Below, in pieces: positions 1-64,000 of a stretch of 64,000 nt of DNA. The notes below the pieces were generated by a model, which worked only from the letters and a program-made list of their open reading frames with translations, was not told the DNA's origin and did not search any database. The position numbers were made by a program, and so were the translations under genes. Each line of letters starts with the position of its first letter. Position 1 is the stretch's first letter. The stretch is taken from positions 1-64,000 of the forward strand of contig CAJVZZ010000016.1 of NCBI GenBank assembly GCA_913020435.1. Direction: 5' to 3'. This DNA comes from an uncultured Flavobacteriales bacterium. Lineage in GTDB: Bacteria > Bacteroidota > Bacteroidia > Flavobacteriales_G > Salibacteraceae.

Positions 1-790
1 CAGTTAGTTTAGATCGATGAGGCAAAATATATCCTCGCACTGAAATTCTTCCGTTATTAAAGGTCGCTTCCGGTCGGATTTGTAACCCTTCTTTTCCAAT
101 CATAAATGGATCCCAAGGCTTGATCTTCCTATCTCTGAAATAAACATTAATTCCAACCTCTATATATTTATGGAAGACCATAGAAAGGTGAGTCTTAACA
201 TTTTCCATAGTTTGAAGAAACTTTGCCTTTGATTCTTCACTATCCGCAAATGTGTCTTTTGTCAGCCGGTCAAGATCCCACCAGATAACAGAAGTTCCTG
301 ATTTTTGCTTATTAAAAACCTTTTCCCATTTGGTCTGTTCATGGCAATAATTAACTAGTGACCAGCTTTCTGTTTTTTTTACAAAGTCTAAATCCCAGCT
401 CCAAAATACTGGAACATAATTCTCTGCTTTTGAAATTACCGTGAATTTCCTTGTTTGCGAAAAAGATGCTGTTTTTAAACCTAAGCCGAACCGCCCAAGA
501 TCATTTTCATTTCTTTCTTGCAATGGACTAGTACTTCCTGGCCTTAAGGCTTGGATAAGATCCTCGTTATTCATTCCAATTCCATCATCTGCAATTGATA
601 TTGTTGTTTGTGGTCCTTTCCATTCATAATCGACCCATACGTTTTTAGAAGAAGCACTTATCGAGTTATCAATAACATCCGCGACAGCCGTTTCGATAGA
701 GTATCCAATTGCTCTAAACGTTTCAATCATAGAACTTGCATCTGGGGACGCAATCGCCGTTTTCAATTCTTGGTAGTCAGCTATTTTCAT
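1..790 (-). CDS. MutL/MORC-like GHKL ATPase, partial (C-terminal part off the left edge)
   Basis: Reading from the ATG at 788-790 leftwards there is an uninterrupted frame to position 1, so the gene continues outside the window. About 263 residues are visible. They carry the GHKL ATPase (Hsp90/MutL type) signatures: DVIDNSIS (N-box), ADDGIGM (G1) and GRFGLGLKTASF (G2). The start overlaps the end of the upstream cytosine methyltransferase by 14 bp, so the two are translationally coupled. Such ATPases next to a C5 methylase are known from restriction-modification operons that usually also encode a Z1-domain helicase-like protein and a nuclease; those would lie to the left, unseen. Likely role is ATP-dependent control of restriction (inference). 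The GHKL assignment is firm; the exact role is not. Confidence 0.88.
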   Translation of the reverse strand, partial: MKIADYQELKTAIASPDASSMIETFRAIGYSIETAVADVIDNSISASSKNVWVDYEWKGPQTTISIADDGIGMNNEDLIQALRPGSTSPLQERNENDLGRFGLGLKTASFSQTRKFTVISKAENYVPVFWSWDLDFVKKTESWSLVNYCHEQTKWEKVFNKQKSGTSVIWWDLDRLTKDTFADSEESKAKFLQTMENVKTHLSMVFHKYIEVGINVYFRDRKIKPWDPFMIGKEGLQIRPEATFNNGRISVRGYILPHRSKLT

Positions 791-2378
791 TTTTAAAGAG
801 TTTGTTTACTACTTCACCTATTTGCAAGGCTAAAAAAGGAGGCACAGCGTTTCCAACTTGATGGTATTGCGCAGTTCTTGGCCCGCAGAATAAATAATTA
901 TCCGGGAAGGTTTGAACTCTAGCTGCCTCACGAACGGTTAAACTTCGACATTGCTCAGGGTCATAATGGATAAAATAGTGTCCGTCTTTTGATATATGGC
1001 TAGTTACAGTTGTCGCAGCGACATTAGGCATCTGTACTCTAAATCTATCCGCAAACTTTCCACTTCTAGCGCTTTCATGATCAGGCATAAGTTGATCGCT
1101 GTGCTTTTCATAATCTCTTAATCTTGGAAAGCGCTTATATAGCTGGGCATATGTGCTGGCAAAAAAATAGCGTTTGAGGTCTTCTAATAAGTGTGTCCTA
1201 GTTTCATGGTTAGCAACTCCTTTCAAATAATCGTCTCTGTACCATTCACGCAGAGGGTTACTTTTTACTGGTGTAACACATTTTACAAATTCAGCTCCAA
1301 CCCCATTCGGTGAAGCTTCAACATTTAAAATGGGTTTGTTCGATACAAATCCGTTCCATGAATGAACTTCTTTTTTTATTTCTGAAATTTTGCGTCCCCA
1401 ATTATCATCAGAGTCAATTTCATTCTTGTAAACTCTTTTCTTTTTGCCATTTATGGTCTTACTGGAAACAATTGATCGTCCTAATCTACTTCTCAGTTTT
1501 GGTAAATCTCCAATGACACTTTTTAAGTCAATTTCGCGGAGCCCTTCTTTTAAAATACTAGGAACCTCTTTTATATCCTCACGAATTCCAAGTAGAATAA
1601 CACGATGCCTTTTCTGTGGAATATTGAATTTCTCAGACTTGATTAAAAAATCTCTATTTTCTCTATAGCTAGGTCTACCTGCCTTGTCCTTACTCTCAGG
1701 TTCGGTAGCTAAAGAATATACTTTGTATTTAGGCGATTTGGTTTTTTCAAAAACTGAAGATGGATTTTGAAGATCATTCAAAATACAATCGAACATCATT
1801 TCCCCATTTACTTTGGCAGACAAAAGGCCCTTTACGTTTTCCATTACAAAAACCGCTGGGTGATGCACTGCTATTATTCTTAAATACTCTTTGTATAAAA
1901 AAACGCGATGATCTTTATTATGTATTCCTCCAACTCTTGATCTGCCTGCCATTGAATAGGCCTGACATGGCGGCCCACCGATCAGCACCCAATCCTTTCG
2001 ATTGCCTAGTCCTAGTTGTATTCTTTTATCGATTTTTTCATTTGGAAAGTTCTCGTTACCAAGTTCACAACACCAAGCCTCAGCTTTAGCATTATTGGCT
2101 TCTTTTGGGTATTTATTAAAAAGTTCATTACGTTTTTCAGTTCTTGACGCAAGCTTAGATTCTTTGATTACTTCATAATATTCTTTAGGCACATTAGCTT
2201 TTGAAAATTGTCGGTAAAAGCTTCTAAGTTCTAAAGTTTTATGCGCATTCTCATCCTTTTCAATTGATAGTTTTATATCAAAGACTCTTTTGGCATTTTT
2301 AAAAACAGATGAAAACCCTTCTGCTAAACCGCCAGGTCCAGCAAATAGATCAATAACTGGTATCGCTTTATTACTCAT
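777..2378 (-). CDS. C5-cytosine DNA methyltransferase (R-M operon)
   Basis: 533 residues with the full order of C5 methylase motifs: DLFAGPGGLAEGF (motif I, SAM binding, about residue 10), GGPPCQAYS with catalytic Cys138 (motif IV), MENVKGL with the ENV triad about 180 (motif VI), PQKRHR (motif VIII), a long target-recognition region, LTVREAARVQTFP (motif IX) and QVGNAVPP (motif X). It transfers a methyl group from SAM to cytosine C5, here most likely protecting host DNA from a partner nuclease. An insert of about 80 residues between motifs I and IV makes it longer than minimal Dcm enzymes. It is first in the operon and overlaps the downstream GHKL ATPase by 14 bp. Its leader of roughly 200 bp is preceded by a paired-palindrome element (2619-2652). 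Confidence 0.95.
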   Translation of the reverse strand: MSNKAIPVIDLFAGPGGLAEGFSSVFKNAKRVFDIKLSIEKDENAHKTLELRSFYRQFSKANVPKEYYEVIKESKLASRTEKRNELFNKYPKEANNAKAEAWCCELGNENFPNEKIDKRIQLGLGNRKDWVLIGGPPCQAYSMAGRSRVGGIHNKDHRVFLYKEYLRIIAVHHPAVFVMENVKGLLSAKVNGEMMFDCILNDLQNPSSVFEKTKSPKYKVYSLATEPESKDKAGRPSYRENRDFLIKSEKFNIPQKRHRVILLGIREDIKEVPSILKEGLREIDLKSVIGDLPKLRSRLGRSIVSSKTINGKKKRVYKNEIDSDDNWGRKISEIKKEVHSWNGFVSNKPILNVEASPNGVGAEFVKCVTPVKSNPLREWYRDDYLKGVANHETRTHLLEDLKRYFFASTYAQLYKRFPRLRDYEKHSDQLMPDHESARSGKFADRFRVQMPNVAATTVTSHISKDGHYFIHYDPEQCRSLTVREAARVQTFPDNYLFCGPRTAQYHQVGNAVPPFLALQIGEVVNKLFKNENS

Positions 2379-2579
2379 TAATTGTTTTGATATTTAGTCA
2401 GTTTCAAATCCGTCATTAGAAAAACCAAATTAGGTCATAATCAAGTATTAAAAAAGTATTTACATCATTTGTAGTTCACCTTAATGCTCTTTAAACTGGA
2501 AGCATAATTGTAGCCTCTGCAATAAGAAAAACCTATAATATTTAAAGTCCTTTTTCAGTAATGACAATATGAGTTTTTT

Positions 2580-2587
2580 CAAATATA
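2580..2587 (-). promoter_or_regulatory. Bacteroidota -7 box upstream of the R-M operon
   Basis: On the minus strand this reads TATATTTG, a perfect match to the Bacteroidota -7 consensus TANNTTTG. No TTTG is found 17-19 bp further upstream, so a -33 element is missing, as expected for an activator-dependent promoter. The paired palindrome (2619-2652) lies 31 bp upstream of it. Transcription would run toward the methyltransferase. Function is inferred. Confidence 0.4.
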
Positions 2588-2618
2588 TATTGTAAGGACT
2601 TTTCTTCTAGTTGCTCTA

Positions 2619-2652
2619 CGTAGTAATACGGACAAAACTCAGTGTTAACACG
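2619..2652. promoter_or_regulatory. Paired-palindrome element, copy A
   Basis: Two 12-mers, CGTAGTAATACG (2619-2630) and AGTGTTAACACG (2641-2652), separated by 10 bp. Both fit the self-complementary consensus MGTRKTAMYRCG shared with copies B-F at 42.3-46.0 kb, all with the same 10-bp spacer. On the minus strand the spacer GAGTTTTGTC nearly equals that of copy B (GAGTTTTGAA). The centre-to-centre distance of 22 bp is two helical turns, typical of an operator for two dimers. It lies upstream of the R-M operon. The binder is unknown; the LuxR-type regulator encoded at 42398-43093 is my candidate. Confidence 0.6.
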
Positions 2653-2865
2653 TAGTTGTAGAGTATGTATTCTGTATGTATAATGGGTGTTATTTGCATC
2701 TAGTTATGTATTGTAGGTTTTTTACTGCCTATCAATTAAATAAATAGTTGCCGCAATAATTTGTTCTTAAAGCTTTGGGTTATTTGTTTTTTTGTTCCCT
2801 GCGCGTTTGCTCCAAATATAATGCTCTGCAATACCATTTGCTCGTTAAGTGTTCCACTTCGTTAA

Positions 2866-2949
2866 TTCTAAGAGCTCAGCATTTAGCATGCCCAGCAATA
2901 TGGGTTGTTCCGTTTCTAGCCAATCTGCATAAACAAATACACGTCTTTT
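2866..2949 (-). pseudogene. Possible HipA-like N-terminal remnant
   Basis: On the minus strand the stretch reads KRRVFVYADWLETEQPILL followed by GMLNAEL, which resembles the N-terminus of HipA-family kinases (VYVFADW, then LGxLxAE, followed by RGKEIFSFEY in intact proteins). The expected RGKE block is not found and a stop follows soon after, so at most a decayed fragment remains. Upstream sequence continues in another frame, suggesting a frameshift. By-eye resemblance only, from a short stretch. Confidence 0.3.
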
Positions 2950-3212
2950 TGTTTCTTTATTGAAACATTATGAATCATAGCAGCTGTAATTTGCTCGCTC
3001 TTTTCAAATTGTATTTCCTGTTTTTACTAGTATCAGATTCTTTTAATAAACCTTCTAAATGTCTATGTCATTTTTGATATGACAAGTTTATTGCTCAAAT
3101 AAACTTGACTATGCGATAATTTACAATCAAAAAACTGTTTTACACAGGCGGAAATAGATTTAATTAATCATTCAATTTATGAGCATTTAAATCCTGTTTA
3201 TCAATTGGTTAA

Positions 3213-3270
3213 ACAAAAAAATAGGTTTATTAAATACTCCATTAATGCAGCGCATTCAATAAACCTACTC
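3213..3270 (-). terminator. Rho-independent terminator of the split-oxidase operon
   Basis: On the minus strand GTAGGTTTATT pairs with AATAAACCTA across a loop of about 27 bases and is followed by seven T. It lies 17-74 bp past the stop codon of the 391-residue cupredoxin protein. Confidence 0.7.
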
Positions 3271-3286
3271 CGGCCAAATTATTCTT

Positions 3287-4462
3287 CTATTTTTTTATAA
3301 TGCTACTAGAATTAGTACCGACTTTTAGAACATAGATTCCAGATTCTAAGTGGTTAATATCAATCACTTGTTTTGAAGACTCAATACTTCCCTGCAACAC
3401 TGTTCGGCCAAGCATAGATGTAATTGCAAACTCTACTGGCTGTACAAAGCTATTCTCAATGGTCAATACATCCAGCACTGGATTCGGATAAGTGCGAATT
3501 GAGGTTTGCTGAGCTGTTGCTTCTGCTGGCAATGTTTCATCAATGCCAAAAACAACCTCTTCCGCATGCACTTGCTTTCCTGTAAACATATGCAGATAGT
3601 TTATCTTTATGCTACGCTGCGCACTGCCCAAGGGCGAAAGCATTACTCCATAGCGTTCCCCTGGTGTAAGATACAGGCTATCAATAGTTTTTTTAGTCGG
3701 GAGCGGTCTTCCATCAGATGTGATCAAGGTGGCGGTTAATCCAGCTGGAAATTGGACCAAATTTTCGAAGTAACCTACATTGGAAAGTCGAATAAAAACA
3801 TTTTCATCAGAACGTGCCATCAGCGTATCTATCTGCTGCTGACTTTGTCCATTTACAAAGAAGTAATCGGGTTCGTATACAGGCAGGTTAAATTTGGCAT
3901 GAACCGAGTCTCCTGTAGAATGTTTGGGTTTGTTATCAAACCACGATTTGTCTGCTTCTGACATCAATAGATTAAAGTCTCTACCGTAAAAATAACCGGG
4001 AGCAGCTTCTCGATCTTTCGGCTCAACTATAAAGCTCCCATACATTCCCAATTGAACGTGCAACACACTGGCTACATGACAATGGTATAAATACGTTCCA
4101 GCATGAGTAGCAACGAATTCATACTGCTTAGTTTCTTTATGCGGAATAACAAAACTGGTAGCTGGCACTCCATCGTTAGCTTGATCGACATCCAAACCAT
4201 GCAAATGAATCGTATGGGGTGCTCCTTGCGACTGATTTCGAACATTTAATCGCACCTTTTGGCCTTGTTTAACTCTTAACGTAGGACCTGGAATTGAAGG
4301 CCTTCCAGCACCAAGCGTAAATCCGTAGTTCTTAATTGTCAGACCGTCATGCAATTGATGCAATCCTGTGGTCCACATCCAGATATTAAAAGAAGTGTCT
4401 GCTTGACCGTAACTGTTTGAAACTACAAATACAGCTAAAAGTGCTACCGTTATTCTCTTCAT
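3287..4462 (-). CDS. Multicopper oxidase-type cupredoxin protein, subunit with type 1 Cu site, T9SS-sorted
   Basis: 391 residues: signal peptide (about 1-19, ending YGQ), a cupredoxin domain (about 25-150), a second cupredoxin-like domain (about 155-305) and a T9SS sorting tail (YPNPVLDVLTIEN to the C-terminal IIKK). The first domain carries H86-L-H88-G and H127-C128-H129 with H135 and M140, i.e. two of the four HxH motifs of a trinuclear copper centre plus Cys, His and Met ligands of a type 1 site. The second domain has no HxH. The missing two HxH motifs are in the gene immediately upstream, whose TAA overlaps this ATG by one base (TAATG). A secreted or surface copper oxidase is likely; the substrate is unknown. 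It could instead be a nitrite reductase-like fold, but the HxH count argues for an oxidase. Confidence 0.85.
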   Translation of the reverse strand: MKRITVALLAVFVVSNSYGQADTSFNIWMWTTGLHQLHDGLTIKNYGFTLGAGRPSIPGPTLRVKQGQKVRLNVRNQSQGAPHTIHLHGLDVDQANDGVPATSFVIPHKETKQYEFVATHAGTYLYHCHVASVLHVQLGMYGSFIVEPKDREAAPGYFYGRDFNLLMSEADKSWFDNKPKHSTGDSVHAKFNLPVYEPDYFFVNGQSQQQIDTLMARSDENVFIRLSNVGYFENLVQFPAGLTATLITSDGRPLPTKKTIDSLYLTPGERYGVMLSPLGSAQRSIKINYLHMFTGKQVHAEEVVFGIDETLPAEATAQQTSIRTYPNPVLDVLTIENSFVQPVEFAITSMLGRTVLQGSIESSKQVIDINHLESGIYVLKVGTNSSSIIKK

Positions 4463-5334
4463 TACTTAATATCTAATACCATAAATATTCCGTTAGGATA
4501 TTTCCCTCCTCCAGATACAGCGATCAAATTATGATCGTGAACCGGGTAAAAACCTGGTTTATCTGGAACCAATAACAATATGAGTCCATCGCCAGCTTCC
4601 AACGGAAACGTGTCCTTGGAGCATCCTTTCTGTACGCGTTTAGAGGTTACTTCTTGAGCAAGACAATGGTATCCGTGAAAATGAATGGAGTGATTAACGT
4701 TTCCTGTATTGGTCAGCATAATGAGTATAGATTCTCCTACAGCGCCTTTTACGTTGGAGGCTGCATCGCCTACCAGTTGATCCTTACCTAGCCCATTTAC
4801 CATAAAATAATCGGGATAATAAGTACTCCAATCTACCGATTTTCCTGAATCAAGTTGAAGCACTTTCTGGGATTCGAAATCCTTTAAATTCCAATAAAAC
4901 GTAGATTTTACAGCATCACTTTGATTGGTAATTATCAACATGCCAGCTGCTCCCCAAAGATCGATTTGTTTGCCTGACTTACCAGCTAAATAGATATGAA
5001 TTCCAGCTTTTAGAGCGTGCAGTGTGACTTGTTCTGTAGCTCCAGCTGCAATAGTTCTATTGATTGAAAAATCTGTTAGAACAAACTCTTGGACATCTGC
5101 CGTATTGTTCATTACAGAAAGCACAAGGCTATCCCCTATTACTATTTTTAACCGTTCATTAGTCTGACCAAATACGGTATCCGCATTAAATGCGTAATAA
5201 GGAACCTGAACCGAATCTACAGTCAACAGCTCACCCTTATTGAGAACGATTTTCTGATGGATTATACTCGCATAGCTAAGTTGCGATAGCTGCAACGAAA
5301 AAACAAGTATTCCAAGGATTTTTATCAAATTCAT
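4462..5334 (-). CDS. Cupredoxin-domain protein carrying HxH motifs III and IV (partner of a split multicopper oxidase)
   Basis: 290 residues with a signal peptide (to about 22). The N-terminal cupredoxin-like half (about 28-137) lacks copper ligands. The C-terminal half has H218-F-H220-G near 218 and H266-D-H268 near 266, matching the HxHG and HxH motifs of a multicopper oxidase C-terminal domain, but without the type 1 Cys/Met. No T9SS tail is present. It is translationally coupled to the downstream 391-residue protein, which supplies the other two HxH motifs and the type 1 site. I infer that the two assemble so that all eight histidines meet at a domain interface, as happens between subunits of two-domain oxidases. 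Confidence 0.8.
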   Translation of the reverse strand: MNLIKILGILVFSLQLSQLSYASIIHQKIVLNKGELLTVDSVQVPYYAFNADTVFGQTNERLKIVIGDSLVLSVMNNTADVQEFVLTDFSINRTIAAGATEQVTLHALKAGIHIYLAGKSGKQIDLWGAAGMLIITNQSDAVKSTFYWNLKDFESQKVLQLDSGKSVDWSTYYPDYFMVNGLGKDQLVGDAASNVKGAVGESILIMLTNTGNVNHSIHFHGYHCLAQEVTSKRVQKGCSKDTFPLEAGDGLILLLVPDKPGFYPVHDHNLIAVSGGGKYPNGIFMVLDIK

Positions 5335-5353
5335 AGTCCTATTCCTTAATGCA

Positions 5354-6073
5354 TTAAGGTTTTATAATCCGTGTTTGATACGCAGCTCCATCTGCTGTAT
5401 TAATCTCTAGCATATACATTCCTGAAGGAAGTTTACTACTGTCAATTTCAACAAACTCCTTAGACTCATAAAGCGATGATTTTTTTATAGTTCTTCCATA
5501 GGTATCCAAAAGTTTCCATGAATATTTAGCATCCTTGAATTCTATATTAAACTGATTTGAAATCGGATTTGGGTATACACTAAATTGAGCAGCGTTATCC
5601 AAATCATTTACTGAGCCTGGTCCCTCCACTGGTTTTTTATCCGTTTCACTTGCATGAAAAATAAACTCTAAAGTATCTCTAAAAGTAGAATCGCTAACAT
5701 CAAAAAATTCAATTTTTAAGCTACAATCTTTAGGAATGATGCCTGCTTCAATAGCTAAATTGGTAATCAATACTTCTTCATTCGCTGCAATTGTATCAGT
5801 AATTCCACCTTCTGGAATGTAGGTTAGACATTCCGGATACGTACAAAATAAAATAAACCAGTTAGCAGTATCAATTGAGTTTTCTACTATGCGGTAGTTT
5901 ATCACCATTTTATTAGTGGTGTTATTTTGAAGTTTAACCGATTCGTCGAAATATCCATTTATGTACAAACTGTCTTCAATGATGCTGTCAGAAAGTGTAA
6001 AAGATTGAGAATAAGCTTTTATTCCAATAAACAGAACTGAAAGCATCAACAAACTTTGTATCGTTTTTTTCAT
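5354..6073 (-). CDS. T9SS-sorted secreted protein of unknown function
   Basis: 239 residues: signal peptide (about 1-22, ending AYSQ), a beta-rich central domain of about 120 residues with paired cysteines (FCTYPECLTY), and a clear T9SS type A sorting domain from about 160 (VYPNPISNQFNIEF to TRIIKP). I do not recognise the central domain. It is the first gene of a three-gene minus-strand operon, 19 bp upstream of the two cupredoxin genes, so it may be a partner, copper-binding or anchoring component of the split oxidase (inference from position only). Confidence 0.75.
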   Translation of the reverse strand: MKKTIQSLLMLSVLFIGIKAYSQSFTLSDSIIEDSLYINGYFDESVKLQNNTTNKMVINYRIVENSIDTANWFILFCTYPECLTYIPEGGITDTIAANEEVLITNLAIEAGIIPKDCSLKIEFFDVSDSTFRDTLEFIFHASETDKKPVEGPGSVNDLDNAAQFSVYPNPISNQFNIEFKDAKYSWKLLDTYGRTIKKSSLYESKEFVEIDSSKLPSGMYMLEINTADGAAYQTRIIKP

Positions 6074-6589
6074 ATTATTATTTTTTAAATTGATTATTAC
6101 GATGCTCTAGTCTAAGTTTTCATAAGAATATCTGTAATTATCGTTTGAACTAAAGAGTTTCAGCATACCAAATTACATTTTATTGAGGAATAAAAAAGAA
6201 GACTATTTGTTGTAATACGATACTAAACCACTATAAACGAATGAATTAGTAAAAACAACATTTTATTAAATTGAAAGTTTTCGTCTCGTTAGCTCTACTA
6301 ATATCAATAGTCAATACACTTAATTAGAGTAAAAGTTCAGAAACCTAAACTTTATTTACTGTAATTTTTTTAAGCAAAACCTAAAAAGCAAAGAGCTTCA
6401 ATCGAACAGAATGCATTTGCCTGTGATTATTTCTTCAGACTCATACGATTCTAATATTTACAAGAAGTAAAGTGCAGAGCAACTAAGATCCAATAGCATA
6501 CAATATCAACTCATCAATTATTCGAATTTAATATTCCTAATGCGCAGGTAGCATTTGATGATTCATCAATCAATATAAAACCTGATGAT
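6074..6589. other. Gene-free stretch upstream of the split-oxidase operon
   Basis: About 515 AT-rich bases. No frame of note and no repeat or hairpin was seen. The promoter of the oxidase operon should lie close to 6073 but no convincing -33/-7 pair could be assigned. Confidence 0.4.
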
Positions 6590-6911
6590 TCAATACTTTC
6601 GCGGACACATATGGCCAGTGGTATTCCCAGCTATCAGCATTCCCCACGTGCGGCTCTCATTTACGATACCTCCCCAAATTTTGTGCGCTTCCCACATGCG
6701 GTCATAGGCTTGATTGTTTTTAAAACCAACATAGAAAGCAACCGCTGTACCTACCACAGAAATAGGTAGCCAAGGAATAGCAAAGGAATAGCAAAGGTTA
6801 TTATTTTGAAGTGGTATAAGCATGCTACAGACCCCATTAATACAGTCATCCAAACGATATGGTGGTAGGACCACTCAATTTTTTAATACTAATTCCCTTA
6901 TTGATTAACAT
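6590..6911 (-). pseudogene. Bestrophin-family channel pseudogene
   Basis: The conserved bestrophin block FYVGFKNNQAYDRMWEA followed by KIWGGIVNESRTWGM is intact, but the gene is broken. From a plausible ATG at 6909-6911 (MLINKGISIKK) the frame shifts at a run of six A (one base short), runs as IEWSYHHIVWMTVLMG, then shifts again at an 11-bp tandem duplication of TTTGCTATTCC (about 6780-6805). It stops after about 100 residues (GNTTGHMCPRKY), whereas intact bestrophins have about 300, so the C-terminal two thirds are gone. It lies 24 bp after the stop of the membrane-protein gene upstream and was probably in its operon. Confidence 0.75.
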
Positions 6912-6934
6912 AGTTTCTTACAGTCGTTTTGTAA

Positions 6935-7429
6935 TTATACAGTAAGCTGTTGTAAGGTTTCCAAGTACGGCTTTAATCGCTGATGCAGTAAAGTATCTAC
7001 TAATAGGCCATAAACAAAAACTACCAGAAACCCGATGAGTAAACCTCGAACGTAATCTCGATGAAAAAATACCAACAATAAGGCAGTTACAATAATTAAC
7101 ACTGGCCAAATCTTCTTGATTACGGTGTAATTTCTATTGTCCATTTCTGATTTTTCCAATTCTTTAGCAATTGCCTCCTTTGGGTTGGTTCTATAAATTT
7201 CTTGCGTTTTTACGATATGTCCCAGACGAGAGAACCCTACGTAACTGCCATATATCCCTCCTAATAAAACTATAATACCAAGTGGCATCAGCATTCCCTT
7301 AAGTACAGGATTATCACCTTTAAAGATCAACCACATGATTAATAAAGCCATTATTCCGCTCACTAACATGAGTTTTCCTTGTGTAGCGTCCCCTTTTGCC
7401 CAAATTTCCAATTGCTGTGTAAAATCCAT
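6935..7429 (-). CDS. Small membrane protein of unknown function
   Basis: 164 residues with about four hydrophobic segments: around 20-36, 46-64, 108-122 and 127-145. A charged stretch between segments 2 and 3 (GHIVKTQEIYRTNPKEAIAK) contains several Lys and Glu. I do not recognise the family by name. It has no visible catalytic motif. Its former downstream neighbour is the bestrophin pseudogene, so it may once have worked with an ion channel. The frame is intact and the hydrophobic pattern is convincing, so the gene is probably real. Confidence 0.65.
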   Translation of the reverse strand: MDFTQQLEIWAKGDATQGKLMLVSGIMALLIMWLIFKGDNPVLKGMLMPLGIIVLLGGIYGSYVGFSRLGHIVKTQEIYRTNPKEAIAKELEKSEMDNRNYTVIKKIWPVLIIVTALLLVFFHRDYVRGLLIGFLVVFVYGLLVDTLLHQRLKPYLETLQQLTV

Positions 7430-8075
7430 AACTGCTCTATTTAAAATTAGATGCTCAAATATGAATAAATTCTATTTTTTAGAGTCCAAATAAAACTTTA
7501 GCTCACTATCCGTTTGAGCAACTGGTGCACTATCTAATTTAACGTCTTCGCGGAGATAGCTGGACTAAGCATAAAAGACTTACTCGAAGTAAACATAAAA
7601 CTATTGGAAGTACTGCTGCGGTGCAAGTATGAGTCTATTTGAAACTAATGTATTGATAAGCGCCCACCAATCAACTCTTTTTTCTCATACGCACCTTTGT
7701 TGTATTCACTTTGTCTCACAATAATTTACTGCAAAGAGCCATTGCTCTCTCTTTCGGGTTTTCGTGCCAAAGTGTTCGGCAGCATAAAATCTTTTATAAT
7801 CAGGCAATCGATACTTTAGCAATAGCTCTAATGTAGCACTTGGCAAATAGAAAGCAGAAGCATTGAAGATAGGGTTTCAAGAGTTGAAGTCGAATAATTT
7901 AGCAATTACAGGAGAAGAAACGAACAAACAGCCAACTGCTGGTCGTTTTACCCCAGCCTATTTCGCGCCAAAAAGTAATTTTGGCTTTACACTGTAACTA
8001 AAGTCAAACTTTTTAGAACCAAGTTAACATTTGATGTGTTCTCTAACTAATGAAACTAGATCCCACTGTTATTGA
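7430..8075. other. Gene-free stretch with short decayed frames
   Basis: About 645 bp. On the minus strand about 7468-7560 reads as a short C-terminus-like peptide (SSYLREDVKLDSAPVAQTD, ending LDSKK and a stop) with no start. On the plus strand about 7870-8000 contains the protein-like piece TNKQPTAGRFTPAYFAPK that begins after stops. Neither was assigned to a family. They look like leftovers of deleted genes. Confidence 0.35.
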
Positions 8076-9575
8076 ATGAGTAAGCTCGTCCGATCTCAAA
8101 TTAATATTGTATGGATAAAACGCGATTTGCGCTTATCTGATCATGCTGCTATTTCAGCAGCTGAAGGAACTAACCTACCCTACTTATTACTGTATGTTTT
8201 TGATCCAAAACTAATTATGCATCAGGAAGTAAGCCTACGTCATTTACAGTTTTGCTGGCACTCAATTCAAGTGATGAATACTTCCTTAACACCACTCAAT
8301 AGACAAGTTGAAACTTGCTACGGAAATTCGTTGGAGGTATTTGAATTTATTCAAGAACGTTATGAAGTTCAGCACGTATTCTCCTACAGGGAAAGTGGAG
8401 TTCAGCTTACATGGAATAGAGATAAAGAAGTTGGAAAATATTTCCGAAAACTAGGTATAGTTTGGCTTGAGTATCAACAAAATGGTGTTTTACGCGGAAT
8501 CGAAAACCGCAAAGGATGGGATACTGCTTGGTACACATACATTAACAAGCCATCAATTAATGTACAACCCTCAGTAGCTCCAGACCTGGATTTAAATCAC
8601 CCTTTTCAACTTCCTAATGAACTAAAGGAGAGCTGGTCGGACTACCCTGCCGATTTTCAACCTGCAGGTGAAGTATACGCTTGGAAATATTTAAGGTCTT
8701 TTGCTGATGAACGGGGTAAAAACTATGCACGACACATATCGAAACCACAACAAAGCCGTTTATCCTGCGGCCGCATTTCACCCTATTTGGCATGGGGTAA
8801 CCTTAGTATTCATCAGGCCTGCCATTACATTAGAAACCATTCAAACTACGATTCAAACAAGCGCGCTTTTCAAGGTATTTTAACACGACTTAAATGGCAC
8901 TGTCACTTTATTCAAAAGTTTGAAGTTGAATGTACCTATGAAAATGAGTGCATTAATAAAGGTTATGAGACTTTGGAGCGTCCACTCAATGAAAAGCGAA
9001 TTAAAGCATGGGAAAACGGTTTGACAGGCTACCCGTTAATCGATGCTTGCATGCGCTGCGTGAAACAAACGGGTTGGATTAATTTCAGAATGAGAGCAAT
9101 GGTAGTCTCGTTTTTGTGCCATCACCTCGATCAAGACTGGAGAACTGGGGTGTATTATCTAGCGAATCAGTTTTTGGACTTTGATCCGGGCATTCATTAC
9201 CCTCAATTTCAAATGCAGGCTGGTACAACAGGCATTAATACCGTAAGAATTTACAATCCAATAAAACAATCGAAAGATCATGATCCAGAAGGAAATTTCA
9301 TAAAAAAATGGGTTCCAGAGCTCGAACCTGTGCCTATTCCATTTATTCACGAACCATGGGAAATAACGGTTTTTGATGTGTCAGAAGATATTTTTCAATT
9401 GGGAGTGGATTATCCCTACCCAATTGTGAATTTGGAAGCCAGCGGAAAGCTCGCAAGGGCTAAGATTTGGGGACACAGAAAAAATGAAACCGTAAAAATA
9501 GAGAATCAGCGGATTCTCCAAACCCATGTCAGACCTAGTAAACCAAGAAAAAAACCAAAGAATGAAAAAACGTAA
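8076..9575 (+). CDS. Cryptochrome/deoxyribodipyrimidine photolyase family protein
   Basis: 499 residues. The N-terminal Rossmann domain starts with [14 protein letters not shown] and carries the antenna-binding half. The C-terminal FAD domain shows the family landmarks [44 protein letters not shown] and [20 protein letters not shown], then [18 protein letters not shown]. It is expected to use blue light via FADH- to split cyclobutane pyrimidine dimers, or to act as a sensor; sequence alone does not decide. Its 3' end overlaps the DUF2256 gene by 14 bp, followed by a second, distantly related photolyase. Ends with a basic tail (PRKKPKNEK). Confidence 0.93.
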
Positions 9576-9696
9576 AGGTCAATTACCCACTAAGGTTTGC
9601 CCAGTCTGTAAACTCTCCTTTGAATGGCGAAAAAAATGGGAAAGAAGCTGGGAAGAAGTAAAATATTGCAGTGAACGCTGCAGAAGATCCAAATAA
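9562..9696 (+). CDS. DUF2256 family small zinc-ribbon-like protein
   Basis: 44 residues, [20 protein letters not shown] to CSERCRRSK. Two CxxC-type pairs (C13-P-V-C16 and C36-S-E-R-C40) suggest a single bound zinc. The motif [21 protein letters not shown] is characteristic of DUF2256. The ATG at 9562 overlaps the photolyase gene by 14 bp, and the second photolyase starts 13 bp after its stop, so the three form one operon. DUF2256 genes are known as frequent neighbours of photolyase/cryptochrome genes; their function is not established. A nucleic-acid-binding or maturation role is speculation. Confidence 0.9.
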
Positions 9697-9709
9697 ATAA
9701 TAACTAAAT

Positions 9710-11194
9710 ATGTCTGAAGTTTCCATTGTCTTTCCTCACCAGCTTTTTCAAAACGCTGAAGCGCTCAACAAAATCAGGCCGATTTACTTAGTGGAGGAGT
9801 TTCTGTTTTTCAAGAAATACAATTACCACAAACAAAAGCTTGCTTTTCATCGAGCGAGCATGAAAAGCTACGAATTAAATTTAAAATCAGCAGGTTACGA
9901 TGTAAACTATATTAACACTCCTGATCCAAACTCCGATATTAGAAATCTAATTCAATACTTGTTTCATGAGGGGGTAAAAACGATTTATTTGACAGATCCT
10001 ACTGATAACTGGCTGTCTAAAAGAATAAACGAAAGTGCTATTAAGTGTGAAATTAACATTCAACAGTTTGAGAGTCCTCTTTTCATTAATTCTAAAGAAG
10101 ATTTGGCTTCTTTCTTTAGGTCAGACAAGAAAAAATTCTTTCAAACTTCCTTTTATAAAAGCCAGCGCAAAAAGTGGAAAGTTCTAATTGAAGACAATGA
10201 TGAACCCACTGGAGGCCAATGGTCTTTTGATGCCGATAATAGAAAAAAATACCCTAAAACCAAAACACCTCCAGCAGTTCATTTTCCAGTAACAAATTCC
10301 ATTTGGAAAGAAGCGGTAAGTTATACGAATGAGCATTTTTCAGACAACTTAGGAAGCCTAAACAACTATCCTATTTACCCCTTCTCAAATGAGAGCGCAT
10401 CCAATTGGCTCAAACAGTTTTTTGAGCAGCGCTTTCATGAATTTGGAGACTACGAAGATGCTATTGTCCAAGAAGAGCTTATACTCCACCACAGCCTGCT
10501 CTCACCGCTTATTAATACTGGATTACTTCATCCAAAAGAGGTGATTGAAGCGGCAGTAAAGTCTGCTAATAGTTATGACGTTCCGCTTAATTCAACGGAA
10601 GGGTTTGTTCGGCAAATATTGGGTTGGCGAGAATTTACAAGGGGAATGTATGAGGTAAAAGGAAGCTTTTCTAGAACTCGAAACTTTTGGGGTTTTAAAC
10701 GAAAAATTCCAGCTTCTTTTTATACGGGTACTACTGGAATTTTGCCAGTAGATACTGCTATTAAAAAAGTGCTTGAAACTGGCTATTGTCATCACATTGA
10801 ACGGCTTATGGTTTTAGGCAATTTTATGCTCTTGTGCCAATTCGATCCAGACGAAGTTCATCGATGGTTTATGGAATTGTTCATCGACGCATACGATTGG
10901 GTAATGGTGCCGAATGTTTATGGTATGAGCCAATTTGCAGATGGAGGAACTTTCGCCACCAAACCCTACATCAGTGGATCGAATTACCTGCGTAAAATGA
11001 GTAATTATCCAAAAGGAGATTGGGAAGCTATTTGGGATGGATTGTTTTGGAATTTTATGGATCAAGAGCGCGAATTTTTCCTTTCCAATCCCCGCTTGAG
11101 TATGTTGGTTCGGAATTTTGATAAGCTGACCCCAGACAAGAAGGAGGCTCATCTGCAAAACGCCGCTGCTTTCTTAGATAAATTGGATGGATAA
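9710..11194 (+). CDS. PhrB-like (FeS-BCP family) photolyase lacking the FeS-cluster cysteines
   Basis: 494 residues related to prokaryotic (6-4) photolyases of the PhrB / deoxyribodipyrimidine photolyase-related family: N-terminal VFPHQLF, an FAD domain with EGFVRQILGWREFTRGMY, HHIERLMVLGNFMLL, YDWVMVPNVYGMSQFADGG and ATKPYISGSNYLRKMSNY. In PhrB the MSNY motif is followed by CxxC and, about 12 residues later, a further Cys before PFN; here it reads MSNYPKGDWEAIWDGLFW, with no Cys and a shortened loop. The fourth ligand region (PVDTAIKKVLETGY) also lacks Cys. So the 4Fe-4S cluster is very probably absent. Third gene of the photolyase operon. Confidence 0.9.
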   Translation: MSEVSIVFPHQLFQNAEALNKIRPIYLVEEFLFFKKYNYHKQKLAFHRASMKSYELNLKSAGYDVNYINTPDPNSDIRNLIQYLFHEGVKTIYLTDPTDNWLSKRINESAIKCEINIQQFESPLFINSKEDLASFFRSDKKKFFQTSFYKSQRKKWKVLIEDNDEPTGGQWSFDADNRKKYPKTKTPPAVHFPVTNSIWKEAVSYTNEHFSDNLGSLNNYPIYPFSNESASNWLKQFFEQRFHEFGDYEDAIVQEELILHHSLLSPLINTGLLHPKEVIEAAVKSANSYDVPLNSTEGFVRQILGWREFTRGMYEVKGSFSRTRNFWGFKRKIPASFYTGTTGILPVDTAIKKVLETGYCHHIERLMVLGNFMLLCQFDPDEVHRWFMELFIDAYDWVMVPNVYGMSQFADGGTFATKPYISGSNYLRKMSNYPKGDWEAIWDGLFWNFMDQEREFFLSNPRLSMLVRNFDKLTPDKKEAHLQNAAAFLDKLDG

Positions 11195-11484
11195 TTAAAT
11201 GAATATCTTAAAACCCAAAAGTGAATCTAAGCTAATAATTTGACTGAATTCAAGCATCAAATCTTTGGCGTTGGAACCTCAAATGAGTAGTAATTATTTC
11301 ATTCTTTTAATGTCTTTATAACATAACAAATACAAAATGTCAATCCATGTGCTGAAATAGAATCTTTATATATCATTGTCACATTAGCTTTATCTTAAAA
11401 GTAATTGAACATCCTTTAAAGATTAGACTATTCATTTTAGAACTTAAGTACTATGGAAAATAAACTTCTAATTTATTGCACAGA

Positions 11485-12912
11485 GTGAAAGCTATTCGGA
11501 CGCTAATTCTTTACAATAACTATTTGGTGGAACTTGCGGCTCCTATTCTAAAAAAAGAAGGGATCAAATACTCCACATTAGAAATTAACAAAACAAGTAG
11601 CATTGATAAAACGCTCGCAAAGCTTTATCCCAGTCTAATTCTAATTGAATCCAACAAAGACAATAACAAAAATTTAGAACTTCTGCGTCAATGTATAAGC
11701 ATCTGTGAAAATTCAAATATTATTTTCATAACGGAGTCTAGTGACCTTGACGCCTGCGTAAAATTGGTGAAAGCTGGAGCTGATGAAGTTATAAGTAGTT
11801 CTGAAATAGCGACAAAATCTAATTTATTTAAAGTGCTTACTGGTGCGCTGAACTATAGGAAAAGACTAGTTAGGAAAAGTGATATTGAGAATATTTCTCA
11901 AACTGTTGCAAAAATTGGAAGCTGGGAATACAATATCGAACAAAACATACTTTTCTGGTCAGACATAACCAAAAGAATCCATGAAGTTCCCGAAGATTTC
12001 GTTCCTATTGTTGAAGAAGCAGTCAATTTTTACAACGAGGGATGGAGTCGAGATACCATATCGAAGGCATTTGGCGCGCTATTGCAATCAGGTGAAAAAA
12101 TAGACTTAGAATTACCTATAACTACGGCAAAAAACAACGAAGTCTGGGTGAGTGCTATTGGTGAGTCTCAATTTGTTGGTGATAAATGCCTTCGAGTTTT
12201 TGGAACATTTCAAGACATAACTCCACGCAAAATGCTGGAGCAGCAATTAAGGAATTCTGAACTCAAATACCAAAAGGTGGTTGAGGCTTCAAATGATGTT
12301 ATTTGGGAAATTGAAGTCGGAACTGATATCGTTAACTATGTCAGAGTTAGCAGTGAATCAAAGCAAACCTATAAAGAAATTAGCTTAAGAAGTATTCTAA
12401 GAAATATCCATAAAGAAGATCGTTCAAGATTCGTTATCAGCTTGAAAAATATTATTGGAAACGATACAGTTGCCATTTGGAACTGTCAATACAGAATAAA
12501 AAGTGATGACCGTAATTATATCTGGATTGAAGATAATGCGTCGATAATTCGTGATGCTAATGGAAAAGCAATGAGAATTATAGGAGCAGCAAAAAATATT
12601 ACAGAAAAAAAGAATTATCTAAAAAAAATAGAAAGTCAGAATGCTGTTTTTAGAAAAATTACGTGGACACAATCTCACGTTTTGAGATCACCAGTTGTAA
12701 ATATTTTAGGCTTATTAGATTTGTTAAAATTGGAACTGAAAACCGCTACAGAAACCGAAGAAATTATTTCATTACTCGAAGTCGCTGCTCTTGACCTAGA
12801 TGAAACCATAAAAGAAACTGTAAAGCAGTCAAATGAGGCCCTACTCAATTTAGAGAAAGAGGAGTCAACTAAAAAAAATCCGGTTATCCAAATTATAAAA
12901 GACTGGTATTGA
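11485..12912 (+). CDS. Pseudo-receiver, two PAS domains and DHp helix pair, no kinase catalytic domain (copy 1)
   Basis: About 475 residues. Residues 1-125 resemble a receiver fold (RTLILYNNYLVELAAPIL, GADEVI) but the phosphoacceptor position reads LILIES, without Asp. Two PAS domains follow (about 135-255 with GSWEYNIEQNILFWSDITKRIHEV; about 260-380 ending IIGAAKNITEKKNY). The end is a HisKA-like helix pair with the H-box QSHVLRSPVVNILGLL (His about 398) and then stops; there is no HATPase domain. It may be a phosphotransfer or scaffold protein needing another kinase. Start GTG at 11485 chosen by alignment to the ATG of its paralogue; TTG at 11476 is possible. A paralogue lies at 20394-21827, in the same orientation, on the other side of the metal efflux operon. 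Confidence 0.85.
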   Translation: MKAIRTLILYNNYLVELAAPILKKEGIKYSTLEINKTSSIDKTLAKLYPSLILIESNKDNNKNLELLRQCISICENSNIIFITESSDLDACVKLVKAGADEVISSSEIATKSNLFKVLTGALNYRKRLVRKSDIENISQTVAKIGSWEYNIEQNILFWSDITKRIHEVPEDFVPIVEEAVNFYNEGWSRDTISKAFGALLQSGEKIDLELPITTAKNNEVWVSAIGESQFVGDKCLRVFGTFQDITPRKMLEQQLRNSELKYQKVVEASNDVIWEIEVGTDIVNYVRVSSESKQTYKEISLRSILRNIHKEDRSRFVISLKNIIGNDTVAIWNCQYRIKSDDRNYIWIEDNASIIRDANGKAMRIIGAAKNITEKKNYLKKIESQNAVFRKITWTQSHVLRSPVVNILGLLDLLKLELKTATETEEIISLLEVAALDLDETIKETVKQSNEALLNLEKEESTKKNPVIQIIKDWY

Positions 12913-13549
12913 GTAAAATGAACATTTATTGAGTTCATTAACCAATTCTAATTTACGAAATCCAACTCTTTCTGATTTTCTATCCATATTGCAGTTGAAA
13001 TTTGGTTGTTGAGTTCTGATTCTTTTAAGTTCATCTGAAATGGGAGTCAACAAAATGAGACTGTATTGGTACATAGTCAGCTTCTTAAATTAGTGCAATA
13101 CATTTTAGAAGAAACAACATGATTTCATGAAGCTATACTACTATCTCTAAATTAGGAAACAAGAAGAATTTAAAGCTTCTTTAATGCATTAACATCACCC
13201 TATGCAACCTGCTTTCTGGTCAGTGGTGTACTTGCAGAATAACTACCTGTGCGTGTTTTTGCCGTATACCAGCTAGGCTTCACCATATCGCGGCATGCAA
13301 AAAGGCTTCGCGAAGTTGTTTCCTTTGTGTCAATTCAAAGCGGTTGCTCTACCAATTTGAAAAAAGGTCTGCTATTTTTTGACATGCTGCTCAAATAAAA
13401 ATCACCTCATTCATATTTCTATTAAATAATACTTAATCTAGATAAAGGACGTTATACAATATATCGCACTTCTGGATAAATTAAACTAGAAGCATTGCTT
13501 TTAAATGACCCGTCAATAGCCTATTTTTTCTTCTTAGTTTTGCTTTGAA
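12913..13549. other. Gene-free stretch before the metal efflux operon
   Basis: About 635 bp. No convincing gene. The minus-strand frame at 12865-13074 overlaps the end of the PAS gene and shows no recognisable features. Around 13200-13320 the base composition is more GC-rich than the surroundings and a minus-strand frame gives protein-like text (SWYTAKTRTGSYSAS) interrupted by a stop, probably a decayed gene of unknown type. Confidence 0.35.
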
Positions 13550-14005
13550 GTGAGAAAGTCAATTAAAATCAAAGCATTTTTAATGTTGTCAGTACTATTT
13601 GTAGTGCTGATTCATAATTCAGTGCCTCATTTCCATAATGTACAGAATGCTTTAGAAATTGAGTTTTCTGCTAAAAACACAGTAGAACACAATCACCAAC
13701 ACGAGACTCATTCACATCAAGAACATGAACACTCTGAAAGTATAGGTTTCTGGGCTATTTTAGATCTACTCGTAGGTCATCATTCTCATTCAGACGGCGC
13801 TACTGAACTAACTGATATACTAAACGATACCTTCAAAAATAAAGAGCTTAACCAAAATGAATTCCAACCTTTTTTTACCTTAAATGAATTTCTATCAATA
13901 GTTCATTTTAAACCGAATTACTTAAACTTAGCCAAACTCAACGCAATTATTCCATTGAGTGACGGCGAGAAGCTATCTCTAAGGGGCCCCCCTGCTATAG
14001 GTTAA
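13550..14005 (+). CDS. His-rich secreted/membrane-anchored protein of metal efflux locus
   Basis: 151 residues starting at GTG 13550 (MRKSIKIKAF). An N-terminal hydrophobic segment (about 8-26) is followed by HNSVPHFHN and then a His-rich stretch, HNHQHETHSHQEHEH, plus GHHSHSDG, well suited to bind Cu, Zn or Ni. The C-terminus ends LRGPPAIG, like other small proteins encoded in front of Bacteroidota CzcCBA/CusCBA operons. It is followed 81 bp later by the outer membrane component. Likely a periplasmic or membrane-bound metal-binding accessory; the family has no established function that I know of. Confidence 0.75.
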   Translation: MRKSIKIKAFLMLSVLFVVLIHNSVPHFHNVQNALEIEFSAKNTVEHNHQHETHSHQEHEHSESIGFWAILDLLVGHHSHSDGATELTDILNDTFKNKELNQNEFQPFFTLNEFLSIVHFKPNYLNLAKLNAIIPLSDGEKLSLRGPPAIG

Positions 14006-14086
14006 TTCTTAGGCGGTTTTTTATCCGCTTATAAGAAGCAGTCTTTTCTGCTAAATTGAATTTCGAATAACCTAATATCCTTTACA

Positions 14087-15271
14087 ATGAATATTCTCAA
14101 AGTAATCGCCATTGGCGTGTGCTTTCAACCTTTTTGGCTATTTGCACAAGAGCCAGAAATTGAAAGCGTCTTAAATGAAATTGAAAAAAATAATATTGAG
14201 CTTAAAGCTATGGCTCAGTTTATTGAAACTGAACAAGTAAAGCTAATGTCTAGCAACAACTTGCCCGATCCTATTGTTGGTGCTTATTACCTTCCTTTTG
14301 GAACTCATAGTGCAGGCGCTTATACAGAATTTCAAATAAGTCAGTCATTCGAATTTCCGACCGTATATGGTGCTCGCAAAAAGCTCAATGAGAATCAGCT
14401 ATTGAGTTATGAACTGGATTATGCCATAAAGCGACAGAACATCCTCAATCACGTTAGAAAGTACTGTTTGGAATTGATAGTGGCAAATAAACGCTTGGTT
14501 CATGAAAGTGAATGGGCCGATAATGCTAGTAAGGTGTATACTCAGGTTGAGGAATTGTACTTAAAAAAGCAAGTTGGATTGCTTGATCTTAATAAAGCTA
14601 AAGTGGCTTGGATACAAGAAAAATTTAAAATTCAGCAATTGGAAAAGGATAAAAGTCAGTTACTGCTTGTTCTCAAGAGTCTCAACAACGGTAAAGCCAT
14701 AGTGCTAGATGCCTCTGAATGGATTCCAAGTATAGATTTAATGAACAAGGATAGTCTTTGGGCTAACAAAACATTGAAAGATCCGTGGCTCAATCAATTA
14801 GAACAAGAAACGGAAATAGCCAAGCAACAGCTGAAGCTATCGAAGAACAATTCGCTTCCTCAAATTACAGCTGGTTATAATTATCAAGGAATTAAAGACG
14901 ATACTTACTCAGGTATTTATGCAGGCTTCACTATTCCCCTATGGAGTAATCGCAATAAAGTAAAAGCGGCTAAGTCTAACGTAGTATTTAAAGAAACCGC
15001 AGCGGACTATAGAAAACAATCGGTTTATTTAGGTTTTGAAAAACAATACAACGATTATCATCTGCTGCAGCTTGAATTCAATGAATACAAACTGATATTA
15101 GATGGAATGAACAGTGAAGAACTGCTTTTGAAAGCTTATGAATTGGGTGAAATTTCATTTATAGAATACCATATGGAATTGCGTTTCTACCACGATGCAA
15201 TTGATACTATGTTGAACTACCAAGCAGAACTTTATGCAATTCAATCGGATTTACTAAAACACAATTTATAA
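14087..15271 (+). CDS. TolC-like outer membrane efflux protein (CzcC/CusC type)
   Basis: 394 residues: signal peptide (to FAQ, about 21) and two rounds of long amphipathic helices with short strands (QSFEFPTVYGARKKLNENQLL; AGFTIPLWSNRNKVKAAKSN) typical of outer membrane efflux proteins. It forms the outer membrane exit duct of the RND pump encoded downstream. Second gene of an apparent five-gene plus-strand operon; 18 bp separate it from the His-rich lipoprotein. Confidence 0.9.
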   Translation: MNILKVIAIGVCFQPFWLFAQEPEIESVLNEIEKNNIELKAMAQFIETEQVKLMSSNNLPDPIVGAYYLPFGTHSAGAYTEFQISQSFEFPTVYGARKKLNENQLLSYELDYAIKRQNILNHVRKYCLELIVANKRLVHESEWADNASKVYTQVEELYLKKQVGLLDLNKAKVAWIQEKFKIQQLEKDKSQLLLVLKSLNNGKAIVLDASEWIPSIDLMNKDSLWANKTLKDPWLNQLEQETEIAKQQLKLSKNNSLPQITAGYNYQGIKDDTYSGIYAGFTIPLWSNRNKVKAAKSNVVFKETAADYRKQSVYLGFEKQYNDYHLLQLEFNEYKLILDGMNSEELLLKAYELGEISFIEYHMELRFYHDAIDTMLNYQAELYAIQSDLLKHNL

Positions 15272-15289
15272 AATTATAAAATACTTTAT

Positions 15290-15556
15290 ATGAAATACTT
15301 AACGTTACTTATCGCGACAATAGCTATACTATATTTTTCTGCTTGCACGAACGACCATAATACAGAAGAACGCAGTCATTCACATGGAACACATGAGCAT
15401 GGAGATGAAGCAACTCACGTGCATGAACATGAAGATTACGAAGAACACTCTACTAATCCTGAGCAAGAAGAGTATGAGGTAGTTCCAGATAGTGGAACAG
15501 TAGGCCAAGAATTACAACAACATTCTGATGAGCACGAACACGAGCATAAACATTAA
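15290..15556 (+). CDS. His-rich putative lipoprotein
   Basis: 88 residues: signal peptide II with lipobox YFSAC (Cys about 19), then a low-complexity acidic and His-rich chain (HSHGTHEHGDE, HVHEHEDYEEH) ending HEHEHKH. It would be a membrane-anchored metal buffer handing metal to, or keeping it from, the RND pump (inference from composition and position). It lies between the TolC-like gene and the adaptor gene, with spacings of 18 and 12 bp, so it is certainly part of the operon. Confidence 0.8.
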   Translation: MKYLTLLIATIAILYFSACTNDHNTEERSHSHGTHEHGDEATHVHEHEDYEEHSTNPEQEEYEVVPDSGTVGQELQQHSDEHEHEHKH

Positions 15557-15568
15557 AAATTAATTGAA

Positions 15569-17086
15569 ATGAGATATTTAATAGTATTCCTAAGCTTAGC
15601 AATTTCTAGCTGTCAATCAGGGGCAAACAACGAGCAAGCTCACGCCCATGACGAATTGGGAAATCATATTCAGACTGCAGAAGCTGGTCCTTCAAAAGAT
15701 TATACAATATGGACAGATAAAACAGAACTGTTTGTTGAGTTTCCTGCATTGATAGTTGGCAAAAACAGTCGCTTTTTAGCTCACCTTACAGCTATGAACA
15801 AACACAAAGCTATCCTTAAAGGAAACCTTACAGTAAGCCTAATTAGAGGAAACAAAGGGATTCGACATAAAGTAGAGGCTCCTAGCTTTCCAGGAATTTT
15901 TACTCCTATTATTCAGCCAAAAGAATCGGGTGTTTTTCAACTGGTATTCGAACTCAATACACCTGCATATTCCGATCGAATTATTATTGAAAATATAGTG
16001 GTATATGCGTCTACTGATGAAGCTAAAAACGCCTTAGGCAATGAGAGAGAAGTAGTTAGTGGTATTTCATTTTTAAAAGAGCAAGCTTGGAAAACAGACT
16101 TTCAAACGGTGAAAGTTACTGAAAGTGAGATTTATCAATCCATACTTAGCTCCGGCACTTGGAAGTTAGCTCCTTCTCAATACCGAACGCTTGTAGCTAA
16201 TTCGAGTGGAATTGTGCGCTTTTCCGAGGGTAATTTGACACGGGGAGCTGCTGTAAAAAAAGGTCAAGTATTAATGAGTATATCCAGTTCGGAATTAACC
16301 GACAACAACATGGACGCTAAAATTGAACGTGCAAAAGCAGAATTTGATCAGATGAAATATACCTACAATCGTCAAAAAGAACTTTTTGAAGCTAAGGTCA
16401 CGCCTAAAGCAGAATTTGATTTAGCTGAACAGGATTACAAAGTTTCTAAAACAAAGTTTGATGCTTTGAACAAGGGGTATTCAGCGGTTGGTAAGAAACT
16501 ATTCGTTCCTTTCAGCGGATTTGTCTCTTCCATCTCTGTAGGAAACGGTGATTTTGTAAAAGAAGGCACTTCCTTAGTCACGCTATCCAATCAATCTAGT
16601 AATATCTTAAATGTTCAAGTTAGTCCTAAACACTTGGCTGATCTTCAAAGTGTGCATGATATATGGTTTAAAAAAACTTCAGGTAAATGGTCTAGTGTGA
16701 TTCAAAATAAAGGAAAGATATTATCTATAAATAAAGAACTGAGTATTCAAAACCCCTTGCTTAGCGTCTTTGCGGAAGTAAACGAATCCATTGACATGCC
16801 AACAGGAAGCGTGACTGAAGTTCAATTTGAAGCGGGCAAATCAGAAAAAGCGCTCGTTATACCTATTACCGCATTGCTTGAAGACTACGGTAAATATTCG
16901 GTAATCGTTCAACTATCAGGCGAAAGTTTTGAGCTAAGAAATGTAAACTTAGGAAAACGAAGCGGAGAGAATGTTGAGGTTATTAATGGCTTGAATTTGA
17001 ATGAAACCGTTGTAAGCGTTGGTGCATATCAAGTAAAAATGGCATCAATGTCAGGACAAGCTCCAGCTCATGGTCACGCACACTAA
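15569..17086 (+). CDS. RND efflux periplasmic adaptor (CzcB/CusB type)
   Basis: 505 residues with a lipobox (AISSC, Cys about 15), a His-containing N-terminal stretch (HAHDELGNH), an extra beta-sandwich N-terminal domain seen in heavy-metal adaptors, the lipoyl/hairpin core (GTWKLAPSQYRTLVANSSG; helical hairpin KIERAKAEFDQMKYTYNRQ), a beta-barrel (VPFSGFVSSISVGNGDFV) and a C-terminal membrane-proximal domain ending GHAH. It connects the inner membrane pump to the outer membrane duct. The pump gene starts 11 bp downstream. Confidence 0.92.
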   Translation: MRYLIVFLSLAISSCQSGANNEQAHAHDELGNHIQTAEAGPSKDYTIWTDKTELFVEFPALIVGKNSRFLAHLTAMNKHKAILKGNLTVSLIRGNKGIRHKVEAPSFPGIFTPIIQPKESGVFQLVFELNTPAYSDRIIIENIVVYASTDEAKNALGNEREVVSGISFLKEQAWKTDFQTVKVTESEIYQSILSSGTWKLAPSQYRTLVANSSGIVRFSEGNLTRGAAVKKGQVLMSISSSELTDNNMDAKIERAKAEFDQMKYTYNRQKELFEAKVTPKAEFDLAEQDYKVSKTKFDALNKGYSAVGKKLFVPFSGFVSSISVGNGDFVKEGTSLVTLSNQSSNILNVQVSPKHLADLQSVHDIWFKKTSGKWSSVIQNKGKILSINKELSIQNPLLSVFAEVNESIDMPTGSVTEVQFEAGKSEKALVIPITALLEDYGKYSVIVQLSGESFELRNVNLGKRSGENVEVINGLNLNETVVSVGAYQVKMASMSGQAPAHGHAH

Positions 17087-17097
17087 AAACCCACAAC

Positions 17098-20000
17098 ATG
17101 CTCAATAAAATTCTATCATTTTCTTTAAAAAACAGATTTCTAGTATTGTTAGGTGCTGCTATTTTATGTGCTGTCGGAACATATATCGCCAGAAACATGA
17201 ATGTAGATGTGTTTCCAGACTTAACAGCACCTACTGTTACCATACTTACCGAAGCTCATGGAATGGAATCCGAAGAAGTAGAGAAATTAGTTACCTATCA
17301 GCTCGAAACCGCCATGAATGGTTCTCCAAATGTTAGACGAATTCGCTCTTCTTCCGCCGCTGGTATTTCTATTGTTTGGATCGAGTTTGCATGGGGAACT
17401 GATATTTATCGCGCTCGTCAAATAGTAAGCGAACGTATTCCAATGGTTAAAGAGAAATTACCTGAAGGAGTCAGCACGCCTACCCTGGCGCCTATTTCTT
17501 CAATTATGGGAGAAATTATGCTTTTGGGTATCCGTTCAGATAGCTTATCTCCAATGGAATTGCGCACATTGGCGGATTGGACCATTACTCCACGATTAAA
17601 ATCTATCAGTGGAATTGCCAATGTGATTGTAATTGGTGGTGAATACAAACAATATCAAGTACTAGCTGATCCGCAAAAACTGAAGCACTATCAAATAAGC
17701 CTAACCGATTTGCTACAGAGCGTAAAACAGAGCAATCTAAATATATCAGGTGGTGTTATCAATCAATATGGAAATGAATACCTCGTCAAAGGAAACGGCA
17801 GAGCATATGATATTGAGCATTTGCAAGAAGCTGTTGTAAAGTACATCAATGGTCAATCCATTAAAATCAAGGACGTTGCAAATGTTCAAATAGGTCAGGC
17901 AGATAAAATTGGAGAAGGATCAATTAACGCGTCTCCTGCAGTTATCCTTACCATTTCAAAGCAACCCTCAGTGAATACATTAGAACTGACTAACCAGCTT
18001 GATGAGGCGATAACGGAACTAAAAACAACGCTTCCAGCTGGAGTGGAGATAGAAAATCAGATTTTTCGTCAAGCAACTTTCATAGAAGCTTCGATTAGCA
18101 ACCTAAATCAAACACTTCTTGAAGGGGCTCTATTTGTGGGCATTGTGCTTTTAATTTTCTTAATGAACTGGAGAACGACTGCTATATCTCTAATTGCAAT
18201 TCCAGTTTCTTTATTGACATCCATAATTGTTCTCAAGTTAATGGGTTATACCATGAATACGATGAGCCTCGGCGGCATGGCAATAGCAATAGGCGCGCTA
18301 GTAGATGACGCCATAATAGATGTAGAGAATGTCTACAAACGGCTTCGAGAAAACTATCAAAAGCCCAAATTGGAGCAACTGCCCGTTTTGGAAGTTGTAA
18401 AACAAGCCTCCATCGAAATTAGAAGTTCAATCATTATCGCTACGCTAATCATTATTGTCTCGTTTATTCCGCTTTTCTTCCTTAGTGGTATGGAAGGCAG
18501 GCTACTTCAGCCTTTAGGAATTGCTTTTATTACATCAGTAATCACTTCACTAATTATAGCACTAACCCTCACTCCTGTCCTTTGCTCATATCTTCTTAAG
18601 GGAAGTAAAAATACCGGCAAATTGAAAGGAACTAGCGTTGAGGTCTGGCTTCAAAAGCACTACTCAATCCTGTTAGATCGAGTTTTAAATTTCCCGAAGG
18701 TGACAGTTGCCATCACTTTTGGAATTTTTCTTTTGAGTATGGGCGTATTTACCCAATTGGGCAGAAGCTTTTTACCCGAATTTAATGAGGGTTCTTTGGT
18801 TATCAGTGCAGTTGGTGTTCCTGGAATGTCGATTGAAGAAAGCAATAAGAATGGGAAAATGATTGAACGCTTATTACTTGAAATGTCAGAAATAACAGTG
18901 GTAACACGAAGAACTGGCCGAGCTGAACTCGATGAACACGCTCAAGGGGTAAATGCATCTGAAATTGACGCTCCATTCGAATTAATAGGTAAAACAAAAA
19001 CGGCCTTTTTCAGTGAGGTAAGAAAAAAGCTTAGCGCTGTACCGGGAGTCAATATTACATTGGGACAGCCCATTGCGCATAGAATTGACCACATACTTTC
19101 TGGCACTAAAGCAAAAATTGCAATTAAAATTTATGGTAATGATTTGCAACAGCTCTTTGCTTTGGGTAAACAAGTTGCAGAAAGCATTCAGTCAATTAAC
19201 GGGATTATCGATGTGGCAGTTGATCAACAAATCGAGGTTCCTCAACTGCGTATTATTCCAAAAAGACAGCTGTTGTCTGCTTATGGAATGACGGTTGGTG
19301 ATTTGATGCATCAAGTAGACATTGCATTTGCTGGTGAAAAAGCCGGCGAAATCTATGAAGGTCAGCATTACTTCGATATTATCGTACGGTTTCAGAAAAA
19401 AGACAGAAACAGCATGGGGTCGATTAAAAACGCACTGATTAGTTTGCCTGAAGGTGGAAATATTACTTTGGATCAGCTGGCTGATGTCGTTTCCTTAAGC
19501 ACTCCAAATACTATAAGTAGGGAGAAGGTACAACGTAAAATCGTCGTTGCTGCTAATGTGCAGGAAAGAGATTTGAGAGGAGCTGTTAGAGAAATACAAT
19601 CTAATTTAGCTCAAAATATTAATCTACCTATTGGCTACAGAATTGAATACGATGGGCAATTTGAGAGTGAATCTAAAGCATCTAAAAGACTTCTAATTAC
19701 TGCCCTAATTGCTATAGTTATTATCTTGCTACTGCTCTACTTTGAGTTTAAAGATTTAAAGTTGGCGCTCGTCGTTCTGTTGAATTTACCGTTGGCATTA
19801 ATTGGAGGAGTTTTCATTGTATATTTTACTTCAGGCATTATTAGCATTGCTACAACGATTGGCTTTATTAGTCTATTTGGAATTGCCACTCGAAACGGAA
19901 TTCTACTGGTGTCGCGCTATGAAAATCTAAGAGCGGAAGGTCTAATTGGAAATACATTGCTAAAGTCAGGAGCATTGGATCGGTTGAATCCGATTCTAAT

Positions 20001-20178
20001 GACAACATTCACTACTGGCATGGCTCTAATTCCTTTAGCCTGTAATGGCGCGCAAGCCGGAAATGAAATCCAAAGCCCCATGGCAATTGTGATACTAGGT
20101 GGTTTGCTATCTGCTACCGTTTTGAATCTTTTTGTGATTCCATGCATTTATAAATTGCTTCATTTAAAAACAGCGTAA
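17098..20178 (+). CDS. Heavy-metal RND efflux permease (CzcA/CusA family)
   Basis: 1026 residues, the usual length of the family, with 12 membrane segments and two large periplasmic loops. Landmarks: MNVDVFPDLTAPTVTI and EAHGMESEEVEKLVTYQLE at the N-terminus, GGMAIAIGALVDDAIIDVENVYKR in TM4 with the acidic proton-relay residues, SGTKAKIAIKIYG and GFISLFGIATRNGILLVSRYE near the end. It exports a heavy metal cation by proton antiport. The TM4 sequence does not clearly match the Cu/Ag or the Zn/Co/Ni pattern, so I leave the metal open; the His-rich partners fit Zn, Ni or Cu. Confidence 0.94.
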   Translation: MLNKILSFSLKNRFLVLLGAAILCAVGTYIARNMNVDVFPDLTAPTVTILTEAHGMESEEVEKLVTYQLETAMNGSPNVRRIRSSSAAGISIVWIEFAWGTDIYRARQIVSERIPMVKEKLPEGVSTPTLAPISSIMGEIMLLGIRSDSLSPMELRTLADWTITPRLKSISGIANVIVIGGEYKQYQVLADPQKLKHYQISLTDLLQSVKQSNLNISGGVINQYGNEYLVKGNGRAYDIEHLQEAVVKYINGQSIKIKDVANVQIGQADKIGEGSINASPAVILTISKQPSVNTLELTNQLDEAITELKTTLPAGVEIENQIFRQATFIEASISNLNQTLLEGALFVGIVLLIFLMNWRTTAISLIAIPVSLLTSIIVLKLMGYTMNTMSLGGMAIAIGALVDDAIIDVENVYKRLRENYQKPKLEQLPVLEVVKQASIEIRSSIIIATLIIIVSFIPLFFLSGMEGRLLQPLGIAFITSVITSLIIALTLTPVLCSYLLKGSKNTGKLKGTSVEVWLQKHYSILLDRVLNFPKVTVAITFGIFLLSMGVFTQLGRSFLPEFNEGSLVISAVGVPGMSIEESNKNGKMIERLLLEMSEITVVTRRTGRAELDEHAQGVNASEIDAPFELIGKTKTAFFSEVRKKLSAVPGVNITLGQPIAHRIDHILSGTKAKIAIKIYGNDLQQLFALGKQVAESIQSINGIIDVAVDQQIEVPQLRIIPKRQLLSAYGMTVGDLMHQVDIAFAGEKAGEIYEGQHYFDIIVRFQKKDRNSMGSIKNALISLPEGGNITLDQLADVVSLSTPNTISREKVQRKIVVAANVQERDLRGAVREIQSNLAQNINLPIGYRIEYDGQFESESKASKRLLITALIAIVIILLLLYFEFKDLKLALVVLLNLPLALIGGVFIVYFTSGIISIATTIGFISLFGIATRNGILLVSRYENLRAEGLIGNTLLKSGALDRLNPILMTTFTTGMALIPLACNGAQAGNEIQSPMAIVILGGLLSATVLNLFVIPCIYKLLHLKTA

Positions 20179-20393
20179 TTTTTGTGAAACAATAAAATAA
20201 ATGAATCATAAAAAGTTGGTATGTGACACAAATTTTTTTAGTCTTAAGATTTGATTATAAAATCAATTTTTAATTTATTAGAACATGTTTACAATGAACT
20301 TTATTGCAATTAAACCGATTTAAACGAATTTAAACGATAGATTTACTTATTATTTAACTGAGTATAAAATCAACTCTTGAATTATTGCATCGT

Positions 20394-21827
20394 ATGAAAG
20401 ATCCAAGAGCCCTTATTCTTTATAGTGATTATTTATCCGATATAGCTGTTCCCGTTCTAAATAAAGCTGGAATAAAATATTTTGCATCGAAAATAGACAT
20501 TACTGTTAGTATTGATGAAAAACTTGCTAAGATCTACCCGAGTTTAATAATAATTGAATGTTATAGAAACAAAAAGGAGAATTTAAGACTCTTGAAGAAG
20601 TGCATTACCGCATTTAAAAACTCGAATATCGTTTTTGTAACTGAATCCGGAGAACTTAACAGTTGTATTAAATTGATAAAAGCGGGCGCTGATGAGGTTA
20701 TTTTTCGTTCAGAAATAGCCGCAAAAATTAATTTATTCAAAGAACTTGCAGGGTCGTTGAATTATAAAAAAAGCGCTGTAGAGAACGATTCTCAAAACGT
20801 AGCTAATATTGGTAGCTGGATATTCAACATGGAACAAAATGAACTCTTTTGGTCAGATATAACCAAGAGACTGCATGAGGTTCCTGAAAACTATGCACCG
20901 AATATCGAAGACGCCATTAATTTTTATAATGAAGGTTGGAGTCGAGACAAATTATTGGGATCATTTAATGAACTCACGCAAACAGGAAAAAAAGTTAAAT
21001 TGGAATTGCCTTTAACTACTGCAAAAAATAATAAAATATGGGTGAGTGCAAAAGGTGAGGCTCAATTTATTGGCGAAAAATGCGTTCGTCTTTTTGGAAC
21101 ATTTCAAGATATTACTGCTCAAAAACTACTTGAAAAGCAATTGAGGGATTCCGAACTCAAATATCAAAAGGTTGTTGAAGCTTCAAGTGATATTATTTGG
21201 GAAATTGAGATAGGAACAGCTGTCGTTCATTACGTTAATATTAATAGTGCTAAAACAAAATCTTTTCAGGAATTTAGATTAGGACGTTTCTTAAGACTAA
21301 TACATGATGAAGATCGATCTAGATTTATTAAAAGCATGAGAAATAATATTTTAAACCCTGAACTTAACACCTGGAATTGTCAATATAGAATAAAAAATAG
21401 AACAGGTAATTATGTTTGGATTGATGATAATGCCTCAATAATCAGAAATAGAGAGGGAAAAGCCTTAAGAATTATAGGAGCCGCAAAAAATGTTACAGAA
21501 AAAAAGAATTACATAAAGAAGGTAGAAAATCAGAACGCTGCTTTTCAAAAAATCAGTTGGACTCAATCCCATATCTTAAGATCACCAGTGGTAAATATTT
21601 TAGGATTGTTAGGCTTATTAAAAGCGGAATTAAAAGCTAATACTCAACCCAAAGAAGTTAAAGAAATTAAAGAAATTATATCACTACTGGATTTTGCGGC
21701 GCATAAGCTTGATAAAACTATTAAAGAAACGGTAAAGCAATCTAGTGAAGCGCTAGAAGTAATAGAAAGCGAGGGCTTCCTTTCAAGTAACCCAACTATT
21801 TCAATTGAAGAAGGCACCTTTTTATAG
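20394..21827 (+). CDS. Pseudo-receiver, two PAS domains and DHp helix pair, no kinase catalytic domain (copy 2)
   Basis: 477 residues from ATG 20394 (MKDPRALILYSDYLSD). It is a clear paralogue of the protein at 11485-12912 with the same order of parts: receiver-like domain with LIIIEC in place of the phospho-Asp segment, PAS 1 (GSWIFNMEQNELFWSDITKRLHEV), PAS 2 (ending IIGAAKNVTEKKNY) and a DHp with QSHILRSPVVNILGLLGLL. It also ends without an HATPase domain. Similarity extends into the bases just before the start (TTATTGCA-C-G-RTGAAAG). The two copies flank the metal efflux genes in direct orientation, so they may respond to metals or simply mark a duplication that bracketed the operon. Confidence 0.85.
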   Translation: MKDPRALILYSDYLSDIAVPVLNKAGIKYFASKIDITVSIDEKLAKIYPSLIIIECYRNKKENLRLLKKCITAFKNSNIVFVTESGELNSCIKLIKAGADEVIFRSEIAAKINLFKELAGSLNYKKSAVENDSQNVANIGSWIFNMEQNELFWSDITKRLHEVPENYAPNIEDAINFYNEGWSRDKLLGSFNELTQTGKKVKLELPLTTAKNNKIWVSAKGEAQFIGEKCVRLFGTFQDITAQKLLEKQLRDSELKYQKVVEASSDIIWEIEIGTAVVHYVNINSAKTKSFQEFRLGRFLRLIHDEDRSRFIKSMRNNILNPELNTWNCQYRIKNRTGNYVWIDDNASIIRNREGKALRIIGAAKNVTEKKNYIKKVENQNAAFQKISWTQSHILRSPVVNILGLLGLLKAELKANTQPKEVKEIKEIISLLDFAAHKLDKTIKETVKQSSEALEVIESEGFLSSNPTISIEEGTFL

Positions 21828-21992
21828 AAGATAATTCCCGTAGCTGAAGAAAATACTCCTAGTGCAACTGGATCTAAATTATTCTTTTGGCATGCTAAGG
21901 AATGGATTGAAGTACAAATCTGAATATTAAAAATATTTTCCTTAGTTAAACATTGTTTCCCAGTAACTTTTTAGGAAAAAACCATATTAACA

Positions 21993-22808
21993 TTATGGAA
22001 ATGCCTTTTTGCCATAGACCATAAGTGCATTCCATACTTTAGAATTGCCACGTGCATCAAGTATTTCGGTATGTGTAATATTATCCTCAGAAACCAGTTC
22101 TTCAATCCCGAACTCTTTAAGCAGTTCGATTAAGATTTCTGAGTTTCCGTACTTCCAATTTTCGGTTTTCTGGAAATTCAATGGGCTTGTCAAAACAAAT
22201 AGTCCTCCTGGTTTGAGAACGGCAATAATTTGTTCAAGAACTAACCGTACATCTCCTACTCTATCAATTAAAAAGGTATTTATAACCACATCAAATGAAT
22301 GGGACTTGAATGGCAATTTCAAAGCATCACCTTGCATCAAATGCACATTAGGCAGGTGTTTACCAATCACCTCAAAAGGAGCTAATCCTGAAGATGAAAG
22401 ATCAATTTGAAGTTGCTCTCCATCCAACAAAATTTGTTTTGCTCTTCGCAGCATATTTAAAGAATAATCAAAGCCAAAAAAATAATCATTGTCAAAAAGC
22501 GTCGAAGCATCATATAGTGTTCTTCCAACTCCGCAGCCAACATCCAAAACGAATAAAGGATTTGAATTGGTTTTGAATTCTTTTAAAAGAACATCATTAA
22601 TTCTAGAATAGACACTTTTAGTTTCATTTTGAGTGTGAACATCAGTATAAGCCAAACAAGTGTAGAAGTCAATATTATCGGCAATACTCTCGTACTTATC
22701 CTGAGCACTTTCGGCTGTGCTTTTTGGAGAAAAACAGAGAATTCCATCTTCTATGGAATAGGAATCCTTTAATTCTTCTTTAAGCAGTTGTTGAATATCA
22801 AACATCAA
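21993..22808 (-). CDS. Class I SAM-dependent methyltransferase
   Basis: 271 residues. SAM-binding motif I is VLDVGCGVGRTLYDAS (about residues 92-107), followed by FGFDYSLNMLRRAKQ (acidic loop), MQGDALKLPF (motif II region), FDVVINTFLIDRV and LKPGGLFVLTSPL. This is the Methyltransf_11 / UbiE-like fold acting on a small molecule; the substrate cannot be told. It stands alone between the PAS gene (converging) and the SLC13 transporter, and the N-terminal 80 residues are not recognisable. Confidence 0.85.
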   Translation of the reverse strand: MMFDIQQLLKEELKDSYSIEDGILCFSPKSTAESAQDKYESIADNIDFYTCLAYTDVHTQNETKSVYSRINDVLLKEFKTNSNPLFVLDVGCGVGRTLYDASTLFDNDYFFGFDYSLNMLRRAKQILLDGEQLQIDLSSSGLAPFEVIGKHLPNVHLMQGDALKLPFKSHSFDVVINTFLIDRVGDVRLVLEQIIAVLKPGGLFVLTSPLNFQKTENWKYGNSEILIELLKEFGIEELVSEDNITHTEILDARGNSKVWNALMVYGKKAFP

Positions 22809-23139
22809 TGATGCGTTTAATTTTAAACCACCAAATTATACCATTTTTTAATTTCTTGAAGTAACTGTTAATACTGAAAATTCAAATAAGCATTACTACG
22901 ACTATCTATCCAGATAGTATTGCTTTTTCTACAAGTAAATTAGGTAGGTTTTGGTTCATGTAATTTTTTAGGGATTTGTTGGTTTTAAAAATCCATGGCC
23001 ATTTTTTTGTAGCCTCAGGTAATTCTCGCAAAGACGAATATCTGCATTCGTAAACACTATTAATTAATAAATGTTGAGATTCCCTTTTTCAAGGGAATGA
23101 CGAATCGTTTTAGTTTTGAGCCGAGGAAGAATGAGTAAC
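22809..23139. other. Intergenic region with a REP-like palindrome
   Basis: About 330 bp between the methyltransferase and the SLC13 transporter. Its only notable element is the small palindrome at 23076-23106 listed separately. Confidence 0.4.
23076..23106. repeat. REP-like palindrome, copy 1
   Basis: Reads GATTCCCTTTTTCAAGGGAATGACGAAT: a short inverted repeat (CCCTT/AAGGG) with the GATTC ... GAATGACG frame. The same frame, with a different arm sequence, occurs at 47540-47570 and, with a longer interior, at 45348-45416. All three are intergenic. Confidence 0.5.
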
Positions 23140-24576
23140 TTAATTTCCGAAAACCAAAGGTACCAACCAATAAACCAACGTACTCAATAGCACAATAGTT
23201 GCGATATTTAAGACAAAACCAACCCGCATCATTTGTTTGATTTTGATTTGTCCGCTGCTGTAAACCACAGCATTAGGAGGCGTAGAAATTGGCATCATAA
23301 ACGCACAACTCGCGGCTAGAACAACTGGAACAGTCAGCTCAAAAGGATTAACGCCTAATTGGTCACTAATTCCAAAAACTACAGGAATTAAAACCGTAAC
23401 TAAAGCCACGTTACTCATAATTTCAGTGGCAAACAGACTCAGCGTAGCCAATCCAATAATTAATAACAGCAAACTAACTGTTAAGTTACTAGCGACAAAA
23501 TCTCCTACAATATCAATTGCTCCAACGGATTGAAGTCCTGCAGCTAAGCTTAACCCACCGCCAAAAAGCAATAAAATTCCCCATGGTAAATCTTTCATTG
23601 CTTTCCAATTCAGCAAAAACTCACTTGAACTCAACTGCACAGGAAGACAAAACATAAGTAACCCCCCAATCATGGCTATGGAGGTGTTATTTAGCACTAC
23701 ACTGCCAAAAATCAGAGTATTTACTTGCCCCTTGAACATCCACAATGAAGCAGTAAGCACAAATACTGAAAGCACCATAGACTCGGCCTTTTGCATTTTC
23801 CCCAATGCTGATAATTCATTAGCAATAAGCTGCTTTGCGCCTTCTATTTTAGGCAATTGGATTTTAATCATGCCTTTGGTCAGAACAAAATAAGTTATGG
23901 TCAACATTAGAACTCCAAACGGAACTCCGATTAGCATCCATTCTCCAAAGCCGATTTCAATTTGGTAGTGTTCCGACAAAAAACCAGCAAAAACGATATT
24001 TGGAGGAGTTCCGATAAGCGTCATAGTTCCTCCGATATTAGCGGAATATGCGATGGCCAGCATTAGTGCTAAACCAAATTTCTTATATTCCTTAGTTTCT
24101 TCTTGCTGCTTAAGCAACTGCATTACGGACATGGCAATTGGCAACATCATTACAGTGGTTGCCGTATTGGAAATCCACATACTCAAAAAAGCGGTAGATA
24201 TGCTGAACCCAAGAATAATTCCTGTTGGTTTAGTTCCAGTTATTTTGATAAGATTGAGGGCGATGCGCAAGTGTAATTTGCGTTTTTCCATTGCTAAAGC
24301 AATAATAAATCCTCCCATAAAAAGGAAAATTATTGGATTGGCATAAGGCTGAAAAGTTTCTTTGACCGAGAAAATACCTAAAGCTGGGAAAAGCACCATT
24401 GGTAAAAGTGCGGTAACGTAAATGGGAACGACTTCAGCTATCCACCAAAGGATCATCCAAAAGGCAACACCAAGCATCAATAAAAGACTGGAATCTTGAT
24501 AATTAGTATGCATCAGCAGACTAACCAACCAAACGAATGGTCCAAGGAAAAAAGAAATTTTTTGAAAGGTTGACAT
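23140..24576 (-). CDS. SLC13/DASS family sodium-coupled anion transporter
   Basis: 478 residues with about 11-12 membrane segments. Family motifs: SNTATTVMMLPIAMSVM (first SNT motif, about 130-150), GTPPNIVFAGF and, in the second half, MPISTPPNAVVYSSGQIK (STPPN motif). It is expected to import di- or tricarboxylates or sulfate with Na+. Dicarboxylate is the most likely substrate for this subgroup but is not proven by sequence. A single gene with no operon partner. Confidence 0.9.
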   Translation of the reverse strand: MSTFQKISFFLGPFVWLVSLLMHTNYQDSSLLLMLGVAFWMILWWIAEVVPIYVTALLPMVLFPALGIFSVKETFQPYANPIIFLFMGGFIIALAMEKRKLHLRIALNLIKITGTKPTGIILGFSISTAFLSMWISNTATTVMMLPIAMSVMQLLKQQEETKEYKKFGLALMLAIAYSANIGGTMTLIGTPPNIVFAGFLSEHYQIEIGFGEWMLIGVPFGVLMLTITYFVLTKGMIKIQLPKIEGAKQLIANELSALGKMQKAESMVLSVFVLTASLWMFKGQVNTLIFGSVVLNNTSIAMIGGLLMFCLPVQLSSSEFLLNWKAMKDLPWGILLLFGGGLSLAAGLQSVGAIDIVGDFVASNLTVSLLLLIIGLATLSLFATEIMSNVALVTVLIPVVFGISDQLGVNPFELTVPVVLAASCAFMMPISTPPNAVVYSSGQIKIKQMMRVGFVLNIATIVLLSTLVYWLVPLVFGN

Positions 24577-24948
24577 ACTACAATCTCTACTATTTTTTAA
24601 TCACAGCAAAATACACTAATTGGTATTAAAATGAACGAAACAAAGTGATTTGAATTGATCCAAACAGCGAATTAATCTCACCGATTATTTTTAAAAAGAC
24701 GCTATTTATGTTGTCTTCAAATCACTTTTGCTACTTAGTTGAGCTGGAACACATTCAGCTTAAAAGTGAACGATAAAAGAAGCTTTTATAGAATGCACTG
24801 CAATAGCTAGTTTGAAATGGAAAAGTAATCCAATAGCTTTACTACAAACATTCAATTCGAACACTTACTCAAAAAAAAAGCTCCTTTCCTGCTAAACGCA
24901 AGAAAGGAGCTTTAAAAATTGAATTATTATCCAGTAACTATTCTTCGC
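24577..24948. other. Intergenic region with terminator
   Basis: About 370 bp between the SLC13 gene and the giant T9SS gene. The only notable element is the strong hairpin at 24871-24915; no frame of interest. Confidence 0.4.
24871..24915 (-). terminator. Rho-independent terminator of the giant T9SS gene
   Basis: AAAGCTCCTTTC pairs with GAAAGGAGCTTT around a loop of about 13 bases; on the minus strand it is followed by nine T. It sits 34 bp past the stop codon of the 1767-residue protein. Confidence 0.85.
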
Positions 24949-27900
24949 CTATCTATTTAAAGTTATACGGCGTGCTGCATTTCCTTTTGCAGACGTAAGC
25001 GAAATAAAATACATTCCCGGTGCTTCGTTACTCAAATCAAATTGACCTTGGTAAATTTCTGGCATATTATGAAGATCTTCTTTGTACACAATACTGCCTT
25101 GAGCGTTCATTATGTGCAACTGAACACTAACTCCTTCCATTCCTTCAATGACTGCATTTACAAGTCCATTAGTAGGATTAGGATAGAATATCAAAGAAGA
25201 AGTTGTCATTACAGTTTCATCAATACTTACACAAACTGCTTCATAATTTACATTGATCGTATCGCTATAAGAACAAGCAGCGTTTGTTGCTGAATCAGTG
25301 ACCAAAACAGACCAATCAGCTGCTGTTGCAACACTTATATTTTGTGTAGTATCTCCATTACTCCATTTGTACAACATGTTGCTCAACTTCGGATCCAACA
25401 ATACTGTTGCATCTCCACAAATTGAAGTGTCTGATCCTAAAGTAAAGATTGGATTTGTCTCAACAACTATGTTTTGCGAAGCAGAATCTTGACAACCAAT
25501 ACCATCGATAAACTTATAAGTAATTAGATGTGTTCCAATCAAAGCAGTGTCTGGACTAAAAATACTATCGGTTACTCCAGTTCCTGCATAAGTTCCACCT
25601 AAAGGTAAACCTTCGATTAATGTTCGATTTGAATCCAATGCACAAGTATAACCTAAGTTACTCAGTGCAGCTGAAGGTGCTGCACTAACCATTACATTCT
25701 GTGCTGTTGAATCGCTACAATTGTTTCCATCATTATAGACATAAGATACTATGTGACTTCCTGCTCCTGATGCAATTGGATCAAAGCGATTTCCAGTAAC
25801 TCCAGCACCACTATAAACGCCACCAGCTGGTGTTCCTTGATTCAGTGCTATGGTAGCAGAATTATCGCAGATAAAGTTGCTTAAAATAGTGGATAAAATC
25901 ACTTTAGGTAAACTGTCTACTGTTGATGTGATTTTTGATGAATCACCACAGCCATTGACATCTGCAAATACATAAGACAGTGTATAGCTTCCTACTCCTG
26001 CAGTAATCGGATCAAACTGATTTCCGCTTACTCCAATTCCTGAGAAGCTTCCGCCTGTTGGAATAGCAATCAAGTTAATAACTGGTGCATCAATACAAAC
26101 TTTAATAGTTTGAGCAAATATTACTCTTGGCACTGAGTCAACTGTTCTTGTTTGAATGGCATTATTTACACAACCATTGCTATCCGTAAAGGTGTAAACC
26201 AAGGTATCTGTTCCAGCTGCAACTGGTGTGAAAATTCGGTTATTCACATTCACTCCAGAATAAACACCACCTGAACCTATTGGTAATCCACCCATCAAAG
26301 AATCAGGACCTGCATTCAAGCAAATATTATTTATTGCTGAAAAGCTTACTACTGGCAATCCATTCACCTTAGCAGTAAATTGTGTTGAGTCTGAACATCC
26401 GTTAACATCGGTAAATGTATACAGTAAATTATGTGTTCCTGCACCAGACACATTTGGGTCGAATACATTTGAAGTGATTCCCACTCCAGAATAACTTCCA
26501 CCTACAGGCAAACCACCGCTTAATGCAAGTACTCCTGCATCAATACAACGATTGGCCAAAGCACTCATTGTTACAACAGGCACTGAATCAACTATAACTG
26601 CAGCCGTATCGACTACCGTACAATTATTAGCATCAGTAAAACTATAGTACAATCTGACGCTTCCTCTGCCACTAATTGATGGATCAAAATTACCTGCGCT
26701 AACTCCGGATCCAGAATAAACTCCTCCAGTTGGAGTTGCTCCACTCAATGCTTTTGCACTTGCATTAGCACACAACGCAGCTGGATTGGCAAAGCTCACT
26801 ATAACTTGATTTGGCTGTGTAATATTAACTGAAGCCGTATCAATACATCCCTTACTATCAGTAACAGTAACGGTATAATTATTAGCTATTAATAAGCTTG
26901 CATTGGCAGTCGCGTTGTTGTTACTCCATAAGTAATTATATCCTGTACTTCCGCCTACAGCTGATGCAGTTGCAGCGCCATCGCTAAATCCAAAACAACT
27001 CACATTTGAATCCAACACAATTGAGGCAACTAACACTGCAGGCTGAGTAATAGCGATTGAAGCCGAATCAACACATGATTTAGCATCAGTAATAATAACT
27101 GAATAACTCGCTGGTCCTAGTTTGTTAATACTAGGCGTTGTCTTAGAATTACTCCAAGCATAAGTGTATGCACCAGTACCTCCAGTAGCGGCAGCCTTTA
27201 AAACTCCATTGCTATCTCCATTACAAGTAATTATTGAATCTAGAGTGACAGAAGCAATCGGATTTGGGCTAACATATACCGTATCTGAAATAGAACTACA
27301 ACCTTGTTTGGAAGTAACTATTGCAGAATAATTACCAATAGTTGCTGCGGTATATTTAGGAACTACTGAAGAATCAGCAGCTGCGCCATTGAGTGTCCAA
27401 ATAATTTTTGAAGCATTTGATGCACCGGTAAGCGAAATTTTACCACCTACACATTTTGAACTTGAACTATCAAAAGCAGCAGTTAAGACTCCTGAAGGAG
27501 TCAATGTAATGTTTACACTATCCGAGCAACCATTAGCATCAATAACTGTTATAGTATAAGTTCCATTTGCTAAATGTGATTGATTTCTATATTTTGAACC
27601 ATTACTCCATGCATAAGAATAACCTCCAGTTCCTCCTGTTTGAGCAACCGTTACTTCACCATTTGTTGAATTCCCACAAAATGGACTAGTATTAACTGTC
27701 GCACTTGCTACTAATGCAGGTGTTGCGACAATGGTGACTGTTGAGCTGTCTTTGCAGCCTATACTGTCTATAACATTTACTTTATAAGTACCAGGAGCTA
27801 AATTCGAAATACTTGTTGAACTGGAGGCTCCGGTATTGTTCCATAAAACGGTTACAGGACCTGTATTACCTACGGTAATAACTTCGGCAGACCCATCATT

Positions 27901-30252
27901 TATTCCATTACAAGAAGTGTTGTTGTGTTTAATTGCTGACCCAAAGACACAGCTAGAATCCGCTAAAATTCTAAACAATTGATTTCTACCTATTCCTTGG
28001 TAAGAGTAATTGCCAGATGCAGCAACTAACAGTTTATTGTCAGGATAAAGCAACATAGAACCAGCGTTTATGTGGCTTACAAAGCTAACACCTGGCACCC
28101 AACTCGCATCCACACTTCCGTTGTTATTCAAGCGTACAATTTTTGAACGAGTAGCACCTCCAAAACTGGTAAACCGACCCATAATCATGAATTTACCATC
28201 AGATTGTCTCACCATATATTTAATCTGGTTATTTGGGCCCGAAGTAGAAAACGAATTGTCTTTTGCTCCTGTGCTATCCAATCGAATTATTTGATTGGCT
28301 CCCGCACCATTGAACTGTGAAAACGCACCGGAAAGTAAAATCTTTCCATTAGGCTCAATGATTATTCCAGCCCAAACGTGATTATTAAATCCAGTTCCTA
28401 AATTGGTATTAAAAGCGCCATCCACAGTTCCATCTGTATTTAGTCGAACTAAACGCGGTACCGCTGTTCCGTTATAATTAGTAAATGAACCTCCTATAAC
28501 CAGTTTCCCATTCGCTTGTAATTCCACTTTATAGGGAACTCCGTTAAATCCAGAGCCATAAGTAAAATCATTGTCTATGGTTCCGTCCGGACTCAAACGC
28601 ACAATGTATTTACATGCTGTGCCATTGTAAGAGGTGAAGTTTCCAATACAAACTATTTTACTGTCGGGCTGAATTACTAAGTTTTGAACAGTACTATTGA
28701 ATCCTATTCCTTTAGGAAAAGAAGTATCGGCTTTACCGGTACTATCCAACCTAAGTATGTTAGATGCATCTTTACCGCCATAAGTACCTATCCAACCACC
28801 TACTACCAGTTTTCCATCGGCTTGCATTTCCATGTCGTTTGCCCCATTAGAAAGTGTAAATCCTTCCGAGTTAAAAGTTGGATCAATTTCTCCTTTAGTT
28901 GAATCAATTCGAACTAACATTTTTGCTGGCCTACCATTGTAAATGCTAAATGAACCTCCCATGAGGATTTTACCATCAGATTGGAATATCATGGTGGTTG
29001 GTGCCTGGTTTGGACCTGTTACTGATCCATATGTACCGTCATTATTCCAATCATCGTTTAACCTTGCCAAAATTGTGGCTTGTACTCCGTTGATTGAACC
29101 GAATGCACCTGCAATAATTAATTTTTTAGTTGTCGTTTGGTATTCAACCTGATCAATGTTATTGTTGATCGTAGTGCTAATATTTTCATCCCATACACCA
29201 GAAGAGTTTAGGCGAATAATGCGTGAAACTGCTTTGCCTTTGTAAGTTCGCATGTCTCCAACTATAATAATATCTCCGCTTGGTAATAATGTAACATCAT
29301 TTGGGTTTTTATTCCCAAATCCGGGTTGAGTATTGTTGTAAAAAGCGGTATCCAAACCACCGTTAACTTTAATTCGGGCAATTTTTCTTACGTTAAGGCC
29401 CTCGACCATACCATAGGCACCTATGGCAACAATTTTATCGTCCGACTGAATTTTTATTTCACCAACTGCATAATTAAAACCCCCATTAGCAAAACTAAAA
29501 GTAGTGTCTAATGCACCGCTTGTATCCAATCGGCACATACGATAAACTGCAGTGTTGCTCGTACCATGAGTGGTAAACCAACCAGCAATTATAATTTTTC
29601 CATCAGATTGAAAATCAATCGCTTCTACATTTCCATTAACTCCTTCGTATGCATTAAAACCAGTATCAATTGAACCATTAGATTCCAGACGAATAATGCG
29701 ATTAGCAGTTGTTCCATTATAGGTTGTAAACCAGCCACCAATAAGTAGTTTCCCATCTGATTGAACAGCAATACTGTAAACACGATTGTTGAATCCTGTT
29801 CCAATTTTAAACGAAGTATCCAGACTACCATCAGTGTTGATTCGAGCTAAATATTTCCGTCCTACGTTGTTGTAAGCACTAAAAGCACCACCAATTAACA
29901 CTTTACCATCTGGCTGAACCGCAACAGAGGTTACCGCGCTGTTTGCTCCTATTGGACATTTAAATGTGGTATCTATTTTTCCATCGGGAGTTAACTTAGC
30001 AACTCTGCCAACAGCTGTATTTTCATAGCGAGTAAACTGTCCACCTGCTATTAAACTTCCATCCGACATTATAGCCGTAGCGTAAATGACGTTCTGAAAA
30101 CCGGCTCCGGCTTTTTGTCCGTTGTCTAAAACACCAAACCGTTGATCTAAAGAGGCTGGTGCTTGAGCAAAAAGTGCGCTACCAGCAAATAGCAGGGAAA
30201 TTGCAAGTAAATAGCTTCGTGTAATGTTTTTTGAATAGAGAAATGCTTTCAT
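24949..30252 (-). CDS. Giant secreted repeat protein: delta-60 propeller, SprB-type repeats, T9SS sorting
   Basis: 1767 residues. Signal peptide (about 1-29, ALFAQ). Residues about 35-770 are a run of delta-60 (DUF5122) repeats of about 50-58 residues with the pattern QxDGKIxIGGxFTxYNG ... RIxRLNxDGSxDTxF, forming beta-propeller(s). Residues about 785-1180 hold about four to five SprB-type repeats (CNGxxDGxAxxxxxGGTxxYxYxWSNG). About 1185-1620 hold about six copies of a 70-residue repeat (GGxYSGxGVxxxxFDPxxxGxGxxxLxYxFxDxNGCxDS). The T9SS tail (FYPNPTNGLVNA to ARRITLNR) ends the protein. A cell-surface or released adhesin is the likely role; the SprB-like part fits gliding or attachment. Confidence 0.92.
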   Translation of the reverse strand: MKAFLYSKNITRSYLLAISLLFAGSALFAQAPASLDQRFGVLDNGQKAGAGFQNVIYATAIMSDGSLIAGGQFTRYENTAVGRVAKLTPDGKIDTTFKCPIGANSAVTSVAVQPDGKVLIGGAFSAYNNVGRKYLARINTDGSLDTSFKIGTGFNNRVYSIAVQSDGKLLIGGWFTTYNGTTANRIIRLESNGSIDTGFNAYEGVNGNVEAIDFQSDGKIIIAGWFTTHGTSNTAVYRMCRLDTSGALDTTFSFANGGFNYAVGEIKIQSDDKIVAIGAYGMVEGLNVRKIARIKVNGGLDTAFYNNTQPGFGNKNPNDVTLLPSGDIIIVGDMRTYKGKAVSRIIRLNSSGVWDENISTTINNNIDQVEYQTTTKKLIIAGAFGSINGVQATILARLNDDWNNDGTYGSVTGPNQAPTTMIFQSDGKILMGGSFSIYNGRPAKMLVRIDSTKGEIDPTFNSEGFTLSNGANDMEMQADGKLVVGGWIGTYGGKDASNILRLDSTGKADTSFPKGIGFNSTVQNLVIQPDSKIVCIGNFTSYNGTACKYIVRLSPDGTIDNDFTYGSGFNGVPYKVELQANGKLVIGGSFTNYNGTAVPRLVRLNTDGTVDGAFNTNLGTGFNNHVWAGIIIEPNGKILLSGAFSQFNGAGANQIIRLDSTGAKDNSFSTSGPNNQIKYMVRQSDGKFMIMGRFTSFGGATRSKIVRLNNNGSVDASWVPGVSFVSHINAGSMLLYPDNKLLVAASGNYSYQGIGRNQLFRILADSSCVFGSAIKHNNTSCNGINDGSAEVITVGNTGPVTVLWNNTGASSSTSISNLAPGTYKVNVIDSIGCKDSSTVTIVATPALVASATVNTSPFCGNSTNGEVTVAQTGGTGGYSYAWSNGSKYRNQSHLANGTYTITVIDANGCSDSVNITLTPSGVLTAAFDSSSSKCVGGKISLTGASNASKIIWTLNGAAADSSVVPKYTAATIGNYSAIVTSKQGCSSISDTVYVSPNPIASVTLDSIITCNGDSNGVLKAAATGGTGAYTYAWSNSKTTPSINKLGPASYSVIITDAKSCVDSASIAITQPAVLVASIVLDSNVSCFGFSDGAATASAVGGSTGYNYLWSNNNATANASLLIANNYTVTVTDSKGCIDTASVNITQPNQVIVSFANPAALCANASAKALSGATPTGGVYSGSGVSAGNFDPSISGRGSVRLYYSFTDANNCTVVDTAAVIVDSVPVVTMSALANRCIDAGVLALSGGLPVGGSYSGVGITSNVFDPNVSGAGTHNLLYTFTDVNGCSDSTQFTAKVNGLPVVSFSAINNICLNAGPDSLMGGLPIGSGGVYSGVNVNNRIFTPVAAGTDTLVYTFTDSNGCVNNAIQTRTVDSVPRVIFAQTIKVCIDAPVINLIAIPTGGSFSGIGVSGNQFDPITAGVGSYTLSYVFADVNGCGDSSKITSTVDSLPKVILSTILSNFICDNSATIALNQGTPAGGVYSGAGVTGNRFDPIASGAGSHIVSYVYNDGNNCSDSTAQNVMVSAAPSAALSNLGYTCALDSNRTLIEGLPLGGTYAGTGVTDSIFSPDTALIGTHLITYKFIDGIGCQDSASQNIVVETNPIFTLGSDTSICGDATVLLDPKLSNMLYKWSNGDTTQNISVATAADWSVLVTDSATNAACSYSDTINVNYEAVCVSIDETVMTTSSLIFYPNPTNGLVNAVIEGMEGVSVQLHIMNAQGSIVYKEDLHNMPEIYQGQFDLSNEAPGMYFISLTSAKGNAARRITLNR

Positions 30253-30439
30253 AATAAAGTAGTTAAGGCAGTTTTAGTATTTTATGTGATACGAATTTAT
30301 TCGTTCAAATATTAAACGGCAAAAGTACTATGAGCATTTGCTGCCCTTTAATTACTAACCTTACAATTACATTACATATAACAGATAATACAGATTGATT
30401 GGGAGATTTATTGTTTGAGTGGTTTGTGAGTTTATTAAT

Positions 30440-31351
30440 TCAAGATTTTAGGGTCTTCAAAAAATTGCGTAGAGAACGATTGTCTTTTATATTTAGCTTA
30501 TTTCTTATACGAGAAAATCCAACGTTTACACTGTTTGGACTTTTCTTGATTATTATGGCGATTTCGACAGGTGTAAACCCCAAAACCATAAATGTTGTTA
30601 GAATTTTATCGTTTTTAGTTATTTCACTGCATTGTGCCTCTAGCTTTTGGTAAAAACTATTGTGAATATGATCGAATTTATTCTCCAATTCAACTAATGA
30701 AATTTGGTTTTCCTGTTGTTTCAAATAAGCAAGAGAGTTGTGTAATAAACGTTTCCCATTATCATCTAAATGGGGTTTTAGAGCTGCTAACTTTTGCTTA
30801 AGATCAAATGCCTTGTTTTCATTGTTAATGTGGGAATTGATACTAGAGGCTAATTCCTGTTCTTTGCTGTCTAATTCATTTTTCAGCTGCAGGATATCGA
30901 ATTGGTGCAGTTCTTCTTGTGCTATTAAGTAAATCTCTTTTTGTAAGTTAATTTCCTTTGTATAATCAGACATTTCTAACACCGTTCTAATACGTGCAAT
31001 CAGTTCAACTTCATCAATAGGTTTTCTGATATAATCAATAGCTCCAGAGGAAAGCGCCACATCCAAATCTTCAGAATTAACCATTATTCCTGTTGCCATA
31101 ATTACAGGAATATCCTTTGTTATTTTGTCTTTTTTCAATGCTTTTATGAGCTCAATACCGTTCATTACGGGCATTTCCCAATCCGTTAATATTAAATCAG
31201 GAACTACTTCTAATGCTATAGTCAATGCCAATTGAGCATTATTAGCATTTAGTAATTCATACTTAACAGGTCTAATCGCTAACAGATATTCATTGATGAT
31301 TTTAATATTCAATGGATCGTCGTCAACTATTAATAGGGTTTTAACGCTCAT
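30440..31351 (-). CDS. Response regulator: receiver, coiled coil, LuxR-type helix-turn-helix
   Basis: 303 residues. Receiver domain (about 1-125) with DDDPLNIKII, phosphoacceptor in DLILTDWEMPVMNG and the conserved Lys in YIRKP. A helical coiled-coil linker (about 128-225, rich in E, K, Q) leads to a C-terminal HTH (VLGFTPVEIAIIIKKSPNSVNVGFSRIRNKL) of the kind found in Bacteroidota reg_prop regulators. Its start overlaps the end of the sensor kinase gene by 11 bp, so the pair is translationally coupled and surely one two-component system. DNA target unknown. Confidence 0.88.
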   Translation of the reverse strand: MSVKTLLIVDDDPLNIKIINEYLLAIRPVKYELLNANNAQLALTIALEVVPDLILTDWEMPVMNGIELIKALKKDKITKDIPVIMATGIMVNSEDLDVALSSGAIDYIRKPIDEVELIARIRTVLEMSDYTKEINLQKEIYLIAQEELHQFDILQLKNELDSKEQELASSINSHINNENKAFDLKQKLAALKPHLDDNGKRLLHNSLAYLKQQENQISLVELENKFDHIHNSFYQKLEAQCSEITKNDKILTTFMVLGFTPVEIAIIIKKSPNSVNVGFSRIRNKLNIKDNRSLRNFLKTLKS

Positions 31352-34300
31352 TGATCAATACTAAGTTAATTAGCTGCTCATATTTTTGCTCATTTGAAAC
31401 GTAAACGGCATTCTTTATTTCTGTAATCCAATCTAATGCTGCTTGATCCTTTTGAGGGTAAGAATTCAAACATTGAACGATATTACCTCCCTCATAAAAC
31501 TTATATGTTTTTAGCTCTTCTGCTATTGGTTTTAAGCTATCTCTTGTCACTGAGTTAAATGTGACAAGAGGAATATTACGCCCCTCGAAACTAGATGAGC
31601 TTAGCGGTTTTTGTTGATTTATTTTAAGGGCAAAACTAATTCGAGAGCCTTCACCAGCTTTAGAGTCAATTAATAGTCGAGTGTCATGAGCATCAAGCGC
31701 TAACTGACAATATTGCAATCCTATACCTGTCGAATATTTATCGCTCCCCTTCTCTACCAAAACTTGCTCTGAATTCTGCAGCTTTTGAAGTATTTCATAA
31801 GAAATTCCCGCGCCACTGTCTTCAATTACTAACTCTAGAAACTGGTCATCAATTGCGGTTGCAGAAATTGATATATCACTGTTTAAAGCTGAATACTGCA
31901 CAGAGTTTGACAGTAAATTAATGAGTACACGCTCAATTAAACTTACATCGCATAAAACAACAGTATCAAAACCCAGGTTCTTTTTGATTTTAAGATTCTT
32001 ATGTTTAATTGATAATTCAATAAATGCGAGTGCACGATCGACTAATTCATTTAGACTTATGGCTTGTTTACTTACTGCAATTTTATTGTCTTGTAATTGC
32101 TGAACATCCAAAATATTCATTACCAAATTCAACATTAATTTGGCTGAATACTCGATAGCTTTTGAATGCTCGTTTTGATTGGATTGCCTTGCTGAATTTA
32201 CGATACTGCCCAACGGATTTTTTAAATCGTGCACCAACATACTAGTAAGCTTATCTTTAAAAACCCCCATTGCTATTAGTTTTTCATTTGCAGAAAAAAG
32301 CTCCAATGCTTTCTTTTCGATTTCATCGCGCTGTTGGTCAATTTCTGCTGTTCGCTCTCTAACCTTCTTTTCTAAAATTATTTTCTCGTTTTCAAATCTT
32401 TTAATCCTCGAAAGAACATAGAACGTGATGATTAAAATTACCGATACCGCAAGACTTAAAATAAACCACCATGTTTGCCAAAACGGAGGTGTAATTGTAA
32501 TGTTTATGGAATGAACTTCAGACCACACAGCATCTCTATTGGAGCCTTTAACAAGTAATTTGTAGTTTCCTGACGGCAAACTAGTGTAGGTAACTGAGTT
32601 TTTGGAGCCATCAAATACCCAATCTTTATCAAAGCCTTCTAGTTTGTGCGCATATTCATTCTTTTCAGGTTGATTGAAGTCTAAAGAAGCATAGGCAATA
32701 CTAAAAACCTGTTCTTCATAGGATAGCTCTAATTCGCCTAAGCAACTTATATCATTGGGTAAAAAATAGGACTGCTCAATTCTTGTTACTTTATTTGATG
32801 TTGAAGGTAAGTCCGATTTTACAGAAACCAGTTCATTCATCACTTTTAATGAGGTAAATGCAAGTTTTGGAGGCATACTTTTAGCAGTCATGCTATCGGG
32901 ATGAAAACGTGTTACAGCATTAAATCCACCAAAATAAAAATAGCCACTAGCTCCTTTATGAGCAGAACAAAGAGAAAATTCACTTTGCTGAATTCCATCG
33001 TATTGATCGTATGTTTTAATCTGAGGTATTAGAGCAGTTTCTCCTATAATTTGAAAGCTACAAATACCATTAACAGTGCTTATCCAGAGCTTACCACTAT
33101 TATCAATCAAAAGTCCAGAGAGCCTGTCATTGGGCAAACCATCTTGACTGGAATATTTGGTGTATAGAAAAGTTCCATTATCTCTTTCCACTCTTATCAG
33201 TCCTGTGGTTGTTGTTACCCAAAGTTTGTTTTCAGCATCTTCTTGAATCCCCGTGATGCTAGTCCCATTATCTGGTGCAAATTGCCCTTTACTTCTATAA
33301 AATTTTTCAGTCTTTTCATCTATTCGATTAAGTCCACCAGTGCCTGTCCCAACCCATATGTTAGCGAATTTATCTTCATATAATACCATTATAGTGTTAT
33401 CAGACAGTGAATTACTATCCTTTGGATCGTTTTGAAATACGGTAAATGTTTTCGTTTCAGGCTGATAAAGATTCAAGCCTTTCCCATATGTACCAAACCA
33501 CAATCTACCTTTTTTATCTTTTAACGCACATCGAATCCCTCTTTCAGATATCGAGCCCTTCTTCGATGCATCAGAAGCAAAAACCTCAGACTTCTTTGTA
33601 TTTTCATTATACCTTAATAGGCCGTCTATAGTTCCTCCAAGCCATATAATGGAATCGTTTTCTCTTAGCAAACAATACCCACCCAAGGTAAAAGCTGTTT
33701 GAACTTGAGTTATTGACTTTAATTTTTTATCCCAAGTCAATAAACCTCTACTTCCACTAACTAGGTACACTTTAGACCCAAATTCACTGATTCCGTTTAT
33801 TGAACCCATTGAAGCCGCTCGATTTACAGAATCTATTATTTGGATGTGTTCCATTTTTTCAGAATTAGGCTTGAATCTACTCAACCCTGATTTATAACTA
33901 CCCACCCATATCAATCCGCTGCGGTCTGCAAACAATGGCAGTACGGCATTAGATGCCAATGACAGTTTATTATCCTTCTCCTGTTTATACTTATTGGAAG
34001 TGCCGTTTCTGGCATCCAGTTTATAAACTCCTTTATTCCAAACAGTAAACCAAATTGAATTCGGATACCTTGGATCTACAACCATATCCCTAATAAACGC
34101 ACCCGTAATAAACTCTTGATCTTGGTATAAATACCGTTCTACAGTTTGAGTAAGTGTATTCAATCGAAAAGCTCCGTTTGCATAACTGCCTATCCAAAGA
34201 ACAGAATCTTGATTGAGCAGGCTCATGGCTCTATAGCTATCTAAACCGTCGATTAGCTTTATGGATTTAATATTCTTGGTAATTGGATCAAAGTGATATA

Positions 34301-34964
34301 AGCCGCCGTCGAAAGCTCCTAACCAAAGTGTTCCATCATTATTCACGGATATTTTTCTTATGTCTTTGCAATTTCGCCCTAGCTGCCTACTAAATATCCC
34401 TTGATAGGAAGTGATCGTTCCCGTTTTCGTATCAAAGTATTTAAGCCCACCGCCAAAAGTGCCTATCCATAAATTCGAATTTTCATCCTCAGTTATACTC
34501 CAAACGGAGTTGTTTTGAAACAAACTGTCCTTATGCGATGCAAAAGCGTAATTCTCAAAAGTTCCTTTTTTTTTGTTGAATTTAGATATTCCACTTCCAT
34601 TAGTTCCTAACCATAGAGTGCCTTTGGAATCTTCGTAAATGCAGTTCAGGAAATTATTTGACATGGAGTTACTGTCTCCATCTTTATGCAAGTAATGCAT
34701 GAAGGTTTTTCCATCCCAACGATTCAACCCAAATTCAGTAGCAACCCAAATAAAGCCTTGTCGGTCTTGGGTGATATCGTAAACAGAATTTTGAGACAGC
34801 CCATCTCTAACGTCCAAATGATAAAAACTAGCATCATTTTGAGCATTGATCGAACCTGCAAAAAACAAAATAAGCGCAACAATAACTGCACTATTTTTAG
34901 TGCACAAAGCAAGTAATTGGTTTAAAGAAGTGTAGGAATATTCCAAGTACCAAAGGTTGTCCAA
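31341..34964 (-). CDS. Reg_prop beta-propeller sensor histidine kinase
   Basis: 1207 residues. N-terminal signal/anchor (about 25-42), then two-component regulator propeller repeats (about 45-700; FIWVATEFGLNRWDGKTF, TLWLGTNGSGISKFN, NIWVGTGTGGLNRID), a Y_Y_Y domain (about 755-825, ending in SLPSGNYKLLVKGSN), one membrane helix (about 835-855), a coiled coil, HisKA with H-box MLVHDLKNPLGSIV (His about 913) and HATPase (LLSNSVQYS, EDSGAGIS, GIGLQYCQLALDAH). Unlike classical hybrid sensors it has no receiver or AraC domain; the receiver is a separate protein next door. An unusual tail of about 85 residues follows the HATPase and is not recognised. It probably senses an extracellular carbohydrate or other polymer. 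Confidence 0.9.
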   Translation of the reverse strand: MDNLWYLEYSYTSLNQLLALCTKNSAVIVALILFFAGSINAQNDASFYHLDVRDGLSQNSVYDITQDRQGFIWVATEFGLNRWDGKTFMHYLHKDGDSNSMSNNFLNCIYEDSKGTLWLGTNGSGISKFNKKKGTFENYAFASHKDSLFQNNSVWSITEDENSNLWIGTFGGGLKYFDTKTGTITSYQGIFSRQLGRNCKDIRKISVNNDGTLWLGAFDGGLYHFDPITKNIKSIKLIDGLDSYRAMSLLNQDSVLWIGSYANGAFRLNTLTQTVERYLYQDQEFITGAFIRDMVVDPRYPNSIWFTVWNKGVYKLDARNGTSNKYKQEKDNKLSLASNAVLPLFADRSGLIWVGSYKSGLSRFKPNSEKMEHIQIIDSVNRAASMGSINGISEFGSKVYLVSGSRGLLTWDKKLKSITQVQTAFTLGGYCLLRENDSIIWLGGTIDGLLRYNENTKKSEVFASDASKKGSISERGIRCALKDKKGRLWFGTYGKGLNLYQPETKTFTVFQNDPKDSNSLSDNTIMVLYEDKFANIWVGTGTGGLNRIDEKTEKFYRSKGQFAPDNGTSITGIQEDAENKLWVTTTTGLIRVERDNGTFLYTKYSSQDGLPNDRLSGLLIDNSGKLWISTVNGICSFQIIGETALIPQIKTYDQYDGIQQSEFSLCSAHKGASGYFYFGGFNAVTRFHPDSMTAKSMPPKLAFTSLKVMNELVSVKSDLPSTSNKVTRIEQSYFLPNDISCLGELELSYEEQVFSIAYASLDFNQPEKNEYAHKLEGFDKDWVFDGSKNSVTYTSLPSGNYKLLVKGSNRDAVWSEVHSINITITPPFWQTWWFILSLAVSVILIITFYVLSRIKRFENEKIILEKKVRERTAEIDQQRDEIEKKALELFSANEKLIAMGVFKDKLTSMLVHDLKNPLGSIVNSARQSNQNEHSKAIEYSAKLMLNLVMNILDVQQLQDNKIAVSKQAISLNELVDRALAFIELSIKHKNLKIKKNLGFDTVVLCDVSLIERVLINLLSNSVQYSALNSDISISATAIDDQFLELVIEDSGAGISYEILQKLQNSEQVLVEKGSDKYSTGIGLQYCQLALDAHDTRLLIDSKAGEGSRISFALKINQQKPLSSSSFEGRNIPLVTFNSVTRDSLKPIAEELKTYKFYEGGNIVQCLNSYPQKDQAALDWITEIKNAVYVSNEQKYEQLINLVLINER

Positions 34965-35186
34965 TAACCACTCGGTTTTTTATATTAATTGAACACGAAC
35001 TGAGTTTGTTGATCGCTAATTTTTAGGCTAGCGAACTCAGGACCTCTAGCTTCAATTTTGTAATCGAATTGTATGAAAAACATGGAAATCAATAAATCTG
35101 AATCATCCGTAATTTATCTATCCTATCATTTCAACGTGTTTTATTAGAACATAATAACTAGCCTCACAAAACCAACCATAAGTAAC

Positions 35187-36572
35187 CTAATTCGCCTCAG
35201 CAAAAAACTCGTAGAAATGGGGAATTGTTTCAATACCTTTTAGGTAATTGAATACTCCAAAATGTTCGTTTGGTGAATGTATAGCATCGCTATCCAAACC
35301 AAATCCCATAAGAATAGATTTTGATTTCAATTCTTGCTCGAACAAGGCTACAATTGGAATGCTACCTCCAGAACGAACCGGAATTGGTTTCTTTCCAAAC
35401 GTAGTTTCGTAAGCTCTGCTTGCTGACTTGTATGCATGATCGTTAGTATGCGTTACATAACCATGTCCGCCATGATGCGAGGTTACTTTTACCTTTACAC
35501 TTTTTGGTGCAATAGCTATAAAGTGCTTTTCGAATAATTCTGAAATTTCGTCTGGAGTTTGTCCTGGAACTAAACGCATTGAGATTTTTGCATTTGCTTT
35601 TGAAGCAATCACCGTTTTAGCTCCTTCACCAATATAACCACCCCATATTCCATTTACATCCAATGTTGGACGAATAGAGTTACGTTCCATAGTTGAGTAG
35701 CCTGTCTCTCCATGCACGTCGTTCATATCCAATGCTTTTTTGTAAGCATCTAAACTAAAAGGAGCTTTCGCCATTTCAGCACGTTCTTCAGCACTCAAAT
35801 CTTCTACTTTATCATAAAATCCTGGAATAGTAATTCGATTGTCCTCGTCTTGCAAGGAAGCAATCATCTTCGTCAGGATGTTTATTGGGTTGGCCACTGC
35901 TCCACCGTATAATCCAGAATGTAAATCTCGATTTGGACCAGTTACTTCAACTTCCATATAAGCAAGTCCTCTGAGACCAGTTGTAATCGAAGGAATATCG
36001 TTTGCCAACATTCCAGTATCTGAAATTAAGATAACATCGTTGGCCAATTTTTCGTGGTTGCGTTTTACATACCATTCCAAATTTTCAGATCCAACTTCTT
36101 CTTCCCCTTCAATCATGAACTTTACGTTACACGGCAAGGTATCGTGCTGCATCATTAATTCAAAAGCCTTAACATGCATGTACATTTGACCTTTATCATC
36201 ACATGCACCTCGAGCAAAAATTGCTCCTTCAGGATGAATTGGTGTTTCTTTAATAACAGGCTCAAACGGACCTGAAGTCCACAATTCAACTGGATCTGCA
36301 GGCTGTACATCATAATGACCATAAACCAAGACTGTAGGCTTTGATGGATCAATCATTTTATCGGCATAAACTACTGGGAAACCAGGAGTTTCGCATACTT
36401 CAACATTCTCTGCTCCAGCCTCAGTCAAACGTTTGGCTACTTCATCTGCAGTTCGGATAACATCCCCTTTATAAGCTGGATCTGCACTTACTGATGGAAT
36501 TCGAAGTAAATCGAATAATTCGTCTAAGTAACGTTGTTTGTTTTCTTGAATTGAAGATGAATATTTTGACAT
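35187..36572 (-). CDS. M20-family dipeptidase
   Basis: 461 residues, the normal length for M20 dipeptidases of the CNDP/DUG1-like group. Metal and catalytic motifs: GHYDVQPADPVELW (His and Asp ligands), ARGACDDKGQMYMHVKAFE (bridging Asp), IEGEEEVGSENL (general-base Glu and Glu ligand), ISDTGML (Asp ligand) and SGGSIPI plus SIHSPNEHF-like (DAIHSPNEHFGVF) with the last His. It hydrolyses dipeptides in the cytoplasm with two Zn ions. No signal peptide. A monocistronic gene. Confidence 0.93.
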   Translation of the reverse strand: MSKYSSSIQENKQRYLDELFDLLRIPSVSADPAYKGDVIRTADEVAKRLTEAGAENVEVCETPGFPVVYADKMIDPSKPTVLVYGHYDVQPADPVELWTSGPFEPVIKETPIHPEGAIFARGACDDKGQMYMHVKAFELMMQHDTLPCNVKFMIEGEEEVGSENLEWYVKRNHEKLANDVILISDTGMLANDIPSITTGLRGLAYMEVEVTGPNRDLHSGLYGGAVANPINILTKMIASLQDEDNRITIPGFYDKVEDLSAEERAEMAKAPFSLDAYKKALDMNDVHGETGYSTMERNSIRPTLDVNGIWGGYIGEGAKTVIASKANAKISMRLVPGQTPDEISELFEKHFIAIAPKSVKVKVTSHHGGHGYVTHTNDHAYKSASRAYETTFGKKPIPVRSGGSIPIVALFEQELKSKSILMGFGLDSDAIHSPNEHFGVFNYLKGIETIPHFYEFFAEAN

Positions 36573-36776
36573 AGAATATGTTTATTTAAAGGAACGTGAA
36601 ATTACCCTTTTCTTTATAAACAAACCAGCCAGTATTCAGTTGAAAATAGAATAAGTGACTATTTCAAGACTTATCAAATGAGCTACTCGTCTTTCAAAGA
36701 AAATTAAAAAAGCCCAAAGTTTTCAGGGTATTTTTTAATCCTGTAATTACTCCAATTTAGTTAAACCAATCAAAAA

Positions 36777-37145
36777 CTACACTTCTAATCGTTTCAATAA
36801 TTTTTCTTCAATTGCATCTATCAAAGCAACTTTTAGTAATAACCCAGCTTGTATCATGGGTTGTTTGTCTCCTAATACGATAAACAGAATACTTGGAATA
36901 CTTCTGATTTCAAATGCTGAGGAAAGCTCCTGCTCTATTTCTGTGTTCACTTTTAAATTTTTACTTTGCCTTTATACTCATTATAAAGAGCATCCAATAT
37001 TGGAGCTAACACTTTGCAGAGGGCGCATCAATCAGCATAGAAATCAATAATCGCAGGAACGTTGTCCTGATATTTCCACTCTTTAGAAGTTTCGTAATTG
37101 AAAATGTCTTCTCCAATTTGCTGCTATAAGATTGATTGTTGCCAT
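36777..37145 (-). pseudogene. Thioredoxin pseudogene
   Basis: Joined across three frames the minus strand gives a recognisable thioredoxin: MATINL, then EDIFNYETSKEWKY, NVPAIIDFYAD-stop-CALCK, VLAPILDALYNEYKGKVKI, and after a frameshift NTEIEQELSSAFEIRSIPSI followed by LFIVLGDKQPMIQAGLLLK. The active-site Trp (TGG in WCxxC) is TGA, and there is a frameshift near the start and another after GKVKI. The gene is therefore dead by several lesions but still recent enough to align throughout. It lies directly downstream of the NhaA gene, which itself carries a thioredoxin-like N-terminal domain. Confidence 0.8.
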
Positions 37146-37255
37146 AACTAATTTTTGTTTATTCAAAGTTTGGAATGCTTTTTCAGAATTCATGTGACAT
37201 ATCTAACCTTGTAGAATTGTACTGTACAAAATTTTCATTTTTTAATAAAACTACT

Positions 37256-39013
37256 TCAGCTCACCGCTCTTTTCAAAATAAATAACCCAAACACAGCCGA
37301 AAGCCCCGATGCAATTAATATGCTGAGTTTTGCGCCATCTAACATTTCGCCTTCGAATGCCGCACCAGCAACTACTATAGACATTGTAAACCCAACTCCT
37401 GCCAGGCAAGCCGCACCAAAGAGTTGCGGCCAACTTATACCACTAGATAATGAGGCGATTTTAAACTTATCCGCTAGCCAGCAAAACCCAACAATACCGA
37501 GAGGCTTACCGATACAAAGCCCAACGATTATCCCAAGGTTTATTGGCGTAAAAACATTAAAATAAGTCCCTACAACCAAAATTCCAGTATTGAAAAAAGC
37601 AAATAAGGGAAGTATGGAGTAGTTCACCGTTGCTTCCAAAGAATATTCGATTTGTTCTCCAGGACCGATTAAACGGTTAAATGCTTTTCGTATGACCTTT
37701 AACGCCCCATGACGAATACTTTCTTGACTATTATCTGAGTCTTTTATACGCTGAATTTCATCTTCGAATATGATGCTAGATTGTGTAGCTATACCTACAA
37801 TATTCCCTCTCCTTCTAGCCGGAATAAGAATAGCGGTTATAACTCCAGCCAAGGTTGCATGCAAGCCACTCTGGAAGATGAAAAACCACAATACCAAACC
37901 TAAAACTACATAAATGGTCTTGGAATACACTTTCTGATAGCTTAACACCCCCATAATTCCAATAATTACTAAAGCCGCTACAAATGCTCCAATATGAAAA
38001 CCATGACCGTAAAATAAAGCAATAACTACAATAGCTCCCAAGTCATCAGAGACAGCTAACGCTGAAATAAAAACTAACAATGCGTTGGGAACTTTCTTAC
38101 CCAATAACGCCATTAAACCTAATGTAAATGCGATATCAGTAGCCATTGGCACTCCCCAGCCATGCGATCCAGAACCCTCTTTATTTATAAAGAAATACAG
38201 CAATGCAGGAATCAACATTCCTCCTATTGCTCCAATAACTGGCATACTGGCTTTTTTGATATCGGAGAGTTCTCCAGAGATAACTTCTCTCTTTATTTCT
38301 AAGCCTATCAGTAAAAAAAAGATAGCCATTAAACCATCGTTTATCCAAACTTCTATAGGAAGTATAAAGCTGTTGCTACCTGCAAGAAAACCGAGTTTAA
38401 AATGGCGTAAAAATTCATACTGCTCAATAAAACCAATATTGGCGAAAACTAAAGCCGCTATTGCAGCTAAAAGAAGCATTACTGCAGCTGATGCTCCCCA
38501 ATGTACGAAACTCTGCATTGCATTTGTTACAGGTTTAGTATTAGCATTTTCAATTGCCTCTATTAAAGCGTGTTCATCCCATGCTCCTTCATATAAATAA
38601 TCATTGATAGCAATACTTGGGGCTAAAGCAACTCCTCTACTTTTTGCTAAATTGATATCATCTTCTAGGCGTTTTACAATATAATCGGAATGAAAATCCT
38701 TTTTGAATTTTTCTAAATCAAGTTTTAGGAACTCTGCTCGATTCAGCATCAACTCTTCGGTATAAATCCCTTGAAACTCGATAAGTAGCAGATTCATCTC
38801 GAAAAAATGACCTTGTAATTCAGCGCTTAAGGCCGCTTTAGCTGAAATTTGAAATTCGGTATTATTTGGCGTTTTAGAAAAAAAATGAAACTTCGGAACT
38901 ACCTCACCTTCAAAATGATCCATTACAAACCGCATAATTGGTCTGCCAGCCTTGAACTTTTTGTTGCTATAGTCTATAAAGGAACTTAACTCAACTGAGT
39001 TTTTCTTTTTCAT
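37256..39013 (-). CDS. nhaA: Na+/H+ antiporter NhaA with N-terminal thioredoxin/DsbA-like domain
   Basis: 585 residues, longer than the usual 390. Residues about 165-585 are NhaA: GLMAIFFLLIGLEIKRE, MATDIAFTLGLMALLG, the paired aspartates in SALAVSDDLGAIVVIA, and LHATLAGVITAILIP. It exchanges Na+ (or Li+) for protons. The first 165 residues (FMDHFEGEVVPKFHFFSK-like start, then HFFEMNLLLIEFQG, RGVALAPSIAINDYLYEG) look like a DsbA/thioredoxin fold with the cis-Pro loop APS but no CxxC, so not a redox enzyme. NhaA-thioredoxin fusions are known, usually with the extra domain at the C-terminus. The start is supported by the continuous fold from residue 20 on. Confidence 0.9.
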   Translation of the reverse strand: MKKKNSVELSSFIDYSNKKFKAGRPIMRFVMDHFEGEVVPKFHFFSKTPNNTEFQISAKAALSAELQGHFFEMNLLLIEFQGIYTEELMLNRAEFLKLDLEKFKKDFHSDYIVKRLEDDINLAKSRGVALAPSIAINDYLYEGAWDEHALIEAIENANTKPVTNAMQSFVHWGASAAVMLLLAAIAALVFANIGFIEQYEFLRHFKLGFLAGSNSFILPIEVWINDGLMAIFFLLIGLEIKREVISGELSDIKKASMPVIGAIGGMLIPALLYFFINKEGSGSHGWGVPMATDIAFTLGLMALLGKKVPNALLVFISALAVSDDLGAIVVIALFYGHGFHIGAFVAALVIIGIMGVLSYQKVYSKTIYVVLGLVLWFFIFQSGLHATLAGVITAILIPARRRGNIVGIATQSSIIFEDEIQRIKDSDNSQESIRHGALKVIRKAFNRLIGPGEQIEYSLEATVNYSILPLFAFFNTGILVVGTYFNVFTPINLGIIVGLCIGKPLGIVGFCWLADKFKIASLSSGISWPQLFGAACLAGVGFTMSIVVAGAAFEGEMLDGAKLSILIASGLSAVFGLFILKRAVS

Positions 39014-39082
39014 GAAGGCGAAAATAGTTTAAGCATTAGAACCCTTTTTATTCAATAGAAATTTAAACGAATATTAATTTAT

Positions 39083-39331
39083 TTAACTCTTTTCTAGGGT
39101 TCCCATATATCTATATTCTTCCAGTGCTTTTGCATAACATTCAGTATTGGCATATTCTTTAATTAACATACTGAAATTACAACGGTAATTTTTATTTTCC
39201 ACTTCCAAATATTCAACTAGCAACCAATGGTAACTGCCTATTTGCTCATCGATATAGTAGTCGTTTTGTTCACACATTGCGAATAGAAATATCAAATACG
39301 CCCGCTCTTCTTTATGCTTTTTTAGCTCCAT
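39083..39331 (-). CDS. Small hypothetical protein
   Basis: 82 residues, rich in Tyr, Glu and Lys (MELKKHKEERAYLIFLF, IDEQIGSYHWLLVEYLEVE, KALEEYRYMGTLEKS). No signal peptide or membrane segment. No family recognised. It lies 69 bp upstream of the NhaA start on the same strand. The even, soluble-protein composition makes it a plausible gene, but no second line of evidence exists. Confidence 0.45.
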   Translation of the reverse strand: MELKKHKEERAYLIFLFAMCEQNDYYIDEQIGSYHWLLVEYLEVENKNYRCNFSMLIKEYANTECYAKALEEYRYMGTLEKS

Positions 39332-39629
39332 GCCTTATTACAGCATTCATCAGCTTTATTACAATCACCGTATACCCTGTTTCAACCTCAGATTTATTTT
39401 CATCGGAGAGAAAAACTTAATGAAATCTATAATATGACTAATACCAAGCATTTTTAAATATGGTAAGATTGTGATAAATATCCTCTTATATATTAACGGT
39501 TTCTGCTTTTAGTTTACCGAATTTCTCTTTTGATATTTAATTTTCAAGAGTCCTTATATACTCAATTACTTACGCCAAGCTTTTTGCAGGTCTAGTAAAT
39601 TCTGAAGAATTACAATCGTTTATGCTCTT

Positions 39630-40838
39630 TTAATTATCGCCTTTGATAATCAGCTCCGAATGAAGTACCGAATTTTTATGCAAGAACTGCAGGAAGTATA
39701 TTCCTGTTTTATCCAAGTCAACAAAGCCTTCCATCGAAATACCGTTTGAGAATAACTGTTCGGAAATTATAACTGCTCCTAGAATATCTTTTACGAGTAT
39801 ATGCGTTACTTCCAGCTTAGGAGATACATCATAAAAGACCCTTCCACTGCTAGGATTTGGATAAATATTTATCTTGGGTTTATCCAACTCCAAAACTGAA
39901 ACCTGAGTTCCTAAGGTGTCATTAGGCCTAATAATAGGCTTAAAATCAAATTTATAAGCAACAGGCCGATGATCTGATATATTGCGATCGTACTCGCTCC
40001 AACCTCCAGAAAGCTGCCCCTCAACTTTAATACACCTTACTTCGGTTGTTGGTTTATTGTATTGTTTTAAAAGTGGTCCATTTATCAGAATATGATCTAA
40101 ATGAGATGGCCAAGAAGGATAAGACCAATTTGCATTGTTAGACTCTTCTATAGCAAGATCCACAAAACGATATTGGCGAGAGTTAGTAAGCTCATTTTGA
40201 AAAATGTTATTGTTTCTATCATCAGTTAGAATATCATTCAAATCCCCTACTACAATTACGTTTTCATCACTCCAAAGAGAATCTACATAATCCATTATCA
40301 GTCTGTGGCCAAGGTAGCGTCTATTTTCTTCATCATTCGTGTTTGTTTTGTCCCACTTTCCATTTCCACAACATTTGTAATGATTGTTGATAATGCGAAT
40401 AACTGAATCCTGGTAAGTAAACTCTAACACAAATGGCGCTCTAGGCAATGGGCTACTATATTTGCTTTCGGAAAACAATTGATACGTCTTTACATTGCTA
40501 ATCGTTTTGGTATTGTAGACATAGGTTAATCCTCTTGAATCGGAGCCACCATAAACGAGCTTATAATCGTTTAAATTAGCAATAGCTTGCTTGAGTTTAC
40601 TCGAATCATCAATTTCCTGTAATGCCCAAACATCTACATCAAGTGCCCCAATTATCTCTCCTACTGCATTGACTGAGGTTTGACCATTTTTTGGAAACCA
40701 CTCAATATTCCAAGAAACAACTTCAAAAGTTGAATCGGTTCCAAAACTTAAATTACTCAGAGATTGAGCTTGAACTAACGTTGACAAAAAGAAAGTTAAC
40801 AGTGCAGTTAGCAAGACAGAAGAAAGGCATTTAATCAT
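39630..40838 (-). CDS. Secreted endonuclease/exonuclease/phosphatase-family protein, T9SS-sorted
   Basis: 402 residues: signal peptide (about 1-24, VQAQ), an EEP fold (about 35-300) with SWNIEWFPKNG (Asn), WALQEIDD (Glu metal ligand), NNHYKCCG, VVGDLNDIL (Asp and Asn), LDHILINGP and SDHRPVAYKF (catalytic Asp-His), then a T9SS type A tail (INIYPNPSSGRVFYDV to LIIKGDN). Probably an extracellular DNase or RNase that releases phosphate or nucleotides; a phosphodiesterase on another substrate is possible. Monocistronic. Confidence 0.9.
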   Translation of the reverse strand: MIKCLSSVLLTALLTFFLSTLVQAQSLSNLSFGTDSTFEVVSWNIEWFPKNGQTSVNAVGEIIGALDVDVWALQEIDDSSKLKQAIANLNDYKLVYGGSDSRGLTYVYNTKTISNVKTYQLFSESKYSSPLPRAPFVLEFTYQDSVIRIINNHYKCCGNGKWDKTNTNDEENRRYLGHRLIMDYVDSLWSDENVIVVGDLNDILTDDRNNNIFQNELTNSRQYRFVDLAIEESNNANWSYPSWPSHLDHILINGPLLKQYNKPTTEVRCIKVEGQLSGGWSEYDRNISDHRPVAYKFDFKPIIRPNDTLGTQVSVLELDKPKINIYPNPSSGRVFYDVSPKLEVTHILVKDILGAVIISEQLFSNGISMEGFVDLDKTGIYFLQFLHKNSVLHSELIIKGDN

Positions 40839-40888
40839 TTGCCAAATCTAGCTTTAAAAGACATTCAACTATGAACCATTTAATAAGT

Positions 40889-41635
40889 TTAAACCAGCTT
40901 AGAAATAGAAAAAGCAATAAGAAAACCAATACACATTAGTAACCCTGTCCAATCTTTAGAACCTTTGAAAGCTTCAGGTATCATGGTATTTGCAAGCATT
41001 GTGAGTATAGCTCCTGCTGCACTTGCCATAATGCCTGCTTGCAATGCCATAGGAATATTATGACATAAAGAATAACCTGCTAAGGAAGCTAAACCTGAAA
41101 TAACTGCTATTCCTCCCCATATCCCAAAAATATAACTGGGTTTTCTGCCGGATTGTTTCATTCCTGCCGCACTAGAAATACCTTCTGGAATATTGGAAAT
41201 GAAAATTGCAATTACCGCAGCAATACTTACATGCCCAGTAACTACAGTAAGTCCTATCGCCATAGATTCAGGAATACCATCAAGCAAGGCTCCAACCGCT
41301 ATTGCGGTGCCGCTTCCCTCCCGCTCCATTTCTTCTTCTCGCGCTTCAGCACACATGCGGCGACTTGCTCCAACTTTACTCAAACGATAATTCGAGTAAC
41401 TATAAATTGTTCCGCCAAGCAGAAACCCAATAGCAACGGGCAATAAACCAGCGGCTTCATAGGCAGGAATAACCAATTCAAAGCATAAGGCTGAAATTAG
41501 CACCCCACCGCCAAAAGCCATTATACCCGTGAGTGTTCGCTTTGGAATTGAAAAAACATAACCCAGAAATGCTCCTATTAAGAGGGCTCCTCCTGCTAAT
41601 AGACCCCATAATCCTGCTTGTATCCAAAGTGCCAT
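40889..41635 (-). CDS. ZIP-family metal transporter-like membrane protein
   Basis: 248 residues with about eight membrane segments. It shows the ZIP pattern in the middle: ALLDGIPESMAIG and ISNIPEGISSAAGMK. In canonical ZIPs these motifs begin with His (HNxPEG, H-x-x-x-E); here the first His positions are Asp and Ser, so the metal site is altered, as in the GufA-like/Bacteroidota branch. A second, broken copy of this gene lies at 53013-53434. Substrate uncertain (Zn or another divalent cation). No operon partners. Confidence 0.85.
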   Translation of the reverse strand: MALWIQAGLWGLLAGGALLIGAFLGYVFSIPKRTLTGIMAFGGGVLISALCFELVIPAYEAAGLLPVAIGFLLGGTIYSYSNYRLSKVGASRRMCAEAREEEMEREGSGTAIAVGALLDGIPESMAIGLTVVTGHVSIAAVIAIFISNIPEGISSAAGMKQSGRKPSYIFGIWGGIAVISGLASLAGYSLCHNIPMALQAGIMASAAGAILTMLANTMIPEAFKGSKDWTGLLMCIGFLIAFSISKLV

Positions 41636-42016
41636 TATTTCTTGATGTTTTGATTCATAACTAATGTTGAAGTTTTATAAATCCCTCTTTCGAGAAACTC
41701 TTTTGGCTGATTATACATACAATTTAGATATGAAAGCTAGATTGCTTTTTCAGTAAAATTATCAGAATCTGTCACTCCATATTCAGGAAGCTGATTTCAC
41801 AAGAGATAGGCACTAAAGGGAATTGGGTTTAAAAACTTCAGATTCACTTTATGTAATTCCCTGCTAATGTTTAAGAGTCCGATTTTAAAATCGAGATCAT
41901 TGAGTTAAAAAAAGTAACCTAACTTGTATTGGTGCCCTTTATAAATTGAATAAAATTTTTTAGTGAATTTAACTAACCCAAATATAATCTGATTTAGCTA
42001 GTTAGTAAATCTGTCA
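41636..42016. other. Gene-free stretch
   Basis: About 380 bp upstream of the ZIP gene and downstream of the 76-residue gene. No frame, hairpin or repeat of note was seen. Confidence 0.35.
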
Positions 42017-42247
42017 TTATTGCAACATGGACGCTTTTAGATAATCGATTATATCCGTCCTTCCCTCGTAATTGATTATTCCATTGTTTCCATTTGTTTG
42101 CAGGATTAAGGGTATCTTCTTGTATATAGATTCAAAAAGTTGCCGGACTCCTTCTCTTTCTGTTTTTGAATTTAGAGTCTCCTGTTCAACGGTAACAATT
42201 GCATATGTTACTCCCTCTTCGTTTATTATTGCTCGTTGAAATTGCAT
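42017..42247 (-). CDS. Small protein downstream of a paired palindrome
   Basis: 76 residues, MQFQRAIINEEGVTYAIVTV to YLKASMLQ; no signal peptide or membrane segment, no Cys, family not recognised. The predicted pattern (strand-turn-strand, helix, strand, helix with GRTDIIDYLKA) suggests a small alpha/beta protein. It follows the LuxR-type regulator gene on the same strand with a 150-bp gap that contains copy B of the paired palindrome and a -7-like box, so it is probably transcribed separately under the same regulator. Confidence 0.65.
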   Translation of the reverse strand: MQFQRAIINEEGVTYAIVTVEQETLNSKTEREGVRQLFESIYKKIPLILQTNGNNGIINYEGRTDIIDYLKASMLQ

Positions 42248-42269
42248 AAGGTAGAATTTATATTTAGCT

Positions 42270-42298
42270 GCAATTTATGGCCCGGATCTGTTTACAAA
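42270..42298 (-). promoter_or_regulatory. Putative promoter of the 76-residue gene
   Basis: On the minus strand TTTG (42295-42298), 17 bp, then TAAATTGC (42270-42277), an imperfect match to the Bacteroidota TTTG-N17/19-TANNTTTG promoter. Copy B of the paired palindrome ends 30 bp upstream of the -7-like box. The stretch GCCAT-AAATTGC is nearly repeated at the same place below copy C (GCCATTATAATTGC). Confidence 0.4.
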
Positions 42299-42307
42299 TC
42301 AGTTTTA

Positions 42308-42341
42308 CGTGGTAACACGTTCAAAACTCCGTAGTAACACG
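42308..42341. promoter_or_regulatory. Paired-palindrome element, copy B
   Basis: CGTGGTAACACG (42308-42319), a 10-bp spacer, CGTAGTAACACG (42330-42341). Both halves match CGTRKTAMYACG. It lies upstream of the 76-residue gene and downstream of the regulator gene. Confidence 0.65.
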
Positions 42342-42397
42342 TAGAAGAATTGAAAGTTAAATTGCCAGATTACGTGTTTAGCCCCATTATCAACTCA

Positions 42398-43093
42398 TTA
42401 GATAAGCTTACTAATTTTATTGCTCTTTGAAGGGTTGTAAAGGTTGTTTGAAATAGCATAAATAACAATGCCTGCCATGTTGCGTGCTTTGGTTTTAACC
42501 AATAGATTTCTGCGATGTGTTTCTATAGTGCGCATGCCTAAATCGAGCATTTCGGCTATTTCTTTAGTTTCGTATTCTTGACAGATTAGATCCAACACTT
42601 GTCTTTCGCGTTCTGTCAATAAATCTTCGTTTTTTACTTGTTTTTTGGCTTTAGAGTGATCAACAGTTCCCTTTCGAATCATTTCGTAAACTTCCTCAGT
42701 AAAGTAATTGCCCTTATCGGCAATTTTCCGAAGCCCTTTTTCTAGTTCCGTAGAATTGGTATTCTTTTTAAAGTAAGCACACGCATTTAGCGAGATCATA
42801 AGGTTAACTATGGCAGGCGAATAGTGCATGGATAAAATGACTACATGAATGTTTGGGTAACTTTTAGACAGAATTTTCGCAGTTTCAACGCCGTCCATGT
42901 CTTCCATACTCAAATCCAGTAGAATAATATGTGGAAGCTGCAAAGGTGTTAAGGCTTTTAGCTTAAGCAAAAGGTCTCTTCCACTTTTAGCTTCAAAAGC
43001 TACAGCCATATCAATAAAGGAACTAATTATAAGTTTAAAACCTTTTCTTACTAATTCTTGATCATCTACAATAGCTAACCGTATAGTTTTCAT
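42398..43093 (-). CDS. NarL/LuxR-family response regulator
   Basis: 231 residues. Receiver domain (about 1-125) with VDDQELVRKG, phospho-Asp in HIILLDLSMEDMDG and Lys in AYFKKNT. LuxR-type HTH (about 160-220): LTERERQVLDLICQEYETKE, IAEMLDLGMRTIETHRRNLL, KTKARNMAG. It follows the kinase gene with one base between them. It ends a minus-strand operon of four genes (small CPxxC protein, 7TM protein, kinase, regulator). Because paired-palindrome elements sit in front of this operon and in front of the next gene, it is the best candidate for their binding protein (inference). Confidence 0.92.
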   Translation of the reverse strand: MKTIRLAIVDDQELVRKGFKLIISSFIDMAVAFEAKSGRDLLLKLKALTPLQLPHIILLDLSMEDMDGVETAKILSKSYPNIHVVILSMHYSPAIVNLMISLNACAYFKKNTNSTELEKGLRKIADKGNYFTEEVYEMIRKGTVDHSKAKKQVKNEDLLTERERQVLDLICQEYETKEIAEMLDLGMRTIETHRRNLLVKTKARNMAGIVIYAISNNLYNPSKSNKISKLI

Positions 43094-43094
43094 T

Positions 43095-43883
43095 TTACTT
43101 TATCTTTTTTAAATTGAACTCCATTCCTTTTCCTGGTTCTGAATGAAAATTATAGCTGGCATTTAAAAATTGTACTCGGCTCAATATACTTCTAATACCC
43201 AAACCGTTATTCACCGCTTCTTCCATATTAAATCCTGCACCATCGTCCGAGTAGGATATAGCTAATGATGTTCTATTCATCTCTATATTCAGACGAACAT
43301 TCTTTGCATTGGCGTATTTGATTGTGTTGTGCATCAATTCGTGAATTATACGATAAATCCCCAACTCTGTTTCCCTATCACGTTGTCCATCAGAAAGATC
43401 ATTCCAAGTATAATCGATTGCTAATTCTCCAGTTTTATTCAGCACCTCTACTACTCCATTTACAGCACTTATAAGGCCTGCGTGCTCTAAATCGGGTGGA
43501 AGTAATCCATGTGAAATACTTTCGGTCGATGTAATTAGTTTTTCAATGATTTCTACGATTAAATCGGTTTCTTCTCGATTTTTCTCCAAGTTTATTCTTT
43601 TAAGATGTTCAATTGAAATTTGCAATATTGCTAGTTTGCTGCTTATTTCATCGTGAATAGCACGAGCAATCTTCTCGCGTTCAGAATCCTGTCCTCTTAT
43701 TTGAGATTCAAGTAATTCTGATTTTTTCTGCAGTTCTATCTCACTTGTTTTCAAAAGCTGATCGGTGAGCCGCTGTCTATAAAAGAAATACAGCAAGGCA
43801 AAACTAGTAGACATAAATAATGTAAAAAAACTTCCCGCTAATATAAGCCAGAAAAGTTCTTCTTTGGTGAAGCTAATTTCCAT
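43095..43883 (-). CDS. Sensor histidine kinase (HisKA_3/HATPase)
   Basis: 262 residues: one membrane helix (about 10-33), a coiled coil, a NarX/DegS-type dimerisation domain with the phospho-His in REKIARAIHDEISSKLAILQ (His about 77), and an HATPase domain with LMHNTIKYANA (N-box), SYSDDGAGFNM and GLGIRSILSRV. It has no extracellular sensor of its own. Its gene overlaps the 7TM-protein gene by 46 bp, so the 7TM protein is probably its input module. It should phosphorylate the LuxR-type regulator encoded one base downstream. Confidence 0.92.
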   Translation of the reverse strand: MEISFTKEELFWLILAGSFFTLFMSTSFALLYFFYRQRLTDQLLKTSEIELQKKSELLESQIRGQDSEREKIARAIHDEISSKLAILQISIEHLKRINLEKNREETDLIVEIIEKLITSTESISHGLLPPDLEHAGLISAVNGVVEVLNKTGELAIDYTWNDLSDGQRDRETELGIYRIIHELMHNTIKYANAKNVRLNIEMNRTSLAISYSDDGAGFNMEEAVNNGLGIRSILSRVQFLNASYNFHSEPGKGMEFNLKKIK

Positions 43884-44530
43884 ATTCCTACTATTAAAAT
43901 GCTATAAAAAAGAAGATTCAACATTCCATTGAAAATCCATAAAATAATACTTTGAGAATTGTCCATTTCATAGAACATATAATTGCTCATGAGATAAATA
44001 AAGAACTGACCACTGAATAATAATAATATTCCTGTATTGATCAGTAAAAGCCCTTCCCGTCGGGGGTCATACGATTCAAAATGCGCCACCGCTCTTATTT
44101 CTTTTATGTAAAAAAAGACAGAAAACGCACACATTATAAGACATTCCAAAGTCCTAGAAATTGGATTAAAGCCATTAATGGTTTCGATATAAATTGAACT
44201 ATAAACCATAAAACCAAACACCGCCACTAAAAATAAAAGCGGCCAGTTCAACCGTGTTTTTAACTCGCCCAAATGCAATACCTTATAATAGAATAGATAC
44301 AGTAAAACGAACTCCCCTGCGGTGTATACGTGCAACACCCAAATGTTATTCATTTTCAACAAAGACAATGTTGTTGAAACAACTTGAACCAATAGGGCTA
44401 GAACACTAAAAAGAACGATAAACAAAGCCTCTTTTTTAATCTGCTTAAAATTCTTCCAGCATAAAGCAATAACAACTAATATTAGCATTGTTATTAGAAT
44501 TGCAATAAACTTTAAAATAATGCCAGTCAT
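43838..44530 (-). CDS. Seven-helix membrane protein, putative sensor module
   Basis: 230 residues with about seven membrane segments (around 5-23, 36-56, 66-84, 96-113, 125-142, 163-183, 197-216) and few charged residues outside the loops. No ligand-binding motif seen. Its 3' end overlaps the kinase gene by 46 bp. Such 7TM proteins are common partners of HisKA_3 kinases without a sensor domain in Bacteroidota. I infer that it receives the signal and passes it to the kinase. The stimulus is unknown. Confidence 0.8.
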   Translation of the reverse strand: MTGIILKFIAILITMLILVVIALCWKNFKQIKKEALFIVLFSVLALLVQVVSTTLSLLKMNNIWVLHVYTAGEFVLLYLFYYKVLHLGELKTRLNWPLLFLVAVFGFMVYSSIYIETINGFNPISRTLECLIMCAFSVFFYIKEIRAVAHFESYDPRREGLLLINTGILLLFSGQFFIYLMSNYMFYEMDNSQSIILWIFNGMLNLLFYSILIVGIWKLASPKKNFSGLY

Positions 44531-44558
44531 TTACTGATGCTTATGCAGCTTTTCATTT

Positions 44559-44900
44559 TCAATACAACGGACTATTCACATCACAGCTAGTAGGACATGG
44601 CGTAGTAAAATCATAAATCATAGTATCAGGAGCTACTCCTACGATATCAATTTGTTCTCCAGTAGCATCTGCTTTAGTACCTACTACAACTAACTTCACT
44701 TCACTATTATCGCCATCGAACGCTAAATAAACTCGTATTCCTTCTACATCTGGATTTGCTTTTAAATCGGCAACTGCATCAGTTGGGATTAAAAAACCTT
44801 TTAGCCCCGATATCTCCGTTCCTTTGTCGCTATCTGTCATGTTTCGCCAATTGTTGCATAAGTTCTGACCTTCTACAACCGATAATTGTGGTGCGCTCAT
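44559..44900 (-). CDS. Small conserved protein with C-terminal CPxxC motif
   Basis: 113 residues from ATG 44898-44900 (MSAPQLSVVEGQNLCNNWRN); a TTG at 44924 would add eight residues but is less likely. Features: a helical start, an alpha/beta core with VYLAFDGDNSEVKLVVVGTK and a tail IYDFTTPCPTSCDVNSPLY. The ending YDF-x-PCPxxC...SPL recurs in small Bacteroidota proteins of unknown function that I have seen described only as hypothetical. The CPxxC could bind a metal or form a disulfide. First gene of the sensor operon, 28 bp before the 7TM gene, and directly under copy C of the paired palindrome. Confidence 0.75.
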   Translation of the reverse strand: MSAPQLSVVEGQNLCNNWRNMTDSDKGTEISGLKGFLIPTDAVADLKANPDVEGIRVYLAFDGDNSEVKLVVVGTKADATGEQIDIVGVAPDTMIYDFTTPCPTSCDVNSPLY

Positions 44901-44925
44901 AATATTATTAATTTCCAATTTCAAG

Positions 44926-44933
44926 CAATTATA
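44926..44933 (-). promoter_or_regulatory. -7-like box of the sensor operon
   Basis: On the minus strand TATAATTG, one mismatch to TANNTTTG, 26 bp upstream of the ATG at 44900 and 30 bp downstream of copy C. No TTTG at -33. The surrounding GCCATTATAATTGC resembles the box under copy B. Confidence 0.4.
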
Positions 44934-44963
44934 ATGGCTAATGGTTCAGCTATTTTTAAATTC

Positions 44964-44997
44964 CGTATTAACACGGATATTTTTACGTGTTACCACG
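44964..44997. promoter_or_regulatory. Paired-palindrome element, copy C
   Basis: CGTATTAACACG (44964-44975), a 10-bp spacer, CGTGTTACCACG (44986-44997). Both match CGTRKTAMYACG fully. It lies upstream of the sensor operon that encodes the LuxR-type regulator, suggesting autoregulation. Confidence 0.65.
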
Positions 44998-45141
44998 GAG
45001 GGAAAATTAAAGATTAGATCAGTTCAATATCTCTATTTAGTAGCTTTTTCCTGAATTCATTTTTTTTTGCCTCTAGTTGCAGTGAATTGTTCCATGTACA
45101 GTATGAAAGCGATGCGTTAACCTATCCTATTTCTTGACCTT

Positions 45142-45175
45142 AGTATTGCTGCGTATAGATTTCAGTGTTAACAGG
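45142..45175. promoter_or_regulatory. Paired-palindrome element, copy D
   Basis: AGTATTGCTGCG (45142-45153), a 10-bp spacer, AGTGTTAACAGG (45164-45175). More diverged than A-C but with the same spacing. On the plus strand TTGTTTTG, one mismatch to TANNTTTG, starts 31 bp downstream (45207-45214). Confidence 0.5.
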
Positions 45176-45347
45176 TAGTAAGTTCCACTCCAACCTGTCA
45201 ATTCGATTGTTTTGCGATGCTGAAGCTCAATGTAACGAGAATAATTCACTAGCTCTTTAAAAAACTTTTCAATGTTCATTATTTGGTGCAGGTGGTATTA
45301 ACTATTTAAGTAAGATTTTAGCCGACAAACACAAAATAATACTATTT

Positions 45348-45416
45348 GCGTCATTCCCGAGCAGCCGGATATTTATTATAAACTCCAAGCTGATTCCAGC
45401 CTGCGCGGGAATTACG
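45348..45416. repeat. REP-like palindrome, copy 2
   Basis: GCGTCATTCCCG at the left and CGGGAATTACG at the right form an inverted repeat with GATTCCAGCCTGCGCGGGAAT inside. This arrangement (CGTCATTCCCG...GATTCCAG...CGGGAATGACG) is a widespread type of extragenic palindrome in bacteria. Intergenic. Confidence 0.55.
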
Positions 45417-45448
45417 AATAGCTTAAGCAACCTAATATCCAAAAGCAA

Positions 45449-45487
45449 AAAAGTCCTTACATATTCATGTAAGGACTTCTTAAAGGT
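45449..45487 (-). terminator. Strong hairpin, terminator-like on the minus strand
   Basis: AAGTCCTTACAT and ATGTAAGGACTT form a 12-bp stem with a 4-base loop; on the minus strand it is followed by TTTTTTG. It would end a minus-strand transcript coming from the copy E region, although no annotated gene lies there. The arm AAGTCCTTACA recurs next to copy A (about 2590-2603). Confidence 0.55.
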
Positions 45488-45554
45488 TCAGCTGGGCCCA
45501 TTCGTCTGATTCTGTTTTATAGTTCTAGATAACATGAACTATTTCTGCAATGCA

Positions 45555-45674
45555 TTAAAATGTCATTATGCATGTGTCAGAGTAATCTAGGTTTTCTTTA
45601 AATTCAACTTGCAGTATAACAGAACCAGATTTATCATTAATAATTCGAAGGTAATTTTTAACTGTATTGTTCAT
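45555..45674 (-). CDS. Possible small peptide gene beside copy E
   Basis: 39 residues, MNNTVKNYLRIINDKSGSVI to TCIMTF, starting 10 bp from copy E. Its start loosely resembles that of the 76-residue protein at 42017-42247 (FQRAIINEEGV against YLRIINDKSG). No family recognised. The palindrome would lie too close to the start codon for the promoter spacing of copies A-C, so this is a weak candidate. Confidence 0.25.
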   Translation of the reverse strand: MNNTVKNYLRIINDKSGSVILQVEFKENLDYSDTCIMTF

Positions 45675-45684
45675 TAAGTCTCTA

Positions 45685-45718
45685 CGTGTTACTACGGAGG
45701 AAACTCAGTATTGCTACG
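45685..45718. promoter_or_regulatory. Paired-palindrome element, copy E
   Basis: CGTGTTACTACG (45685-45696), a 10-bp spacer GAGGAAACTC, AGTATTGCTACG (45707-45718). Spacing identical to the other copies. Confidence 0.6.
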
Positions 45719-45952
45719 GAGAAAATATTGGCAGTTTCGGTTCCATTAGCTTCAGAATAACGAATTAAAGCTCTTCCAGTCCAATTCGAATGGCCACAAT
45801 TTTCAGCAATAACATAAAAAGCGCATCTCTTATCGGTTTAGAAAACTCTACATGCCTCCCTTTTTTATCTTTTATTTCGTTAACCATTTGATGTTCTGAA
45901 AATTGCACTTGGCTGCAAGATATTTTCAATCATAGGCCAAATTGCCTTTGTA

Positions 45953-45986
45953 CGCGTTTGTGCGTATAATTTTAAGTAGTAATGCG
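45953..45986. promoter_or_regulatory. Paired-palindrome element, copy F (degenerate)
   Basis: The right half AGTAGTAATGCG (45975-45986) matches the consensus; the left half CGCGTTTGTGCG (45953-45964) matches at only about seven of ten informative positions. The 10-bp spacing is kept. Confidence 0.35.
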
Positions 45987-46283
45987 CAGAGAAGATTAGA
46001 AAAAAATGAGAATCAACCAAGAAACCAATAAAATACCATCACAACAAAATAACTGAGAAAAAGGACTTTAGTTCCTTTTCTGTCTTTGTGAATATTCTTG
46101 ATTGTAATTATTGATCAAACGTCAGCTAGGATAAAGGAAACGCCAATGAAAAATAGAATGACATCAAAGCATTTCACACTTTTTACAGACGAAAAAGCTT
46201 AAGAAATTCATAACGCAAGAAGAACAATTTTTGCTGCATCGAAAGCTATTACTAAACAGCTTGTAATCTTCGGATTCTTCCTA

Positions 46284-46859
46284 TTAAATCAATTCATCAG
46301 TATCGGTCTGCTTCCATTTTATATTGCATCCCATGCTTGGAGATTGAAATTCGCTCACCTCTTTTCGAGTTAACATAGCATCCAAAGCATTCTTCAAATC
46401 TTGACCATTAGCGATGCCTGAACCAGGTCGAGTTGCATCAAATCGTCCGCGATAAGTGCAGTTAAGGTCTCCATCAAACACGAAGAAATCCGGAGTGCAT
46501 TCTGCTCCATAAGCTTTTCCCACTTCTTGAGTTTCATCATATAAGTAGGGAAAAGTATATCCTTCTTTTTTGGCGTGAATCGCCATATGATCTGGCCCAT
46601 CTTGAGGGTGCGTATCTGCATCATTACTACTTATAGCAATAAACTGCACTCCATTCTCCTTGTAAGTTTTAGCAATTTCCGATAGCCTAGGATTGATGTG
46701 AACTACAAATGGACAATGGTTGCAAATGAACATTACCACGGTTGCGCTATCCGACTTTAAATCTTTCAGCGAAATTGTTTCATCAGAAACGGTATCGAGT
46801 AAAGTAAAATCAGGAGCCTTAGTGCCCAGTTCCATCATGTTTGAATATACTATTGACAT
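46284..46859 (-). CDS. Thioredoxin-fold AhpC/TSA-type protein
   Basis: 191 residues; residues about 10-165 are a peroxiredoxin/thioredoxin fold: LGTKAPDFTLLDTVSDETIS, then ICNHCPFVVH with a CNHC active site, FIAISSNDAD, YGAECTPDFFVFD (cis-Pro loop), YRGRFDATRP and a conserved tail PSMGCNIKWK. This is the cytoplasmic 'thioredoxin family protein' group with CxxC, common in Bacteroidota; likely a thiol reductase or peroxidase. It lies 11 bp after the flavin reductase gene on the same strand, so electrons may come from NAD(P)H through that protein (inference). MM at 7-8 is an alternative start. Confidence 0.9.
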   Translation of the reverse strand: MSIVYSNMMELGTKAPDFTLLDTVSDETISLKDLKSDSATVVMFICNHCPFVVHINPRLSEIAKTYKENGVQFIAISSNDADTHPQDGPDHMAIHAKKEGYTFPYLYDETQEVGKAYGAECTPDFFVFDGDLNCTYRGRFDATRPGSGIANGQDLKNALDAMLTRKEVSEFQSPSMGCNIKWKQTDTDELI

Positions 46860-46870
46860 AATTTTATTTT

Positions 46871-47494
46871 TTAATATTCTACTGCATCGCCAGCATCGTC
46901 TTTTGAAATATCAATTCCGCAAGTACCACTAGTATCCGGATAGAAAGATTCAAAATGCTTTTGTTTGATTTTAGTGACTTTTTCTCGTAATTCGATTCCA
47001 TAAGTTGGTGAATCCATTTCGTCGCTCATAACGTCCTTTCCAAAATTCTCGTAAAATGCAGGTAAAGAAAATGTATCTAAAATTTCACTACCATCTCTAG
47101 GCATTCTACCTTGAGCGGCTTCTATAACACTCGCTCCACCTCTGCCGCCTGGCGAAGTAGCCAAAAGAAATATTGGAGTTTTTCCAAACACTTTACGATC
47201 GGGAACTCTACTTAACCAATCGTAGGTATTCTTAAAAGCTGCTGAGTATGATCCGTTGTGCTCGGCTAATGAAAGCACTATTAAATTTGCAGTGTCAAGC
47301 AGTTCTGCCAATTCTAAAATCTTGTTTGGAACTCCGCTCTCAGTTTCTTTGTCCGAACTGTAAATAGAAACTTCAAAATCGTTCAGATCTATTACCTGTA
47401 TTTCTGCTGGAACAAATAAACTTGAAGCGTAAGTTACTAGTCTTTTGTTAATTGATTGTGAACTTGTGCTTCCTGCGAATGCTATTACTTTCAT
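46871..47494 (-). CDS. NADPH-dependent FMN reductase family protein
   Basis: 207 residues from ATG 47492-47494 (MKVIAFAGSTSSQSINKRLV); a further ten residues upstream are possible but do not fit the flavodoxin fold. Motifs: FAGSTSSQSINKRL (FMN phosphate loop), AEHNGSYSAAFKNTYDWLSR (flavin-binding loop) and LATSPGGRGGASVIEAAQ. It reduces FMN or quinone-like compounds with NAD(P)H. First gene of a two-gene operon with the thioredoxin-like protein. Confidence 0.9.
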   Translation of the reverse strand: MKVIAFAGSTSSQSINKRLVTYASSLFVPAEIQVIDLNDFEVSIYSSDKETESGVPNKILELAELLDTANLIVLSLAEHNGSYSAAFKNTYDWLSRVPDRKVFGKTPIFLLATSPGGRGGASVIEAAQGRMPRDGSEILDTFSLPAFYENFGKDVMSDEMDSPTYGIELREKVTKIKQKHFESFYPDTSGTCGIDISKDDAGDAVEY

Positions 47495-47524
47495 GCTGTT
47501 GTGTTTTATTTTAAACCTGTTCAA

Positions 47525-47873
47525 ACTTATAAAATATCAAGATTCTGAACCGGGTTCAGAATGACAAATAGTTATAATTATTGCTCGTATGTATAGTGAA
47601 TCATGCTTAATTTAATTCAGCATAACCGAATTATAATTTTTGAAATACTGAACAACTATTTTATTCAAACGGTACAGCTGAATTGCATTCAATTGCACTT
47701 GTGGAATAACGTTGATTTTATTGAATTAAACTTTATTTCCTTTCACCCTTCAGAACGATAAAGTATCAAAAAATCACACAGAAATCTACTATACTTAACG
47801 CTGATATCCCCTATTTTTAACTTTTACAATTTTTACAGATAAAATGGAAGATTAAAACTAGAATATTAAGCTC
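47525..47873. other. Intergenic region between divergent genes, with a REP-like palindrome
   Basis: About 350 bp separating the flavin reductase (minus) from the subtilase (plus). It holds the palindrome at 47540-47570; promoters of both genes should be here but none was assigned. Confidence 0.35.
47540..47570. repeat. REP-like palindrome, copy 3
   Basis: GATTCTGAACCGGGTTCAGAATGACAAAT: inverted repeat ATTCTGAAC/GTTCAGAAT followed by GAC. Same frame as the element at 23076-23106 and of a type common in Bacteroidota intergenic DNA. Confidence 0.6.
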
Positions 47874-50093
47874 ATGTTCAAACACATACTACTTATTGCA
47901 AGTCTGTTTATTACATTTAGTATTTACGCTCAAAATGCCGCCGTTTCTTATCAGATAAACAATCTATTACAAAATGCTCCGACTTACTATGGAGAACGAG
48001 GCTCTAAAAAGGAGCTGCATTTGGTTGTAAAAGGTAATCCGAAAAACATAAAAGCTTTTTTAGGCCTGCATGCTGGAATACTCAAATATCAATACGATGA
48101 TATTATGGCCATTCGGATTCCACAGAATACTTTAGGGGATTTAGTTTCATTAAAAGGACTGATTAAAGCTGAAATTCACAACACACCTATGGAAGTAATG
48201 GACGCAACCGCAATTCAACTTACCTCAGTAGATACGGTGCATGCTGGTGGTGGAAGTTTGCAACAAGCGTATACGGGAAATGGTGTTGTAGTTGGTATTA
48301 TCGATTCGGGGATTGATCCTACTCACCCTGATTTTAAAAATGACGATGGCACTACTCGAATCTTAGCCTTTTGGGATCAAAATGATTTTAGTGGAAACCT
48401 TGCTCCTTATGGATATGGGAAAGAATATACTGGTGTTGATATCGATGCAGGATTAATGGTTAATTATCTCGACACCACTTATAACGGACATGGAACAGCG
48501 GTAACAGGGATGGCGGCTGGTGGTGGAAAAGTTAGAGCTGATGTAAAAGGCATGGCACCAGAGGCTGATATAGTAGTTGTTGGGAACCGTCCCTCAGATC
48601 TTGACTATACCAATCGTATGCCGTATATGTTGAAATTGGTTGATGGTATAAATTACATTTTCAAAGTTGCTGAAGCAGCAGGAAAACCAGCCGTCATAAA
48701 TATTAGCCTAGGTGGAATTGAAGGCAGTCACGATGCTCAAGACTTGCCCACGCAACTCATTGAGCGAATGTTGGATGCTAAAAACGGAAGAGCGCTTGTG
48801 GTAAGTGCTGGAAATGCCGGATCGGTTAGACATCATGTTCAATACAAAATGAATAGAGATACTGCATTTACTTGGTACCGAAGTATGCATGCTAACACCG
48901 GTGTTTGTTCCCGAGACTCTGGAGCATACATGAGTTTCTATGGAGATGAAAAAGACATTGACAATCTGCTTATTAATATTTCTGCTGAAAATTTACCCTG
49001 TTGCAATGGTGCTGCTGACGAAACGGGGTATCGTGTTGTAAAGCAAACTGTTGGTCAAAAAGTGACCTATACTTTAAATAATGGTTCGACTCAAATTGGA
49101 GTGGTAACTACCTTTCTAGAAAAAATCGGAACTACTTATGGATATTTCGTTGAGATTAAATCACAGGAGATGAACCGTTTTTGGCGAATTTCATTTACTG
49201 GTACGGGAAAAGTTGACGGTTGGTCTGGACCACTCAATAGAAGGTCTTGTAATTCAGACTTTATCTACAATTCGCTTGCATTAGGTGGTTCAGCAAGTGA
49301 GACTAGAAAGCTGGGTCGATATGTTAAACCGGATTTACAACAGAATATAGGAAATGCATACGCGTGTTCTCAAAAGGTAATTACCGTAGGTGCTTATTCT
49401 GCAAATACGCACATGTATGATATTGATTCTATAAGAAGAAATTTTCCAGTAGTTCAAAAAGATAGAATTGCTTTCAGCAGCATTGGTCCAACACGAACAG
49501 GAGTTACCAAACCAGATCTTACGGGTCCAGGGAGCAGAGTGATAACGGCCCAAGCCTCTCAAGAATTAAGCAGTATGGCCATAAGCAGTCGATCGTCTTT
49601 GTATTTGGGCGGTAAACACTCGGTAATCGATGGAACCAGCTTCTCTTCTCCTGCCGTGGCTGGTATTGTTGCTTTGTATTTGGAGAAAAATCCAGATGCT
49701 GGCTATGCCGAAATAAAGCGGGCCTTATTAAATACGACCGATCAAGATGTTCAAACAGGAGCGGAAATGCCCAACAATGAAAATGGATATGGACGAGTTA
49801 ATGCCTATCAAATGCTGTTGTATCAAGATCCAGTTGGAATTAATGAATTGAAAAAATTAGATGCGCTAGTATATCCCAATCCAAGTTCTGGTAAATTCAA
49901 AATTGAATTATCGAGATTAGATTTTGATCAAGATTATGAATTGACAATAGTTGATCTTAAAGGGCAGACTATTCTAAAATCCGCTTTCAAGAGTCATGAA
50001 TTTGAATTTAGTATTGATCTTACTGGAGTCTATATTCTTCAATTGACTGATAAAGAAGAAAATGCATATTTTTATAAATTGATTGTCCAGTAA
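47874..50093 (+). CDS. Subtilisin-like serine protease (S8), T9SS-sorted
   Basis: 739 residues: signal peptide (to YAQ, about 20), an N-terminal inhibitor-like prodomain (about 25-110), S8 catalytic domain with Asp144 in VGIIDSGIDPTHPDF, His about 206 in NGHGTAVTGMAAGG and Ser about 590 in DGTSFSSPAVAGIVALYLE. An insert of about 200 residues (about 300-500) lies between the His and Ser blocks. The T9SS tail begins about 665 (VYPNPSSGKFKIEL) and ends YKLIVQ. A secreted protein-degrading enzyme. Single gene. Confidence 0.93.
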   Translation: MFKHILLIASLFITFSIYAQNAAVSYQINNLLQNAPTYYGERGSKKELHLVVKGNPKNIKAFLGLHAGILKYQYDDIMAIRIPQNTLGDLVSLKGLIKAEIHNTPMEVMDATAIQLTSVDTVHAGGGSLQQAYTGNGVVVGIIDSGIDPTHPDFKNDDGTTRILAFWDQNDFSGNLAPYGYGKEYTGVDIDAGLMVNYLDTTYNGHGTAVTGMAAGGGKVRADVKGMAPEADIVVVGNRPSDLDYTNRMPYMLKLVDGINYIFKVAEAAGKPAVINISLGGIEGSHDAQDLPTQLIERMLDAKNGRALVVSAGNAGSVRHHVQYKMNRDTAFTWYRSMHANTGVCSRDSGAYMSFYGDEKDIDNLLINISAENLPCCNGAADETGYRVVKQTVGQKVTYTLNNGSTQIGVVTTFLEKIGTTYGYFVEIKSQEMNRFWRISFTGTGKVDGWSGPLNRRSCNSDFIYNSLALGGSASETRKLGRYVKPDLQQNIGNAYACSQKVITVGAYSANTHMYDIDSIRRNFPVVQKDRIAFSSIGPTRTGVTKPDLTGPGSRVITAQASQELSSMAISSRSSLYLGGKHSVIDGTSFSSPAVAGIVALYLEKNPDAGYAEIKRALLNTTDQDVQTGAEMPNNENGYGRVNAYQMLLYQDPVGINELKKLDALVYPNPSSGKFKIELSRLDFDQDYELTIVDLKGQTILKSAFKSHEFEFSIDLTGVYILQLTDKEENAYFYKLIVQ

Positions 50094-50180
50094 GACGATG
50101 AAGGTCAATTAATTGCTTTGTTCATTATCTAAATTCTTCGCCTGAAATGGATAAATACATTTGAAATTGTAAAACGTCCC

Positions 50181-50591
50181 ATGGAACAAAAATATCCTCT
50201 ACCTCCTTTTACCGCTATTACTGCAGCACAAAAAGTTCAAATGGCTGAAGACGGCTGGAATTCTAAAAATGCCGAAAAGGTTTCAATGGCCTATTCTGAA
50301 GATACTGAATGGAGAAATCGAAATCAGTTTATAAATGGCCGAGAAGAGGTCATTCAATTTCTAAAAGAGAAATGGTCTAATGAATTAGACTACAAACTTA
50401 AAAAGTCGCTTTGGGCGTTTACCGGCAATAAAATTGCTGTTCGCTTCGAGTTTGAATATCATGACAAAAAAGGCCAGTGGTTTAGATCTTATGGAAATGA
50501 AAACTGGGAATTTGATCACAATGGACTGATGAAAAAAAGGTTTGCTAGTATCAATGATTTAGAAATTAACGAAAGAGATCGAAGGTTATAA
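50181..50591 (+). CDS. NTF2-like/SnoaL-type protein (DUF1348)
   Basis: 136 residues, no signal peptide. [40 protein letters not shown] and [24 protein letters not shown] match the DUF1348 branch of the NTF2-like cone fold, which forms a hydrophobic pocket for small ligands. No catalytic residues can be assigned. Probably monocistronic. Confidence 0.85.
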
Positions 50592-50837
50592 TTGAATTCT
50601 AAAATCATCTCTTTGCATATAATAATCCCCACTATCAAAGATGTTTGCATACACGAACCAACACTTCTCGAATATAATTGCAGTAACTAACTCCGTCGAA
50701 AAGTCTCGCAAGTAATAGCTTTGATTGATTGTGAGTGGCAATTACTCCCATTTATTTCAATTCTTTTTTTAAAAAAAGTGCAAGGGAAAATAAAACTTGC
50801 GTCTTTATAAGTGAACTGCTTTATGTAGTCTTTGAAA

Positions 50838-51392
50838 ATGTCGCCCGAAACAGAAAATAAGCAAAAGCTCGAATCCTTTTTTAAGGAGGAATATATAGCC
50901 CTTAAAAACTACGTAGGTTCTCGGTTACAAGCTAGTGCGGAAAAAGATCCGGAAGACATTGTTCAAGATGTAGCTTACAACCTATTTGCTGGTGCCGACG
51001 GGTACGGACCAATAAGTAATGTCGCTGGTTTTGTTTATCGATCGATTAAAAACAAGATTATTGACACCATGCGAAAAGGGAAGTATGACGCTGGAGAGCT
51101 CAATGAATCAGAGGAAAACGAGCTCCATTGGATTGAGTTTACGGAGCTAATGTATGGAAACGATCAGCCTATATATTCTGTAAGTATGGTAAATGCATTG
51201 AAAGAGGCCATGCTTAAACTCAATCCAGCAGATTGCGATATTATCATGGCGATTGATTTTGAAAACTACACATTTAGAGAAATTTCAGAGGAAACCGGAA
51301 CCCCCGAAGGAACTCTTATGTCTAGAAGACATCGAGCATTATCAAAGCTTAATAAAGCACTTAAAAACAAAAAAATAATAGTAGAAACTTAG
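50838..51392 (+). CDS. Sigma-70 family RNA polymerase sigma factor
   Basis: 184 residues from ATG 50838 (MSPETENKQKLESFF); TTG 50832 adds two. Region 2 is FFKEEYIALKNYVGSRL with DPEDIVQDVAYNLF and NVAGFVYRSIKNKIIDTMRK; region 4 is LNPADCDIIMAIDFENYTFR, EISEETGTPEGTLMSRRHRALSKL. An ECF-type alternative sigma. It heads a three-gene operon with a membrane protein (15 bp downstream) and a 75-residue protein, and there is no obvious anti-sigma; the membrane protein may fill that role. Confidence 0.85.
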   Translation: MSPETENKQKLESFFKEEYIALKNYVGSRLQASAEKDPEDIVQDVAYNLFAGADGYGPISNVAGFVYRSIKNKIIDTMRKGKYDAGELNESEENELHWIEFTELMYGNDQPIYSVSMVNALKEAMLKLNPADCDIIMAIDFENYTFREISEETGTPEGTLMSRRHRALSKLNKALKNKKIIVET

Positions 51393-51407
51393 ATTAATAA
51401 AAACACA

Positions 51408-51854
51408 ATGGAAAATTATTTTAAACACAAAATGAGAGGCAGAAGTCCGATAGTAATAGTTGGTATAGTACTTTTTGGAATAGTCGCTATTGGCGCATTA
51501 GCAATACTTTTCGGATACATTTTAATGTCCCTATGGAATGGGTTAATGCCGGAATTATTCGATTTACCAATGATTACTTATTGGCAAGCAGTTGGACTGT
51601 TCTTCCTAGCTAAAATTTTATTTGGATTTGGCGGAGGTAGCGGAAGTTCTGGTGGAAATAAATCACATTCAAAAGACGACGATTCTTGTCGAAATAGAAA
51701 AAGTAAAAAACGTGATTTTTCCAAATGGGCGTATTACGACAAGTTCTGGGAAGAAAAAGGTGAAACAGCTTACAACGAATACGTTGAGGAATTGAATCCT
51801 AATGATTCGGTTGAAAATACCGAAGCAATCAAAAACTCGGAAAATGAAAAATAA
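51408..51854 (+). CDS. Membrane protein downstream of sigma factor
   Basis: 148 residues. Two membrane helices (about 15-42 and 50-72), then a Gly/Ser linker (FGGGSGSSGGNKSHSKDDD) and a charged cytoplasmic or periplasmic tail (KKRDFSKWAYYDKFWEEKGE, TAYNEYVEEL). A recurring partner of this kind of sigma gene in Bacteroidota but without an established function. It may hold the sigma factor or sense the envelope (inference). Its 3' end overlaps the next gene by 11 bp. Confidence 0.75.
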   Translation: MENYFKHKMRGRSPIVIVGIVLFGIVAIGALAILFGYILMSLWNGLMPELFDLPMITYWQAVGLFFLAKILFGFGGGSGSSGGNKSHSKDDDSCRNRKSKKRDFSKWAYYDKFWEEKGETAYNEYVEELNPNDSVENTEAIKNSENEK

Positions 51855-52071
51855 GAATATTATCGTTCTTAAAACAGATATCCAGTCGCAGCGATTGCTT
51901 CGACTGGTTTCTTCCCTTTTCGACACTCATAATGCGATTATAAAGTGGTCGGTAGATTTAGAGGATTGTGATAATGTTTTAAGAGTTATTACTTATAAAA
52001 AAATTAATGCTCTTGATCTTATTTCACAACTAAAAACACATGGTATAACTGCCAAAGATTTACCTTCCTAA
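51844..52071 (+). CDS. Small ferredoxin-like-fold (HMA-like) protein without metal cysteines
   Basis: 75 residues from ATG 51844 (MKNKNIIVLKTDIQSQRLLR), overlapping the membrane protein gene by 11 bp. The pattern beta-alpha-beta-beta-alpha (IIVLKTD, SQRLLRLVSSLF, AIIKWSVDLED, NVLRVITY, NALDLISQLKTHG) is that of an HMA/ACT-like ferredoxin fold, but no CxxC is present. Third member of the sigma operon. A longer upstream start at 51802 is unlikely. Confidence 0.7.
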   Translation: MKNKNIIVLKTDIQSQRLLRLVSSLFDTHNAIIKWSVDLEDCDNVLRVITYKKINALDLISQLKTHGITAKDLPS

Positions 52072-52110
52072 TCTTAGCTAATAGTTGTTTTATTTATCTA
52101 GCTAACCAAT

Positions 52111-52464
52111 TAAATAGTAATAACTTTAACTTATTTTCAAAAGGAAGCTGAAGTTCGTATTTGGCCTCATCATTTCGATCCTGGCTTTTATACTCCTGTA
52201 AATTCTAAAATGGCTATTGGTTTTGGATGGGCTATGAAAGCTGATATGGCTGGAGACGCATATTTCTATATGTATGGTTTTTGCGAAGGAGATATTGATT
52301 ATTCAAAAACGAAAGATTTCCCAGCGGGTCGCTGGGAAATTGGAGAGGACTGGCAAGGGGCTATTTTGACTTTGACAGAACTTGAAACATTGAATTTTGA
52401 AGAAGCACAGCCATTGATAATCGGTTATTTAAAGGCCTCCTCAAACTGGTTTTTACGAGCATGA
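52111..52464 (+). pseudogene. 5'-truncated conserved hypothetical protein
   Basis: The frame is open from a stop at 52111 and gives YFQKEAEVRIWPHHFDPGFY, then IGFGWAMKADMAGDAYFYMY, AGRWEIGEDWQGAILTL and a C-terminus ASSNWFLRA. The WPHHFD motif and the following strands belong to the C-terminal half of a Bacteroidota protein of about 230 residues that I know only as hypothetical. The first ATG (52210) lies inside the conserved part, so the 5' half appears lost. Its TGA overlaps the next ATG by four bases (ATGA). Confidence 0.55.
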
Positions 52465-52958
52465 AAAAGTTCATTTCAATAGCAATTATTATTCTTTTTT
52501 CTTTTTTGGCTTATTCTCAAGAAAAAGAAGAAGTCGAAAGTGAGAGCTCGCATTGTTACTTCAAAAAAAATTCAATATCCATTGGCTTAGCAGTTCCTTA
52601 TTCCTTTGAATTAAATGCAGTAGGTATAAATGCTAGGGTTTATTACAACATTGGCGAAGCAATTTGTTTTGGCCCTGAATTTTCCTATTTCAATAATGGA
52701 AACGAAGAGGTGATGGACGTTAATTTTGTCGGACACTATATATTTGAAACCCCATGGGTTGGTATTTTCCCGTTAGTAGGGGTAAATTACACTGTTGAAA
52801 AAGGTGAGCACCATAACCAAGAAGCCATAGGTGTTGTATTTGGAGCTGGCGTTCATAGAAACTTTGGCAAGGTTGCTTTCTTTGGTGAATATGCTCATGT
52901 AGAAAGTGATTTACGAGACGACTTTATTACTGTGGGTCTATTTTATAATATCAGATAA
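52461..52958 (+). CDS. Small outer-membrane beta-barrel protein
   Basis: 165 residues: signal peptide (about 1-19, AYSQ), an acidic stretch (EKEEVESESSHC), then repeated amphipathic strands ending in aromatic residues (SISIGLAVPYSFELNAVGIN, GICFGPEFSYF-like, VGIFPLVGVNYTVE, FGAGVHRNFGKVAFFGEYAH) and a C-terminal FYNIR typical of OmpA-like/OmpW-like eight-stranded barrels. Likely a small OM porin or structural barrel. Starts inside the stop codon of the truncated upstream gene. Confidence 0.75.
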   Translation: MKKFISIAIIILFSFLAYSQEKEEVESESSHCYFKKNSISIGLAVPYSFELNAVGINARVYYNIGEAICFGPEFSYFNNGNEEVMDVNFVGHYIFETPWVGIFPLVGVNYTVEKGEHHNQEAIGVVFGAGVHRNFGKVAFFGEYAHVESDLRDDFITVGLFYNIR

Positions 52959-53012
52959 TTTATAAATCAAGGTGGCCTTATTAGAATGGAATTGAAAATT
53001 AAATATATCATA

Positions 53013-53434
53013 ATGCCTCTTTGGTTAGAAGCAGGTTTGTGGGGTTTGTTAGCTGGAGGAGCCCTTCTAATAGGTGCTTTTTAGGATATGCGTTTTACAT
53101 TCCCTAAAAAATAATTTCGGCAATCACGGCTTTTGGTTCCGGAGTACTGGTCTTTGCCTTAAGTTTTGAATTAGTTATTCCAGCTTATGAGGTAGCAGGG
53201 TTATTGCCTGTTGCCATTGGATTTCTGATTGGTGGAATAGCTTCTTTAATAGGTTATTCCTTATGCAATCACATTCCTTTAGCCTGGCAAGCCGGTGTTA
53301 TGGCTTGTGCAGCTGGAGCTATTCTCACTATGTTGGCTGATACAATGATTCCGGAAGCTTTTAAAGGTTCTAGAAACTGGACAGGTTTTATTATGTGCGT
53401 TGGATTTTTAGTCGCTCCAAAGGAATTTGAATAG
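53013..53434 (+). pseudogene. ZIP transporter pseudogene with internal deletion
   Basis: Second copy of the transporter at 40889-41635. It begins MPLWLEAGLWGLLAGGALLI as there, then a stop/frameshift at about 53084 (GAF-stop-GYAFYIPKK), continues as SAITAFGSGVLVFALSFELV and LLPVAIGFLIGG, and then jumps directly to IASLIGYSLCNHIPLAWQAG, where the intact copy has about 105 further residues (including both SNIPEG-type motifs) between these blocks. The remaining C-terminus is intact up to CVGFLVAPKEFE. So a small frameshift and a large in-frame deletion have killed it. Confidence 0.85.
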
Positions 53435-53487
53435 TTCTTCATAATTGGAATATTCAGCAGGAAATAAAAACTAGGATTTATTAGGCT

Positions 53488-53514
53488 ATGATAAATGGTA
53501 ATACCATTTATCAT
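53488..53514. promoter_or_regulatory. Perfect 13-bp palindrome
   Basis: ATGATAAATGGTA (53488-53500), one base, TACCATTTATCAT (53502-53514). The near-perfect symmetry with a 1-bp centre suits a dimeric DNA-binding protein better than a hairpin. It lies between the ZIP pseudogene and the EF-hand gene, 205 bp before the latter. No binder known. Confidence 0.5.
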
Positions 53515-53670
53515 GACACGAATTCAGCTATAGTATAGGGATATTATACACTATTGAATACCAATTCACTTTACTCAAGAATTGATAGCTCCATTAAATA
53601 GCCAGGGTTTATCATATGGAGTTTTCGAACAACAAATTTTCTAAATTATTTTAATAAATTATAGAAGTTT

Positions 53671-53712
53671 TAGATGTAACATTGCTTTTTTTAGATGTAA
53701 TACAACTTTTTT
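53671..53712. repeat. 21-bp direct repeat upstream of the EF-hand gene
   Basis: TAGATGTAACATTGC followed by T6 (53671-53691) and TAGATGTAATACAAC followed by T7 (53692-53712) repeat with a 21-bp period, two helical turns. Only the TAGATGTAA and T-tract parts are conserved. It ends just before the ATG at 53719, in the right place for an operator or UP-like element. Confidence 0.45.
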
Positions 53713-53718
53713 TAAAAA

Positions 53719-55020
53719 ATGACACTCATGGACATTACAGATAAATTATATTCTTATAATCCTAGGTCTATTGTTTTATATGGTCTTTTGATCATTCTCG
53801 CAATATATTTAAGTCACATTGGTATTGTAGAATATGCTTCTGATAAACTTGAAATGCAGCGGTGGGTAATTGCCTTCATTGGGTTTTTAGCGAATTTTGG
53901 AATTGTCTACCATCATATGACAACGCCCCCACATCCTAAATTTTTATTAGTAAAAAAACGAAGAGTAAATATTCGATTGCATGCATTCTTTGGAATTACC
54001 GAGGTTTTAGCAGGATCAATATGTTTGTTTTACCAAAGTGAAGTAGGAGGGATAATATTTGGGGTTTTGGCTATCCTACATGCTTTAACTGCTTTAAATC
54101 AAACCCCAACCGTCTTTGGTGCAAAAGGAATTATGATTCCTAGTTACATCTTTGCAGGGGCTTTGCATTTATATGTGGGTTATAGAATTTTGAATGAACC
54201 AACTTCTTTTTTCTGGATCATGAATACTTATTTAACCTTAAATATTTATGCTTATGTTAGGATCATAATGGTAGGTTGTGAAAAGGTGAACCTATTTAAG
54301 GGGTATCACTATTCTTTAGGTGTACTTTTAGCTGGTTTATTCGTAGGTCCTGCGTTGTTAGGCCCTGCTACTGCTGTATTTTTCGTTATTTTTATTGCGG
54401 TAAGTTACATTGCAATGAAACTTGTATTTGGTTTTACTTGGACCGAAATGAAAAGCTTTATGTGGAAGGAGCATGATCGAGAAAAATTAGTTGATCCAGA
54501 ATTAAAAAATAAGTGGCTTCGTGAAAATATAGGCGTAGATGTAAACTTGGCTGCTATCGATGAAACTACGGCAAAAGCAATTTTCAATAAACTAGATGAT
54601 AACAAGAACGGAGTTTTGGAGCCAGAAGAAATGGATGTTTTTCTAAAAACTTGGGGAATGACTTCTGGAGCTAGACAATCTCTTGAAAAGCATATGGGTA
54701 AGGACATTTCATTTGATGATTTTTATGAAATTGTAAAGTATTCTGGCGTGTCAATTAGATCAATAAAAAGCCTTTCAAAAGATGAAGAACATTCTGATGA
54801 AGAGAAAGCGAGATTGGTTTTTAATGAATTAGATATGGATAATAGTGGACATCTAGACTGCATTGAATTGGAATTACTCCTTTTAGAATATGGATTACCA
54901 CGAAATGAAGCAAAAACCTATCTAAAGAAATACGATACTGATGGAGACGGCGAAATCTCTTTTGAAGAGTTTTTAAAAGATTTTGGCCCATTGTGGAAGT
55001 TTGCCTATACCTATAGTTAA
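53719..55020 (+). CDS. Membrane protein with a calmodulin-like EF-hand domain
   Basis: 433 residues. The N-terminal part (about 15-240) has about seven to eight membrane helices with short loops. The C-terminal part (about 290-430) holds EF-hand motifs: canonical loops DDNKNGVLEPEE (about 294), DMDNSGHLDCIE (about 373) and DTDGDGEISFEE (about 410), and a degenerate one around MGKDISFDDFYE (about 330). This is a four-EF-hand, calmodulin-like layout in two pairs, with all Ca2+-ligand positions (D, D/N, D/N/S, E) kept in three loops. It should bind Ca2+; whether it is a channel, a sensor or an enzyme is open. An ATG two codons later is possible. Confidence 0.85.
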   Translation: MTLMDITDKLYSYNPRSIVLYGLLIILAIYLSHIGIVEYASDKLEMQRWVIAFIGFLANFGIVYHHMTTPPHPKFLLVKKRRVNIRLHAFFGITEVLAGSICLFYQSEVGGIIFGVLAILHALTALNQTPTVFGAKGIMIPSYIFAGALHLYVGYRILNEPTSFFWIMNTYLTLNIYAYVRIIMVGCEKVNLFKGYHYSLGVLLAGLFVGPALLGPATAVFFVIFIAVSYIAMKLVFGFTWTEMKSFMWKEHDREKLVDPELKNKWLRENIGVDVNLAAIDETTAKAIFNKLDDNKNGVLEPEEMDVFLKTWGMTSGARQSLEKHMGKDISFDDFYEIVKYSGVSIRSIKSLSKDEEHSDEEKARLVFNELDMDNSGHLDCIELELLLLEYGLPRNEAKTYLKKYDTDGDGEISFEEFLKDFGPLWKFAYTYS

Positions 55021-55176
55021 CCCTAACGGTCATTCCACATTTCTACAACAATAGGTATAAATGCTAAACTTGCAATTCAAATTGAATAAAACACGTTCTC
55101 TGTTTTACAATTATAGTTTTACTATTCAACACGAGTTTTGCGTAGTTTCCAAGTTCACCAACTGACATTTACCCCA

Positions 55177-55647
55177 CCTTAATAGGGGAGGATATTTCTC
55201 CAGTTAATGTCAAAAACACTTTGGGAGAGTCCATTAACCTATTGGATTCTTGGGCCGCTAAGCCCAAAATAATTATAGTTTATCGTGGAGGTTGGCGTCC
55301 ATTTTTCAATCGTCATTTAGCCGAAATTGGGATGCGAATAAAAGACATTCAAGCATTCAGTTATCAGTTAATTGCAATTAGTCCAGATGCCGCTCCACAA
55401 GCCAGAGAATCAATGTCAAAAAACGGATTGGAATTATCAAATTTATCCCAATGAGGAAGATGATTTTTCGAAGGCCATGGGAATAGCATTTTCGGCTCCT
55501 GAGGGAAACAATGAAATGTTACTCAATTATAGTTCCAATGAAAACAAAAGCTACTTAGCAATTCCTTTCGTTTTTGTGGTCAACACAGAGGGGGTTATAC
55601 GGTCTTTCTCATGTAATCCCAATGTACAAAGATCGATTGAATGCTAA
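55177..55647 (+). pseudogene. Peroxiredoxin-like family pseudogene
   Basis: LIGEDISPVNVKNTLGESIN, IIIVYRGGWRPFFNRHLAEI and YQLIAISPDAAPQARESMSK match the peroxiredoxin-like family, whose motif is YRGGWCPFCNRHL; here both cysteines are replaced (WRPFF). After NGLELSNLSQ the frame shifts, and the next frame continues YPNEEDDFSKAMGIAFSAPE, YLAIPFVFVVNTEGVIRSFS and stops. No start codon in a suitable place upstream. The cysteine changes and the frameshift together show decay. Confidence 0.75.
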
Positions 55648-55705
55648 TGTACTTATTGCAGTTTTGGAATAGCTGAATTTGGTCAAAGGTTAAAAAAAAC
55701 GGTAT

Positions 55706-55732
55706 AAAAAAAAGCCCCAAATGGGGCTTTTA
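55706..55732 (-). terminator. Rho-independent terminator of the YHYH gene
   Basis: AAAGCCCC-AAAT-GGGGCTTT with a run of eight A on the left: on the minus strand a GC-rich stem followed by T8, 24 bp past the stop codon at 55755. Confidence 0.85.
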
Positions 55733-55754
55733 AATATTCAATTAATTTTTGCAA

Positions 55755-57026
55755 CTATTTTTGAATAATTACTTTCTTGATACTAATATCTTGACCTTGA
55801 ACAATACGAAGTAGGTAATGTCCATTGTAAAGTGTTTTAGTATCAATATACCATATAGTACTTCCTTGTTTAAGGGTAGAAGATCGAACCACTTCTCCTT
55901 TTAACGTAACCAATTCTAATTCTATGTTGTTCTCAACTAACCCGCTAGCTTGAACCGCTACAAAATCCTGAGCAGGGTTTGGGAAAATACTGAAGTTTGT
56001 TTTTAGCTCAATTCCTTGGTAGTTTAATGAAGTTGTTGTGTCTTTTGAATAGGTTTCTACCGTTTCTGTAATTGTAGTAACCGTTCTACGCGCCCAGTTT
56101 CCATAAAAAGTTGGTCCTACCGCATAAGGATAAGCAGAATTCCAATTTTCATCCACTGTGCAGAAATAAGCGTAAATTCCTTTAGGATATTCTGGTGTAA
56201 CACAAAATCTTCCATTGTGCTCATCCAAATGTCCATTGGTAGATTTGTATTCATAATCTTCTCGATAATGACCAAGTGGGAAACTGGTACTAACAGCAGG
56301 ACCGTCAGTAACATCACTTCCATCTGCATAATGAGTTCTTGCAGTAATGCTTCTTAACTTATAGGATGAATTAATTCGAGCTATTCCTCCTTTTCCATCT
56401 GTATTGGCATAACCGTATGCTCCGTAAATAGGGAATCCGTCATAAGCAAACCCAATTAAAGGCGAATGTTTGGTAGAATCAATTGAATAAAGTCCATCCG
56501 CATCATATAGATTACAAATCGTAGAAATTACCTTTTGATCTAATTTAAAGGCAGAAGGGTTTTGATGGTGATGGTAATTTCCCATAGCCGGGTGACCTTT
56601 TGAACAATCAAACCCATCCATTTCTGCTGGTACAGCATCCCGGTTCCAAACACCGTCACCTCGTCCGCCACTTGGTCCGCCTTGATCTTTTGCGGCACTT
56701 AAACTATAAGAAACTCCATCTCTGTAATCGAAAAGGGCAACTCCATTTACAAATACACCAATATTTCCTGCGGTTGACGCCGTAGGTGTACCAGTATTTT
56801 TAGCAGGATTCAATGGAATTTTGAATATAGCATCTTGATCGGATGCTAATGACGGATTTCTATCTAAAAAAGGTCCGGTCGGGTATGCCGGAATTCCATG
56901 TGTATTTATGTAAACAAAATCATTGGAGTATTGTACTTTCTGTACATTGGCCAATACATTGTCTTTAATTACAGTTGAATTTCTCAAAAAATACCCTAGC
57001 ATTAAACTTGAAATTCGCGAGCACAC
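55755..57026 (-). pseudogene. YHYH-domain T9SS protein gene, 5'-truncated
   Basis: 423 codons. From about residue 12 to 320 it matches YHYH proteins: YFLRNSTVIKDNVLANVQ, THGIPAYPTGPF, MDGFDCSKGHPAMGNYHHHQ, LIGFAYDGFPIYGAYG, GHYREDYEYK. A T9SS tail follows (FSIFPNPAQDFVAV to IKKVIIQK). The first eleven residues (MCSRISSLMLG) come from an unrelated sequence: they are the antisense of an OmpA fragment. There is no signal peptide, which a T9SS cargo needs, so the gene was cut at about 56975-56990 and is probably non-functional. Function of YHYH domains is not established. Confidence 0.7.
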
Positions 57027-57234
57027 TGATAATGTGGGTGATCATGAATCAAATATTGAATTGTCTAAAGCAAGGGGGGCAAAAATCAGATTACTGCTAA
57101 TAGAAAAAGGCGTTTTAACGAAACAACTCAAATCAAAAGGTTACGGTGAAACGGCCGCGCTTTTTAAAAATGATACTGACGAAAATTGGTTACAAAATAG
57201 ACGCATATCTATTGAGATACTAGATGATAAATAA
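56974..57234 (+). pseudogene. OmpA C-terminal domain fragment
   Basis: VEFLKKYPSIKLEIREHTDN, VGDHESNIELSKARGAKIRL, KSKGYGETAALFKNDTDENW and QNRRISIEIL are the peptidoglycan-binding core of an OmpA/MotB domain (HTDN, then NxxLSxxRA, then GYGE, then NRRIxIEI). Everything before it is missing; upstream bases are the coding sequence of the YHYH gene on the other strand. So this is the 3' end of an OmpA-like gene joined to a foreign sequence. Confidence 0.75.
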
Positions 57235-57303
57235 AAAAACCGTTTTTTTGTAACCACTTCTATTTGGTTTACGACTAACGTTGTGAACGCAAATATTTAA
57301 ATT

Positions 57304-57642
57304 ATGTATCAAGCAGTAGAATTATTAATACCATTAGCAGGCATGGCAATGGTTTTTGGAATAGTTTACGTTAGTGTAACAGCAGAAAATCGGAAAAACT
57401 TAGCCATGATTGAGGCGGGTTTGAATCCGAATGAAAAGAAAGAAGAGAGCAAGGGTAATCTCAAAAAGGGTCTCTTGCTCTTCTTTATACCAATAGGTTA
57501 TTTTGTTGGCAGAACTCTGGAGTTCTTAGGCGGAGGCTCAAATATGAGAGGAATTCTTAGCGCTGTACTTTTTGGGGGATTAGCACTACTCATTTTCTAC
57601 TTTTTAAATCCAGAGCCAAAAGATAAAGAGTTAAATTCTTAA
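57304..57642 (+). CDS. Small membrane protein (DUF6249-like) upstream of sigma factor
   Basis: 112 residues: an N-terminal membrane helix (about 5-25), a basic-acidic cytosolic stretch (ENRKNLAMIEAGLNPNEKKE), then two more helices (about 52-72 and 78-97). The motif NLAMIEAGLNP and the later GxLLxxIxxGYxxG look like DUF6249, small membrane proteins often next to sigma factor genes. First gene of a three-gene operon; the sigma gene starts 10 bp later. Confidence 0.75.
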   Translation: MYQAVELLIPLAGMAMVFGIVYVSVTAENRKNLAMIEAGLNPNEKKEESKGNLKKGLLLFFIPIGYFVGRTLEFLGGGSNMRGILSAVLFGGLALLIFYFLNPEPKDKELNS

Positions 57643-57651
57643 TCTGACTGA

Positions 57652-58212
57652 ATGTCTGAATGTACACTTATTAAAAAAGTTCAAGAAGGTGATTCATCAG
57701 CTTTCTCCGAATTGGTAGACCAAAACAAAAACTTGGTTTATTCAATTGTTTTGAGAATGGTAAAAAACCAGGAGGACGCTGAAGAGGTTGCTCAAGATGC
57801 TTTTATAAAAGCGTTTCATCAGATTAAGAAATTTAGAGGTGACTCAAAGTTTTCTACTTGGATATATAAGATTGCCTATTTCTGCGCTGTCGACCATCTA
57901 AGAAAAAGAAAACAACTCAATTCAAGCATTGATTTGATTTCTATTGCGAGTGATGACGACTCTGTGTTAGATAACATACACAAAGCAGAAAAAAAGGAAT
58001 ACTTAAACCAAGCAATTGCCTATTTAAAACCCATCGACAGAAACTTGATTTCAATGCACTATATGCAAGAATTGAGTATTGAGGAGATTGAAAAAGTGAC
58101 CTTATTTTCTCATTCTAATATCAAAGTAAAATTGATGCGGATTCGAAAACAGCTGAATGGGATTTTAACGGCATTGATGAAAAATGAAATTGAAAGTTTT
58201 ATAAAATCATAA
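57652..58212 (+). CDS. ECF sigma factor (RpoE-like)
   Basis: 186 residues. Region 2: FSELVDQNKNLVYSIVLRMV with NQEDAEEVAQDAFIKAFHQI and FSTWIYKIAYFCAVDHLRKR; region 4: LKPIDRNLISMHYMQELSIE and FSHSNIKVKLMRIRKQL. The canonical ECF layout and length. It directs RNA polymerase to a small set of genes, with no promoter specificity readable here. Downstream neighbour at 58215 may be its anti-sigma factor. Confidence 0.93.
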   Translation: MSECTLIKKVQEGDSSAFSELVDQNKNLVYSIVLRMVKNQEDAEEVAQDAFIKAFHQIKKFRGDSKFSTWIYKIAYFCAVDHLRKRKQLNSSIDLISIASDDDSVLDNIHKAEKKEYLNQAIAYLKPIDRNLISMHYMQELSIEEIEKVTLFSHSNIKVKLMRIRKQLNGILTALMKNEIESFIKS

Positions 58213-58214
58213 AA

Positions 58215-58583
58215 ATGAGACAAGACATTTATAATAATAACTTAAAAGAAAATTTCGAAAATAGCCTTACGCCTTCTCCTGATTTTACAGCTAATGTTAT
58301 GCAACAATTGAATAAATTGGTTGAAACTAAGCCAGTCATTGAACCCCTAATTTCAACTAAAATATGGTGGATTGTTGTAGCAGTTTTTTGCAGTATTGGA
58401 TTATTTCCTCTATTATTCGGGATTAAGGAACACAACCATTCTATTTGGAATAATCATAATTTTACTCTAAGCTCTATTCCCGATTTAAAAGCAACTATCA
58501 ATTTGATGTTTAGTTTACTATATGTTTTTGGGCTTTTGATAATAGGTGACCTCTTTTTGAGGTTCAAAAAAGTGCTTGCTTAA
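58215..58583 (+). CDS. Putative anti-sigma/membrane protein
   Basis: 122 residues: a short cytoplasmic N-terminus (NLKENFENSLTPSPDFTANV), then membrane helices at about 50-72 and 95-115. Begins two bases after the sigma gene stop. The N-terminal helix (SPDFTANVMQQLNKL) is typical of small anti-sigma-like proteins that follow ECF sigma genes in Bacteroidota. No zinc motif seen, so the assignment rests on position. Confidence 0.65.
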   Translation: MRQDIYNNNLKENFENSLTPSPDFTANVMQQLNKLVETKPVIEPLISTKIWWIVVAVFCSIGLFPLLFGIKEHNHSIWNNHNFTLSSIPDLKATINLMFSLLYVFGLLIIGDLFLRFKKVLA

Positions 58584-58598
58584 GCTATTATTAAAATC

Positions 58599-58633
58599 AA
58601 AAAGCCACCTCGATTGCTCGAAGTGGCCTTTAA
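58599..58633. terminator. Bidirectional terminator
   Basis: AAAGCCACCTCGA-TTGC-TCGAAGTGGCCTTT: a stem of about 12 bp with one mismatch flanked by A and T runs, between the converging sigma operon and the 1198-residue T9SS gene. Confidence 0.75.
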
Positions 58634-58652
58634 AACTAGTTAGAATCTAAAA

Positions 58653-61600
58653 TTACTGAATAACTATTCTTGTGATTTTTCCTTCCTGTGTTTTGAGAAT
58701 ATAGGTTCCTTTATCATAGTTGGAAACATCTAAAGAGGCTGCTTCATTCTGTTCCTCAATCAATACTCCGGAGATATTAAAAACAGATATGGCCGCAGGC
58801 ATATTGAAGTAAACTTTGTCGTTTGAAACTGGATTTGGATAAACTCTAAAGTCATTCGTATTTTGAACTTCTACAACACTTACTTCCTTATCTGTTGTAT
58901 CAATTGGTTCTTCAACTTTAACATCATTAGCTACTTTGAAGATGCTAATTGTTGCACTCACTTCATTTGCCATAATTACCAGACCTGTATCGATTGGACT
59001 TTCATTTCCAGAAAGGTAAATAATACCTTCTGGCCCCAAGTCGCCGCCTTCATCAGCACCTAAATCTCTATTGTTTATGTAATTCACAAACATAGCATTA
59101 GCAGGGTCTGTTATGTCGTAAACCATCAATCCGCCTGCTCTTTCCAACGTAATAAAGACGAACACTTTCTCCCCCACCTTACCTATTGTAATACCCTCTG
59201 GTTCTGGGCCTTTATTGTCACTTCTGTTTTTGTATTTGTTGTTCGAATTACTTGCATTGAACAGCGATTTGTATTTAGGATCGTTTGCAGTAATTCGTTC
59301 AAAATCATCTCCACTATCAAATAAAATCATTCCCGTTGTTGCATCCCAAATACTGAAAGATCGCGAACCAAATACATGAATTTCTTCAAATAATCCATCG
59401 TTGTTTTTATCACCACTTGCGTTGGTAATATTAATTCGACCAAGCGCCTCAGAGATTTTCATAATATCGAAATTCTTGAATACCGTTGGGTCTAAATTGT
59501 AAGAACCATCAGTAAGCTTAACCTCTTCTTCATAAGTATCATATTCTCTGGAATCTCCTTCGTTTGCAGTTACCAAATAGGTTTTTCCATTCATTGTATA
59601 GTTCGCCATAGCATCTGGCATATACATCCCTCTTATTGGATAATTGGCAAAAATGATAGTGTCTGATTTATCGGAAACATCCAATGCGTTACCAACAAGA
59701 CTGTGATCTTTTGTTCCTAATGGAATCAGTTTAGTGATTGTCATTGTCGTTAAATCAATAACACCAACAGCATTGTTCTCTTGCAAGGTTACCCATGCCA
59801 TTTTACTATCATGAGAAACAGTGATAAATTCTGGCTCTAAATCTTGAGAAACCGATGCATTTGGGCCAAATATTCTAATTCCTTGAGCAATTAGCGCTGC
59901 GCTGTCTTTATCGAAAGAATTGAAAGTAAGCATTGTCACTTTACTCTGATCAATACTTGATAACCCTCCCGAAACATCAATAATTGAAATGCTGCCTTCT
60001 GGGTCAATTGTGTAATCGTCGTTTGGTTGTCCTTCGTTTGCTATTAAAACATAATTTCCATCAGGAGTAAATGTCACCATATCTGGTAAATTTCCGACCG
60101 TCACTACTTTTCTATTGTTTCCGTCAAGGTCCATAAATATAACCTTACCATCTGCAAAGTTTGCAACGTTCACAGTTGCCGCAACTATTCCATTCTTTGT
60201 AGTAACACTAGTCGCATCTGTTCCTTCAGTAGACATATCTATCGAACTAATAGAAGATACATTCATAGGATCCGAAAAATCAAGAATTTCAACCTTGATT
60301 GCCGTTGAGTTCAACACAAACATGCGCTGTGAAGCAGCATCGTAGCTAATAATCTCAGCAGAACCTGTTGAATCTACTAAATAGCTGTTCATATAGCTTA
60401 CATCAATTGAATTGCTCGCCACTGGAACTTGAAAATCGGTATCCAAAATATAAATAAGACTCTCTTTTGCTGAACCTATAAAGCCGTTGGTGGCGTTCGA
60501 TAATTCCAATCCAAAAAATCGATCGCTTTTTAGTGAAGAATTATTAATGATAGGAATCGTTAGTTGGATTGAAGCAGCAGTTTTAGCAGGGAAGGTCAAT
60601 GTTTGTTTTGCAAACGTGAAGTCTGCACCAACCAAAGCAGTTCCTATATTTGGAATAACATCTACATCAACCGTTACAACGCTGTCGTAAACATTTGACA
60701 AGACCACTGACAGTTCTAAGGTTCCATCATTTTCATTGATTCTTGCGTATGATTCTTCGAAATTGATCGCTGGAATAATGACTGCAGAAAAAGAACCTGG
60801 AGTTGCCAAAACTTGGATACCTCCTATTGTTGTAACTAAGTTGGTTGCAGCTATCCAATTCAAGCCATCATTGATATTTATAGTAGGGTCCAATAATTCT
60901 AAGGAAGGTCCAGATCCATCTGGGCTTGTTGGCCATGGAGAAGCATCATCATATTCTACATCACAAATAACTGTTCCTGCGGTGTTTTTGATTTGAAGTA
61001 ACTCTCCCCCATTTCCAAACACATTTGAGAATGCTGGCGGTAAATCGACAAAAGGTACACCGTAATATTTGTCGGCAGAATCTTTATCAGTTGCAAATAA
61101 TAAGATTGCGCCTGCTGCTAAACTAGTTTCTGGTATTGCGAATTTAAATCCACCTTCATCACTCAATTCCAAGCCACCTAATTCAATTGAATTTTTTCCG
61201 TAATTGTAGATTTCAATAAACTCCAATTCATCAGATATTGACGAAGGCGCATTGTACATGATTTCAGAAATAACCAAAGTAGGCGCAGTTTCATTGTAAT
61301 AAAAAGCATTTGAAATGTAGCTTAGACTCATAGTGTTATTAGCAGCATCGCTAATATTCGATACCGTAATCGTATATGCCTTTCCAATAGTAAATGCTTG
61401 GTGATAAACAATAGCAGTGTTTGTTATCGAACTGTATTTTACAGAGTCAATACTTACCGCTGGAGAAAAGCTGTAATTAGAAACATTAGTTACAGAGCCG
61501 TTTGTAACGTCCTCTGAAAAATAGATTTTAGTAGAAGTTTGACTCAATGATGCGCTCATTGGAATAAATGGAGCAGTAACATCAGTTGCTGAAAAAGCAA

Positions 61601-62249
61601 ATACAGAGCTATTCCATGGTAAATCTGGAACTATCTGATCTATACTCTGATCGCCTGAGCCATCTTGCGTGTCCCAGTTGCTTGCAGCATTTAACGCTTT
61701 TAGATATCCATTTTTATCAATGCCCGATCTCGCTCCCTTATATTCAGCAATATCGACACCTTCTGGTAAAACAATAGCAGTAAGTCCTGCGATTAGTCCC
61801 GTATTATTTAATGTACCAAATCCTGAAGCTGAATTCGAAATTGCTGCTAACATAATAGAAACTGTTCTTGGAGAGGTTCCTTGAAAAGCAAATATTGCTT
61901 CACTTCCCGAAGAAAAACCACCTGCATTATTAACGGTAATGTTTCCAATTGAAGGGTTTATAGTTTGGCTTACACTTAACACAGAAACAATGGTTCCTGG
62001 TGAAATTCCATTGGCACCAGAATTCCAAGTAAAGTCTCCTTCATCGTTACCCAATTGCTGGCCATCCCATTCCGAATCGCAGAATATAATATTGGTACTT
62101 GGCGGAATCGAATCGAATATTACAAAGGCAAAATCATCGTCGCCATCTGCATTAAAACCTACAAAGGCTATTGAGCCTGTTCCTAGTTGTGCTAGGAGCT
62201 GAGCTCCTATACTTAAAAATGCTAGGGTAAAAAGTAATCGTATTTTCAT
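58653..62249 (-). CDS. Large secreted protein with lamin-tail, Calx-beta and choice-of-anchor I regions, T9SS-sorted
   Basis: 1198 residues: signal peptide (about 1-21), an N-terminal domain (to about 215), an SbsA/Ig-like stretch, a lamin-tail domain (about 320-460; LVISEIMYNAPSSISDELEF, IEIYNYGKNSIELGGLELSD), a Calx-beta domain (about 500-610; RINENDGTLELSVVLSN), a choice-of-anchor I beta-propeller region (about 630-1110; VLIANEGQPNDDYTIDPEGS, KTYLVTANEGDSREYDTYEE, KGPEPEGITIG) and a T9SS tail (FRVYPNPVSNDKVYF to ITRIVIQ). Surface or extracellular; related proteins have been annotated as possible phosphatases, but no catalytic site is evident. Confidence 0.9.
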   Translation of the reverse strand: MKIRLLFTLAFLSIGAQLLAQLGTGSIAFVGFNADGDDDFAFVIFDSIPPSTNIIFCDSEWDGQQLGNDEGDFTWNSGANGISPGTIVSVLSVSQTINPSIGNITVNNAGGFSSGSEAIFAFQGTSPRTVSIMLAAISNSASGFGTLNNTGLIAGLTAIVLPEGVDIAEYKGARSGIDKNGYLKALNAASNWDTQDGSGDQSIDQIVPDLPWNSSVFAFSATDVTAPFIPMSASLSQTSTKIYFSEDVTNGSVTNVSNYSFSPAVSIDSVKYSSITNTAIVYHQAFTIGKAYTITVSNISDAANNTMSLSYISNAFYYNETAPTLVISEIMYNAPSSISDELEFIEIYNYGKNSIELGGLELSDEGGFKFAIPETSLAAGAILLFATDKDSADKYYGVPFVDLPPAFSNVFGNGGELLQIKNTAGTVICDVEYDDASPWPTSPDGSGPSLELLDPTININDGLNWIAATNLVTTIGGIQVLATPGSFSAVIIPAINFEESYARINENDGTLELSVVLSNVYDSVVTVDVDVIPNIGTALVGADFTFAKQTLTFPAKTAASIQLTIPIINNSSLKSDRFFGLELSNATNGFIGSAKESLIYILDTDFQVPVASNSIDVSYMNSYLVDSTGSAEIISYDAASQRMFVLNSTAIKVEILDFSDPMNVSSISSIDMSTEGTDATSVTTKNGIVAATVNVANFADGKVIFMDLDGNNRKVVTVGNLPDMVTFTPDGNYVLIANEGQPNDDYTIDPEGSISIIDVSGGLSSIDQSKVTMLTFNSFDKDSAALIAQGIRIFGPNASVSQDLEPEFITVSHDSKMAWVTLQENNAVGVIDLTTMTITKLIPLGTKDHSLVGNALDVSDKSDTIIFANYPIRGMYMPDAMANYTMNGKTYLVTANEGDSREYDTYEEEVKLTDGSYNLDPTVFKNFDIMKISEALGRINITNASGDKNNDGLFEEIHVFGSRSFSIWDATTGMILFDSGDDFERITANDPKYKSLFNASNSNNKYKNRSDNKGPEPEGITIGKVGEKVFVFITLERAGGLMVYDITDPANAMFVNYINNRDLGADEGGDLGPEGIIYLSGNESPIDTGLVIMANEVSATISIFKVANDVKVEEPIDTTDKEVSVVEVQNTNDFRVYPNPVSNDKVYFNMPAAISVFNISGVLIEEQNEAASLDVSNYDKGTYILKTQEGKITRIVIQ

Positions 62250-62942
62250 TTGTTAAATAGTTTTTATTTATCCAACAAATCACGGATTTGAATTCCGCTA
62301 AGTGCTTAACTCAATGTTACCAGTTGGTTATTGTAAAAAGGACTTATCAATTCCTTCTGGTTAAGTTTTACCGATTCAAATTAACTAAAGCTATCCTTAG
62401 AAACATCTAAAGTAAATCCGTCAATAGCTGCGGCCTTTTCAAAATTTATAACGTGCGAGAGATCACTGCCCCAATTAACCTTGTGTTAAAATGGAAAAAT
62501 AAACTTCTTAAAATAAATTTCATTTTCCAAGCTAAAAATCAAAAATTAAGGTGTCTTATTTTGGAAGCCAGGAAACCTTAGCTGCTCTGCCTGGAACAGG
62601 AAAAGAGGTAGGCCAAATAGATGAAATATTAATAGAAAAATCGATTAAAGTAGAGCTATCTATAGGCTATGCAATCAGTGGATAAAACATAAAAGCAATG
62701 AAAAGTACCTCCCTCATTGAAGCAATTAAACATGGTTTTTTTGAAAAAAAATAAGGAGTAAAAAAGCGAACTAGAACCTAGTTTTTAAGGAGTTAAACAC
62801 GAAAAAAATCTACGAATCAGATCGGGACTATTACTTTCGAATGCCTAAGAAGGATTAGTAAGTGGAAGCGGTAAAATAAAAACAAAATTGGCACTAGAAT
62901 CTCGGCGTTATAAGCCCAAGAAAGAAAACCATTCAACAAAAA
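62250..62942. other. Intergenic region with a CHAT-domain remnant
   Basis: About 690 bp between two minus-strand genes, with the plus-strand CHAT remnant at 62548-62754 and a following open stretch (NLVFKELNTKKIYESDRDYY, to about 62854) that may belong to it. Confidence 0.4.
62548..62754 (+). pseudogene. CHAT-domain (caspase-like) protein remnant
   Basis: Reads KVSYFGSQETLAALPGTGKE, VGQIDEILIEKSIKVELSIG, then YAISG-stop-NIKAMKSTSLIEAIKHGFF. The pattern LPGTGKEVxxI ... NIKxMxSxSLIxxxxHGFF matches CHAT-domain proteins (LPGTxxEVxxI; later SPxxLHIATHGFF with the catalytic His). Internal stop, no start codon, and no cysteine half. It is a small piece of a dead gene; the catalytic Cys block was not found downstream. 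Confidence 0.5.
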
Positions 62943-63629
62943 TTACAATGTATAGCGTATACCTAGCCCAAGACTTGAGTGGGCATTAAAAAAAATTATT
63001 CTTCCAGGATAACTACCAGTTGGTTCAAAATCAGAAGGCCCCACTTGAAATACCGTTTCAAAGGTTTGAGAGACATTTAAATTAAAAATAAATCGTTCAC
63101 TAATCGAAACATCCCAACCAGCGACGAGCTTGGCTCCTGTAGAAATAAAATGATTTTTATAGCTTGATAAACCTGAGAACGGTTCCTCTTGAATAAATAT
63201 CGTTTCCCAATTCCCGTTTTCATTAAGGGTGTCTTGATACGTCGAATATTGAGAAATTTTCTGCTGATAGCCTGCAAGAAGATGAACCCCTCCATACAAA
63301 TTCGGCCATTTTTTCAAACTCTTTTCAATTCCCACTCTTAAGTTTGATCCAGCAGTATTTTCATAAAACTGCTCAAAAATCACAGAATTTGAACTTGCAC
63401 TAATAATCTGCGTATTTTCTCTAAAATTTGGCGAATTCAAAAAATCAACACCCAAAACTAGTTTCAATTCATTCTTTAAATATTTGCGATAATCAAAACT
63501 AATTTGATTTTGAGAGCCAACTGAAACTCTTAAGCCTATATCCGATCCTGGAATGATCTTTACCGAGTCCTGAGCTATAGATGAAAAAGTAAAAAAAATG
63601 GTTACTACCACACAAATAATCGCTTTCAT
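62943..63629 (-). CDS. Outer-membrane beta-barrel-type protein
   Basis: 228 residues: signal peptide (about 1-19, SIAQ), then alternating amphipathic strands (LRVSVGSQNQISFDYRKYLK, LKLVLGVDFLNSP, LYGGVHLLAGYQQKISQYST, GAKLVAGWDVSISERFIFNL) and a C-terminal aromatic end (GLGIRYTL). The pattern fits a small OM barrel. No family named. Monocistronic on the minus strand; upstream region is at 63630-64000. Confidence 0.7.
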   Translation of the reverse strand: MKAIICVVVTIFFTFSSIAQDSVKIIPGSDIGLRVSVGSQNQISFDYRKYLKNELKLVLGVDFLNSPNFRENTQIISASSNSVIFEQFYENTAGSNLRVGIEKSLKKWPNLYGGVHLLAGYQQKISQYSTYQDTLNENGNWETIFIQEEPFSGLSSYKNHFISTGAKLVAGWDVSISERFIFNLNVSQTFETVFQVGPSDFEPTGSYPGRIIFFNAHSSLGLGIRYTL

Positions 63630-64000
63630 AGTTAATGTTTAAATTCGGAACTATTAACTGTGATTAAATATACTTTATTGTCTTCATGTGTATTTTTATT
63701 GTAAGCTGAACTTACAATTCAGACTTCAGTTATCGTTATCAAATGACTAAGTTCAGCAGCTTAACAAATACATCCTCCCCTATTGATTGCAGCTATTGCC
63801 ATAAATTACCAGAATTTGCAACTTTAAAAAAATTGGTTTTGATCAATCTTTTGAATGCTAATTCTTAATCAAAAAAGAAGCATTTTTGGTATGGAATTTT
63901 GGCCAAAATTCGTCTTTGTAAATTTAATTCAGCAGTTCAGTATTATGCTCCTGAGTTTAGTTCATTTAACTGCACTTAATGCGATTTTTTATTGTCTTAA
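63630..64000. other. Right-edge stretch without a clear gene
   Basis: A plus-strand frame from an ATG at 63743 gives a 41-residue peptide (MTKFSSLTNTSSPIDCSYCH, ending LINLLNANS) with a CxxC; no family recognised and no ribosome binding site seen. Otherwise nothing found. Confidence 0.3.

Follow-up and report, generated by a model that had tools for sequence, protein, structure and literature searches.

A putative multicopper oxidase with its copper ligands divided between two paralogous proteins encoded by adjacent genes in Bacteroidota

Two adjacent genes on the minus strand of the window, the 64,000-nucleotide stretch of DNA that was analyzed here, were found to encode two cupredoxin proteins, A and B, which carry complementary halves of the copper ligands of a multicopper oxidase (MCO). 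Judged from sequence, A and B are predicted to form an obligate heteromeric, active enzyme of type C-like character, and a probability of about 0.84 was given to this reading. The enzyme is probably displayed on the cell surface and linked to copper. The gene pair is arranged as follows.

3287-4462, minus strand: gene of protein A (391 aa), with a Sec-type signal, cupredoxin domain 1, domain 2 and a T9SS type A tail
4462-5334, minus strand: gene of protein B (290 aa), with a Sec-type signal and cupredoxin domains 1 and 2, and no sorting tail
4460-4464, minus strand: TAATG junction, in which the stop codon TAA of B and the start codon ATG of A have base 4462 in common

Gene B lies upstream and is translated first (5334 to 4462), followed by A (4462 to 3287), and the sequence of the junction is ...ATTAAGTAATGAAG... 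Both open reading frames were recovered with base 4462 in common, which agreed with the one-base overlap (TAATG) noticed in the preliminary description, and translational coupling of B and A at this junction is likely. Among 80 loci of relatives, the two genes overlapped by 4 bases in 48 and by 1 base in 13 (61/80 together), and the spacing in nearly all remaining loci was between -14 and +9 bases.

The domains and copper ligands of A were assigned by Pfam search and by alignment to 3g5w, and were located at the following positions.

4043-4216, minus strand: ligand block of A in domain 1, with the positions of its eight ligands
4214-4216, minus strand: H83
4205-4207, minus strand: H86
4199-4201, minus strand: H88
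4076-4084, minus strand: H127-C128-H129
4058-4060, minus strand: H135
4043-4045, minus strand: M140
3526-4012, minus strand: domain 2 of A (residues ~151-312), a cupredoxin fold without copper ligands
3287-3490, minus strand: T9SS C-terminal sorting domain of A (residues 325-391)

Cu-oxidase_3, Cu-oxidase_2 (above cutoff), Cu-oxidase and Por_Secre_tail were matched by A in Pfam. By the alignment, H83, C128, H135 and M140 were assigned to the type 1 copper site, and H86, H88, H127 and H129, which constitute HxH motifs I and II, to one half of the trinuclear site, so that the type 1 Cys is placed between two cluster histidines. Inspection of the translation confirmed motifs I and II where they had been proposed (H86/H88 and H127/H129); Cys128, His135 and Met140 had also been named correctly as type 1 ligands, while H83, which stands within HTIHLHG and is by position the fourth of them, had been overlooked. 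Two cupredoxin domains with the type 1 copper site in the N-terminal one are the arrangement of type C two-domain MCOs. In domain 2 of A, a conserved SDGR...PGER motif occupied the place of the copper ligands. The type A sorting domain was detected with 49.5 bits (cutoff 27), which identified A as T9SS cargo. No T9SS tail was detected in B by Pfam, as expected from the earlier claim that just one of the two proteins has one, and the PNP signature near the C terminus was present in 77/80 relatives of A and 0 relatives of B.

The ligands of B were all located in its second domain.

4531-4692, minus strand: ligand block of B in domain 2
4690-4692, minus strand: H215
4681-4683, minus strand: H218
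4675-4677, minus strand: H220
4666-4668, minus strand: H223
4537-4539, minus strand: H266
4531-4533, minus strand: H268

In Pfam, Cu-oxidase_2 was matched above cutoff at the C-terminal end of B and Cupredoxin_1 below threshold at the N-terminal end. Domain 1 of B was a cupredoxin without ligands, and domain 2 carried motifs III and IV, in which H218, H220, H266 and H268 make up the other half of the trinuclear site; the translation contained these two motifs exactly as first described (H218/H220 and H266/H268). Each protein was thus found to include one ligand-free cupredoxin-like domain, as had been suggested, namely domain 2 in A and domain 1 in B. The eight histidines in four HxH motifs that define the MCO superfamily were present in A and B jointly and in neither alone, and in all relatives domain 2 of A and domain 1 of B were devoid of ligands, so that no single polypeptide held the ligand set of a type C enzyme.

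The origin of this complementarity was approached by profile comparison. A and B were matched end to end by hhalign (99.3%, 227 columns), and the matches between A domain 1 and B domain 1 (96.9%) and between A domain 2 and B domain 2 (98.4%) were both above every crosswise match. Single-chain relatives with every ligand were found in Deinococcus ficus (P0004) and Halomarina (P0009), and in a joint alignment with these type C MCOs, A matched in domain 1 and was blank in domain 2, while B showed the reverse. On these comparisons, A and B are full-length paralogues, each of which appears as a two-domain MCO minus the opposite half of the ligands. The preliminary description had proposed one MCO split into two polypeptides; the conserved, inseparable and complementary pair was confirmed, but the hhalign result indicated paralogous two-domain proteins rather than one gene cut in the middle. 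The nearest solved structures for both A and B were the two-domain MCOs 3g5w and 2zwn. Two-domain MCOs are trimers in which the trinuclear cluster is situated between domain 1 and domain 2 of the next protomer, and in type C the type 1 copper is in the N-terminal domain (PMC13151041). Because two-domain MCOs build their cluster between protomers, A domain 1 with B domain 2 is the composite site to be expected here.

Joint structures were predicted as single-chain B-A models at 1:1, for which the B stop codon was read as Gln as a modeling device that implies no readthrough; this was possible because A and B share a reading frame in three relatives. Two AlphaFold2 models were obtained, model 1 from L032 (588 aa; pLDDT 89.2, pTM 0.90) and model 2 from L064, which is 37% identical to L032 (pLDDT 88.8, pTM 0.89). 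Over about four domains, the B-A models aligned to ceruloplasmin, coagulation factors V and VIII and MnxG, with TMq of 0.63-0.68 to ceruloplasmin/MnxG (best 0.66 for model 1 and 0.68 for model 2); at a TM of ~0.66 and an rmsd of ~7, the ceruloplasmin match denotes a similar, not an identical, arrangement. One half of the B-A model alone gave a TMt to 3g5w of 0.74 (model 1) and 0.72 (model 2). The single-chain models thus confidently predicted a common arrangement of A and B, with the A signal peptide left in as a linker that could bias the chains towards contact. Convergence of the eight histidines would follow from homology to the trimeric two-domain MCOs. In a rough covariation analysis, of the 40 A-B pairs with the strongest signal, 17 fell in A domain 1/B domain 2, compared with about 8 expected from a share of 21%.

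A search for the same gene pair elsewhere, which had been proposed as a check, was carried out with a profile of B on a set of genomes, one for each species; 158 relatives were found and 80 were kept. The titles of their records referred to Flavobacteriales, Crocinitomicaceae, Saprospirales, Cytophagales, Aureispira, or unspecified Bacteroidetes/bacteria. A was directly downstream of B in 80/80 kept loci, including one locus where a frameshift joins the two in a single ORF. The eight ligands of A and the five tested histidines of B were invariant in 79-80 of the 80, the single exception being a contig end, and the ligand block of B was unchanged in 80/80; since the mean identity among relatives is just 46% for A and 41% for B, this invariance reflects selection and not recent descent. 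In the family of the source organism (35 genomes), A and B occurred side by side in 18 genomes, neither in 17 and one alone in 0. A search with the A core returned strong matches in the same 18 B-holding genomes and none in the other 17, and two further weak matches lay in frames ~568 residues long, as expected for ordinary MCOs. The pair was missing from 2 of the 3 other genomes of the genus, and an order-level search gave the same distribution again. In a phylum-wide sample of 396 evenly drawn genomes, it was present in the source genome and missing from the other 395, and it is patchy in this sense, as just 1/396 carries it. Recurrence of the pair across many Bacteroidota makes it look like a real two-part enzyme. 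Two copies of the gene pair (L010 and L027) were carried by one genome, G008.

Pairs were also found outside Bacteroidota. The alphaproteobacterium Indioceanicola profundi has the pair on two plasmids (L110 3860-6099; L111 3755-6071), where B is annotated as hypothetical protein and A as multicopper oxidase domain-containing protein. Its B had a twin-arginine-like N terminus, its A was without a hydrophobic N terminus, and the T9SS tail was on neither; these signals suggest that A is carried by B, which fits export as one complex. On a plasmid of Arthrobacter sp. FW305-BF8 (L115 2689-5036), the frame of B extends into the beginning of A without an intervening signal peptide, and A continues in another frame after a frameshift just before HTIHWHG, due either to a pseudogene or to a sequencing error. 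Although the record is frameshifted, a fusion that keeps the B-A order speaks for A and B as a single functional unit. Paenarthrobacter aurescens TC1 has an intact B; its A is present only in fragments, at a distance of several kilobases.

Based on these findings, a route to the enzyme and its mode of action may be proposed. An ancestral type C two-domain MCO gene would have been duplicated, whereupon A retained the type 1 copper and four cluster histidines of domain 1 but no ligands in domain 2, and B retained the four histidines of domain 2 but no ligands in domain 1. The trinuclear cluster would be located at the interface of B domain 2 and A domain 1, which corresponds to the contact between protomers in homotrimeric two-domain MCOs. 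Electrons from a reductant would enter the type 1 copper of A and travel along H127-C128-H129, the His-Cys-His bridge, to the cluster, which would reduce O2 to water. Both proteins would be exported by Sec, and the tail of A would then take the complex via the T9SS to the cell surface. The gene pair, the complementary and invariant ligands, the co-occurrence, the paralogy and the confident single-chain models were observed here; complex formation, copper occupancy, activity, co-export and substrate are inferred. As each paralogue has half of the ligands, the complex must be heteromeric and without three equal active sites, and its stoichiometry is a puzzle because a ring of three two-domain units is not evenly fillable by A and B; possible solutions are a ring of A-A-B or A-B-B with one cluster, or a closed pair of A and B. 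As for the substrate, a copper-related role such as Cu(I) oxidation at the surface is our best guess, albeit a tentative one, and phenol, Fe(II) or Mn(II) are possible alternatives. A more speculative proposal, to which we would give about one chance in three, is that the only oxygen-reducing centre lies between oppositely degenerated paralogues and that the tail-less B crosses the outer membrane folded, as a passenger of A via the T9SS, and that the reverse applies in Alphaproteobacteria, where a signal-less A would be carried by a Tat-exported B.

Alternatively, A and B might act separately, with A as a type 1 blue-copper electron-transfer protein at the surface, perhaps a homotrimer, and B as an accessory protein for copper binding or loading, without a common cluster. 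A complete two-domain fold in each protein, a full type 1 site in A alone and a T9SS tail on A only would all be in line with this, but electron transfer has no need of H86, H88, H127 and H129, which are nevertheless invariant, like the four matching histidines of B. Together with the perfect co-occurrence, the Arthrobacter fusion and the confident joint models, which argue for one enzyme, this renders separate action improbable. Still less probable is a copper nitrite reductase like NirK, in which the interface would bind a type 2 copper rather than a trinuclear cluster. NirK is a two-domain cupredoxin trimer with, as in A, the type 1 copper in domain 1, and weak matches to TIGR02376 were obtained (A 65 bits, B 24 bits), but these are far under its cutoff of 296 bits. 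NirK has a single His beside the type 1 Cys and takes one His from domain 2, for one type 2 copper in place of the eight-histidine cluster, whereas His-Cys-His was found in all A relatives and two full HxH motifs in B; membership of A/B in NirK was rejected on both score and ligands. That a single MCO gene was broken by a frameshift, or that the likeness is due to chance, can be practically dismissed. The genes do touch, and in one relative (L016/L068) both fall into one open frame; against this, A and B each have a separate start codon, a signal and two complete domains, and the pair is kept in 80/80 loci. The ORF of L016/L068 (3944-6013) was likewise rejected as a natural B-A fusion: its two frames are connected by an indel within a run of eight G, and the A signal peptide is still present in the interior, which makes this ORF a trap for fusion searches.

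Compared with known systems, the predicted A/B enzyme has the fold and ligand pattern of type C two-domain MCOs, such as the blue copper oxidase of Nitrosomonas europaea (3g5w) and the metagenomic 2zwn, in which domain 1 carries the type 1 site together with motifs I-II, domain 2 carries motifs III-IV, and the cluster is expected between protomers. The difference is that one polypeptide is used three times in type C, and two paralogues with half of the ligands each are used here. The joint B-A model matches about four domains of the six-domain MCOs (ceruloplasmin, MnxG), which have a single trinuclear site per ring. In bacterial six-domain MCOs, this site is between domains 2 and 3 (PMC3600357). 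In B-A order, the interface of B domain 2 and A domain 1 corresponds to that position, but six-domain MCOs are one chain of six domains with type 1 copper in domain 2, whereas A/B comprise four domains on two chains with type 1 copper in the counterpart of domain 3, and do not belong to that class. Coagulation factors V and VIII have a ceruloplasmin-like arrangement on two chains, as here; their chains come from proteolysis of one precursor, and they are not oxidases. The fungal laccase POXA3 is called heterodimeric, but its small subunit is no cupredoxin ligand donor and the large subunit has all coppers.

MCOs are divided into enzymes of two, three or six domains, and in every class a single kind of chain supplies all of the ligands. 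No description of the A/B family was found in the open-access literature searched, and one may exist elsewhere; the family seems to be unnamed and the two-part enzyme is apparently undescribed. If our reading is true, an obligate two-gene MCO would be a fourth architecture, of four domains, and a clear natural case of duplication and complementary loss within one active site. It would be relevant to the rise of one-cluster six-domain oxidases from symmetric trimers and offer a simple test of the co-export of folded complexes by T9SS or Tat.

The neighborhood of the pair was also evaluated, and a further gene, X, was located upstream of B.

5354-6073, minus strand: gene X (239 aa), separated by 19 bases from B on the upstream side of B; its product has a T9SS tail and the motif W-x4-C-x4-C

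No named domain besides the T9SS tail was detected in X. An ORF of similar size was directly upstream of B in 58/80 loci, with W..C-x4-C in 50/59 sequences, and by these features X is a probable third gene of the operon. No match to Rfam was obtained in 3000-6600, and promoter and terminator scans performed no better than on shuffled sequences. Near the pair in relatives, MbnP-like proteins (19 loci), MbnH/MauG-like di-heme enzymes (21), HYC_CC_PP (12) and CopZ-like proteins (5) were encoded, by family names taken from one representative per cluster; in this window, the pair had no copper genes of these kinds (MbnP, MbnH/MauG, HYC_CC_PP or CopZ-like) next to it. Downstream of the pair, at 777-2378, a gene for a C-5 cytosine DNA methyltransferase was found. 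On the other side of the pair, a bestrophin remnant of ~60 profile positions (6590-6874), after which all three frames contain stops, resembles a pseudogene, and further on two adjacent genes (8076-9575 and 9710-11194) were judged by sequence to encode DNA photolyase/cryptochrome-like proteins of different classes.
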